Below are positions 1-64,000 of a stretch of 64,000 bases of DNA, one piece after another. The stretch spans positions 3,177,770 to 3,241,769 of the forward strand of contig CM057142.1 of the NCBI GenBank assembly GCA_029964075.1, written 5' to 3'. The position numbers were made by a program, and so were the translations under genes. The notes under the pieces are model-generated. The model was not told where the DNA came from, searched no databases, and saw only the letters and a program-made list of their open reading frames with translations. The DNA is from Patiria pectinifera (Eukaryota > Echinodermata > Asteroidea > Valvatida > Asterinidae). Position 1 is the first letter of the stretch; every line of letters begins with the position of its first letter.

Positions 1-261
1 CCAATGGCAAACAAAATGTGGACTAACTAAATTTGGTAAATTGGGGCAATATTTTAAAAAAGTCAGTTTTTTCCAACGATGGTCGGCCGACCATCGTTGG
101 AAATTGATACAAAACTTACACTTTTCTTGAAAATGACAGTACACCAGGTGCCATGATTTCCCAGAATGCTTGAGACTATTATTCACTTACTGTCCAGTAA
201 GGTATTTCATAATAATTTGGTAGTTTTGTTGTTTGATGTTTGCAAATGTTGTGTGTTACCT
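1..261. mobile_element. TTAA-flanked MITE family A, copy 1 (cut by window start)
   Basis: The right end reads GCAAATGTTGTGTGTTACCT followed by TTAA at 262-265. A perfect 34-bp palindrome centred between 86 and 87 (70-103), with core GGTCGGCCGACC, is shared with the other copies at 33702 and 21373. Confidence 0.75.
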
Positions 262-857
262 TTAAGCAAAGACTCTGGTTTTCACAGTAGAACTAAGTGA
301 AGTAGGACTAGGGGACATTATTACGGCGCCAAAGCACAGAAAATAGTCGCTTTGAATAAGCAGGTAACCGTCCAAAATGTCATGAAATGTGTATTGGTTG
401 TAACTTGTTGTTCGCTGCGTACATTAAGCAGAACAGGTGCGTGCATGCGACACTATTACTACAACTTCCCCAAGATGTTGTTATGACAGCGGTCCGTGGG
501 TGATATTAGTTCTTTGTGATAACGCGCTCTCGCAGTGAGTGGTCCCTTAATTATCCAATATACAACCACAACATCTTGAGCGAAGACTAGGTTGACTGCA
601 AACCTGACCTCATATCACACACACATGTATATAAGGACAGGAAACACCCACAGTGATTCTGAAATTTGATTGGTTGTCATCTGTCTTGTTCACACTGCCT
701 CCCCTGTACGCTGATTGGCCTACTTCTCACTCTTCATGCATAACTTAGCATCCATCTGTATGGGGGTAGATTTATATTAAATTGACCCCATATCATAGGT
801 CATTAGGCCAATGACGCACTGGCCCGCCTCATACTATAAATCCACTACCCTCCATTT

Positions 858-1675
858 TGGACTCCGTGCTTGAACAGTTGAGGGCACTTTATGACCATTT
901 CTGAGTGTCACAATGGGAGGGAAACACTACGTGCGCATGTGGCGTGAGGTACGCACGACTTATTATATTCTTAAAGGTGGAGTACATCATTTGCAGCTAT
1001 CCAAAAAGTAACTAACTAAATTATTGTTGAAAATCTTACTTGGTTTAAAGATAGTAATGGCAATAAACTACATGTGAAATTATTCTTTCTGGCATGCTGT
1101 CATTTTGAAGAAATCAATAAAAGAAGGCCATTTCCACAATGCGTCAAGTGACACATTTTTGGTAATTTCTGTTAGTAGGTGGTCTGTACTTTGGCGAATC
1201 TGTGAATGGGTGCACACAAGTGTTGACATGATGCACACGTGTGCGCTGTTGCTATTATTTGCCGGCTCAGTGCATGACATCACGTAACTGCAACCAGCTG
1301 AATGAGAACGTGTCCGCATGCTGATTTAAGGCACAATTCAAAACATGACTCGGCAACGTTTGAATTGAAATCGAGATCCTAGAATATTGTTTTCTCGGAA
1401 TATACACTATCAGCATCCACTGAGCTACAACTTTGTCAGGTTAGTTGGTAAGCACATGTCTGGGTTTTAAGCACTTTTGTTGCTTCAAACGGGGAAAAAA
1501 TGCACAAATGACAAACTTTTATGATGATCTACCCTATCTTTAATGCACACAAACCTGAAGAGTCTTCATGTGAGCGTCAGGCGTCATCAGCTGTGTGTGT
1601 TCCAATGCCCCTCCCAGCTGTCTCCCCCAACTCTCCCTTTGTAACCGTTGAGGGGGTACTTGTGCACGGAGTCCA
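858..1675. mobile_element. GGACTCCGTGC-ended MITE, copy 1, split by a nested TTAA element
   Basis: Left end TGGACTCCGTGC at 858, right inverted end GCACGGAGTCCA at 1664-1675. Removing 975-1543 leaves about 249 bp. The right end has the family block CTCCCCCAACTCTCCCTTTG, then AACCGTTGAGGGGGTACTTG. Its flanks are TT rather than TA. Confidence 0.75.
975..1539. mobile_element. TTAA-flanked MITE family B, copy 1 (nested)
   Basis: Left end AGGTGGAGTACATCATTTGC; right end ...GATGATCTACCCTATCT; flanks TTAA at 971-974 and 1540-1543. It is about 70% similar by eye to 36670-37205 over its length. It sits inside the TA-flanked element 858-1675. Confidence 0.82.
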
Positions 1676-1764
1676 TTTTGAAGCTGGTTTCAAATTAGAA
1701 GCAGCCTTAGTCATTGTTCACCGAACTCTAGCATTAATTGATTTAACCTTTAACCCTGGTCCAG

Positions 1765-1902
1765 GTTCATGGGCTTTGAGAAGGGAGACGACTACAAGAA
1801 AACCTGGAAGTCATCTGAGGATGGCAAGGTTAACTCCAACCAGCCAATGCGCATGGAGGATAACCGTGACGGTGGTAACATGCCCTCATCCTATATCACA
1901 AG
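1765..1902 (+). CDS. SNAP25: SNAP-25 linker exon
   Basis: 138 nt between CCAG and GTAAAC. The first base completes a codon from the preceding, unseen exon, and the last two bases (AG) join the G at 3220 to give Arg. It encodes 45 residues from the end of the linker: [12 protein letters not shown], then an Asp/Asn/Met-rich stretch with QPMRMED. This aligns with the vertebrate segment after the palmitoylated cysteines. A TA-flanked MITE ends only 89 bp upstream, at 1675, and the downstream intron opens with an AAAC microsatellite. Confidence 0.9.
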
Positions 1903-4900
1903 GTAAACAAACAAACAACCCCAACAAACAAACAAACAAACAAACAACAATAATTAGTGTACATGTAAATTTTAACTTTAGACTTTAGTAATTTACCACT
2001 CTGAATGTAGAAAGTATTGTAGTCAAGTCAAGTATCGTGTCTTTAATAGTGTAATTCAATGGTCTATGGGCTCAGTGCTCCAACAAAAGAGGGCGCGTTT
2101 TTACCACTTTTGAGAGCCCCTTGGACGGGACACCGCGTGTGCGTACTTTACTGGTTCGCGCACGAAGTATTTATCCTGAATGTGCACAAAGCTAAACCAT
2201 AGCGTCTTCATGCGTGAGCGTCAGGCATCGTCGGTGCGCGAATAGGTTCGAATTTACCTTGCGATTGTCTCCCAGACTAGTCCCCGCCCCCAATAATTTT
2301 GGATCATTCGAAATACGCAGTGGATGGACCAGGAACCAGGTTAGGTCTCCCCCAACTCTCCTTTTCTGGCCGCTGAAATGGAGCCCATAAGGGCAGGGTG
2401 GCCAGTCTATAAAAATAACCCTTTACTTCATATACACTGTGTTGCATATTAATTACCCCTTATACACTGCGTTGCATATAAATTACCTCTGCATTGCGCG
2501 TGCATGTAGGACAGCCGGCCTGCGCGCCTTGTGGCTGAGAACTGCAACCACTCAGTCTCTTGTCCGGCAGGAAAGATCCCAGTTATCAAAAGGTTTCAGT
2601 TATCAAAAGGTTTACACAGCGGTGCTTTGATTAATCTCTTGCATAGTAAGTCACAAGCCAATATATTTTGACTTATTGTCACGATATAACAAAACAATTG
2701 TTGGCTGCTGTGATGTGCGACATGGCTTCTTTAAATCTCTAGGGGTGCTATGCGCCCCTCGGGTGTTAAAAACGCCATATTCCATATCACATTAGTCAAC
2801 AATTATTGACTTTTAACTGTCCCTAAAAGACCATCCACATCGAACGTTCATAATAGCGTGATCGACTATAAGCCAGTCTCAACAATGTCCAAGTATTTGC
2901 AAAAAGACTCGTACTGAATTTGACTTCCGTAAATCTTTCAATTTTTCTTGCACAAATGCGTTACCTGGTTTGACTAAAACCGATATTTCTAGCTTTCAAA
3001 ATATGCAATGCAGCATTAGTGTCTTAGCTTGATACTGCAGAAATAAAGGGGGATGGTATGTTCATTAAACCGGGTTTCCGGGAAATAGATCTTGACTGAA
3101 ACACTTCTTCTTGACAACTAAACGTTTTTTAGCCAGTCTCAATGCACTATGCAATTAGAAAAACACATCAAATTTTCATTGAATACATTTTAATAGCCCT
3201 GAATATGTAACGCCTCCAGGATAACGAATGACGCCCGCGAGGACGAAATGGACGAGAACATTCAACAGGTGAGCGGCATTGTGGGTAATCTGCGCCACAT
3301 GGCCATTGACATGCAGAGCGAGATCACTGCTCAGAATCGCCAGGTGGATCTCATCATTGACAAGGTAAGGATGGCCTTCAGTTTGACTTTATCAGCAACT
3401 TTAGAAGTACAGACATTTGTCCTTCTTTTGTGTATAGATTTCCCCCCCCCCCTTTCACACCAAAAAATTACACAGTTCCTCAAAAGAGCTAAAGGCTGGT
3501 TTATGCTTCGCAGGAATGCATATGAAAGAAAATATAAATCATGAAACATTCGTAGCAAAACTTGTTAGAGTCCAAATGTGTTCAGTATCTGCAAATTCCC
3601 GTTACATACCGGTAACATCCCAAATTTGCATTCATGTGCGCTTTTCTACCAAGCATGAACTGGCCTTATCTCTGCAAGGGACGACTTACTCAACAATTTC
3701 AAAAACAGAAAAAAGAGGGATGGTATTTGAAACACACAGTTGGGTTATTTTGGGGGGGGGGGCTGCACAATAAACTGAGTAAAACTCTTAACGCTCTTGT
3801 TGAAATTGTGGGGATACATTTTTTGGATGAATGAAGTTTGGTTTGTTTGGTATCAAAAAAAGTGGGATCCCTTTATACCATTAAATGTCCTTTAAAATTG
3901 TTGAAAAAGGCTTAAGAATGGATACTTTTACATCATGTGTGAATATTAGGGAAAGGAAACTATGTCCTCAATTATATGTGGAATGAAAAACAAAAGTCTG
4001 TCCAAATGTTATCTTATAATTAATGAACACCCATTGAAGTTACTTGTGATTTTGGTGGTAGAATGTACATGTTATCAGTGTTGCATGTGTGTCTATTATT
4101 TCCTCTCCGCTTTGTGTTGTCATCATTATGTTCTTATATTTGTACCAAATTTTCAAAAGGTGAGTTCTGACATTGGTTTCTGTTTATCTTCTTAAGACTT
4201 CATGTCCTCAACGGAACAAGGGGCAACGACATATGTCTTGCATCTTAAGATGTAGTTGCATCCTTGTCCACAAACTATACATGTTTATACAACGCTTGAA
4301 TAAATCCCCGTCATCTGATTGGTTGTGTCGTTGATCACGTGTCCTTGCATTGTTCGTCCCAACGCATTGCCCGGCCGCACCCCAAAGTGTTCTATTCCAC
4401 GGTAAATAGAAGTTCAATTTCACGGTCACATGATTTGTGGCTCTGACTAATCAGATGACAAGGATTTATTCAGGTGTGGTATAAAGCAAATAATGAATGT
4501 TTCACATTGGAGCAATGGAAAGAATAATTTCATTCGGTGACAGATGGAATGTTCCATGGAACGTATCCCATCTGTCACCTCATGAAATTATTCTTTCCAT
4601 TGCACTCATAAACATTCATTATTTGCATAATATGCTTCCTACGAAAACACAAATGAGCAGTTGAAAGAAAACTGCAACCAAGTGAAACAATTGTGGGGTT
4701 CAAGTAAGTTTTTTTAATTGAAGGCTCCAATACTTTACATGTACTACAAGTACAACTCATTCGGTTGACTGAAAATGGGAGTAATTTCTTATTTAAGGAT
4801 ATGGTTTGTACCACAATTTTTGTTCAATATTGAATTCAGTTTGAGAAAAATGATAATATAATAATTGAATTTAATTGTAAGTTCCACAGTATTTATTATT

Positions 4901-7900
4901 TCAAGGAAGCCGTTTCCATTGGTTTGTTGCCTGAATTGTATTTCCAAATCTATCTTTCTCTTGTGATCTTTTGTCATGTAAACTTAGCAGCCAGAACTTT
5001 GAAAAAAAATTAAGAGATTTACCACAACTTTTCAGATACGACAATATATTTGGCAAACATCTGTCATGCTATTTCAAGATGAAAAATTCAAAAATAGCTT
5101 GATTCATAATATCCGCCGAGGCGTTAAAGTTGCATTTCAAGACCTGGGGAGATTCTAGAGTATGGTAACACGATGGGGGATGGCAAAGCAGAGAGACATC
5201 GATGAAACAGCCATCGTCAACTGGACAGATGAGAAATCTTGAAGTGACCCTACAGGGTTTGCTGTGATCAAGTCATCCTTACAAGGGCGTGCTGTACGGA
5301 GCTTGATGGGCAAGAGTATATTCTCCCTAAAGAAACACCTCCCCCGGGACTGTGCCGAAACCGGAAATACTACAAGTGAAATTGCACAGAAATGGCCAGG
5401 GGTCCAAAATCCATTTCCGTCCGTCTGGCGATCAACAATAAAATTTGTCAGTTGCCTGGATTTGGGATTCAAGGTGACCCCCAAATCCTACATTATTTTA
5501 GGAAAAAAAAATTGCTGCATTACAAATTCCTTCCAGTAGATCTCTCCTTGGAGTTGGGTTCATAATGAATGTTATTGGATAATGACGGGCAGAAATTCAC
5601 AGGACTGGCTTCTGAGTTTTGATATTTTGTTTCCATTTTTTAATGTGTGATGTAGTAGTGGTGCTGCATGACTGAAATGTGTAGAGTGAAGTGCGCTTGT
5701 TTTGCACCTTGCATTAGTTGTTAAGTACGAGTCTTGGAGTCATTTGTGTTAATGTAGTCATGGAAGTAATGGTTGTAGATTTCCCTATTTTTATTGGTGT
5801 TCCTGCTGAAATTGTATCTTTAATTCCTACATGTATTCTTAAGGCAATCATACTCACTAAAACAATTACATTTCTGCGGTTGTGAATTAATCAAAATGAG
5901 TTTTTTAACTTGAGTGTTTCATTTGAGCCATTTCATTGAACTAAATGCGTCATATTTTGGCTTCCTTATCTTTCACCCATTTTTCCTTTTCTCCATGCCA
6001 CCCTGTCATCCACGCACCATTATGAAATCGATTTTTCCTGCCGCCATCATTCCGACATTGACATTTCTCCCATTTGACGCCTATTTATTCCCGACTTCAA
6101 AACTAAATCGAAAATTGCTCACCACCATTTTCCCCCCTAAATTACATCACCCTTTCTCACACACGCTCTCAACCTTTGACCTTTCAACCTTTGACCTTTT
6201 TAACCTATAACCTCTGGTACCTCTGGTCACACCCTGCATACCTTTATCTAGGGCACATCCAATGTTGATCGTCTTTCTGCTGCTAACGAGCGTGCCAGTA
6301 AGCTGCTCAAGTAAACAGCCCATGCTCAAGCTACTCGTCAAAAGCCAAAACAAAAAACCCAGTCTGGGGGCTTTTTTCATCACCAGCACATACTTTCATC
6401 ACTGCATGGAATCATCTTCATCTTGCCAGGTTCTTTTTTTTTCTTTTTTTTTTCTCGCAGCTCTGTAAAAATGTTTAAAGATCTCCTTTTTTTGTCTCAT
6501 TCTAAGTAATAGTTTTAAGTATTCAATGTAATATTGAAGTTAAGTACAATGGCAAGACATTTAGGATAAACATGTACAGTTCAATCAGCAATACATTGAA
6601 TACAAGATTTTTGAGTGCGGAGAATAATTTTCACAAATGATCTCGAGTAGAACAGTTTGCAAAGTGGCTGTCATTCTGGCCTGGATGGCCGTTGATTTTA
6701 GACATTACAGTTACATGCACAAGGTGTTCAGGATTTTTACAAAAAAGTGTCAAAATTTTCTCAAATTAGATTGAAAAAAATGTGTTCACCGACGGTGCAC
6801 TCAATCAGCAATCAAAAATGGCAAACGATGTTCAAATTGAAAAAAAAATTAAAAGGGTGTCCTAATGACATTGTGACACTTCTCTTGTTATCTTAGTAGC
6901 ACTTGTACTACATTGTATTACATTGTATTTATTCCCAGAAAAATCCATAAAATTATACAGTGCTTGGGCGGTTTCGGGCCGTACAAGTCGAAATATGTAC
7001 ATGTAGGGCAGTTGGGGGCGGTACAGGGGTTAAGCTATATGGTCGGTTTTCAGTTATGTGCAATTATCATTTAGCATAGGATTGAGTTTATAAGCTTCAT
7101 TTATTGGTTGTCAAATTGTGAAACCATACAAATGACAATTTGAGGGTAAATCATCTTAAAATATCCATCAGCAAAATAGGTAAATGCACACCTGATTCAA
7201 AGAAAGTATGGTATCAAACATTAAGAAAAGATGTTAAGAAAGACCGAATTATTGTATGTACGCAAAAATAACATTTCAATTTTGATATTCTCATTGTGAA
7301 TTTATTGACAAGTATTTTTTTTCGGCTGTTATATGAAAAGTGATGGTCTTATGTATAAATTATATCTCAGTAGTTGCCATGGCAATCCTTATTCGTGCTG
7401 CTGGGATTTGTTTTTGCATTTTCTTCAATATTCACATACTAGTATTTAAAAAAAAAAAGACTGATGTATTTATTTCAGGTTAATGTTAAAATGTCATTTG
7501 TCTTTATTTGCTGCATTAATAGACCGTTTCACAGAAACCACCATTTTTGTGGTCACGTGGTACAGACATAAACATGTACATCCCAGCATGCCATTGTAAC
7601 CTGAGCATGATGGGAAATATTTATATTGTAGTGCCACCTGAGATTATCACGTGACCGCAGGTATGGCGGTATTCGTGAAGCGCTCTATGTACATGTAAGA
7701 CGAGAAATGAATTGGTGGGATAGGCCACAGATAATGCAAGGAAATATCCCTATTTTGGGAAGCAAGAATGGTGAAACTCGATGTACGTTTAGAGAAGACT
7801 CCTGATATGGACTCCGTGCACGAACAATAGATGGCGCTGTTTGCCACTTTTGAAAGCCCCAGTGGCAACCTTGTTTCCATGGAGACGATCTCGCTGCGCC

Positions 7901-10900
7901 ATGTTGGTTCCCATCATGCCTTGCGCAATCTTAACCCCTGGAATTGTGGAATTTAAATATCCCACTATTTGGGGCATTTAAATTAGGACTGCAGTTGATA
8001 TATTTAATGCGGGATGCAGTGCTCAACATTTTTTAAGCATTTTTTTTTTTGCAGAATCAATCCTTTCAAACATGAAATTTCTATGCCGTGTTATTTAGCA
8101 AGGATTTATGTGAAATGTACGTACCTCTGTCGTCCCTTTACAACACAAGATACAGGTTTTTGGGCAAAAAACAGGCATCCAGAATCCATATATCGTAGGG
8201 GCAACGTGCAGTTTTGAAAAAAATGTTTGTACTTGATGTGACGTATAGGGCGTGCAGTCTTCAAAATACGCACGCAGTACGCTCTGATTAGCCGGTCAGT
8301 GTCGTTTACGTATTCCTCACGGCCAGGGGTTAGTGAAGGAATGCGCACGCGCCCATGGAGTCGAGGCTGCCCCAGTTGGAGTGTCACGCCTCGAAGGCGT
8401 ACTGTTTCACGTGTATGGGATGTGTGCACGGCTAAGTTTACTTTAAATGCACACAAACCTGGCGTGAGCATCAGACAGTGCATTCAAATGTCCCTCCCAT
8501 TGGTCTCCCCCAACTCTCCCTTTGTAACCATTGAGGGGGTACTTGTGCACGGAGTCCATAGTCAGAAACAACATTCTTGGTAGTTTGTTGATTAAAGAAA
8601 GAATCAATAAAGGTGTCTGTTTTTTATGGAATTTTTTCTGTCATCGAAACCATTAAATAAATGAATCAGTTTAATTAATTAGTATTTATAGGCAATCTGA
8701 TTTAATTTTCTCTTAACATCAGATCTTATTCTTTCTTCCACTGTTAAATAAAAAGGAGTTCCACAAGTGGTATTTGCACGTAGAACACGGAGAGAACAGA
8801 AAAAGAAGAGGGGTTTTGCAGGGCATTTATCATGATCAAAAGAAAAAGTAAAAACCTACTTTCAGTTTGGGCTGAGCTATTACTTTGATCAATTTTGATC
8901 AATTTCGACGAATCAGAGTTTCATATGAATTTTGCTGTTCTGTGCCAGAACAAAGAAAGTAAGGCAACAGCCAGAAAAAAAAGAGCACAAAATTGTTTTC
9001 ATAACTGTCTGAGTTAGTTAGATCTTCAGTCTGCATTGCCAATTCATGACGCAGCCACAAAACGCTTCCCTTTGTTTTCTGTTCTCTTTGTTTATCTGTG
9101 GGTAGCATGAGGGAAGCACAACTGTACTCTGAACTCTTTTTCCAATGAATTTCCAGAGATGATCACTCCTAAAGGCTTGACTTGCCTTTGACGCTTACCT
9201 CTTTTATGGTTCATTACGGATGGTACTTAATGTAGTGGTGGTGTTGAATGCTGGTTTCCGTTGTTTTCTTTCTGTTGATTTATTGTTTTATTGTTAACAA
9301 GGCAGCAATAAGCACCTGTTTCATTTTAACGAGTTGCATAATTTACTTTTTGGGTTGATTTAACATTTGTCGCATGGCAATTATATTCCACTGGTTTGAA
9401 TTTATTTTATGCCCATCGCCTTTTTTTGAAATTTTTTTTTTTTTATCTCTTTTGTACATCCTTGGTAACCCCCCTTTGAAAATAACTTTTCATATTAATT
9501 TTGAGTTTTGGTATTCTAATAGAAAGGAATTGAATATATTAAAGATGCATTCACTTCTTGTACAAAAATGCCATTTTGAAGGGAAACAAAATTAAGGCTG
9601 CTCTTTGCAAAACAAAAGCCCTTCTTGTTCATAAATAATTGATCAAGAAAATATTGAAGTGCACTGCTACCAAGGCACAGGAAAAGTGAAGAAAGATGGA
9701 CCATGTGGCAATGTGTAAGACAAACCAAAAATGAATGTGTAGTCTTTAAAACCAATTTATGTTTGATCTTGCATGAGGATGCCTAGCGACACCATGTTGT
9801 ATCCCCAATTCTCAAAATTAACCACCTCTCCTATGCCTGATGCAAGCACGTGTAGATTCCAGGCATTCTTATCTGTAGAAGTGTGCAAAAGGCTGTCAGA
9901 GATCAAAGAATCGAGGAATGAAAAAAGGATAATTATGATTGGTGGATTGCATAGCTTAGCTTAACCAATGGCTAACACCGTTATATACTCACTTGGTGTC
10001 ATGCAAGCAACCCATTAATAATGCTTTTAATCCTCATTGTTATTTCTCTTTTCTCCCATGACCTCTCCACATATTGCTAACCGACACCACCTCCTCCTCC
10101 TTTTTTGTTCACTTACGTTGACACCACCCTCTGCCCTACCTCACCAACCCACAGGCTGACAGCAACAAAGATCGTATTGGGATTGCAAACAAACGGGCCG
10201 AGACCATTCTCAAAAATTGATGCGCTTGAAAGCAAAGCGCCCCCAACCCTGCGCCTGTCTGTGTGTGTTCGTGTTCGTGTCAACCTGCCTGCCTGCCTGC
10301 CTGCCTGCCTGCAAATTAATATCAGAAACTTAAAACCCCTGGCACTTGAATCACCTTTAAATCTTCCTCTCCCATTGGTTGGTTTGTTACTGATCACTAA
10401 CCTCATTGGTTGATTGGTGGGTGATGTCATCATCTGGGAGTGTACAAGGGAATTGTTGTCATCTCCTCAATTCACAGGTTCATTTCAAACCACTGTAGCA
10501 AAAATGTCAGAATAACGGCAATTTCCGTTAATGGTCACAAAAATCTTTGCGTATCACTCTGAAGGCATGTCGGACACTGAAAACTGAACCTTAATACTGC
10601 AAAGGAATGGGTTTTTTAATTTCAAGTCTGTTTAAGAGCTGGATATTTTCTGGCAGAGGTTCATCAATTGCATGAAACTCAATATATTTAGTTCTAGACT
10701 AGAAACAAATGGTCATGTTTGGCTTTGAAAGTAACTTCCTATCGTCGACTGAGCTGAAACACTGCGGAATATATTTACCGTGAAGGGTACAATCACAGAT
10801 TTTAACTTTTTACCATTTACACGTTGCAACTTAGCTTGGAAATAAATGTAGGCAGGATTTTCTTCTGTTTTATTGTAATAACTACATTTAAGCCTCTGTT

Positions 10901-13900
10901 TTTGGTTTGCAAGATTCTTTTTCAAGTTGTGCTGGCCAGCCATTGCTACCTTTCCAATTTAGCATTACACTGGCTGTGTTGTTAGTCAAACTTGTCAAAC
11001 GCACATCTGAACTACTGTTTATGTATTGAGATATTCAGATCCAGGGACATATCAAGAGGGGGAAGGGTAAACTTCCCCCCCCCCCAACATATTTTTTCAG
11101 AAGATAAATCTATTGATACCACAGCCCGATTACACCAAAATATGTAACTAATCGGAAAAAAGGATTATGCACGAAAATTTCATATCACATACTTAATTAC
11201 AAACCTATTTCTTTGAGCCCCTTCCCCTGTCCTCCACACCCCCTCCCCCACACCACCATTAACTCTTCCACTACCATCTCTCCCAACTCCAAAATTGAAA
11301 AAATAGTTTTTGAAAACACCCATGCTCTCTCTGAACAAAGCATGCTTTAAAAGGTTGTTTTAATACTGTCCTCTAAAACCTATAATTCATGAAGAGAAAT
11401 CTCTATTTTTAATTTTTTTGCAATGAGTTGGACACTCAAGATAGGAATTCATTGGGGAAAGGTTGGTTTAAGGCACACTAAAATGTTTTATTTTTTGTGA
11501 TTGACTCCCGAACCAAAAGGGAAACTGCAAATACGCTGTCTAAAATTGTGTGTTTATTTTGCAATGTAACTGCTGAGGCGTTTGACATTCAAAATGCTGC
11601 CTGAAAATGTGCAAATAAAATTGTGACAAAAAGGTGTTTTTTTTACCCTTGCACTTTTGCCAGTGAAATGTATTGCCCGTAATGTTGATTTTGTGAAACT
11701 CTGTCTGCAATTGTCCTCAAAAGAAAACAAAAGTAAAAATAGTCCTCGAGAAAACAGGAGAAAGTCGATTTTTTTTAAACATTTTTAAAGTCGATGTCTT
11801 GGGCAAGCATAAACTGTTCAGGCGGCATTGTGAAAGAGCATGTTTAAATCTCATATCAGAAGTTGATTAGTTGGAAACAATGAACTGATAGTTTCAACAT
11901 TAGTATTCATTTTTTAACATTCCGTCTCTAATTAAGGCAAATAATTGTATACTCGGAGAGTTGTCACAAATTCAAAGCACATACCAACACAGAAATAAAG
12001 TCGCGTGAATTTGAGTGGTTCGGAAGTCCCTGAGATATTTTTACATTTCTTATGCTTAGAATTTTGTGATTGAATTATAAAAATGTTAAAAACCCAGAAT
12101 AGTTTTATTCGCAAGTATGTGCGCATTTAGTAATATCTTTCAGCCTAATATCTTTCAGCCTTGCTGAACGAAACTGATTCAACACAGTGGTTGATCTTGG
12201 ATGTGTGGTGAATATTGGCGTTATATTTACACATCTCTTGCTGCCGTTGGCAGATTTAAACAAGGATATTAAATTTCCAAGACACACAGTCCGCATTTAT
12301 TTCCTTTCCCTGTACTCAAGTATGTCCCCTACACGACCCCCATCATCAAACATTTCAGGAAACAGCACGTCCATAAAAATCAGAAAAAAGCACCATTGAA
12401 ATTAGTATGCATGAGCACACATGACTACAAACGGCTGGTCATATTGTTTCCATGGCAACAAGCATCGTATGTTCATTCAGTTCAGTAGATGTAGGCGACG
12501 TGCTTCTGAAATTTCAAACCCAGAGTCAGTTTGAGCTTGGTTAACCATAGTTCAATTAACTTTACTGGAGCCTGTGATGTTTGGTCGACTCAGTTTACTC
12601 TAGTTGACTATTTGGAACCGGACCCTAGGGCACTGTTGCATCACTATCTGTCAGTGTCCGTGTTACATTATCATTAAACATGAAATAGTAGTGGAAAACG
12701 GCAATGACTGATAACCAAGCCAAGAAATGCAGCCATTGACAAATGTGAGGGACCATGTACAATTTGTCACCAATGGTCTTTCAGGCAGTCTAATTGTGCT
12801 AGTGGTTAGGAGAAATCCATTTTGAGCTAGTCATCCATAAACTTACCCCACATGGAGAATCGAGAGATGTCTTTAAAAATATGGAAACAGGAAAATGACA
12901 GAAACAAACTTTCTTGAATTGTTTTCCAATCATCTTATCCAGTCCTTAACATCGCACCCTTCCTTGTGACCAGTATAATCTTTTGTATCAAATCACTGGG
13001 TAAAAATCTCAAATTTCCTTTTCCAGGAATGTCGTACAATATTTCAGATCATCTCAGTTGACTGCTTAAAGGCCTTTGTTTTCAGTATGTTCTGATGTTT
13101 ACACTACAACCAGCCCCTCCCCATCCCCCTCCCATCCCTCGTCCCCCACCCCCTTAAACATCCTGGATCTGCTAGCTCAGTCAAATTCTTACATGGGCAT
13201 ACTTGGTTACTTGGTTGGTTCTTCTCCTAAATACTCCGCAGGGGAGTTTTAACAGAAGGCAGAGTAACTCAAAAGTTTTCCTCATAAGCTGTTTTAATAA
13301 AATAAAAAAAATAGACAGTCCAAGACAAATGACAGGTTTGATTTTAACAACACAGCCGCAAAAGGACCATGTATTATGGCTACATTAGCTAAATTAACAC
13401 CAATAGCTCATAACCTTTCTGCCTGATAAATTCAAAGTACTCATCCATTGATATCCTCTCAGTTACTAACATTGATCGGTTACTTCAGCATGTACACTCA
13501 AGCTTTGCAAAAAAAAAATTGATCATTGCTTGATTATCTATAAGTGGTATCCTTTGATGCAGGTGTGAAGCATTACGTAATTTCAACATATATCCCATCA
13601 GAATAAGCCTCTGTACTGATGACGTCACACTTTGTTTACATGTGCACTTTCCTATGGAGCCAGTGGGGGTCCACGGTCCACCATAGGAAAGCACACACAT
13701 AAACAAAGTGTAAAGTCATCAGTACGGAGGCTTATTGATCTATAGAAATATTCTGTCATTTAATCATTCAAAATTGATATCATTGTGATAAAAGCTATAC
13801 ATGTATCAACTACATTAAATACATTCCAAGATATCCTTTTTGACAAATTTGTAACCACTTAGACTATTTCTGACATTCCTTGAATATAAATTCCTATTTT

Positions 13901-16900
13901 CTCTTCACCAAGCCTACGTTACAAATTTTAGCACTCGGTCATATTTCATAGCGCTGCTAAGCACATGATTTTCTGCTAACAGAGCCTCCATCTATTTCAT
14001 GGAGACCGTAAACCAGTAAGCGCTGCACAGCAAAAGACACGCTTACCTCAAAGGGAGAAAAGTTGCTTAAATCAATGGCGAAACAATAGAAATCTCCATG
14101 CGCGTACGGCCATCAGCACTTCCATGCCATGAAATAGTGCTTAGCGTTAGCACAATTAACAGCTTATAGTTACCACAACTTTTCTGCTAACTATTAAGCA
14201 GTGCCATGACATTGGCCCCTGAATGCAGATGTCAAAGGACATGTCGTTCCATATTTTTTTTAAAATTTATTTCCATAACATTAACCTGAATTATCTGTGG
14301 GAAATATGAATACTCGTAATATTCATCAAATTGCTTATTTAACAAAAAGTTTTTAATGTGCAATATATGTTTCCTCTTATAAATAAAAATATGCAGTAGA
14401 ATAATATTATAGCTTAAAATTGCAGAAAGATGTTTGTTTCGTTTTGGTACATGCAGTGGTCCTTTTCAGACTGGAATACAAATTGTAATGAAATCCTCTT
14501 TTTTTGTGGCAAACATTGTTTGAAAAAAAAAAAAAGTGTCGTATTACAAAATCTACTTAAAGTCTGGAACTTGAGCAATAAAATTGGTGACTTACCCCTA
14601 GAGGGCGCTCTGCATAATTGTTAACGTTAAGACATGACCACGAATAGTAACAAAAACAGAACACTCAGCTTTTTTCTTAGTACCCTCTCCATTTACTATT
14701 TAAAAAGAAATATTTGAAATTCTTTGTAAACTTGTATTTTCTAGTTGTAGTTTCAAGGAAGTTGCTGATCTTCTGCGATTGTAGACATATCAATGCATTC
14801 CTATCTGTCGAAGTACTGAAGTATCTTACCGTAATAACTTTTAAGCATTTTCTTCAAATTATAAATAGTATACATATTTACAGCTGTACATTTTAAAAGT
14901 AATGTTGGAGAGATTTAAAAGTGTTATTTACAAAAGTCTAGCTGTGGTTGTAAAATTTCCATTTTTATGTTTAATCTTGTATGATATTACTTTTGCTATA
15001 AGATTTTAATATATTATATTCACATGAAATGATATTATGAATAGTTATTTCACATTGTATCTAGAAAAAAAATCTTTGAATTTTAGCCATTTTGGGAAAG
15101 AAATGTAACTTGTTTATTGGGGGTGAATTTATTTCTCTTTGGATGTTTCTGGCTTTTGACACAATTGTTCTGTTTTAAAAAGACAGCGGCTAATTCTGAT
15201 GGTTTTTTTTTTTAGACAATATAATTTAAAAAAATTTAAAAAAGAAAGACAGGAAAACTAAAAAAAATTAGTTTTTCTACTGAATCCAAGAATGAAAACT
15301 AATTCAACTGAATCCAAAACATTTCAGAAAACAAAACAAAAGGGTAATTAATTTTTGAGTTATAAATTCAAAGTGTTTCCCTAGATTGTGAATTAGCTAC
15401 AATTTTGTGATTCATGTAAATCTCGAGACTAGTATTATTCACATTTCCAACGTTCTTCAATTTGACAATTGCTACATTTCATTGAGTGTATGTCAATATT
15501 AAATGCAGCTCTACTTCAAAGTTATCTTGCAAATGATTTTTTTATTTTGGATTCGGAGTTTCTGAAAAAGGGTGTTTCAATGTTCATTATGTTTCTGTTA
15601 TGTTTAATTTGTTTTGTATCTGTACGGTTATGTTGTTTTGAATCAGTTGAAATCCAAGTCCAACTTTTAGAATCACAATTGCACAAGTGGACATAAAACA
15701 GTTCTGATATTTCATTTAAAATTTAAGCAGTTGTTGTGTTCAACACCGAACCACATCTTCATAATTAAATCCAACATCTGGTTTTGTTCGATATTAATGG
15801 AATATAATGCTATGGGTTTTCTGACATTCTTGAACAAAGCTTCAACAAATCATATGTGTAAAGTAACTTCCAAGCATATAGTGGATTTAGGAATAAAAGT
15901 TTGTTTACTTTTACCACATCATCAACAAAGAAATCCTTAGAAATCCAAACATCCATTGTCTATGCATGCAGCAATCCATTGTGCAGAATATCATGCATGA
16001 TCATATTGCGCAAAATCATGCCATGTTACCATGTTCTTTTCATAAGTAAAATAAATCACATAAAGCAGTGAATTTTTTTTGGAGGGGGGGGGGTTCGAAT
16101 TATATCCATTGAAACTTCTGTATGATGAAAATGGGAGACTTTTGAGACGCTTACATGTAGCAGCAAACACACCGGTCCTTGTTTTCTATTGTTGTCATCA
16201 TTTTGAACATGCGCATAAATTATCACCTTAAACACGACTTACATGTAGACAATTGAAAAGGACCGTTGTGTTTGCTGGCACCAAACGTCTCAAAAGTCTC
16301 CCATTGTAGAGTATTACACAATGTCATTGCTACCTGTGGCGATTACGTCATCCAAACTGAGTGTGTTTTTATGAGTTGTGGACTGTGCATTTGTTTTGAG
16401 TTTGATGGTTTTAGTTTGATTTTCATACTGCCTTCAACATACTGTGATGTTAAAGTTCAACATACTGTGATGTTAATGTTTGTGTGTTCTGTAAAACGTT
16501 TTTAAAACCACATTGTTGAATACCATAACTTAAACTCATCTTTATCAAATCTGGAGTTTGTACTGTTTGTCCCATTGGTTTTCCATGTTGTCTTTTTTGT
16601 ATGTTGTACAATATCTCCTGTTCGTGAAAACTTTGTCATTTTGTTGGCCGTGGGTTGTCTTTATTGTCTGGCCATAACATTTCTGCATCGGTGTAACAAA
16701 GGTGAGAATTTGTCAAAGTACACTGGTTTTAGATTATCCATTTGCCATGTACAATTTTGTACACAGTCCTCCTAAAACACAACAGCCCAAAATGAGGAAT
16801 TCATGCTCACATACGATTAAAGTCCCCTCTTGGTCAGTCGCAGATGGTGATCACACATGTGACCTTTGACCAAGCTGTCCTGATTTTTTTTAAAGGGAAA

Positions 16901-17274
16901 GTAAACTCAGGCAGGATGTCATTGTAGATTCTGCCCATACAAGACGATAAAGTGATGCCTTTCCCAACTTCTGGTTCTTAACCAAAGCAGCAAGTGGGGG
17001 AAAAAAATGTTTCACAAACTGCAGTGCTGTACTGTATGTGATAGTCTGGCCTTACTCTTCAAGTTGTGTTGACTTTGTGAAGAAGTCCTGGTTCAGGCTT
17101 TTGCCTTAAACTTTTGTCCAGAAAGTAACAATGAGCAGTTCCTTTCAACCATTCAACGCCTGAGTTAATTATTCTGTTTTGTTACTAACCAATGTTCTTC
17201 TCCAGGCGGAATCCAACGAGGAGAGAATCTCGCAAGCCGACAAGAGGGCCAAGAACATCTTAAGGAACAAGTAA
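1765..17274 (+). CDS. SNAP25: SNAP-25-like Qbc-SNARE, 3' part, with three alternative terminal exons
   Basis: SNAP-25 is a plasma-membrane t-SNARE that pairs with syntaxin and synaptobrevin in exocytosis. Constitutive exons seen: 1765-1902 (linker, begins [14 protein letters not shown], ends ...SSYIT plus AG) and 3220-3364 ([16 protein letters not shown]... to DLIIDK). The latter holds the first part of the second SNARE motif, with the zero-layer Gln in ITAQNRQ. Both have AG/GT borders; phases are 2 then 0. Three candidate last exons start in phase 0: 6252-6314, 10155-10220 and 17206-17274, each with its own stop. Upstream exons for the first SNARE helix and the Cys-rich palmitoylation segment lie before the window. 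Family similarity to animal SNAP-25 is strong (NDARE-EMDEN--QVSGI-GNLRHMA-DM). SNAP-23 would be the alternative name; invertebrates often have a single SNAP-25/23 gene. The intron after 3364 is 2.9-13.8 kb long, depending on the exon used. Confidence 0.93.
1903..1950. repeat. AAAC/AACA microsatellite
   Basis: GTAAACAAACAAACAACC then (AAAC)n to 1950. It begins at the donor site of the SNAP-25 linker exon. Confidence 0.75.
2067..2387. mobile_element. GGACTCCGTGC-family MITE, copy 2 (diverged)
   Basis: TGGGCTCAGTGCTCC at the left and GGAGCCCA at the right, with TA on both sides (2065-2066, 2388-2389). Internal GTGAGCGTCAGGC and CTCCCCCAACTCTCC match copy 1. It lies in the SNAP-25 intron after the linker exon. 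Confidence 0.7.
3220..3364 (+). CDS. SNAP25: SNAP-25 second SNARE-motif exon (constitutive part)
   Basis: 145 nt: one base finishing the Arg codon, then 48 codons ending in DLIIDK, then GTAAGG. It contains the N-terminal half of the second SNARE helix through layer +2. Its phase-0 donor is compatible with all three downstream terminal exons, so splice choice alone decides the last SNARE layers. Confidence 0.95.
4294..4474. mobile_element. MITE with GAATAAATCC..GATGA ends
   Basis: CTTGAATAAATCCCCGTCAT then CTGATTGG at the left is inverted as AATCAGATGACAAGG then ATTTATTCAGG at the right. Confidence 0.6.
4486..4626. mobile_element. Palindromic foldback family E, copy 1
   Basis: Near-perfect arms: GCAAATAATGAATGTTTCAC, then CAATGGAAAGAATAATTTCAT, then GGTGACAGATGG, and their inverse. 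It directly follows the MITE ending at 4474. Confidence 0.75.
6252..6314 (+). CDS. SNAP25: SNAP-25 alternative terminal exon A
   Basis: After ...TTTATCTAG the phase-0 frame reads [20 protein letters not shown] and stops at TAA 6312-6314. Using human numbering as a guide, layers +4 to +8 (188, 192, 195, 199, 202) are Asn, Leu, Ala, Ala, Leu; layer +3 is Gly instead of Ala. Arg is kept at 191 and 198. The acceptor has a moderate pyrimidine tract with GCATAC and CTATAAC as branch candidates. An ATTAAA at 6848-6853 could serve polyadenylation; the nearest AATAAA I see is 8606-8611. The TAA overlaps a GTAAAC donor-like string. The exon could be a decayed copy, but it is uninterrupted and every core layer is conservative. 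Confidence 0.8.
   Translation, partial: GTSNVDRLSAANERASKLLK
7808..8558. mobile_element. GGACTCCGTGC-family MITE, copy 3
   Basis: TGGACTCCGTGCACGAAC and GTGCACGGAGTCCA are inverted, flanked by TA at 7806-7807 and 8559-8560. It is 751 bp and probably contains a further insertion around 7930-8230. TA duplication points to Tc1/mariner-type mobilisation. Confidence 0.75.
10155..10220 (+). CDS. SNAP25: SNAP-25 alternative terminal exon B
   Basis: It follows a long C/T-rich tract and the acceptor CCCACAG. The phase-0 frame begins [16 protein letters not shown] and ends LKN before TGA 10218-10220 (21 residues). It is the closest of the three to vertebrate SNAP-25 (ADSNKTRIDEANQRAT). Layers +3 to +8 are Ala, Asn, Ile, Ala, Ala, Ile. 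The CCTG microsatellite at 10285-10312 would be in the 3' UTR, with AATAAA at 10841-10846. Confidence 0.88.
   Translation, partial: ADSNKDRIGIANKRAETILKN
10285..10312. repeat. CCTG microsatellite
   Basis: About six CCTG units, 65 bp after the stop of SNAP-25 exon B, so in its presumptive 3' UTR. Confidence 0.8.
13602..13736. mobile_element. Palindromic foldback family D, copy 1
   Basis: Arms of about 55 bp (AATAAGCCTCTGTACTGATG, then ACGTCACACTTTGTTTACATG, then TTTCCTATGG) with about seven mismatches, around a 20-bp centre. It lies in a SNAP-25 intron. Confidence 0.7.
17206..17274 (+). CDS. SNAP25: SNAP-25 alternative terminal exon C
   Basis: The acceptor TTCTTCTCCAG is preceded by a TTACTAAC branch-point consensus (17182-17189), the best splice context of the three. 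The phase-0 frame begins [16 protein letters not shown] and ends LRNK before TAA 17272-17274 (22 residues). Layers +3 to +8 are Ala, Asn, Ile, Ala, Ala, Ile. It is more charged than exons A and B. AATAAA at 18365-18370 is a possible poly(A) signal, but a foldback element lies between it and the stop. Confidence 0.9.
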   Translation, partial: AESNEERISQADKRAKNILRNK

Positions 17275-18035
17275 ACGAATCAACTCGCCCACGCTGGACG
17301 TAAAGTGTGGCCTTGTGGGTTGCCAAGAGAAGCTGTAAAATATATATAAATATATTCTATGGAAGAAATGAATTAGCAGAAAGATCATACCCATAATAAG
17401 TTATGGATTTCAAAACCTTATCGTTGCTAAGAATTTTAATCTGTCAACTCTTTTTCTACAATTTCTTTTGTTCGAATTTGTAGGATGCTGCTTATGTGGG
17501 TGAAAAGTTTATACAAATGTAGTACACTAGAATGCTGTCTATGCAAGATTACTAGAGAAAGTGCTGGCGGGGTTTTAGATGTGATGATGATTGGGAAATT
17601 GATGATGGGGATGCTGATGATGATGAACCCTTCTTTGTTGTGTTGTATTCGAGGCCTTTTCTAAGTCCCCAAAATATACTAAAATCACAGGTTGCAAAGC
17701 GGAAATTGAGTCTAAGCACTGAGGCTGTGCTGATTGAGAAATGAGCATTTGGACACACAGCTAACACAGATACGGGGGAAAAGGTACAAAAACTGGATTC
17801 GGAGTCTGAGTCCTTTTGCAAATTTCTTGGAAATTTTTAGTGTACGTCTTAGTCCAAATGCTCAGACTCCTACTTGTAATTGGAAGCCCAAATACTTGGA
17901 CCACTCTGTCCCATTTATCGAGTTTAAGTTTCTACTGTATCAGCATTTATTTCTGTATTCATATTGGACTCAGAAAAGGACTCTTGTTCAATACTGCCCA
18001 TTTAGTATAACAGGATTTTGAGCATGGCAGTATGT

Positions 18036-18241
18036 CAGTTCGGTATCTCGATGAAGTTAAGTCATTCGGGATAAAATTGCTGACGAGATGTTACGTGAAC
18101 GCCCATTCTGCTAGTAATTTACGTGCAAGCGTCGTGCGACTGTCTCCTTTCGCGTTCATGCACCTTCGATGAGCGTTTGATTATCCCGAATGACCCTTGA
18201 CCCATATCATTATGCGCATGCGCAGTTGAAATACCGAACTG
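18036..18241. mobile_element. Foldback MITE CAGTTCGGTAT
   Basis: CAGTTCGGTATCTC and GTCATTCGGGATAA in the left half mirror TTATCCCGAATGAC and ATACCGAACTG in the right. It lies 0.8 kb after the SNAP-25 exon C stop. Confidence 0.6.
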
Positions 18242-18633
18242 GCTTATTATTAATGAATAGCTGATACATGTACCATAAGGCAAACATTCCTCACTAGTCA
18301 ACCAGAGTGTTAACACCTTCTAGCTGATTGGTTAAATAAAGTACTTCGCATTCCAAGATTTTCCAATAAAGCTTCTTCTTTTTTCACACAGTAATACATC
18401 AAGTCCTACTGAAAGTGCAAACAAAGTTAATAGAGATATGCTTTGCATGACGTGAATGCTTTTCATTTGTAATTCTGAATCCGTAGGTAGCCAACTATGA
18501 TATTAAGGATAGTGGGGGATTTAAACGAGTCACGATCACCTATATTTGGCGTGACTTGCAATAATAAAAAAAAATTGCTTTGATGGAACGTTAGTTTTTA
18601 GAGCACTATATCTTTCATGAAATAAACTAGAGA

Positions 18634-18890
18634 CATGGGCGTCGCCAGGATTTTTTCTACAGGTGGGCAAAACATATTTTTCCCAAAAACTTCTTGTATT
18701 TCCCAACAAATTCTCGATGTATCAGTTTTAGAGGGGGGCAGGGACATTTCCCCCCCCCCCCCAACTCATTAAATTTACACCACTAAGACTTCGCGCCTCT
18801 TTTTTTTTTTTCTTCTTCTTCTTCTTCCTTTTTTTTCCTTCCTTTTTCTTTTTTTCTTTTCCGCCCTTGCCCCTCCTCGCGACGCCCATG
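18634..18890. mobile_element. hAT-like MITE, CATGGGCGTCGC ends
   Basis: CATGGGCGTCGCCAGGA and TCCTCGCGACGCCCATG are inverted. Flanks ACTAGAGA (18626-18633) and ACTAGAAA (18891-18898) differ at one of 8 bases. The inside contains a pyrimidine-rich CTT/T tract. Confidence 0.78.
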
Positions 18891-21372
18891 ACTAGAAAGT
18901 GACTTCACTGGCTTTATGGTAGGAACCAAGTCATAATTATTTCATATTGTATATTGATAATGTAAACATGTACATATCTTAAGCATTTACTTTCTTCCAA
19001 TTAAAACGATTTGTTCATTACTGTTATATTCTTCATTACTTATCAGCACCCGTTTGCATGTTAGACCTTCAATTTTTTTCAACGAAATGTGTTCCTTCAG
19101 TGAACAACTTCAATTGGAATAGTGTTAAAACGTTTCTGAAAATCTTCTGTGTAAATACGGGCATGTGAGTTGTACATTTTGGTGACGGAAGACAACGTTG
19201 TATAATAGAACTTGATTACCAAACAAGGCAAGACCAATGAATTGATTGGGTAAAATTTGGTAATGTGTACAAAACGAAGTACATAATAAAAAAAAACAAT
19301 TTAAATATTGTGAAGAAGGTGCATTTTAGTTTACTTGAACGCAAAGTAAAACATTAATTTATTGTGTGCATTAAATACATATCTGCATTGGTCAGCGAGG
19401 GTTGTTGATTTCACCAGCATCACAAGGGACATCAAACTTAAATAATATGGTTAAATTTTTCCTTGTCCCAAAATTCACTAACAGCTCCACCAATAGGGTT
19501 CAGCTGACACTGCCCTTACTACTTTTGATTCTTGTAAAAGCATTGCAAAGAAAAAGGTTAAATTATTCCCTTTTTTAAATGATGGGAAAATAAGCAGCCC
19601 TCAATGACACAAAGTTATTTACTGTTTTGATCATATTAATTTCAATATTAATAGCATATTTTCTCCTGGAACACTGGGCTGTTACCCTTTAAAAAAAAAT
19701 TAATAATGCTAACGATTCTAATCAGTCAGCTGTTGTCGTGGTTCAGTTCAGCAATAAAATATATATTTATCATCTGCACAAAAAGTCAATGTCATAACTG
19801 TAAATAATACTGTGCGCAATGAAAAATGGGCAAAAATCAATTAAAAAATGATTATTAATATTCTGTATTCTTAATATGAAACATGTTTCCAGTTCATTTT
19901 TTAAGCGTTGATTTGGACATTTTAGTTTAAATTGTTTGTTTCTCAGAGAAAAATGTATATCAATCATAGTGACTTTTGTTATGGGTTAAACATATGATAA
20001 TTAAAAAACATAAAATCTGTAATTATATGTTTTATGACGAAAAAAAATTAAATATCGATCATTTGAAGATTTTTGTTCAATGTTGAGCATCATACAATAA
20101 AACTCAAACTATGTAGTACATTTAGAGTAGTCAATATCCAGACACGTTGCACAAACATTTTATAATTGCAATACTTCTTTTGAATTATTCTGTCTGGACT
20201 AGAGCTAAAATTAAAGTCGATCTCATAATTCAGCTTTAACTATTATACCGGTATATATTTCCAGTTTTCTTCACATTTGTTGGCATTAAACAAGCACATT
20301 ATTTTAGAAAGTTGAATTGGTGTTTCTTATTTCTCTTCTTTGTTGTTGATGGAATACATGTGGATAAAAAAAACGTTGGTCATCCATTTTGGATGAGCTT
20401 TGGTATCAGAATGCATTTGAAATTTTATTTATTCTAACTTTAGAAAAGGAAAAAGGAAATATTATGTGAACTTGAAATTAATAATATATTTTTGATGTTT
20501 ATGGAATAAAACACCTTGTTTAACATGCACAATCAATGTATGTACGTTTTGTACGGATCAGATTGCCAATGGATGTTGGGTGGTGGGTATTTAAAAATGA
20601 GCAAAACTGAACCCCGCCCCCCACCAAAAAAACCTAATGTTCTGAGACTTTTTTGTTCTGAATCTTGACACATACTGCCTGCTATTACATAATTTAATCA
20701 TGAATATGGAAATTCCAATTTGTGTGGATTTTAAAAAAAAATCCAGAAAACCTGATAAATTGGCACCAAATAATTATGTTGTGGGCATGAACCAGAAATT
20801 AAAAAAACTGCAGCTTGATTCAAGTTCAAGAGATATGAAAATGTTTTAAAGCATGAAAATTGTATACGCAAAGTTGTTGTGCAATCGGTAGTTAATTTTC
20901 TTGATATTGCATGAAAAAGTTGAAAATAGTATTCGTCAATCACTCATCAGTTGTCCTGGTACTTGGGAAAAGAGATTAAAGATATATATATTTTGACTTC
21001 ATTTTATTTTTCTCACAATTTTGTAAAGATCAATACATTGTGGATATGTGGAATGGGGACTAGGTGAAGGCAGATTTGAATGGTCTATTTTGCATTTTAT
21101 TAATTCGGTACACGATTTGTTCAGAGCCAAAGGGGCATTTTTACAGTCATGTAAGGTCATCCTTTTCCAATTTCTTTCAAAATTACTCTGTCGGAAACAA
21201 CACGTGTAAATACACCCTTAGAATTTTGCACCATGACTGGAGAGGTCTTTGTTCCTGTGTGATACACTTGAGTAGGTACTTTGTGCTTAACTGAATTTAA
21301 ATAATAAAACCTGCCCACTGTCATGGCACCCTGTGCAAACGGTCTACAAGGAGGGGAAAAATTCCTTTTTAA

Positions 21373-21895
21373 AGGGAATGTACAACATTTGCTTTTGCTG
21401 CAATTTTCAGAAATAAATGGATTTGGAGCATTAGTATGTTACAGCAAATATTGTTAAACTGACTTGATTCACGTTTTGGGCTTGTACATATCCATGCTGG
21501 AAAAACCAAGAAAACCAATCATGTTCTTGTAGTCTGGTTCCCTGACCCCACTTAAGATGAAACGGAGAAATGTAAAGACTTTGTGGGAATTGTAAGGTCA
21601 AAGAATAACTCTAGCAAGCTTGTACCCCTTTACAGGTGGGTAATCAATTGCAAAGAAAATTCGGAATAACTAAATATGAAAAAAATAGGAGCAGTTTTTG
21701 AAAAAGCCAGTTTTTTCCAACCCTGGTCGGCCGACCTGCGTTGGAAGAATACAGTTTTTGTTGAAAATGTCAGCACACCAGGAGCCACAATTTTAAAGGA
21801 TGCTTTAGACTGCCAATTCCTAACAATTCAGTAAGGTATTTCACGATAACTTGATCATTTCATATTTTTATGTTCGCAAATGTTGTATCTTCCCT
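21373..21895. mobile_element. TTAA-flanked MITE family A, copy 2
   Basis: Ends AGGGAATGTACAACATTTGC and GCAAATGTTG..TTCCCT are inverted and flanked by TTAA at 21369-21372 and 21896-21899. Inside is the imperfect palindrome with GGTCGGCCGACC. No transposase frame is seen. The element ends about 100 bp before the CLPTM1 start codon. Confidence 0.85.
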
Positions 21896-21944
21896 TTAAA
21901 CCATTAAGTTGTTAGAGCGCCCTCTTGTGGTCTTCCAAAACTTG

Positions 21945-22008
21945 AAATGACGTCGTGTTATCTGCTAAATATTCATATCTTTGCCATTTAACTTCAACAT
22001 GGCGGACA
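21945..22008 (+). promoter_or_regulatory. Putative CLPTM1 core promoter / start-codon YY1-like motif
   Basis: The start codon sits in CAACATGGCGGAC, matching the YY1 consensus AANATGGCGG that often overlaps initiator codons of TATA-less metazoan genes. A CRE-like TGACGTCG lies about 48 bp upstream, at 21949-21956. No TATA box is evident. The element at 21373-21895 ends about 100 bp before the ATG. Promoter function is inferred. Confidence 0.4.
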
Positions 22009-25000
22009 ACACATCTGCTCAACCTGCGGCTGGTGGTAGTGATGTGGCTTTGGCAAACGGCTCTGAAGTCGCTGAGAATCAAAATGGACAGGTAAAATGA
22101 TACATCTAATCCTGACAAATTCCACCAAATGTAATTCTATTGAATTGAAGCCGATTATCGGGCGTAAACTGGTTTGAGAGTGTGACCGATTGATGACTTG
22201 CGAAACTCGCCGTGCTCGCGAGCATGGCGTGTGTGCGCGCATATCGCATACGGCATTCGCATTCCATTTCCTACTAAAACGAAAGAGGGACCCGTATTAA
22301 ACTTCACAGGAAAGAATGTTGCAACCTGACGCTGCTTTTTTCTTCTTCATATATCATCTCAATGAAGGTCAGTCACTGCAAAAATGATGATAAGGCATGA
22401 ATCTGGCACTGAGATACATTCCAATTTTGTAAGGAAATAGGCCTTAGAAAATGTTCTTGACTCTCCCTTTGTACACAACCGCTGACATGGCTGAAGAGGC
22501 ATCAGGTTGCAATTAATATGCAACATTCTTTCCACTTCAAAATCGTCGTTAGTGAAGCTACGGGCACCTCTTTCGTTTATGGAAAGAATATAGTATCCAG
22601 ACATCACTTTCTTGGCAAGTGTACAGAGTCTATGGAGAGTCAAGTGCATTTTCAAAGTGTTTTCTAACAAAATTGGAAATGCAACAATTGACAATTAGCA
22701 ACAAAGTGTTGAATTCCGTACCTTCAGAGGTCTAGTTATCTTGTAATTTCGGACAGAATACGATGGCTTCGGCTGTATGGCGTCACTGAATAGGCATGAG
22801 CTCAGTAGTCAAGCGTTTAACCAATCGAGCTACCGAAGCGTTCTGGTTGGATGGGTAGTTATAATATAGATTCGCAATGGTGATTTTGCAATACCGTAAC
22901 GATAGCAGTTGAAAATCGCGTTTTGGCTGCCATAACGATAGCCACTACAAAAAATTAATGCATTTTTCAGTTGATACCATGCGAATAAATTGGCATTTTT
23001 TTTTATTTAGGGGGCATGAGGCTGATTGCCATCAGCAACTTTTCTGAACTGATCACTGCTTTTGAGGAACATTCTAATCTGTTAACAGTCACTTTCAAGC
23101 ATTTTTAGTAAGCAATGAATTAAGGTTTTCCCAGTTAGGTCCAATTGCTCATTTGCTATATTCTCGATTTCCTAATCTCCACCATTCGATTTCCAAGTTT
23201 GCTAATCGAGATTCCTGTCACCAGTTTTCCAGGATGTTGTCACAGTTTAGTTTTTGATGAATATAATATTTTATATGAATATTAATAATGACAGGCAGGA
23301 GGCCAGCAGCAGGCTGCGCCCCCACAGAGCACCTGGCAAACCATCAAAGGCATCGCCTTCCGCATCTTTGTCTTCTACATGGTCATGAGTTTCTTCCGTA
23401 AATCCTCCACGCCCACCGAGGACACGGCCGTTACTACAGAGGACGGCAAGAGTATCGCCTCGTCGAGCAAGATGGCCATGAACCTATTTGAGACAGGAAT
23501 GATGATGGTAGGTTTAACCCTAACACATCCAGCAATTTTTTTTTTGCTGGGAACTTCCAGTTCCAGCTAGTCTGGAATACCCACTTGCACGCAAGGGTCT
23601 ATGGTATTTGCGCAGATCCGGCGATTAATTATGCAAAACAACACCACGTCTTGACCTCCAGATTCTGACCATTCAGTGGGTACCTTCTCTCAGGTCTCTG
23701 GTAACCCGTTGTGTTACATAAACATGGCAGTAAATTGACCACTCAACAGCTTAGATCACATTTCTACACGATTTGACGTCACAATTTCTAAACTCGACAC
23801 TGATTGGCTGGCGTGCGGGGTTTCATAAAATTTGCATTACACAAATATATCAGAAATTGTTGGCTCTGTTGAACAACCTATGATACTCAGACTACCCTCT
23901 AGCCAACAAAGGGCTCCATTGTGTCATTGGTGGAGAACTGATACGATATTGTGGAGAGTGCTGGTTCCAATTCTCCTCCATTCAGAGTCTGTGTTCAATC
24001 TAACGGTTTGAATATGGAATGGTTTGAATGGCACTGGAATGTGTATACTGAAGTGATTCATCATCATTAATTGTTTGTCTTCTCTTCCTTGCTCCCTCCC
24101 AACCCTTCCCCCCCCCCCCACATTCCCTTCCCATCCTCCTGTTTCTCCGCCCACCCATAGGATCTTCGTATCTACATCTCCGACAAGGATCAATTCACTC
24201 AGTTCAACGAGAGTCAGTACCTGTTCTGGGAGCTGACAGACTTGGAGTATGGGGACTGGGTCGGCGGACCCAATGAGGACGGATCGTATACAATGTCGGA
24301 CTTTGTAGATGTTTCTGAGGTTAGTCTGATGCCCCAGTCTCCCAATTTGGAATTCTCAACACTCTTATAATTGCATTTATAGCTGTAAAAGAAATCGTTT
24401 CTTGCTACCATCATGTCACTAGGTGCCTGAAGACCCACCTTAAAAAAAAATAGTTATGCCAGTTGATTTTATCTTCTGCTTCTTATAAATCACTAGATTG
24501 AAGACAACTCAGGAAATTAGGACCTAAAACTTAGCTGGTGAAATCCTCAAGATCTCATCTTTGACTTTTGAATACTTAAAATCAAGGTTAACCTGAGTGA
24601 TTTTGTTTGCCATGTTCTTCTGCATTTTTCCCCCATTTTTCTGGTCTTACAGTTTCCCACTTGTATGGGGGACCAAGTAGGTCATCAGCATTTTGCCCAA
24701 TATCAGCACTTGATAATGCTTAGGAATAGATCATGTTAGCACAGAACCGCCTAGGCTACGATCCATCTTCAATCCCTCAAAATCCTCCAATTGCCGCTAT
24801 GTAAAAATTTGACACGGCCTCGATGCTCCGAAATCATCCGTTATTTCCTACAGTAGAGGGGTGTCCGCTGCCTCAATCCTTCAAAATCCTCCAACAATCA
24901 TTGTAATACAATGACGAATTTCCAATGATATCCAGAAGCAGTGCGGATGATATCTAGTACAATCTAGGCATAATTTATGCATGGCTAAGCATAAACAACA

Positions 25001-28000
25001 CAAGGTGCAGCTTAAGACCTTGACAAAATGCATCCTTCAAAATTGGTTTAAAAAATGGAATACAGCCTCAATCTTCCAAAATCCTTCAAAATCCTCCAAA
25101 ACCACCGGGTTGATTTCGGAGGATTGAGGCTTAGGGTTAAGCCAATAGACCATAAGCCAAGTACATTTGAAACGTAACTGGTATGAATTTATTTATTGTG
25201 GATAATTTAGTTATTGTGTTTTATCATGATAACATGTTGTGTATACTTTTTTTTCTAGGAAACCATGAACAATGGTTCCCTCTATGCTCACATATTCTTC
25301 ACCAAGAGTGGCTACTCACCAGATCCAAGACAGAAAGGAAAGTACGCCAAAAGATACACCATCTCCACATCCAAACGTAAGTACCAGAAACCTTCACAAT
25401 TTCTCCAAGGAAAGTCTTTTCAACGTGATGCTGTTTTTGAAGTTTAACCCTAACCACTTGTGTACTTTTACTAGAAAGTATCCTGAATCCGCCAAAATCC
25501 ACCAAAATCCACCAATTTTGTCGTGCAAAAAAATGTTGGTGTCCTGAGTCCATCAGAATCGACCAGTGAGTCCATCAGAATCCATCAGTGTAGTACATTT
25601 ACCTCGTACACAACACACATATAGCCAACTTTGAGATCCTGAATCCATCAAAGTCCCCCAACTGCTCAATTTATGGAGGCATCCTGAATCCATCAAAATC
25701 CTGCAGTACTGCTAGGCTTACTGTCCTGAATCCATCAAAATCCCCCAACTTTTGCAATATGGAGGTATCCTGAATCCATTGAAATATTCCAAAACAGGGG
25801 TGTGGATTTTGATGGATTCAGGTACGTTAGGGTTAAGCATAGTAAATCCAAATTCAGCAATATGCCTGAGAGGGGAATGTTATATCCCCCAAGTTTTCTC
25901 TGTTAATTAGAAATGCAGCTATCGTATATTTGATGGAGAAAAACATTAATTATTCAAATGATTCTTATCTGTAAGCAATTTCTTCATGAATTGATCGCAG
26001 GGTTAAACCGTTTCAAGAAGCGTCATTTCACCAAGACAAAGAACCTTCTGACGGGAGCGACAGAGGCCAGCGAGGAAGATATCAAGGTACAAAAGGACAT
26101 TTCTCTTTGTTCCCACTAAAACACTTCCTCTCTGGGTGGCAAACTCAGCTACACCATCACAGCAGTCAAAATCAATCAAGTGACTGTTAAGAATTCCCTT
26201 GTTAATTTGATATAGCCATGCTTTGACTGGAGGTGATTGATATGCCAGCTGTACCTACCAGTTACCTCTTTTGTCTGTGACTGGTCACAGTGTTTACACG
26301 AATGTGATCTGACTGTGTTTTTACCACTAGTCTGTATACAAATGCACGGCAGGGGAAGTGGAAGAACGTTTTGACTGTCTTTGACTGATCAAACTTATTT
26401 GCAAATGTAAAACTGTTACGAATTAAAGACATTTACTACTTAAAGTTAGGTAAATTTATGTATAAGTATATGAATAATGCATTACCTGGTTGTTTTAGCT
26501 CATATTTTACGTTATCATCAAACATACATTCACACAATACTCGAAGTGCTTCTAGAAAAAATATCCATGTTTGTTACAGTCGAACGTCCTTGTTTAAAAA
26601 CAGTCTTATTCAACGTGGTGTAAATTACTGGAACAGTCTTAGTGAATCTTTGAAAAAATCACCGTCACAGGCTGTATTTGTCAAAAAATCTGAAAAAACA
26701 ACTTCTTGATGCATATTTATAACTTTAATGTTTAATTGATTTCGTATTGTTCAGGTATGCAACTTTTCCTCGGATCTGCTGATTTCCTCATTTTATACTT
26801 CTCGTGAATGCCATTACAAATTGAAAAATCCTGTACAAAATCTTGTGTGGTTTGGAATTTCCTCGTTTTTCCTAATTTCCCAGTTGCATCCCTGATTGTT
26901 ATGTCTTGGTACCTGCATGCACACTCATATGCTGTTGTTGTCCCTTGTCCTGTCTGTCCCGTTGTCTGTCACTATGAACACTGTACATCTAAGGACAGCA
27001 TTGAAATAAATGTACCATTCAATCAAACAATTGGAGGGTTAAGCAATCTTTATAGGTGATGGAATGCACACTGGGATTTGTGCAGCACTCATATCTGCAT
27101 TGCTAGACATTGGGACCCTGCTGAGTCTATTCTTTCACTTTTCCCTACCATTCTTTTTCCAGAGGGCTGAAGAGGAAGGCCCAACTCAGATCGTCTCCCA
27201 CTGGCATCCCAATCTCACCATCAACATTGTGGATGACCACACCCCCTGGAAGCGTGGCAGTGTTCCACAGCCACTTGATGAGTGTAAGTAATGAGCCAAT
27301 CACGGAGCCTGGCCAGCAGGAACCATGACGTCATCACCCTTATTAACCAATGACATTCACTCAATTGAAGACTCATTCTATGAATATTCATTAAATTAAA
27401 ATAAAGGTTTTGATGCAATTCAAGCAAGCTGGAAATGACCAAAAGTTATTGGGAAAAAAACATAGAAAAGAAATACATGCATGTGTTCCCATAGAATCTG
27501 ACAACTCTACTTTTATATAATGTGAAATGCGCTCCCAAAATTTGTGCCCCAAATTGAAAAGGTTAACATTTGTTTTTATTTATTGTCCTCAATCAGTGGT
27601 AAGGTTCCACGTATCTGGTGATTACTATCCCATCGTGTACGTCAACGATTACTGGAATCTCAACAGCGACTACATGCCCATCAATGAGACCACACCGTAA
27701 GTCTTGTAGTTGTAAGACCCTATACTGCTCCAAACAGCTCAGACTTTATCACCCTCCATTTTACAGTCGTTGAATTGAATTGAAAATGGAATTGAAAATG
27801 GAATTGAAAATGGTTTATTAGGAATATAATCAATGTCACAGCCCACAGGCTGAATTACATGATTAACACAAGGATAAAAAAGGGTGACAATTGAGGATTA
27901 AACTTCACATCAATTAAAATATAGAGATTACAATACATTAATGTTACAGTGTCGTTAAAACGGGAATTTTTAAAAATTAAATAAATGATGACGTGCACAA

Positions 28001-31000
28001 AGAACAAGTTGAATTACAGTGACGACTCTGCTGCATGATAAGAAAAGAGAGTGCAAGATAAACAAGGTTTGTTGTTTAAAAAATATCATATTTGATGAAC
28101 GTAAAAAAAAATGTTAACCCTAACCCTGCCTGACGCAACACAGTGAGCATCAGGTGGAAAAGTCTGGTGCACTTTGATGCATTTTAGCTATCAACACCAG
28201 TGCATAAACAGCCAATTCTGAAACAGTGAGAACCAGTCTCATTGAACAATGCCACAGTTGTATCCTGCTGCATTCAGTGACTACAGGCTCTGAGGTAGTT
28301 TGACCTTGAGACTTTTGACCTGATGGATCTTGCTACACTGGGCAGGTTTGTCACTTAGTCAAGTGTTGCATGTTGCTGCATTTGGCAGGGTTTCTAGCCA
28401 AAATATCCTGGAGGGTTAGGGTTAAAAAACATTCTTCACTTACATTTTGTAGAGGTGGGAATTTGTAATCATCAATTATTTTCGCAACATAGCTTCATGT
28501 CATGTTAGGCGTTACACTCGATTAAATGTTAGTTTATGTTCACAATTTCAACTACGTACCACATCGCAGCAACTGTTTTCCCGGTGCGCTTTGCCGAAGG
28601 TTTACCGCACTTCCCTTGTACAGTTCACTTCGGGACCATTATGTAACATGGTGACATTTATAGGACTCTCTCACTGACCTGCGTGACCGGGCCTACATCT
28701 GAGTACCAGACAGTCAGCGTCGCCATTTTAGTAGGCAAAGATTGTATAGCACCGCAGGGTTGTAGGCGAGCCTTCAAAGCTGTGATGGATGGCAAAAACT
28801 TAGGAAAACGCAGACCCAATACCAGTGCTGGTTCAGCACAATTATGACAACCGTACACGGCACGGGTAGTAACCATTATGCCATGTGATAAAGACTTGGC
28901 AGTTAATTCACGTGAAAATAACGCCTACTGTCTAGTTCACAACGCACAATGTGGTTACTAACCTGACACTTGCCTACTGCAATGGCGGCTGATCACGGGG
29001 AAACCAGATGGTACTTTGACCCTATTGTTTCTGCAAAGTATCCATAGTAACCTTTATAACAACATCACTCCCAAATTGATGTTGTTCTTCTTTCTGATCC
29101 ACAGACGCCTACCCCTGTTCCTGACCTACACGCCAATCTCCTTGTTCAAGCTTCAGTTTTATGCTGCCCAGTCCATGCGTAATCAGTGGACTATGATTCT
29201 TGGTGATAGTGGAGGAGGCGGGGAGGATGATGATGAACAAGATAGCTTGAAGGTCAATATTTATATAATATTGGATGGTTTTAAGGAGGATATAAGGACT
29301 ATAACAGTATTCTTGCATCCCCCAAAAAAGCCATCCAATATTGTTATGATTTACATCAGGCTGACCTAAGCCGAAAGAAATAAATCCAATAATGCTGTCT
29401 TAAATAGACGTCTGCTTTCCTTCACTTCCACATTAATGTTAATTCAGAACTTAGACAAAAAACCCGCTAGCATAAGTTTATCCAAGCGTCTCAAAATCCA
29501 TCGGTAGATTCTTTTCGACCAGATATGCTCACAGAATATTTAATGTCTTCTTGGTTGCTCTCAAGGTATTTTAAGATATTCCTGAGTCAGACACAAGTCA
29601 ATGGAGAGGTTTCGTATCCCAACGGATACATGTGTACATACTTTAAGCTGTTATCAACCATTATCAACCGTATCATTGTTTGGCATTGCATATGACAGCA
29701 GTAAATGGCAGTCTCATTTCATAAAATCAAATCATAAATGATTAAATAACTTCAAACTGTGAATAGCAGGGAGTCAGGTTGGCGTAGCGGTACTTTCCTC
29801 GCCTTCCACCGCTGTGACCCGGGTTTGAATCCCGCCTGGGCCAATATGTGGATTGGGTTTTCAGTCCCTGCCTGATTCTGTGGGTTTTCCCTTGAATATT
29901 CTTCTGGGGTTTTCCTCCCACTTCTAAAACTAAGGCGCTTTTGAGAAATCCTTGGTTTCATGACCAGAAATAATTAATGATAATTATTAAAATTAATAAT
30001 AGCGATATATTCATATCCATGCCATGTACACCACTAGTAGATTTCAAGTTGCATATGACGTCGCACTTAACTGTATCTGTTGCAAAACCTCTCTAACGAT
30101 TTACCCAAATCACAAGTCTGGTCACAAGTAACAAGGGCTGGCGAAGGATGAAGGAACGCATTTTTCACAGTTCTTTGGAATTGCCTGTCACTAGGAGATT
30201 GGATGACTTGTGATGATTTCCTATCACCTAACAAGGAACAGAGCTTGAAATGTTACCAGAGTTTTTCACAGAAACACACAACTAACAAATGAAAATTACG
30301 ATCACGTGGTATCACCACAAACTTGCAATTATGGGTTCCAAAGAGTGGACTAGATCAGTCCAGTTGTCATTTATTAGAAACAATTTTGATGATGTTTGTA
30401 GGACAATGTTCTTGTGTAAATGTGCTGAATTATATAAACATGTTATTTTTAATTTACTTTTAAAGTCTATTAAACATGTACAATGTTGTTATTTTTCCTA
30501 TTCTTCAACAGAGAGCCATGCTGGAGACCAACCCATACCTTCTAGGCCTCACGTTTGTCGTCTCCATTGTGCACAGCGTCTTCGAATTCCTGGCTTTCAA
30601 AAACGGTAAGGATTTTCTTGTTACGTCCAACACCTTCAGTTCGATACCAAAACATGGGTAATGCAAACGATTAAGCAACACTTTCAATGCCCACATGTAA
30701 GTTACGTTTGTGTAAAACTCACCCCTGCACTTATTGGTCTTGGATATTCTGAAAATTCACTAATGCAGTTATGATTCTCAAACACTCTTATAACAACTCT
30801 CACGGTGTCGCATTCAAAAAATGTGTCCGTATTAACCCTCCTAGTCTTCCTCACCTCACAACCCCTCAAGTTTTGCTACTTTTAGAGTTAAAACCCTCAC
30901 TTCAAAGTCCTTTGAGGTCAACTTCTGTGGAGTCTGGATAACACTTAAGCTCAGGGCAAGCAGGCAGAGTCAGTCACGCTCCACTGCTCCCCACAGTGCT

Positions 31001-34000
31001 GTTTTTTGTGTGCAGTTACTCTCCGTACTGTGTGGCACAGTTACTTTAACACTTCATATCCCTTCACCTGAGACCGACCTGCAGGGTTTTAAAGGTTTTA
31101 CATATTGCTCAGAATATTGACTTTTTACTAGTAGGGTTGAGAAGCTATTCAAATAGTCTCCAAGGTAACCCCAGCTACACACACTTCTGATCTTACTTGT
31201 GATTCTGTTTTTGACTGACTTGTGATTGTCTGTTGATCATTAGTTTCATTTGCAGAAAATGTTAAAATAGATAAACTAATTGATATCAGGAACATCACTC
31301 CGAGATCACTTTTTGTGCAGAGCATAACATGTCATCATAGTCTGCAAAATGGAAGCAAAAAGTGTGTTTGCTTTCATAATTCGTAAAAGATATCAAGATA
31401 TATGAACATGATATTCCATTGACTTTTTAATTTTAATTAAAACTGAACACTCAAAATGTCAGTGTTTGAGAGTTGCCCTGTTCGCCTGCTTTTTTGTCAG
31501 CAGTCATGGTTTTGTGTCACTTACCCATAGACCAATCCAAGCATGCATGTCAATTCTATCACGAAGGCCCCCTTCAATGGCAAAAGCATTGTGCTAGCTA
31601 TTGTTCAGATAATCCGTCATGGGGGCAGTTGCTTTGTACAATAGCTGGCACAGTGCTTCCGCCATCGAAGGGGGCCTTGTGTGTCTACAGTGATGAGGTG
31701 CCCACAGTGATGACGTGCCCTGATTCGTTTATAGACCAACTCAGGAGGCCCCCTTCAATGGGGGAAGCTTGCAAGCTATTGTGCAATGCTACTGCCCCAT
31801 GACTGATTATCTCAGCAATGCTGTGGCCATCAAGGGGGCCTGAGTGAGTCTACAGAGTATTACCTCCTTTTTTCTTGCCTTGTTTTCAGATATTCAATTC
31901 TGGAACAATCGTAAGTCTCTGGAGGGACTGTCCGTGCGTTCAGTGTTCTTCGGTGTGTTCCAGTCACTTATCGTGCTGCTGTACATCATGGACAATGAGA
32001 CCAACTTCGTGGTCAAGGTCAGCGTGTTCATTGGGCTGATCATTGAGGCTTGGAAGATCACCAAGGTCGTCAATGTCAAGGTAGGTTGGTCCCTCCCTGG
32101 TCCCCTGTTACCATTGGTTTTGCGACCAAAGCAAAATTTTAAAAAATCTGTGAGGATATAACATACCTGCCAACTGTTCCGATTTAGGCGGAACTGTTCC
32201 GATTTCGGAGATAAAAAGTGCCCGAAAATCGGGGTTCCGAGTTGCAAGAGAAGAAATAAAAAAAATTTTAAAAAAAGTTTTATTGTATTGAGGGCGCTAT
32301 TGCCGCAACCGTAATGGTATAAAATCCGCCTCGCTCTTATGTACGACAAAAGGGACGTAAACCAGACTCCAACGTCATCGAACGGCCATGTCCGAATCAG
32401 GCTGCGGCTGCAGCCGTTCGTGCGCACAGGCTTGTGCGATCAGCCACAACCTAGCCACAGCCAATACTGAGACCCGCTACATCATCCGTCTGGTGTACTG
32501 CCTCTCTTGCGTGCTTACTGAATTAAGCGCGGGCCGGGCCAGGCACGGCGCGGTGACCGTATTGATTGATGTATTTTTTCCACACACGTTGTTTCTTCAT
32601 AGTCTTCGGTGGTTTTTCGTTGATATTTTGACCGTGCTGAGTCGTACTTTTTTTGTCAACTTTTTTGTATGAGCATCTCAACTGCAACATGGACAAGGAG
32701 AATGATACACTGAAGGAGAAAAAGCAGCGATGGAGTCAAAAATTCCGAGAGGAATATCGTGAAAAATTTAGAAATGGCAAATGTGTATTGTAACAGGCTA
32801 CCGTACATGTACATGTGTGTACACCGTACAATGATGTACGAACTTTTCCAAATAAAATTGTACTTGTCACTGCTTGTACAGTGTACATGTAAAATGTATT
32901 ACTGTGACTGAATATCTACATGTGATTAACTGTGAAGCATGTAAGTCAGCAGTCATTTATTCTTCAATTGTAAAAATTTTTGATCAGCAAAAACCGTCTG
33001 GAAAATTCAGAAAATTATCCACTAAATAAGATTAGTGACTAGTGTATGTTGGGTCTGCTTCTGGATATCATTTAACATTTTAGGCACATGCATGTACGTG
33101 TACATGTACATGTACTTTGTATGATTGCCCCTGGACCCAACCCATTAGCGCGCGCGTGCGCCTGCGCCGCTCACCGTGTGTGATGCGTAGGCACCCTGTT
33201 CCTCTTTCTGACTTTTCAATGTTGGCAGGTATGATATAAAATGTGCATTTAAGAAATTTGAATTGATTTTTGATTAAATTTAATTAATTTTGTGGTTAAA
33301 TTACATGTTTCATTATAAAATGCTTAGTAAAATTTGTTTCACCATTCAACTTGAACTACCATGTAATACAATTACACCCCCCAACCATAGTGTTCTTAAA
33401 ATACAATTTCTTTCTTTTCCTCAGTTTGATACAGCTAATCCCTACCTTGGATTCATACCGATACGATTTGAAGACAAGTCGTCCTACACCGAGTCATCTA
33501 CCAAGAAATATGATACGGTGAGTAATTAAGTTGTCTGGAATTTTGTGAAAGAATGTACTGAAAGGAGTAATTGCTTCCTAAAATAACTGAAATGAATTTC
33601 AAAAAAACAGTTTGTCGATATGCATGAGTTGATGTATCAAGTTACATAAATGTTCATAGACAGATCCTGCTTTGTGTAGGCAGGGAGCTCTCAACTGTTA
33701 AAGGGAAAATACAACATTTGCAAACATCAAAAAATAAAACTACCAAATCATTTTGAAATACCTTGCTGGACTGTTAGTGAATGACAGTCTAAAGCATCCT
33801 GTAAAATCATGGCACCTGGTATATTGTCATTTTCAAGAAAAGTGGTATTTTTGTATCAATTTCCAACGCTGATTGGCCGACCAGCGTTGGACAAAAACTG
33901 GCTTTTTTTTCTTCAAATACTGGCCCCAATTGACCATCGCACTTGTTTGCAATCGATTACACACCTATGAACGGGTACAAGCCAGCTAGACTGGTTCCCT

Positions 34001-37000
34001 GACCTTACAATTCCCCAATGTATGTAAACTGCTCTGTTTCTTCTTAAATGGAGTCAGGGAACCAGACTACAGGAAAATGACTGTTTTTCTTGGTTTTTAT
34101 AGCATTTTTTAACCCAAAACCTCAAAAAAGTCAGTGTAACTATATTTGCTATATATTTCCAACCCCCCAATTCCATCCATTTCTGAAAATTACAGCAAAA
34201 GCAAATGATGTATATTCCCTTTAAAACAGTCACTTGACTGATTTTGAGAGCTGGGATGACGTTGTTGAATTTGCCAGCCAGAGAGGGAGGGTTAATTCAT
34301 TAATCATAATATCCATGTATAGACCCTTCGCTCTGACATCACATAATTCTTGGTTATGCGTACGGTCAGCCATCTTGAATTACACACAATGTAAACACGT
34401 AAGCAAGTAAATGTGTGATGGCTACGCATGCTGTATGATCATCATGTTACAAAATCCAGACCTATAAGAATGCCTATAAGCCAATTAAGACCAAAGTCTC
34501 CAATTGATAACTGGCTTTGACCCCTACACAAACAATCATGGGAATGAAGAGCCGTCATATTTGCGTTGATTTCGTATCCTGGTATCATCCATTTCCCTGT
34601 GTACGCACCTACCCCTAGAACTAGGGGGCTCCACGAAGCGGAGATGGAATGCCAACATTTGCTATATATACTACCACACAAATTCAAGCCAGAAACGAAT
34701 GTATTTCTATAATGTGCTCAAAAACCGCTGTACCTTTTGCCTCCAAACTCCGTCTGGTACTTATTGACATTTTGCTGAACAAAGAATGGGTAGAATTGGT
34801 CCCTATTTTGAAGAAAAAAAATGGAAAACAACAGTGGACGTCCATTTTTCGTGAACCCATGCAATGACATGTACGATTGCGAATCCTCCGGAATTTTTAA
34901 CATTGGCTCATCCAGCTCCCAGACCCATTTTCTTGAAACTCAGTGGTTCTTGAGTCTGGAGTGCTGAATGGTAACACATTGTGACTGATGAAAACTGTTG
35001 TGCGAGTGATCAGAGGTTTTTAACCGGCTGACATAGTCTCGCCATCACCTATACCCAGTACATCATTGAATCCTAACTGTATGTCATTGTTGTCCTCAGA
35101 TGGCCTTCAAGTATCTGTCGTGGCTTCTCTTCCCACTCTTAGCCGGTTACTCAGTGTACTCGGTCATATACCAAGAGCATAAAGGCTGGTACTCGTTTGT
35201 GCTCAACATGCTCTATGGCTTCCTCCTTACCTTTGGTGAGTCACAGCTCAAACTGGCCTGTCTTCAATTTTCTCGTTTGTTAAGCCTAACTCCCCGGGCA
35301 TTTTTGCTAGGATGCAACCTCAATCTTGCAAAATCCTCAAACGGCCTTCAGGTAAAAACTGCATACAGCCTCAATCCTGCAAAATCATCTGTTATTTCTT
35401 GAATGTGGTCCTTGGGAGGTGACCACTGCCTCAATCCTGCAAAATCCTCCAGCAGTAACTGTAATATGTTGAGGCAATTGGGGAGTGTGACCTAGTGGTT
35501 AGGGTTTGTGACTCATGATCAGAGGGTCAGGGATTTGAATCCAGCTGCTGGCCGTGTGTTGTGTCCTTGGGCAAGCCACTTCACCCCAACTACCTCTCTC
35601 CACCCAGGAATATACATGTAATTGTGTACCAGCATTAGCTGGGAAGTTACCTGCGATGGACTAGCATCCCGTCCAGGGGGAATAGAAATACTCTCAGTCG
35701 TTTCTCAGGATTTCAAGCATAATCAAGGCCTAAATTTATGCACGGCTGAGCATAAACAACACAAGGTCCGGCCCAAGACCTTGACACAGTACATATTCCA
35801 AATCAGCCACACATTTTTTTTTCCATATAGTCTTAATCCTACAAAATCCTCCATTGTGCAAACAGAATTTTGGAGGATATACTTAACATTATATACTTAA
35901 TGTTTATTCATAAATAACAATTTAATCTATTCCGATTGATGGAAAGACCCCTTGCACGGGTGGTTCTGAACCCCCATTTAAACACCCCTTGGCGTTTAAA
36001 CGGTGATGTTAGAACAGGTCGCAAGATTCCAGATTCTGTGCCAATGCGCGCATTAAAGCCGCGGCGGGTGCGCGGCTCTTACCGAGTACTTGATACCACA
36101 GTGTTAAGTAGTGTCCAAAAATATAAATGCACCACATTTTTAGTCAATTCTGTTACATAATCGTCTTGATTTGGTACAGGGTTCATCATGATGACGCCCC
36201 AGCTCTTCATCAACTACAAGCTGAAATCTGTGGCCCACCTGCCGTGGCGCATGCTGACCTACAAAGCACTCAACACCTTCATCGACGACATCTTCGCCTT
36301 CGTCATCAAGATGCCCATGCTGTATCGCATTGGCTGTCTGCGCGATGGTGAGTACCATGGTTTTAATGCAACCCAATAAGGAGTTTCAAGTCCTAGTGAG
36401 TCTGAGATAACGTGAAGGAGAAGCAATCACTGTAAACTGTCTTGCCCATGAACAGTCAATAACCCTTGGAAGGGTTGGAGTGGGTTAGAAGAGTCGGAGA
36501 TTCAAACACCGTCTTGTGTGCTTTACATGCCTCAACAAATAAACTCATTAGAGTTTGAAAACCATTACTTTCATTAATTAACCCAAATCCTGTTTCTAAT
36601 ATGTGAATATGAATATGAATCACATTCAGCCAGTACTGTAGTGAATCCATCAGCATCAATCTGATTTAAAGTTGGAGTAGATCATTTGCAGCTATCCAAA
36701 AAGGAAAAGCTTACTTGGTTTAAAGATGGGGATGGCAATAAGCTCCCTGCGAAATTATTCTTTATAGCATGCTGTCATTTTGAAAAAAAAACAATTAAAG
36801 AAGGCCATTTCAAAAGATGCGTCAAGTGATGCATTTTTTTTAAATTTCCGTTGGTAGTTGGTTGGTAATTCGGCTAATCCGTGCATGGGTGCACGCACAA
36901 GGGTTGACACGACGCACACGCGCGCAATTGCCATTATTGGTCAGTTCAGTGCGTGACATCACATAGCTGCAATCGGCTGAATGGAACGTGTCCCGGACGC

Positions 37001-37698
37001 TGATTTTGGGCGTAATTCAAAGCATGCCTCGCCAACTTTTGAATTGAAATCGAGATCCTAGAATATTGTTTTCTCGGAATGTACAGGCATTCACAGAGCT
37101 AAAACTTCATGTGGTTAGTTGTTAAGCACCCATCTTTAGATTTTAGCACTTTTGTTGTTTCAAATGAAAAAACAATGGACAAATGACAAATGATCTATCT
37201 TACCTTTAATGGAGTGGTCTACTGTTCATTATGGGTGTACGCATGCACATAAGCCACAATTGTTGCCAACCTATGGAACTTGCGCAAACTTTTCAAGGAT
37301 TTTGGTAAGCAGTGCTTGTTAAAGCCTGCTGAATCAAACAAAATCTAACAAAATCTAACGGCTAGAAACAAACATTAAATCCATTACTCAGAAAAAAATT
37401 GCAATACATGTAAAATGAATATCTTAAAAACCTGTATATTGCCCATGTTAGATGTAGTTGGTTGTTTTTGTTCACTCAATCAAATTGTTCCCATTGACTT
37501 CTTTGAACAGATGTGATCTTCATAATCTACGTCTACCAGCGCTACATCTATCCTGTGGATCTGAAACGAGTCAACGAGTTTGGCACTACAGGCGAGATGC
37601 ACATTGGAGCAGACGGCATGACGCCCGTAGATGCTGCAGGGGAACCACAGGCGGCGATAGCCCCTCCGAAGAGCCAAGAAGAAAAGAAAAAAGACTAG
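21999..37698 (+). CDS. CLPTM1: CLPTM1 family multi-pass membrane protein, complete, 14 exons
   Basis: Exons: 21999-22091, 23295-23507, 24161-24319, 25259-25376, 26001-26086, 27163-27283, 27597-27696, 29105-29252, 30512-30605, 31890-32080, 33425-33517, 35100-35235, 36180-36347, 37511-37698. All borders are AG/GT and phases join to one 635-aa frame, close to the vertebrate length. An N-terminal Ala/Gln-rich segment precedes TM1 (about 48-65, IAFRIFVFYMVMSFF). A large lumenal region (about 70-345) has NES, NLT and NET glycosylation sequons. It is followed by hydrophobic segments near 350-375, 395-430, 477-515 and 520-580 with the family hallmarks SIVHSVFEFLAFKND, LYIMDNETNFVVKVS, TPQLFINYKLKSVAHLPW and MLTYKALNTFIDD. 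The tail is Lys-rich (EEKKKD). In vertebrates CLPTM1 is an ER/Golgi protein limiting GABA-A receptor export; the paralogue CLPTM1L is shorter and fits less well. Confidence 0.96.
24765..25136. repeat. CCTCAATCCT-CAAAATCCTCC repeat block, intron 3
   Basis: Variants of CCTCAATCCTCCAAAATCC recur about five times. The block closes with an inverted unit (GGAGGATTGAGGC) and TTAGGG before TTAA 25137-25140. The left boundary is not clear. The segment 24966-25021 (AAGCATAAACAACACAAGGT...) also occurs at 35730-35785. Confidence 0.65.
25448..25832. mobile_element. TTAA-flanked element carrying an ATCCATCAAAATCC-type minisatellite
   Basis: TTAA 25444-25447 then CCCTAACC; right end ACGTTAGGG then TTAA 25833-25836. 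The interior is built from variants of TCCTGAATCCATCAAAATCC spaced 30-60 bp, and the last unit is inverted. It lies in CLPTM1 intron 4. Confidence 0.7.
26125..26395. repeat. Dispersed copy related to 38247-38591
   Basis: It shares CAGTCAAAATCAATC, GAATTCCC, the GATCTGACTG block and TTTTGACTGTC with 38247-38591 in the same order. Ends are not clear. It lies in CLPTM1 intron 5. Confidence 0.55.
26413..26709 (+). mobile_element. LINE reverse-transcriptase C-terminal fragment
   Basis: The frame includes IKDIYYLKLGKFMYKYMNN, then ALPGCF..YF, then HSHNTRSASR, then QRGVNYWNSL followed by Lys-rich residues. This is the conserved post-RT region of Jockey/CR1-like non-LTR elements. It is 5'-truncated, ends at a stop and lies in CLPTM1 intron 5, directly before a 143-bp hAT-like element. 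Confidence 0.75.
26752..26894. mobile_element. 143-bp hAT-like MITE, copy 1
   Basis: Ends CAGGTATGCAACTTTTCCTC and GTTGCATCCCTG, flanked by a 6-bp duplication ATTGTT (26746-26751, 26895-26900). It has the same length as the copy at 39507. Confidence 0.8.
27771..28105 (-). mobile_element. Possible LINE 3' tail with short tandem tail repeat
   Basis: GAATTGAAAATG is repeated about three to four times at 27771-27813. It is followed by TTTATTAGGAATATAATC... and GCCCACAGGCTGAATTACATG. A short tandem tail next to such sequence resembles the reversed 3' end of a non-LTR element. No coding part is seen, so the assignment is weak. Confidence 0.3.
28118..28421. mobile_element. TTAA-flanked element with CCCTAACCCT ends
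   Basis: TTAA 28114-28117, then CCCTAACCCTGCC; the right end GGAGGGTTAGGG is followed by TTAA 28422-28425. It lies in CLPTM1 intron 7. The CCCTAACC start is shared with 25448-25832. Confidence 0.7.
28655..29035. repeat. Dispersed repeat G, copy 1
   Basis: It shares the ordered blocks GCTGTGATGGATGGCAAAAA, ATTATGACAAC.GTACA.GGCA and CTTGCCTACTGCAATGG with 57205-57600. It lies in CLPTM1 intron 7 and runs to about 70 bp before exon 8. Confidence 0.65.
29765..29945 (+). mobile_element. tRNA-derived SINE, type 1
   Basis: An A-box-like GTTGGCGTAGCGGTA and a B-box GGGTTTGAATCCCGCC are spaced as in a tRNA promoter. A non-tRNA body with TGGGTTTTCC and GGGGTTTTCCTCCCAC follows. It lies in CLPTM1 intron 8. 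It cannot be a functional tRNA: the acceptor stem is not closed. Confidence 0.7.
31565..31841. repeat. Two AGGCCCCCTTCAATGG inverted-repeat units in tandem
   Basis: Units 31565-31677 and 31746-31841 each start AGGCCCCCTTCAATGG and end with its inverse. The first also has CTAGCTATTG/CAATAGCT. They lie in CLPTM1 intron 9, next to exon 10 (31890). Confidence 0.7.
32163..33232. mobile_element. 1.07-kb hAT-like element, ATACCTGCCAAC ends
   Basis: ATACCTGCCAAC and GTTGGCAGGTAT are inverted; flanks GATATAAC/GATATAAA match at 7 of 8 bases. A short frame at 32690-32791 reads MDKENDTLKEKKQRWSQKFR, then EEYREKF and a stop. It might be a relic of a DNA-binding N-terminus. No transposase core is seen. 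It fills most of CLPTM1 intron 10. Confidence 0.7.
33702..34220. mobile_element. TTAA-flanked MITE family A, copy 3
   Basis: Same inverted ends (AGGGAAAATACAACATTTGC ... TATATTCCCT), with TTAA at 33698-33701 and 34221-34224. It lies in CLPTM1 intron 11. Confidence 0.85.
35284..35885. repeat. Related CCTCAATCCTGCAAAATCC block, intron 12, with SINE inside
   Basis: It begins after TTAA 35280-35283 and ends near the inverted TTTTGGAGGATATAC before TTAA. It contains four units of the CCTCAATCCTGCAAAATCC type. The type 2 SINE at 35478-35705 interrupts it; the intron 3 relative shows the uninterrupted order. Confidence 0.6.
35478..35705 (+). mobile_element. tRNA-derived SINE, type 2, copy 1
   Basis: It has an A box in GACCTAGTGGTTAGGG, a B box in GGGATTTGAATCC and the downstream block GTCCTTGGGCAAGCCACTTC seen in many tRNA-SINEs. 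The tail ends at CATCCCGTCCAGGGGGAAT. A second copy lies inverted at 61165-61398. This copy is inserted within the TTAA-type repeat of CLPTM1 intron 12. Confidence 0.8.
36670..37205. mobile_element. TTAA-flanked MITE family B, copy 2
   Basis: Ends AGTTGGAGTAGATCATTTGC and ...AAATGATCTATCTTACCT, flanks TTAA (36666-36669, 37206-37209). It shares internal blocks with copy 1, such as TCGAGATCCTAGAATATTG. It lies in CLPTM1 intron 13. Confidence 0.82.
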
Positions 37699-38246
37699 AA
37701 TGGTCTTTTCACTGGTGCACGAGTGGCTCACTGGTTGATGCCACATTATCTAAGTAGTTCTCTGTGATTATATTCCTTGGTGTTTTGGTTTTTGGTATCA
37801 TGGCAATCGGTATTGTGAATTGTTCCGTTCTTTCTTTGTGTGATGTCTTGTGGGAGTGTGGTTGTCTTAGTTAAATTCTTACGCCAAAATACAAATATAT
37901 TGGCTTGGTAATTCATTACTAGATGTATTGTCTTTAAGTTACCGAAATAATGGAAGTTTCACCATAACAAGCTGTTACTAATCAAACTTAAATTTAAAAA
38001 AATTCCTTGTGACAGTGATATTTAAAGAGACTTAAACAGTATTGCATGCAACTTTCATTAGTAACTTAGATTATCAAAAACAAGGCAGGTTCACCAAGAG
38101 TGTGTGTTACAAAACAGAACCCCAAAAATTACTTACGCTTCAGAGTGTTTTGCAGGGTTGCAGAAGGTAGAGCCCAGTCACCTTTAATGTTTTTAAGGTA
38201 CATACAATTTATTGGTAATCCCCCGGAAACGAACTTACAAAATTAA

Positions 38247-38591
38247 CCCTCCTTTGCAAACAAACATTCTGTGCCAAGTTGTCCTTGCAGTCAAAATCAA
38301 TCGAGAGACTGTTTTCAAACCATAAGAATTCCCAGCCAACATAAAGGATTAATTGAGTGCCTTGGACTGCTAAAGTAACTTGATACAGGCTGTATTACAG
38401 CTATGCTTGGACTCTGGGCGAGTGATAAAACAGCTGTGACAACAACTTGCGTGCTTTGTCTGTTGACCCAGTTTGACTACACAAAGTGTTTGATTGACAT
38501 TATGATCTGACTGCTGGTGACCAGCCTTTGTTAAAAGTATAGCAGTGGAAGTGAATTTTGACTGTCAGTGACTACTTAAATAGCAGGAGGG
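38247..38591. mobile_element. TTAA-flanked element with CCCTCCT ends
   Basis: TTAA 38243-38246, then CCCTCCTTTGC; the right end GCAGGAGGG is followed by TTAA 38592-38595. The internal GTCAAAATCAATC region is shared with 26125-26395 and 34225-34296. CCCT after TTAA is the start of many piggyBac termini. Confidence 0.7.
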
Positions 38592-38698
38592 TTAATGAGG
38601 AAAAACACTTGCTCTCTGTGAAGAAAGGACTGGCACCACATATCCTGTGAAATTATTTCCACCTGAAATGGTATCATTTAGAAGAATACAGTCATTAA

Positions 38699-39415
38699 AG
38701 GTGTTTTTTTTTTTATTTAAATGTGCCAACGGGCACACTTTTTCTACAAATTTGACAATATTCATTAAAAGGACTACCCATCCACTGGGACCTTGACGTC
38801 ACATACACTAACAGGCTGAATGAGAATCATATCCCAAGTGAGGATTCAGGCATTGTACACGAGAAAGTGCAATTCAAAATATGAACCAGCCTGTTTTTAA
38901 TTGGAGGTGTTGGCAATGACATCAACCTATGCAACGCTAAAACTGTGCTTTGGTTTTCCCCGTTTTCTCAGAATGTACAGCATACACTGAGCTGAAACTT
39001 CAACAAGTTAGTGGTTAGGCCAAAAAAAAAATTATTCGGTCTCTGGTCAGACCAAAGTTCTGGAATTGACGCGGCTTTTGGGGGGGGGGGGGTGTTTCTT
39101 CAAGCTTGGATTGTGCAGACAAGGTGGGGTACTATTTTGCTTTTTTGGTGTCCTCATGTACATTGGTGTCCTCCATAATTTGCCTTGGTGCTCTCGATCA
39201 TTTGCCTTGGTGCAATTTCCCATTCCTTGGTGCTCTTTGGTTAAAAAAAATGTAGGAGGTGCGGCAATAGAGGGCGCTGTTGGAGCTACCGCGGAACATT
39301 TTGGAAAAAAAAAAATTGACGCGCATGATTAAAATCGACGCACGCGCTGACCAGAGACCGACTTATTATTTTTTTTTGGCGTTATGCAACCAACCTGTTG
39401 AAGTTTTAGCTACCA
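38699..39415. mobile_element. Probable family B copy interrupted by a foldback
   Basis: It starts after TTAA 38695-38698 with AGGTG and carries diverged family-B blocks (GACGTCACAT, GAATGTACAGCAT..CACTGAGCTGAAACTTC). At 38990-39415 it becomes a foldback with inverted arms around CGGTCTCTGGTCAG / CTGACCAGAGACCG. The boundary between the two parts is unclear. Confidence 0.5.
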
Positions 39416-39506
39416 GTTGACAATTTTGATACCAGTCCTATCTTCACTTTGAGCAAGGTTTCTGACATTAAATCGGTACTTTTACAGGTAAATGCAAATG
39501 ATTCTA

Positions 39507-39649
39507 CAGGCATGCAACTTTTCCTCGGATCAGCTGATTTCCTCTTTTTTTACTTCCCATGTGTGCCATTGAAAATAAAAAAACACTGTACAAAGTCTGG
39601 GAAAAATTTGAATTTCCTCTTTTTTTGTGATTTCCCAGTTGCATGCCTG
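39507..39649. mobile_element. 143-bp hAT-like MITE, copy 2
   Basis: Ends CAGGCATGCAACTTTTCCTC and CAGTTGCATGCCTG, flanked by ATTCTA (39501-39506, 39650-39655). It is intergenic, after CLPTM1. Confidence 0.82.
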
Positions 39650-40320
39650 ATTCTACATGGCTTTAAAAATTTTGCCATTGTTTTTTTGCACATTGGAGGA
39701 TTTAGGAAGTTTTCTAGCAAAGAGGGTTGGAGTTTTTAATGAAAACATGAGTTTTAAAGAAGTTTGGCAAGCCCCATTGCATCTGTATTGCATGCGTGCA
39801 CAACCCAAGCCCCATTGCAACACACCAAAATGTTTCATACAAAGCAATGTTAAATAGTGGTGCACCGATCATTATTTTTTCAATTAACAATTTTTGGACC
39901 TGGCATTAGAATTTTTTTAGCTGTATGTGTTAAAGTATTAATAGTTAATCAGAAATCATAAATATTTAAAACGCAAGAAACAAATCCAAGTTGAGGGTAT
40001 TAGAATAATAGAAAGAATGAATTAATAAGAATAATGAAAGAATGAATTGGACTTGTGAATTACTACTTCTGTAAGTAAATGTTCTATTTGCATAATATAT
40101 CTTTACTATCAATCAGTTAAACGGTATGTTTTTCTACAAGCAGGAACAAAGATGAAATAAACACAAGCAGACTAATTTTGTGCTGAAATATGAAAAAAGT
40201 GTGTTTATGCTGTTTTATTGAAATTGTCAATTCATCAAGGATACATATTATCTTCAACCAGACTTGAAGCCTTCATCCTGATTGGTCAATCCTTGATAAT
40301 CATATTCAAATAATATTTAC

Positions 40321-40441
40321 GAGTGCAATAGTAAGAATAATTTCATGAGATGACACATGGAATGTTCCATTTCACGAGGCGAAGCCAAGTGAATCTGTCA
40401 CCGAATGAAATTATTCTTGCCATTGCACGAATGTGAAACAT
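40321..40441. mobile_element. Palindromic foldback family E, copy 2
   Basis: GTGCAATAGTAAGAATAATT and its inverse AATTATTCTTGCCATTGCAC surround a centre with GGAATGTTCCATTTCACGAG. It is the same family as 4486-4626. It lies 3' of RFESD. Confidence 0.65.
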
Positions 40442-40792
40442 TCACCACTTGTTTTATACAAGACCTGAATAGTCTGGCCATGCATTGGAAGTTCTATTAA
40501 CCGTGAATGCAACTTTTGTATTTGACGTGCTAGTATGCTTTAATACTATTGCATATTTACATCTTTTTATAATATATCATTATATTAATTTAATAATATT
40601 AAATTAAAAAAATATATACCACAGACTAAAACTTGAGTCTTACAAAGTAAATGAACACTTCCGGTAGGATCCAGACCTTAACCCAAATTATTTTAAACAA
40701 TAAAAAAAAATTCCTTTTTTAACTAATACCTTATTTAAAAATCTAAAGTACCCCCCAAAACCCTCAATAAAAAAATCTGGATCCTCCCTTCA

Positions 40793-43832
<3,040 letters not shown>

Positions 43833-45288
43833 TGAGACCACACGTTGGCAAACTATGGAATTTGGAAGGTCGACATTTCAAAAATATATATAGATAGTTA
43901 TTGATTTTTCTAAACATAACACTGGATTGTTGAACATACAAAATAAACAATAAAAACGCAGAAAGAATGTTGCAACCTGACGCCACTTCAGCGCGGGTTG
44001 TGTACTAGTCCGAGTAACTCGGACTCTACGAATCGTTTTTTTTTTAACATTAATTTTTTTTTAACATCTACTATCGCCCGACCATGTCCAAATTTTGGAC
44101 ATGGTCGGGCGATAGTAGATGTTAAAAAAGGCAATTCACGGTCCTAGTTACTCGGACTAGGTCTGAAATGTGGCCAATTTCACGAAACATATGAAAAAAG
44201 CAAAATATGCAAAAATAAAAAAAAACAAAAGCTAAAAAAAAAAAAAAAAAAAAACAAAGTTCGACATGTTTTTGTACATGGTGGATGTGTGGCCTTTATT
44301 TACGGAGGTAGTCCAGTAAATTGGCCACATTTATGGGTCTAGGTCTACAGAACTGTAGATCAGGGGTTCTGAAGTAGGGATTTGATATGGTTTGGTTACC
44401 TGAGCAGCACTTACTGCATATTGAACGTCAAAGAACTTCGAGTTCAAAGAAGGAAACAAAACACATCGTCGTAAATTTGGTATCTAAAAATGTCTATGCA
44501 AAACCCCCTACACTGGGGGTTTGTGTAGAAAATATCAGACGGTTATTCATTACTCCCCATCATGCTGAATTAACTTCGGCAGCGACAGTAAGCCCCATTT
44601 TAAAGAATAAGTTAAGACAGGAACAAGGTACCAACTTTTACGACAACGTGGTACACTAATGAAACTTTTGTTCATGCCAACTCAATCTTATTTTTATTGA
44701 CACCATCAGGGAAAGATTCCCATATATCTGGCCATCACTTGTCACCCTGTGCACAAACCCTACGACACTGCCACTGCATGGTCTGCAAATTTTTAAGTGT
44801 TTTCTCAGTAAATACTTCAAATTCGATATTTTTGAATTAGTCCAGATATCATGGTATGGATATGGGAATCTTTCCCTTGGCTTTTTCACTGATGGACAAA
44901 GAAAATGGTGTCTATTCATGGAGGTGGCCTAACGCTTACGGAGCTCGATTTATTATGCACATGTATCATCTTCCAAGCGCTTACGACGTACGTGTGCTCG
45001 TATCATATCCGCACTCGCCTTCAACTTCCGCATTGATTTCGCGGGTTTTTTTCTTTGGCGCAAAAAGCCCTTTAAATGCGCCCTCAACGTCGTAGCTATT
45101 GTTGACGACTGTTTTATGAATACAAGATTTTGTTCATACAAGATTATCGGTTACGCATGTATCTACCAATCAGGATGCCGTTTTGCATCACATGACAGCT
45201 CGCCGCCAAGCTTGAGAAAGAACATTTTTATTTTGGCAATTTGGGGTTTAATTTTTCGAGGTAAACCTATAATTTTTCTAGGCTACAG
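43833..45288. other. Divergent RFESD/RING upstream region
   Basis: Probably contains both promoters. It also holds the foldback 44004-44165 and inverted GGGAAAGATTCCCATAT / ATATGGGAATCTTTCCC at about 44710-44877. A locally CpG-richer stretch at 44930-45090 is a candidate for the RING-gene promoter. No coding exon is seen. Confidence 0.4.
44004..44165. mobile_element. Foldback with perfect 73-bp inner hairpin
   Basis: Inner arms 44057-44092 and 44094-44129 are perfectly complementary around one central base; the core is ATCGCCCGACCATGTCC. Outer arms carry CTAGTCCGAGTAACT and its inverse. It lies between the divergent RFESD and RING genes. Confidence 0.8.
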
Positions 45289-48200
45289 ATGGATCACCAA
45301 CCACCAGTAAATAGCAATACTGAGGAGCTGACAGATGCGCAACACAATTTTGAAAAAAGGTAACGTTAGGCATCTGTTTTATCATGATTTTGGTAGGCTT
45401 TACGTTTGCATAGTTTTGGACGTCAGTTTATGTAGTGAGTCAAGCGGTAGAGCAATTTTTCGCCTTCATGTCTGACACCACACTAAAATTGTCATCTTAA
45501 ATCTTTTCTAGTAACTTAGTATATTAGTAGATTTCTAGTATAAATACTGCTCGAAAGTCAAAGAAAACTCACCAAAATGAAGAGGAAAACATGCTTGTTT
45601 AATTGATGCTATTTAATTTGAAACTAAGTTACGTGCAATTTGATTTTTGAAGGAAAATTTGGTTTCACTTTCACTTTCAGTTTCAGGTCAACTCGGTCCG
45701 TGACCAACTCGGTCCGTGACCAACTCGGCCCGTAACCAACTCGGTCCGTGGCTAACTCGGTCCGTAACCAATAATTAACCGTCACAAATCCCACATGTGG
45801 TATTTGGACGGAAAGTCCGTTGCTAGAGGAGCCGAACAGCAATTCCAAATCGCAATTATTTTGTCACTTTATACTCACACAATGCCGTCTACAACTGCTT
45901 AATATCAACAAAACGTGAAATTCGGCACCTTCAGAGGTCTAGTTTATATCTTGTAATTTAGAGTTGAATTCGGATGACTTGTGCAGCCATTGTTCAAGAA
46001 AGTGTCGTGTTGCATGACATCATGGGTTGTGATAAATCGCTCCCTCACTAGCTTGCATCAAATTTTGACAATGTGCATTGGTACGGCTGTTGCCTGTCAT
46101 TCAGTTTTGGTAAAAAGTGCATGTATGCGGGTGAACTTTTGACCAAAACTGAATGACAGACAACAGCCGTTATATTCGTTGTTCGATTGAGAGTTTGGTT
46201 TATTTAGTTGTCCGTTGTAAGATTTGGACAGAGAATGAATGTGGCTTTCTGATGGTACTTGGCGATTTTGTAATCCCACTTACTGGGGCGCTAGAACTCC
46301 TTTTTTGATATTTGGGATGTTGGGCTAGTTATGCTAGTACGACAGACCAACATCCGAAATGTCAAAAAAGGAGTTCTAGTGCCCCAGTTAGTGGGACCAG
46401 CGATTTTGGTGCATTTTTAAGGTACTGGTAGTTTTAGTGAAAAATTGTGAAGCAAAAATTACAGTGTAAACTACAGTATTTTTACGAACATCCACCTCAA
46501 AAAGTTGCCAAAATCACAGCAAAGACTTGACAAAAATACCGTAGAAAGCACACTGGCTTCTCCACATGTCAAAGACAAAGTAGGCCTAGGCCCTACTGGG
46601 GTTTCAACAAATCATAGGCGGTAACACATTCCTTATCTTCCTCCCATCTTTTGGCAACAGGTTCAGTTGTCCAGTTTGCCTGGACCCCAAACTGAAAATG
46701 GTGGTGTCAAGTTGTCAACACAGGACCTGTTCTGACTGCTTATATGACCAATCAGACAAGCTGCGTGTGGCCATGAAGAAGTGTCCCACCTGCCAACGGG
46801 AGAACGCCTATCCTGAAGACAGGTTGGTTGCGGACCCAAGATTTGTCCATATTATGACTCCAAAGTGCTTAGAAATCATATCAAAGAGTTGCCATGATTG
46901 AAAGATCAGTCAATGTGGCAAACCTTGACTAATTTTGAAGATTATGTATACCACGAAAACTGAATTTCAGGCGTGAAGAATAAAAGCTAAAAAGCTGATC
47001 TGTCCTCTTCTTGAGATACCCTCCTCTTGATAACGAATTATCAAATAGTCAAGTCTCGGACAAAAAAACTTACATTTGTATGGTCAGGAAAAGTGACTTG
47101 AGCTTTATTTTTTACAATATCATTTTGCAAAATCATTGGTCTGGTTACCTGAGGAGATCATTATACCTTAGTCGTCAAAAAGCCACAGGTTATAGCGCTT
47201 GAAATGATTTGTCCGACAATCTTATTTGACCTTTTACAAATTACAATTGCTTTTTTGTTTTCCTTTTCTTATCTCTCCGACCATTTCTCTCCATGCAGAC
47301 CAGACATACCCGAAGACAATATCCTGATTCAGAGACAGCTTGGAGTGACCGAGTGTCCACTAGACGGCTGTAAGGCAGGGCTGTGGATGTGGGACGTTGA
47401 GAAGCATATCGAGTGAGTATCCGTGTTATCCAAAACCATCTTTGTAGTTACGCATTCTTAAAATACTTTAAAGGGCCCGTGTAATGGGTTTTTAAAAGTC
47501 AGTCATTAAAAATACACCTTTTGTTCCATTTAAAGTTGTGTTTCCCATGCTATTTTTGATTTAAATCCTAAAAAATAGATTCTTTTTCTAAACTGCTATT
47601 TTTCTAGGAGTTTAAGTTATTCACTGTTGAATAAGACATCTCCTAAACAAATCGGCTCATGTTTAGTTATTGAATTAATTACTTTACCATTTCATAATCC
47701 GTTCTTGCAGGATACGCTGGTTCCCTCCCTACAATCAGTATCATTAATGTACGTACCGGGAGCCAGTCTGCTTGTAAAGCAAATCTGTTTGTGCCGTATT
47801 CATGAGCAAAACTGTGATGTCATTCAAGGCTGAAGCTTCAGTGTTACAGCTACATCAGCACCAAAAGTTGCCAGAATTATAGTTTTTTTTTTTTGCTGTG
47901 GTATATTTTGGGGGATTTTTGTGACTTGTTGTTTCAGCACATGACAGTAGGTCAGTAGGCAAACTTGTTTGCACCAATGTCTTTAATGAGCAAATATTTG
48001 GGTTCTCAATTTGAACAGAAAACCTCTCAGCCGAAGAGTGTGTGCTTCAAATGATACTACAGCAACAGCGCCCTCAGCATGGAACTTTTTAAATGTTTTA
48101 TAAAATAGTGCACTTATTAACAAAATGTTTAACCAAAAAGGGATGTCTTTGAACATGTCAAAAAACGAAAATTTGCACAAATACGTTCCACTGTAAAATT

Positions 48201-48797
48201 CATGTCATGGTACAATTTGAAGGTACAATTTGAAGCATTCCATGGTGTTATAGATAGAATGAGATTTGTGGAAACTTCTCGAAGAGACTACTTATTCAAA
48301 ATTTAAAAAAAAGAAATAGGTTACTGCGCCCTTGTTGCCTAATTCACCATTCCAAATGATAATTTTTTCTTCTGGACAGATCTTGTCCCCATGCTGTAGT
48401 CTCACCAAAACCCAAAGGGGGACGGAAGCGGGCACTAAAAGAAGATGAAAGCACCGGCACGCCACCAGCGGCAAAACAACGGAAGAAAGCCGAGTCGGTA
48501 CCTAGGACTCGGTCTAGAGCACCGAATGGGGGCGCAACACCACCCGTCAGGGTGACTCGTAGCAATAGCTCCAATGCAGGGCAGGCCCAACAGCTCAACC
48601 GATACCCACTGAGGACCACTTACCAACGGAGAGCTCTGAGTGACTACAACCAACAGTGCCCCAACAATTACTTCAGTCGGTACCCCCGATACATGGACCA
48701 CTACTCCAGTCACAGTTTCCGGAGCCAGGTTTGCGTGGCCAGTTGGAGTGGCCCTGCGTATGATCATCCTGGAAACGGGAATTGGGTCCGATACTGA
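45289..48797 (+). CDS. RING plus TRAF-like zinc-finger protein, 4 exons
   Basis: Exons 45289-45359, 46661-46822, 47299-47412 and 48380-48797, joined in phases 2, 2, 2, give 254 aa. Residues about 26-70 form a C3HC4 RING: CPVC, then CQHRTCSDC, then CPTC. Residues about 97-120 (TECPLDGC...HIESCPH) match a TRAF-type zinc finger, completed across the exon 3/4 junction, which supports the splice. The tail is low-complexity and basic (KGGRKRALK, KQRKK, many R/S/Y/N), with possible nuclear localisation signals. By family knowledge it is a probable E3 ubiquitin ligase; the substrate is unknown and I do not recognise an orthologue. The start is preceded by TTTTTCTAG seven bases upstream, so exon 1 may join an upstream 5' UTR exon. 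AATAAA at 49142-49147 is a fitting poly(A) signal. Confidence 0.85.
45690..45769. repeat. 16-bp minisatellite, five units
   Basis: Five consecutive copies of AACTCGGTCCGTGACC with one to three changes, in RING-gene intron 1. Confidence 0.85.
46083..46170. repeat. Hairpin in RING-gene intron 1
   Basis: Arms ACGGCTGTTG(C/T)CTGTCAT then TCAGTTTTGGT, 29 bp with one mismatch, and a loop of about 30 bp. Confidence 0.7.
46274..46396. repeat. Second hairpin in RING-gene intron 1
   Basis: Arms of about 50 bp (TCCCACTTACTGGGGCGCTA, then GAACTCCTTTTTTGA..., then GGATGTTGG), with about five mismatches and a 23-bp loop. Confidence 0.72.
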
Positions 48798-49141
48798 GTT
48801 GATTCTTTCCTGTGCCTGCAAGGAGCTAAGTAGCTTTGCAGAAAAAGGAAATAATTATATTTCAAAGTTATGATTTAAAAATCCACAGTGGGATTAGTTT
48901 GCCCTTTGATATAATTGTAACGTTTCATTAATTGTATTTTATTAATTGCTTTTCATTTATTTCGGTCTGAAGACACGCCCAGAACTTGTGCTCACAATGT
49001 GTATTTTGGAATGAGAAGCAGTGGCTTCTTTTGCTATTGAAGAAATACTTCAAGAAATAGCCCTTGACCTGTAAGACTTGCATGAAAAATGTTTCCAAAA
49101 TGGATCAGTCTCTGTGAGGTATTCATGCTTATTTAGACCTG

Positions 49142-49147
49142 AATAAA
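49142..49147 (+). promoter_or_regulatory. Candidate poly(A) signal of the RING gene
   Basis: AATAAA lies 345 bp after the stop codon at 48797, in AT-rich non-coding sequence. It is the first canonical signal downstream. Confidence 0.45.
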
Positions 49148-49828
49148 TCTGGTCACCAATTGAATAATTTAACAGTGAGTTTATTTAGTGGGGTGCCACT
49201 AGTTATATCACGTATGAACACATTTACGCACCACTGGTTCGGAAACGTTCTATAAAACAAAGGCTGCTGGCAGTTTTGTTGGAAAATCAAATTGTGAACG
49301 ACTTTCATGGCAAGACTTCCATATAGGAGCCCCTGTTATATTGTACATTGTTATATTGTAAATAATTGTAATTCTCTTGGTTTACGAGGCACTGGAACCA
49401 ACTGTTATTGATGTCCTAGTCTACATGTTTTTGTTGGAAGGTCTACTCGATTTCTAACTAGAGCGCTGTTTCCAAATCAACATGGCCTTAAAAGATAACA
49501 GGCCCACTACATTTTTGTAAAAAGAACTATAATATATGCAGAATTTACGTCAATTCTGATGCTTTCTCAAATGTATTCAGTTGTGTTTGTTGAGTTTTAG
49601 ACTTAAATGTATCGCACTTAAAGCTAATGCCATTAGCCTGATGGTGCTGAAAATGTGGTTACTTTCATCTCATGGTGGCAACACGAAAGCGAAAACAAAT
49701 CAAGGGGAAAAGTCTTTTTGTATAAATAAACCAGTGTAATAGGACACTTAATGCAAGGTCATGTGACCCAGGCATGTATTCTTTACCAGTTCTGTTCTCA
49801 TTTATTACCTCTACCAATTTCGTTGAAT

Positions 49829-49856
49829 TTGGTTGGTTGGTTGGTTGGTTAGTTTG
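49829..49856. repeat. TTGG microsatellite
   Basis: Five TTGG units with degenerate continuation in intergenic DNA. Confidence 0.7.
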
Positions 49857-51393
49857 TTGGCTGGTTTGTCTGTTAACAAGATAATTCAAAAAGTTGTGGA
49901 CGAATTTGGATGGAAATTATTTTAGGGTTGGTCCTTGGTACATCGATTAGGTTTTGTAAGTAATCTGGGTATGGATCCAGGATTGTTTTTTTAAAGGATT
50001 CTTCACCATTTATTCGAGTATTTCTTTGGGGTGTATGACAACATGGCAGGGAATAGTTCAGTCTTGGCAGAGGTTTGCGCTCTCCGAGTGCTTTCTAGTT
50101 TGGAATGTTACACAACTTTTCTGAAAATGCATTATTTACTCCACCCCCCTTCTGTGTATTCAATCACAACAGGCGACACAAATAGACCATACATACATAC
50201 ATTCTACTCCCTGTTAGTCTGAAGTCAGATGAAATTCCAGTATAACACTCGTATGTTCAGTCCGGGCAAAGTTGCACACATTTCTATGGGGAGAAATTTG
50301 CTTGACAAACTCGTATACGCTTCCAATTGTGCCAGTCCACAAATTTATGGATTTCAAAATACAAGGAACACAAAGACAAAAACAAAAAACAAATAGAAAG
50401 TTTTTGTCTTCTTTCATATTCATACTTTTATTTCTCAAATATTACCTTTTAGTGGTGAAAATCAACTCTACTTGTGTGTTCCTTGCCTCAGATTGTTTGT
50501 TAGGAAAAGTTTACTATACGTGGAATGTATGTAGCAGTTTGCATGCATGAGCACCGAGATCTTTTATGGTCACGTGAAATTAGTGAATTCATTGAAATCA
50601 TTACTGGGCACAAGGTGTGTCAAGCAGAAGTTTACAAATATACATTTTCTCAAGTGTGATTTGAATTTTCTTCTCGTATTCGGAGCAGAAAATATGTGCT
50701 TCAACTGAGGTTCTAACAAGCGGCCATTTTTTGTCTAGTGTCCATGATGTGAGCCATCCTATCACAGGCACCAGATCATAACTGGGTACAAAGAGCCTCA
50801 TTTTTCACTTTTTGTTTACCCAAATATTACTAGGCTTGCACACAGCTTCAGAACAAAAATTACTGAAGTGCCATTGAAGAGAGAAAACCAATGTATTTAT
50901 GCTTATACTTTTTTTTCAATCTATGAAACAATATAAAAAATTATGAGGGTAACGGTGATACAAACTGTTTATACAGACACTGAATAAAAGTTATAAATCT
51001 GTAAAAGCCAAGCCATAAGGACAAGGTGCACTGAAACTAAGAAACAAATTATCAATGGCATTTTTTTAGGCTTTATGAAATCGACTACTTGATTGCGCCA
51101 TAATGAAAATATACAGGTACTTGTCACTATAAATTATTTTTTTTCATAAACCATTTTTTTGTTTGTTTTATAACAGTACATTTAACATATTAATTCTGAA
51201 AAAAATTATAATCTACGGATCTGGATGCAAAACAGACAAAACCAAAACTTGTTTTCACTCTTGAGAATTCTATGAATGTCTATTAACAGTACTTTGGGAT
51301 ATGCTAAAAACTTCTATTGGAACTGCTACCAAAAATTGCCATAGTTTGGGATCAGCGTAACTAAATTAAACAAAAATGACACTGTCAATCTAA

Positions 51394-51886
51394 AAGGTAA
51401 TGTACAACATTTGCAAACTTTAAAAAACACCAAGTTACTTTGAAATACCTCACTTGACTGTACAAGAATGATAGTCTCAAGCATCCTGTGAAATCATGGC
51501 AACTGGTCTGCTGTCATTTTCAAGAAATGTGGAATTTTAGTCAGCCAACCATTGTTGGAGAAAACCTGATTTTTTGGTCAAATACTGCCCCAATTCACTA
51601 ACTTTAATTAGTCCACATTTGTTTGCAATCAGCTCCACATTTGAGAATGGCCGCAAGCAAGCTTGTTTGGTTCCCTGACCCGACAATTCCCCGACGACTA
51701 CAAGTTGCTCCGTTTCGTCTGAAGTAGGTTCAGGGAACCAGACTACAAGAACAGCATTTTTTTCCTTGGTTTTTCCAGCATCCATGAACACAAAACTGTT
51801 AACAGGCCAGTGTACAATACTTGCTATAACCCCCAAATCCATCCATTGCTGAAAATTACAGCAAAAGCAATTGTTGTATATCACCT
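51394..51886. mobile_element. TTAA-flanked MITE family A, copy 4
   Basis: AAGGTAATGTACAACATTTGC ends inverted at ...TTGTTGTATATCACCT. The right flank is TTAA (51887-51890); the left flank is CTAA, one base off. The internal palindrome is degraded. It lies between the RING gene and BPNT1. Confidence 0.75.
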
Positions 51887-52512
51887 TTAATTCGAATGCG
51901 AGTGCGCAAACTTACTACAAATCTGAAAGACTGCTGAAAAATGAAATTGCAGTTTTGAATATATCTAAAGAAACCAGATACCCACACAAACTAGGAGTTG
52001 CAGACAAATAAAATGTGTTTCAATAAAGTCCAAATTACATATGCTATTTTCATTGACCAATTTTACAATAAAAACACTGAAATTATTTATTACACTGGCC
52101 AAAATAAAACTGATTGGTTTTTCAAATAAAGCTATTCTTGTAATTTACATGTTACATTTACAGCAATTACATACATAGTAACAGTACTGTTTTGTTTTTG
52201 GGTAGTATCAATATTTAACTATTAAATTATTTCTATCTGAACCAGTCACCTGAAAAAGTTCTGATATTTGCTGGGAAATGAACTGAATAATCTCTCACAA
52301 ACAAAATAAGAACCAAGTTCTTCAACCACATTCCTATTTTAAATAATATCTGCATAAACTAAAAACTTGCAGAAATTCAGTGCTGAGCATATCAGTCCCA
52401 TATCAGATAACACTATCAGCTTGATAATCAGCAAACCATTTCACGTGAAAAATAAATGTAGTCACACTTTGGCTCATAGCGAGTAGCAACTGAACTTGCA
52501 AATGTAAACCTT

Positions 52513-52757
52513 GGGGCTTCACGCACAAGTACCCCCTCAACGGTCAGATAGAGAGAGTTGGGGGAGACCACAGGGAGAGACCGTGGAACGCATTGCCGAC
52601 GACGCCCTAGCGAAGATGCTGTGGCTTTGTTCACATTCAGAATAATACTAGTACTGTACTTATACGCGCTTGAACCAGTATGCACAAGCATGCCTCTTCT
52701 ACTGGGCTCTAAAAAAGTGGTAAACAGCGCCCTCTCTGTTTGTGCACAGAGCCTGTA
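52513..52757. mobile_element. GGACTCCGTGC-family MITE, copy 4 (reversed)
   Basis: It contains the family block inverted (CACAAGTACCCCCTCAACGG, then GAGAGTTGGGGGAGACC) and a right end CAGCGCCCTCTCTGTTTGTGCACAGAG. Ends are degraded. Confidence 0.6.
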
Positions 52758-55700
52758 ACATTCACATATGTGGAATCAAACCACACAACCAAATAACTAT
52801 CATCATCATCTCTACTTTCAAGTACAATTGTTTCTTTTCCTTCTTCAAATGTTCAAGGTACCACTTTTAACATTTTACACTTTGACGATAACTGTTGTTA
52901 CCTTTCGGTGGTTTTGGCATGACTTGAATCCTCGAAGGCTCGTGTGTATAATTACACCCACAACTTCTCTTCGCCAAACCAGTAACTTTTTGAGTCAGCA
53001 GTGCACAATTGATTAGTTCTTACAGGGTTAACAATCTAACTGTGGCTGATTAGATCATTTTAGTTGGTTTTTAAAAGTCTTTGATCACTTCAAGACGTGG
53101 AAATTTTGGTTTGGCTTCAATTTAAACTCCTCATGTTTAAAGAAGCTATGCCATAGTGGGAATCAAGTCCTGCCAAAACATCAATTAAAAAATGACCAAT
53201 CGTGAACAATCTAAGACACATTTGTAGAGAATTCAAATAACGCAGTCCCTTGGCCCCATTTTGCATATACATCGAGCATTTTTCCATATCCACATATTCT
53301 ACATACAGAACTTTCACAGCAGTTGCATTTAAAATACACAACAAGAGTGTTAATACAGACACCTTTACTTTTTCCTATATATTGCTATAATATACAAGTT
53401 TCTTCAGTAATTCGTTAACTTTGAAAATAATTTTTTTTTTTTGGTTAAATCTGAGACAATTATTTGAATATCAACATCGATGCTGTATGATTTCTACAAT
53501 ACCAATACGTTGTTTTTCCTCTCTGCAAGCTTATTTTTGGAAATAACGATTATATTTACAATTTCTCTTCTTCATATAATCTGTACAAGAATAAAGCTGA
53601 ATATACTATCTGAAGTCCCACAGTCTCATCGACAGTGAGAAGTAACTAACATTTTTGCATGATATAACTGGATCTTTACGACCACATTACAAAGAAACAG
53701 TCAATGCCAAAATCAAAATATATTTTCCTGTTAAAATCTTTACAAAAAATAAAAGACATTTTTTCTTTTTTGTCAGACTGAATATGAATTATTTTTTCAA
53801 TGTTTTGTTAATGAAATGTTCAGTCTTACTTCATAGGTAATCGGTCAAAGTTACTTCCACTTGCACCAGTGGATCAAATTTTAAGAGCGGGAAGAAATTT
53901 TACCGAGGGATTTTCTTCTTTTTCCCAATGAAACACGAGCTACATGTCCATTGGGACCCTGTCATAGATACATGAACTGTGATTACTATACAGTGTGGGC
54001 ATTCAGAAGTATTTATTCATGTGCCTACATTGATGTGTTTTCCAATGTAGTACGCTGTTCACTGAATCGTGCTGTTGAGTTGTTTGGTTGTTTGAGAGGA
54101 TCTCAAACTCTCTTGCACAGGGCATATAGGAAGAACTTTTGGATTCATCTCCACTGTGAACACTAGAAAATGGACAATGTCAATTTCTGCTACAAATTGA
54201 CGCAAACTGCTCCTGAAGTTAACCCTCCAACGAATTCATCATACACAAACTGTTGTAAAGATTGGAAAGAGTGTAACCCTGACAGTAATGGACTGATCCA
54301 TTCAGCTTCACCCCATGATATGTTGACCAATCACAGCCGTGATTAATGATATACATGAATATGCATATGATACATGGGGTTGTTCCATGCAGTGTGGGGG
54401 TGTTGTTGCTCACGTGTGCAGTGGGCGTGGCCTAATGGATCAGCCTATTATGCAAAACAGCCAACATGAGAATGCCCTTACTTTTAACAGCCACGCATTC
54501 GATTACTTCTCCCGCACTTACTCGTGCAAGCGCGACTGTGTTCGATCCAACATTCACGCGACTTCTCGCGCTTACTCAAACCTGGCCCAAGTAACCGACC
54601 CGCTGAGCCGGTTACTTGGGTAAATATCCCACAATACAATGTGAAAACATAGTGGTTAAGTCCACACTGTGGCGGTGGGAGACTCAAAAGTGTCTCAGCT
54701 TCACTTCACACTATTACTAAACGACGGGAGAGAAGTTAAGTTAATTTTAGACATACTCCGCATTTCTTGTTTACTTGGGAAGAGCACATACAGCGGCCAC
54801 TGTGGCTTACTTTCGACGGCACAGATCCTTTTGCAAAGGAGGTTTAATCACCACGTGACCTCTTGACCTCGTCCGGTTGCTATGGCTCGACCTCGAGTAA
54901 CCCGAGATCGTTCGTTTATTGCTACAGATTGCGCATGTGCATCTATACCCAAGACGAAAGTACGGGTAAGCACGAGGGAGGTATCGAACGCGCTGATAAT
55001 AAGTGGACAACACTGGGCCCCTAACAAGCAGTTCCTGCTCATAGCCAAAGAGGAATTTCAACAGGGGCAGGCTCGATCAAAGACCATTGCATGACTAGTA
55101 GTTGCTCCATTGCGCACTCATCTTAAAAGTTACGTTCCCAAACTCTTCAACAAATTCAATGTTGTTCCTATTAATACAATTTCAAATTGCATGTTTCACT
55201 CCAACCAAAAAACCTCCTTTGTTTCTTTTGTGGACGTCTGCAGACCTCTGATAAAGGTTTTTGTTTTGGGCTTTGCGTGCAGACTGGCTCCCAGTCCATA
55301 TACTATCAACTCTGATTGTGTGGCGGGAACCAACCAACCCAGCGAGAATATAATTCGAAACTTGCAAAGTAATAATTCAGTGACTAATCATGGTTGATAA
55401 TTTCAATTGATGACTCATTCAAAAGTAAATAACTTTTGTATTGCTCTTAAATTGGCAATTTAGAAATGGAATCTATTTGTTGGGGATAAAAATTAGCATG
55501 GGGAATGCAAGTTTAATGCCAAAATGTCTTAGTGAAAGGGTGGTCGAAAAGTCAGCCCAAAGGGTCTGTGTCCTGGCTCTCCGCTGTATACAAACACAAA
55601 CAGCCAAAGTGCAGTTACCCATACATATGGTTCTTGATCGAACCTGCTCAATGTCTGAACCGAAATGTAGCGTGGTCTCTACATCGCTGTGGAACACGAC

Positions 55701-56725
55701 AGGGGAAGACTCTTCACGATTTATACACTGACATCTTTCAATTTGTAAAAGCTGGACAAAAGGCCGGTTTTTCCGGCATGATTCTTCACATAACGAAATA
55801 ACAAATTACCCCAAATTAATAAGATACAATGAAGCACTTTTGGGGGTTTAACTTACATCTGTCTTTTTTCTATGTGTCCTCAAAAAGTCACTTTTTTGTC
55901 ACGGTCAATTGTTCACATAAATTCACTTTTAGTCTTGGCTTCTGTCACCGGCAGGAAGCAAATTGTTCCGTCATGTTGCGTGCATACCACAATTTTTTTT
56001 TAATTTTTATATAGTACATATACCAGTATATATATTTCTGCTGCATAGAGTAAAAACTAGTGAAGTGTTTCCCTAAATCACTTAGAGAATGGCAGTTGAA
56101 CACCACAAAATACAATCGCCATAAACAGCTTTCTTTATTCTGGTACGACCTTGTGTCCTCTCTCGCATCTCTGCTGAAATTGCCAGGCAGGTTTTTTTTC
56201 AATCCTTTTCCTTCTGGATATCGTCTCTTTTTCAAATTGAGTAACCCTGTGTCAGAGCCATAAACCAAAATGCAGACCTCTGAAAAAAAGGAACTGTTTG
56301 TTTACATCTCAGCTGGAATGTAATTTTTTTTTTCAAACTACTTCGTGATCGAGTTACAGTATCAGACTTTTCAGTCCGTACACAAGCAGCACGTTGATTT
56401 TTTACTAATGGTCCACTTTTTTTTTCCCTGGTATAAAACTCACAAAAATAGAGGAGGATTTTGGCACCAAACCTCCGCTCGGTGATGTTGGAATTTACTG
56501 TGGTGTTCAACTGTTCATTTCTGGTGATAACCGATTAATAATCAAATCTTTCATACAATTCCATCACCAATACGTAATATCTTTTCCTCCCTGGTCTTGC
56601 CAACCCCACTATTTTTCTCAAACAATTAACTTGTGCCTTCCGTGATCTGTGCACGTGATTGTGGACTGAGCTACAACCGTTATCTCATTTCTCTGGAGGA
56701 CGTTGACCTCCCTGCATCCTTGGTC

Positions 56726-59700
56726 TCACTCGGCACTCCCCGTTTGCGTGGGGAGTTTCTCTCGTATGGACGTGGGTACCCGCTCCACGTAGAATTGGTG
56801 ATTGCTGTAGGCGGCAATCACCCCACCCGTATTTTGGTGTTCCACGTCTTTGTGGTAAATGTAGCTCTTGTTGTGACAGTCTGTCAGTCGACCTGTTTGG
56901 TCCAAAAGAAAAGGGGAAAATGTTGGATCATTCAGTGATCAGATTTTCTCTTCTTGGGGTCAAATGGTTTGCTCATACAAACCAGTACTCACACATGGTG
57001 CGTCCCCCCTAATAAACCTAAGACCTAATAATGTCATGATTTGTTTAGATGCGCGCTTTCCTATGAGAGCCACGCGTCTCACCTGGCTCTCATAGAAAAT
57101 CGCACACATGTAAACAAACCGTGACGTCATTAGGTCTTAGATCTATTGGGCTTTCGAAAATGGTCACCAATCCATTAACTGTTTGTGCACAGAGTCCGTT
57201 TAGAGGGCTCTCACTGACCCACGGGAACCAATCTACATCTGGGAACCAATCTACATCCGGGTACCGGGAAGTCAGCATTGCCATTGTCGTACCCAAAGAT
57301 CGTAAGTATAGCGCGGCCTGAAAAGGGTAGTAGGCAAGCCTTCCACGCTGTGATGGATGGCAAAAACTGCGAGCAAAACACGGAGCCAACAGTGCTGGGT
57401 CGGCGTGATTATGACAACTGTACAAGGCACAGGCAGTGACCATTACGCCATTTGATAAAGAATTTGCAAATATTTAAGTGAAAAGAAGCCCTATTGTTTC
57501 GTTTACAACACATGACGCGGTTGCTGACCAAACGCTTGCCTACTGCAATGGTGGCCGATCACTAGGAAACAGAATGGTCACATGGTACTGTGATGTCATA
57601 CGATTGGACTCGCTATGGCAACCACTTTGTAGCACCTGTATTGTGAATCACCTGTATTGACGGTCCCAAATAAACCCCTGTATGTGTGCACTTACCTCCT
57701 ACTGCATGCAAGATTGCCTCAGGAGCACACGTATCCCACTTCTTGCAACCACGACTGGCAAAAATGTAGGCACTCGCTGTACCGTCCAGAAGTTGAATCA
57801 CCTATTGGTGCAAAAACAAATAGGTAAATACATACATAAATGATTGCATTTTACAGAAGTCAACGCAAAAACACATGAATGGTGTTCAAATACATGAATT
57901 TAATGATGCATGATAGCAAAGTAAATAGGCCTACAGAAAAGATTCGGACAAAAACCTACAAATTATTAGTAGCACTTCCAGAAATTGGGACACTAAAAAC
58001 AAAGGGTTTTTTTTACTCGCTTTTCTTGAGGGCATTTCTTCAGATTGCGAGCTGAACCTTAGTTTATACCGTGAGGAATAACTGTATTTGTTGCCTCGAT
58101 ATAAAAACTAAGCTTTGAAACAGAAATCCTTCAATGGAAAGGGTATTGCTGTGAAGACAAGCAGGTTAAATATTGCTTTTGAATTAAACATTTTTGGCAG
58201 TGATTAATTTGTCCACGCCATATATGCAACAAGGCTTCACGGGATATGTGGCTTTGATTCAAGGGTTTCTTACCTTGTGGCCTGCACCCCCGACCCGCAG
58301 GATTTCGTCTGGTTTCATGGCATCAATCGTCTTCTGCACGTCCTCCGTTAAATGCGACCGCGTCGTGGTGATGACCCTCTTGGTGGACTCTTTGTGCTCG
58401 AAGCCAAAGCCTCCCAGGCCCAGAATGCCCCACATGGTGCGTCCCTGCTCCTCCACGGGCGAGGTCTTGTAGTTGAAGTACGGCTGGTGTATGACTCCAG
58501 CTACCGCGATGCCTTTCACGGCCACGCCTATGAGAACGGTGACGTGATCCAAGAAGCCTGCAAAGGGAGGTCAAGGATACGTGAACATTTTTATAATTCC
58601 TGTTTTTTTTGCACCGAGTTGACCTACTTTGAGTGACGGCGTATTTACGCCAGCAAATTGTAATCGAGTCATTTACGAGTCAGTTCAGGAGTCAGTTCAC
58701 AAGTCAGTTATTCCAAAAGTCGCAATGAATTCACATATTCTAATTAATGTTACCTCAGACTTGATGTCATGCCAACATAAAGTCTCAGAGAACAGTCTGA
58801 AAACAGTCTCCAACCTCTCATGATGGTGGATGGCAATGTAGAGTTTGAGATCTACCAGTCCATTGATGGCCTAATAACCCTTACAGCAGTGGTCAAGTGT
58901 AAAAATCCACACATGTACACAGGTTCAAAGGGTACTTCGCTCTGTGTAACATGAAAGTTTGCTATCAAAGTAGGCCAATCAGTCTACAGGGGAGGCGGTA
59001 TGATCATCGTACAACCAATAACCTTTCAGAATCACTCGGGGCAGAGCCTCTCCTCATAAACAAGATCATCAGGACACGTCTCTTTTTTAGCTGCGGGATA
59101 GCAGCTCAACAAATCATCCTGTCTCTCCGTTAGTTGGTTAGTTAGTAACAAACGTTGACATTGTCTATTGCCCCTACATATTTTGACTGATTTCAACCAA
59201 ACTTTGTCAAAGTATCAGTAGCTCAGCCCCAACATGTCACATGACCAAACTGGGGTCAACGGACATCATAGGGTCACTGGGGTCAAAAACCTGATTTTTT
59301 TTTTTACTCTACTCCTTCCAGAAATTTCATGGCATAATCATGTGACTCATGCATAAACATGAATTCATTGGCCCGCAGCTTCCAAGATATTTCCGATCGA
59401 GCTTGTTTTTTTTATGTCTGAGACATACTGGCTAATCTCAGACTTCAATCCAACCCAGGAGATAAATGGAGGCAGTGATCTAACCACCTGTTGTTGATGT
59501 CTGGCGCCCTCTGTTGACCACAAAGGAAAATTTTACAGAGGTAATCCACCAGTTTAGCACAATCTATGTCCAAGCAGATCTGCCCTCTATGGAAGATCTC
59601 CTTATAAGAAAGAACCTCCAGTGGGCAGGACACCTGCTGAAAATGCCACCTGAACGGCTACCGAAACAGATCCTCTGCTCTCAACTCCCTGTTGGGATGA

Positions 59701-62538
59701 GGAGACGAGGCCGCCCTCGCCTCAGCTACAAGGATTCTATCAAGAGGAATCTTAAACAGAGGAAAATCAACACAAAGTCCTGGTCATCCCTAGCTACCCA
59801 AAGAGACGCCTGGAGAGCAGCTGTCAAATGACATGGAAGCAGTCTTTGTCGCTACGCGACCGACAGCATGATGATGTCCAAGGGTGGACTTAAAAACTGC
59901 TCTGAGAAAATGAAATACCAGCATTGAATGTGAATTGTTAAAAATGCTCAGAGCTAGAAAAGTGACTGAACATGTCCTTTTGTTTTGGTCAGTTCAACCA
60001 ATCCGGGCACGGTATCATTTCTATCATGGAGGCCCCCTTCAATGGCGAAAGCATTGTGCTAGCTATTGATCAGAATTGTTAAAAATGCTTAGAGCTAGAA
60101 AACTGACTGAACATGTCCTTTTGTTTTGGTCAGTTCAACCAATCCAGGCACGGTATCATTTCTATCATGGAGGCCCCCTTCCATGGCGTAAGCAATGAGC
60201 TAGCTATTGATCAGATAATCTGTCATGGAACGGTTGCTCTGTACAATAGCTACACAATGCTTTTTTGCCATTGGAGGGTGCCAGCCCCATGTTTGTATGG
60301 TGATCACGTGCCCAGGAAGTGTCTGATATCTGTCCTTAATTCACCCTCTGCTATGGGCATTTCAGCCCGACTTCAGTAGATGCCTATTTTTTTTCAAGTT
60401 TGGAAAGGAGCCAGAATGTTTATGTTTTAAATCTTACCCTGAGTGTATTCTGTGGTGCCGTCTACAGGATCAACCCATACGACAACCTGGGGAAAAAAGA
60501 AAAGAAACTAAATGTAATATCAGCTTGTGAAACACAATAAATAACATACATCGAGAACAACAAGAGCAGAGACTTGAAGATTTAGAATTTTTGTACATTA
60601 CCCAGTGCTTAAGGCTTTTGTAAAATTGATCTGGAAGAAACGCAGTAAATGTACAAATATGCTGCTCACAACACACTGGTTTTTCAAAAAATGCATTGCA
60701 TGGTGTAAAATGTGAAATATTCCAATATGAATAATACAAATAAGCAATTGGCACTTTGCTGGTCAGTAACTTTCCCATTTAAAAATTGCATCTTCAGTTG
60801 GGTAACCCTCACTTTTTTCGTCAGATCATTCCCAATCTACCTGAAGCTTTTGGAGGGTTTTTACAGATCTGATGAAGGTTCAACTACAGACTGATCCACT
60901 GAGCTCTGCCAAACTCTCTTGTGACCAAATGCAGCTTCAGCTTCAACTACGCAACCAAATGTCTGATATGCATATGCTTACGCATGACAAGCGCAAATAC
61001 CGGTAGGTGTACATTTTGTCCCCCACGTGTGTGGCAGTGGGCTAGATTAATGAATTGGTCAGTTACTGTGCATGGAATCCGATGCTCCAAGTAAAGTTTT
61101 AATATAAAAGTAAGTCAAGTCTGTCGCAAGCCAATGTGGCCCATCAGGCTGGTGTTTATCTCCAGTTTCAGTAGCATGAAACAACTGAGAATATTTAAAT
61201 TCCCCCTGGATGGGATGCTAGTCCTTTGCAGGTTACTCCCCAGCTAATGCTGATACCCATTTATGCTCCTGGGTGGAGAGAGGCAAGTTGGGGTGAAGTG
61301 GCTTGCCCAAGGACACAACATATGGCCAGTAGCTGGATTCGAACCCCTTACCCTCTGATCCCGAGTCACAAATCCTAACCACTAGGCCACACTCCAACAA
61401 TATGAAGAATAAGGCTAAATGAGAAGATTTCCTGAACCTGCTTACAAAATATTGGGGTACTTTAGGATTCTGCTAAAGATCTCAACAAATGCACTTTAGG
61501 GGTAAAATCTTACACCCTGAAGGATTACAACCTTACATCTTTGAGGTCAACATCTTGGTACTGTGGGGGACACTCTACAGCCAGAACCTCCTGGGAATCT
61601 CCCATCTCAACCTGTCTATCCTCCATCTTTTCCTTCTCCAATTCCTAAACAAAATGAGAAAAAAAAGTTTAAAAACACCACAAATATTTGTCGGGCAGCT
61701 ACACATACAGGTTGTTTCCAAATTTTGAGCTACAGACTCCGTGCACAAGTGCCCCCTCAACGGTTACAAAGGGAGAGTTGGGGAGACCACTGGGAGGGAC
61801 ATTCAAATGCATTGCTGATAGCGCCTGATACTCACGCAAGATGTTACTGGTTTGTGCACATCCGGAATAAAATTAGTCATGCGTACTTCGCGCCATACGT
61901 GCGGAAACTAGTTCGCACATGTATGCGGTGTGTGCCTCCCAATGGGGCTTTAGAATGTGGCCACAAGGTACCATCTTCTATTTGTGAACAGTGTCCATTG
62001 TCTAGGTCTTCAACAATTGTGAGGGAACAAGCTGACCATAGTCAAAGCCTTACTCCTTTCGTTAATAATTTTCATTATTATTATTGCTCCTGGATGCCTC
62101 TTCGAACATAGCCTTATTTGGACTATCTTCGTGTAGGCAAATATGCAGCCCTGTGGATGTTTGGCTCCTTGCTTCAGTGCGCACAAACACAACAGTAAAT
62201 ATTAAATATTGCACACCCGCAGATAGAATACCAAGGGTTACGAAATGACCAAAATGTTGCACTCTTGCAGATAAAGGAGGTTAATTTCTGGATTTTATGG
62301 ACACTGATTTTGAATTGGAATAGGAGGCTTTAAGGATTCTCCGGATGTCATGGATACCTCTTGGAGTATTCAAGGAATTCCTTTCCCAAGTGTGTATTTT
62401 TTTTATTTGTTTCCTTTTTCTTTTTACCTCTTCTCCAATGACTGTAATTCCTGGGAATCTTGTCATCAGTGATGCCACGATGCAGTGTTGCGCTCTCCTA
62501 TCTGCTTCTGTCTGTGGGTCGAAGATACCTTCACCACC
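56726..62538 (-). CDS. BPNT1: 3'(2'),5'-bisphosphate nucleotidase 1, six 3' exons (5' end missing)
   Basis: BPNT1 hydrolyses 3'-phosphoadenosine 5'-phosphate, a by-product of sulfation, to AMP; it is Mg-dependent and Li-sensitive. Exons in coding order, complement: 62428-62538, 61537-61644, 60438-60486, 58274-58557, 57696-57801, 56726-56892. All have consistent phases and total 274 codons plus stop. Motifs of the Li-sensitive phosphatase superfamily are intact: IGEE (end of the first exon), [15 protein letters not shown] (split over 60438/58557) and [19 protein letters not shown] (57696-57801). TTTRSH and LRVGGAGHK are also typical. The last exon ([19 protein letters not shown]...REKLP) carries the C-terminus. 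About 35-40 N-terminal residues expected before [13 protein letters not shown] are not found up to 64000. Introns contain a LINE fragment, a SINE and repeats. Confidence 0.95.
57011..57147. mobile_element. Palindromic foldback family D, copy 2
   Basis: Arms share TGACGTCA..GTTTGTTTACATG and TTTCCTATG with copy 1. The loop is about 12 bp. It lies in the last BPNT1 intron. Confidence 0.7.
57205..57600. repeat. Dispersed repeat G, copy 2
   Basis: Homologous in the same orientation to 28655-29035. It also begins with CTCTCACTGACC and ends after GGTACTGTGATGTCAT. It lies in the last BPNT1 intron. Confidence 0.65.
59514..59834 (+). mobile_element. LINE ORF2 C-terminal fragment
   Basis: The reading frame 59514-59831 contains [28 protein letters not shown], a [16 protein letters not shown] block and a W-S-LA-QRDAWR end. 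This is the typical C-terminal tail after the reverse transcriptase of non-LTR retrotransposons. No catalytic RT motif is present; it is a 5'-truncated copy in a BPNT1 intron, antisense to that gene. Confidence 0.8.
59932..60213. repeat. 141-bp tandem duplication with AGGCCCCCTTC family end
   Basis: 59932-60072 and 60073-60213 are head-to-tail copies with about ten differences. Each contains GAGGCCCCCTTC and GCTAGCTATTGATCAG, related to 31565-31841. The matching inverse end lies at about 60245-60291. Confidence 0.78.
61165..61398 (-). mobile_element. tRNA-derived SINE, type 2, copy 2
   Basis: This is the inverted counterpart of the copy at 35478-35705. Read on the minus strand it has GGCCTAGTGGTTAGGA, a B box with GGGGTTCGAATCC, the same GTCCTTGGGCAAGCCACTTC block and the same CATCC..CCAGGGGGAAT tail. 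It lies in the BPNT1 intron between exons 60438-60486 and 61537-61644, in BPNT1 sense. Confidence 0.82.
61733..61997. mobile_element. GGACTCCGTGC-family MITE, copy 5 (reversed)
   Basis: AGACTCCGTGCACAAGTGCC, then CCTCAACGGTTACAAAGGGA, then GAGTTGGGGAGACC, ending at GAACAGTGTCCATTG. It lies in a BPNT1 intron and explains the long accidental frame there. Confidence 0.65.
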
Positions 62539-64000
62539 CTGAAGTGCAAAATAGAAAGAAAGAAAGAAAACTAGAGATAAACATAAATTCAAAACTCTAA
62601 AAATCCACCGCTCAACTGATCATGGTTATCTACCCCTTATTTGCCATTTTTCGGCAACAATTTTTTTTTCCTTACAAACTGACAACAGAAAAAGTCCAAA
62701 ACTTCTTTTTAAAGATGCTGGCAAGCAAAGTCACGGCAAATATTTACTTAGAACAACATTTATGTTATAGGATTAAATGATATATTTCAATATGAAATAA
62801 CTGCCCTTAAACATCCTAATTCTTGAGGATTTTGAAAAGTCTAACAGCAGGGCAAACTAAAGTCTTTAAGATTATCTGTGAACAATAAATCAGGACTCTC
62901 GTAACATTTCTTTATCAAATTATTCTATTGAAAAATTTCAAGATGGAGGCAAACCTCAGGTTATACATTTATGTACAAGTGCAATGTTCTCTTATATTTC
63001 AAAATTAAAAAAAACCCAGCCTTTTGACTGACGTTTCATTGACATAATTACATAAATATGTCAATGATGCTGTACAAATGTAGTTAACGCAAACTATGAC
63101 AAAAAAATACTTCAGATATCGATAAATGTATTATGAGAAAAATACGGGCAGGGCCAAGGCTTGGTCCAGAAACTTCATTAATTACAGGACCTAATATTTA
63201 CTTCATACATGTATGCAATTTGCCAGTATCGATCATTAAAAAAATATTGATTGGAACTCGTAAGACAAATATATAAAGACTTGCTTCAAAAAGTAAACAA
63301 TTTTGTAGGTCCTAATTCCACACAGGACAGGACATGTGTTTAACTGTATCCCTGGTTATTTATTCAACATGTATGTAATTAGACAACAAATGAAAACTCT
63401 TCAATCAACAATCTTTTGTTGGCTTTGTTGTGAATTAAATTTCTTTATAGCAGAACTACAACATATTCACACATACAATTTGTACCGCATACAACTGAAT
63501 CGCTAATCATACATTTATCTTGTCTTGGCAGCCATTCCTGCCGGCGGTATTTAATTTACAATGTACGTCATAAAGTCCCTGATTATTCCAACTTTGTAAA
63601 TATATACATTCTTTGCATTTTCCCATCCTTTTTGGGGCGGTAAATATTTATAAGACACGGCGGGAGAAAATGTCAATGATTGGTGTAGAACTAGCATGAA
63701 AAATTACTTCTGAAATTACTTGATAAACAAACTTATCTGCGTTTCTCTTTTTTCTTCATTTGCTTGGTAGATTGGATATTCTACGCCGAAAGGCTCAGAA
63801 CTGTTTATTCAATAAATGAATGGAATTTGATTAGGTCAAATTTGAATGATTTGACGTCGTATTCCATCCGATCGATAAAAAGTTAGTCTTCACTCTGATG
63901 TTGATCCTAAGAATGCTGGCATGGTTATGGTACATACTACAGGGCCCAATTTCAAGGAACCACAAAGCAGACAATTTGGTTTGGAATGGTTGTGTGCCAA
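62539..64000. other. BPNT1 upstream intron (right window edge)
   Basis: I searched the minus strand for the missing BPNT1 N-terminal exon and found none. The stretch is AT-rich and presumably intronic. Confidence 0.5.

Follow-up and report, generated by a model that had tools for sequence, protein, structure and literature searches.

Three candidate alternative terminal exons in a single-locus SNAP-25 gene of the sea star Patiria pectinifera

Introduction

SNAP-25, a driver of secretory vesicle fusion, is among the best studied proteins of neurobiology, and the picture of its splicing has been built on the vertebrate exon 5 swap. Exons 5a and 5b of vertebrate SNAP25 are described as a mutually exclusive pair whose duplication is placed in early bony fish (PMC2581893). 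A stretch of 64,000 nucleotides from P. pectinifera, analysed here and called the window (contig CM057142.1, 3177770-3241769, + strand; contig position = window position + 3177769), raises the question of whether one invertebrate SNAP-25 gene offers its second SNARE helix three different endings.

Results

Three terminal exons behind one donor

The downstream coding exons of the gene lie in the window as follows (window coordinates).

1765..1902, + strand: SNAP-25 exon 6 (linker), acceptor AG/G..., donor AAG/GTAAAC
3220..3364, + strand: SNAP-25 exon 7, most of the second SNARE helix, the common upstream exon, single donor AAG/GTAAGG
6252..6314, + strand: e1, alternative terminal coding exon, 20 residues, then stop
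10155..10220, + strand: e2, alternative terminal coding exon, 21 residues, then stop
17206..17274, + strand: e3, alternative terminal coding exon, 22 residues, then stop

Exon 7 shares 71% identity with residues 136-184 of human SNAP-25. The exons e1, e2 and e3 are each immediately preceded by AG, all are in phase 0 and all share the one donor at 3364, which is the layout of alternative terminal exons: one donor, several acceptors of the same phase and a stop in every exon. An earlier note on the window had placed three terminal exons here with an AG acceptor, phase 0 and the single donor, and its coordinates proved exact. Its reading of each exon as a 20-22 residue homologue of the end of the second SNARE helix, followed by a stop, is borne out by scores of 52 for e2, 46 for e3 and 45 for e1 against the human exon-8 peptide. 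As a chance control, every AG-preceded frame open for at least 19 codons (n = 7185; 3504 on the + strand, 3681 on the - strand) was scored against the same peptide over 184 kb of the 613.5 Mb genome, comprising the window, 100 kb upstream and 20 kb downstream. The next best frames scored 15 on the + strand and 19 on the - strand (mean -15.8, s.d. 8.6), which rules out a chance match for all three exons, and no fourth terminal exon stands out in the 184 kb at the sensitivity of this scoring.

Residues are shared by e2 and e3 at 12 of 21 positions, and 10 of those 12 codons differ. The pS/pN values are 0.885/0.31 for e2-e3, 0.687/0.422 for e1-e3 and 0.621/0.44 for e1-e2, contrasts that indicate clear constraint for e2 and e3 and, by this measure, weaker constraint for e1. 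A hexamer AATAAA or ATTAAA occurs downstream within 533-1060 nt of each stop, as would be expected by chance in introns this long, and Rfam and tRNA scans of the window gave no matches.

One locus with a second switch

The SNAP-25 coding exons upstream of the ends were all located, with GT/AG borders and matching phases. Those listed here in contig coordinates include alternative first exons and an exon-4 pair that lie upstream of the window and were outside the view of the earlier note.

3093431-3093499, + strand: first exon N1, encodes MDDNNMRSELEEMQMKADQVTDE
3120096-3120314, + strand: alternative first exon N2, MPEPSE...
3146360-3146521, + strand: alternative first exon N3, MPSPSP...
3159103-3159144, + strand: exon 3
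3172052-3172100, + strand: exon 4a, encodes SQDVGIKTLVMLDEQG
3173172-3173220, + strand: exon 4b, encodes SKEAGIKTLVMLDEQG
3177204-3177321, + strand: exon 5

From N1 to the end of e3 the exons form one locus of about 101.6 kb, and the N-termini encoded by N2 and N3 agree with those of Acanthaster isoforms X4 and X7. Both SNARE-helix exons and the CCGLCVC linker join in frame into a protein of 207-209 aa; each of the three assembled isoforms reaches 74.9 bits with the Pfam SNAP-25 family PF00835 (cut-off 25), and a comparison over 177 residues shows two differences between the assembled protein and Patiria miniata isoform X5. A run of three homologous terminal exons could also be left by tandem SNAP-25 duplicates, if the downstream copies had lost all but their last exons or if their other exons had escaped detection. 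We consider such duplicates highly improbable, as tblastn with human SNAP-25 turned up no further copy of exon 5, 6 or 7 in the 184 kb, a whole-genome protein search with a 155-aa query gave at least four matches that all fall at the SNAP-25 locus, and the alternative ends are labelled isoforms in other species. The single exon-5 match in the 184 kb likewise leaves no duplicated exon 5 of the vertebrate type there. The proposal of one SNAP-25 gene with three alternative ends, made in the earlier note, is upheld by this single locus and by annotated isoforms of other sea stars that end in the same peptides.

Exons 4a and 4b are homologous neighbours of 49 nt each with 13 of 16 residues identical (pS/pN 0.6/0.079), and one of them is required to keep the frame. 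Including both produces an immediate stop and including neither a frameshift, so the two are mutually exclusive in a full-length protein. At residue 40, 4b encodes Lys and 4a encodes Gln; among 120 listed homologues this position is mostly Q (60) or K (55), with R in three, S in one and E in one. K40 belongs to the five residues of SNAP-25 whose mutation was used to disrupt the primary interface with synaptotagmin-1 (PMC9811660).

AG-free zones and splicing signals

The sequence before the terminal exons contains the following features (window coordinates).

5928..6249, + strand: AG-free zone preceding e1, 324 nt from AG to AG, ranking second in length among 9403 gaps in 184 kb
10008..10152, + strand: AG-free zone before e2, AG-to-AG distance 147 nt, with 9 of 9403 gaps as long
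17183..17189, + strand: TACTAAC branch-point-like motif before e3, in conventional position

The distance from the acceptor AG to the preceding AG is 669 nt for exon 4b, 324 for e1, 147 for e2, 78 for exon 4a, 67 for exon 3, 56 for exon 5, 41 for e3, 33 for exon 6 and 23 for exon 7, so that three of nine acceptors (4b, e1 and e2) have a zone of at least 100 nt and the other six lie at 23-78. Of the 9403 gaps in 184 kb, those of 669 and 324 nt rank first and second in length, and they stop precisely at the acceptors of 4b and e1, which gives independent support to both as regulated exons. In the controls, CT gaps, representing the opposite strand, reached at most 193, and AG gaps in 100 first-order Markov simulations at most 252. 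Shuffling left the 4b zone free of AG in 0 of 5000 trials, the e1 zone in 5 of 5000 and the e2 zone in 561 of 5000, which makes the e2 zone unexceptional for its composition.

A PTB-type explanation of the long zones was rejected: PTB-like TCTT is depleted in them, and 298 and 299 of 300 shuffles reach the counts observed before 4b and e1. The Nova-like motif YCAY is enriched before 4b (2 of 300 shuffles reach the count) and e1 (4 of 300), in a comparison in which several motifs were tried without correction, and it is not enriched before e2 (35 of 300) or e3. The gap lengths suggest distant regulated branch points for exon 4b and e1, as a prediction from the genomic sequence. In human genes, AG exclusion zones of at least 100 nt occur in 838 of 67334 introns and are linked with distant branch points and alternative splicing (PMC1431707).

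The same ends in annotated isoforms of relatives

A homologue search returned 2332 matches, of which 120 were listed and parsed and 33 named species tabulated (unnamed, vertebrate-hypothetical and other single-name rows were omitted); 15 of the 33 species had more than one listed protein. The NCBI isoforms of the relatives are automated models, and the protein database groups sequences at 90% identity, so that isoforms with differences in the ending alone are hidden. Patiria miniata X5 ends in a peptide identical to e1 and Acanthaster planci X7 in one identical to e3, and the ends of Acanthaster X4 and Asterias rubens X4 carry 19 of 20 residues of e2. Database searches confined to the ends gave 1 match of 2 candidates for e1 and 2 of 13 for e3.

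Only one or two of the ends might be in real use, the rest, most likely e1, being recent or decaying duplicates that are predicted because they are open. Within the 90%-clustered database e1 was found only in Patiria, it shows the weakest pS/pN contrast (0.62/0.44 against e2) and it forms a long branch in the tree described below. Yet its peptide is the same in P. miniata, its splice site and frame are intact, and its acceptor follows the AG gap that ranks second in length over the 184 kb, a zone that so few shuffles reproduce; for e2 and e3, decay is opposed by the 19 of 20 residues and the identity, respectively, in Acanthaster. On balance we regard decay as unlikely, and the use of all three ends as the better reading.

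Across the table, the last exon differs between proteins in 11 of the 15 multi-protein species, namely Acanthaster, Apostichopus, Ptychodera and eight molluscs, with 33-57% identity between last exons within a species. Exon 4 also differs in 11 of these 15, the residues at position 40 being Lys/Gln in nine species, Glu/Lys in Babylonia and Lys/Lys in Haliotis, and in Mercenaria the isoforms X1-X4 pair each of two exon-4 forms with each of two last-exon forms. The earlier note knew of no described gene of this kind, a remark that needs correcting, as NCBI already holds automated isoforms in which the end varies, from echinoderms, a hemichordate and molluscs, and alternative C-terminal exons are known from syntaxins. 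Two Saccoglossus records carry no isoform label.

The e3-like ends of urchin, brittle star, crinoid, sea cucumber and one hemichordate share 14-17 of 20 residues with e3 and 9-11 with e2, and the e2-like ends of urchin and sea cucumber share 13 and 12 residues with e2 and 10 with e3. The closeness of e3-like ends to e3 rather than e2 across echinoderms indicates that each end type has been kept distinct. Counter to two clean types, Apostichopus X3 ties between e2 and e3 (52/52), and e1 is the best-scoring end for Ptychodera X4 and Saccoglossus. A tree of 32 terminal peptides over 22 columns, in which only 3 of 28 inner branches are strongly supported, falls into two halves at a split with support of 70/73. 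One half joins e3 to echinoderm ends of its own type, to the ends of cnidarians and to the 'SL' ends of molluscs, and the other joins e2 to ends from sea urchin, sea cucumber and hemichordate.

Constant core, varied surface

At the core layer positions, e1/e2/e3 have G/A/A, N/N/N, L/I/I, A/A/A, A/A/A and L/I/I. Seven of the first 20 positions are the same in all three peptides, the variable positions are mostly on the surface, and each peptide has a net charge of +2. The near-constancy of the core layers places most changes on the surface. The earlier note had the products differing only in layers +3 to +8 and the tail; the ends do differ, as it said, but mostly on the surface, with core layers that hardly change.

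All three ends could be used while their differences are neutral, so that the choice would select a 3' UTR or poly(A) site rather than a protein function. The nearly constant core and equal charge fit such neutrality, as would a separate 3' UTR for each exon; the residue-for-residue conservation of e3 in Acanthaster and the agreement with e3 of the e3-like ends of urchin, brittle star, crinoid and sea cucumber, across echinoderm lineages, argue against it. We give neutrality a modest chance, somewhat more than decay, and favour ends that differ in protein function.

Discussion

The exon anatomy, the single locus, the matching isoforms in relatives and the ranks of the AG gaps together favour an alternative-end SNAP-25 gene, and we are confident, short of certainty, that this single-locus invertebrate gene splices exon 7 to one of three ends and yields t-SNAREs with a varied surface. 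Joining exon 7 to e1, e2 or e3 would leave the core layers the same and change the membrane-proximal surface of the second SNARE helix. Selection among the ends probably takes place at the 3' splice sites, where e1, and less clearly e2, lies behind a long AG-free pyrimidine-rich zone and e3 would rely on a conventional branch-point-like motif. Each terminal exon would be expected to have a poly(A) site of its own; we infer such sites, as well as actual usage of the ends, their tissue control and their functional effect. Before fusion, the accessory helix of complexin has been cross-linked to SNAP25 at the membrane-proximal end of its second SNARE motif (PMC7116205). The ends may act on the complexin clamp, on the last zippering step or on disassembly. 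The second switch, which would set residue 40 in the synaptotagmin-1 primary interface to Gln (4a) or Lys (4b), may tune the synaptotagmin contact.

Part of this picture is already known, namely the vertebrate exon 5 swap (PMC2581893) and the presence of alternative SNAP-25 ends in public databases as automated isoforms. As in vertebrate SNAP25 5a/5b, duplication of an exon within a SNARE helix diversifies a SNAP-25 gene here. Unlike there, where that source has exon 5 (the end of the first SNARE helix and the linker) duplicated, exon 5 is single in 184 kb, exon 4 is duplicated and the terminal exon triplicated. The NCBI isoforms of echinoderms, hemichordate and molluscs show the same kind of switch, with sea-star peptides identical or nearly so, whereas the molluscs have two end types among the matches listed against three terminal exons here. 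No paper on alternative SNAP-25 last exons was among the matches listed in the SNAP-25 splicing literature.

Syntaxins (3A/3B, syntaxin 1A and UNC-64) also have alternative C-terminal exons, which alter the membrane-proximal part of the SNARE; those are Qa-SNAREs with transmembrane anchors, whereas SNAP-25 is a Qbc-SNARE without an anchor and the change is limited to the last 20-22 residues of the second helix. A literature search on alternative C-terminal exons of syntaxins returned no paper. An AG-free zone of such great length just before an alternative exon is also seen at PTB exon 11, a distant-branch-point exon with an AG exclusion zone (AGEZ) of 381 (PMC1431707). The exons of that type described there are human internal exons, several of them PTB-regulated, whereas here one of the exons is terminal, the zones are not enriched in PTB motifs and the branch points are predicted only. 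Such AG-zone statistics offer a simple genomic sign of regulated exons without RNA.

If invertebrates choose among these ends, the gene would amount to a natural exchange experiment on the last-zipping segment, in which the surface changes and the core stays the same. The role of the membrane-proximal SNARE surface in clamping, triggering and disassembly would then be testable with natural variants. The 22-column tree leans, with weak support, toward both switches being older than the protostome-deuterostome split. We offer as a tentative idea, doubtful though worth stating, that both duplications predate this split and formed an ancient combinatorial SNARE, one switch acting on the synaptotagmin contact and the other on the complexin-touched surface, and that vertebrates lost both and later invented the exon-5 swap. 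In P. pectinifera, three first exons, two forms of exon 4 and three ends would combine to up to 18 SNAP-25 forms.

Alternative exons upstream of the window

The SNAP-25 gene carries a duplicated, mutually exclusive exon pair upstream of the window, in which exclusivity is enforced by frame and the choice of exon switches residue 40 between Gln (exon 4a) and Lys (exon 4b). A matching pair is present in annotated SNAP-25 isoforms of hemichordates and molluscs. The exon 4b acceptor lies at the exact end of a 667-nt stretch without AG (contig 14, back from 3173171), the longest such stretch within the 184 kb read. Three alternative first coding exons also lie upstream; in two of them, unrelated leaders (basic/acidic or Pro-rich) take the place of the residues that open the first SNARE helix.

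Alternative SNAP-25 exons upstream of the window (contig 14 coordinates)
3093431, 3120096 and 3146360: alternative first coding exons
3172052-3172100: exon 4a
3173172-3173220: exon 4b

Exon 7 and intronic repeats

Exon 7 (window 3220-3364), the common exon preceding the alternative terminal exons, encodes Leu at the residue matching human R180, a position occupied by Arg in 118 of the 120 homologues listed, including Patiria miniata; the Leu may be specific to the species, allelic or due to an error in sequencing.

The introns hold three inverted repeats with 85-92% arm complementarity, which are perhaps small transposons.

Intronic inverted repeats (window positions)
13602-13736: arms of 56 nt
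4512-4603: arms of 39 nt
4284-4485: arms of 40 nt

Two similar stretches in neighbouring introns, at about 1560-1690 and 2205-2380 (CTTCATG...GAGCGTCAGGC...; CTCCCCCAACTCTCC...), appear to be copies of a single dispersed repeat. A perfect 28-nt palindrome, CCAACGATGGTCGGCCGACCATCGTTGG, occupies window positions 73-100.
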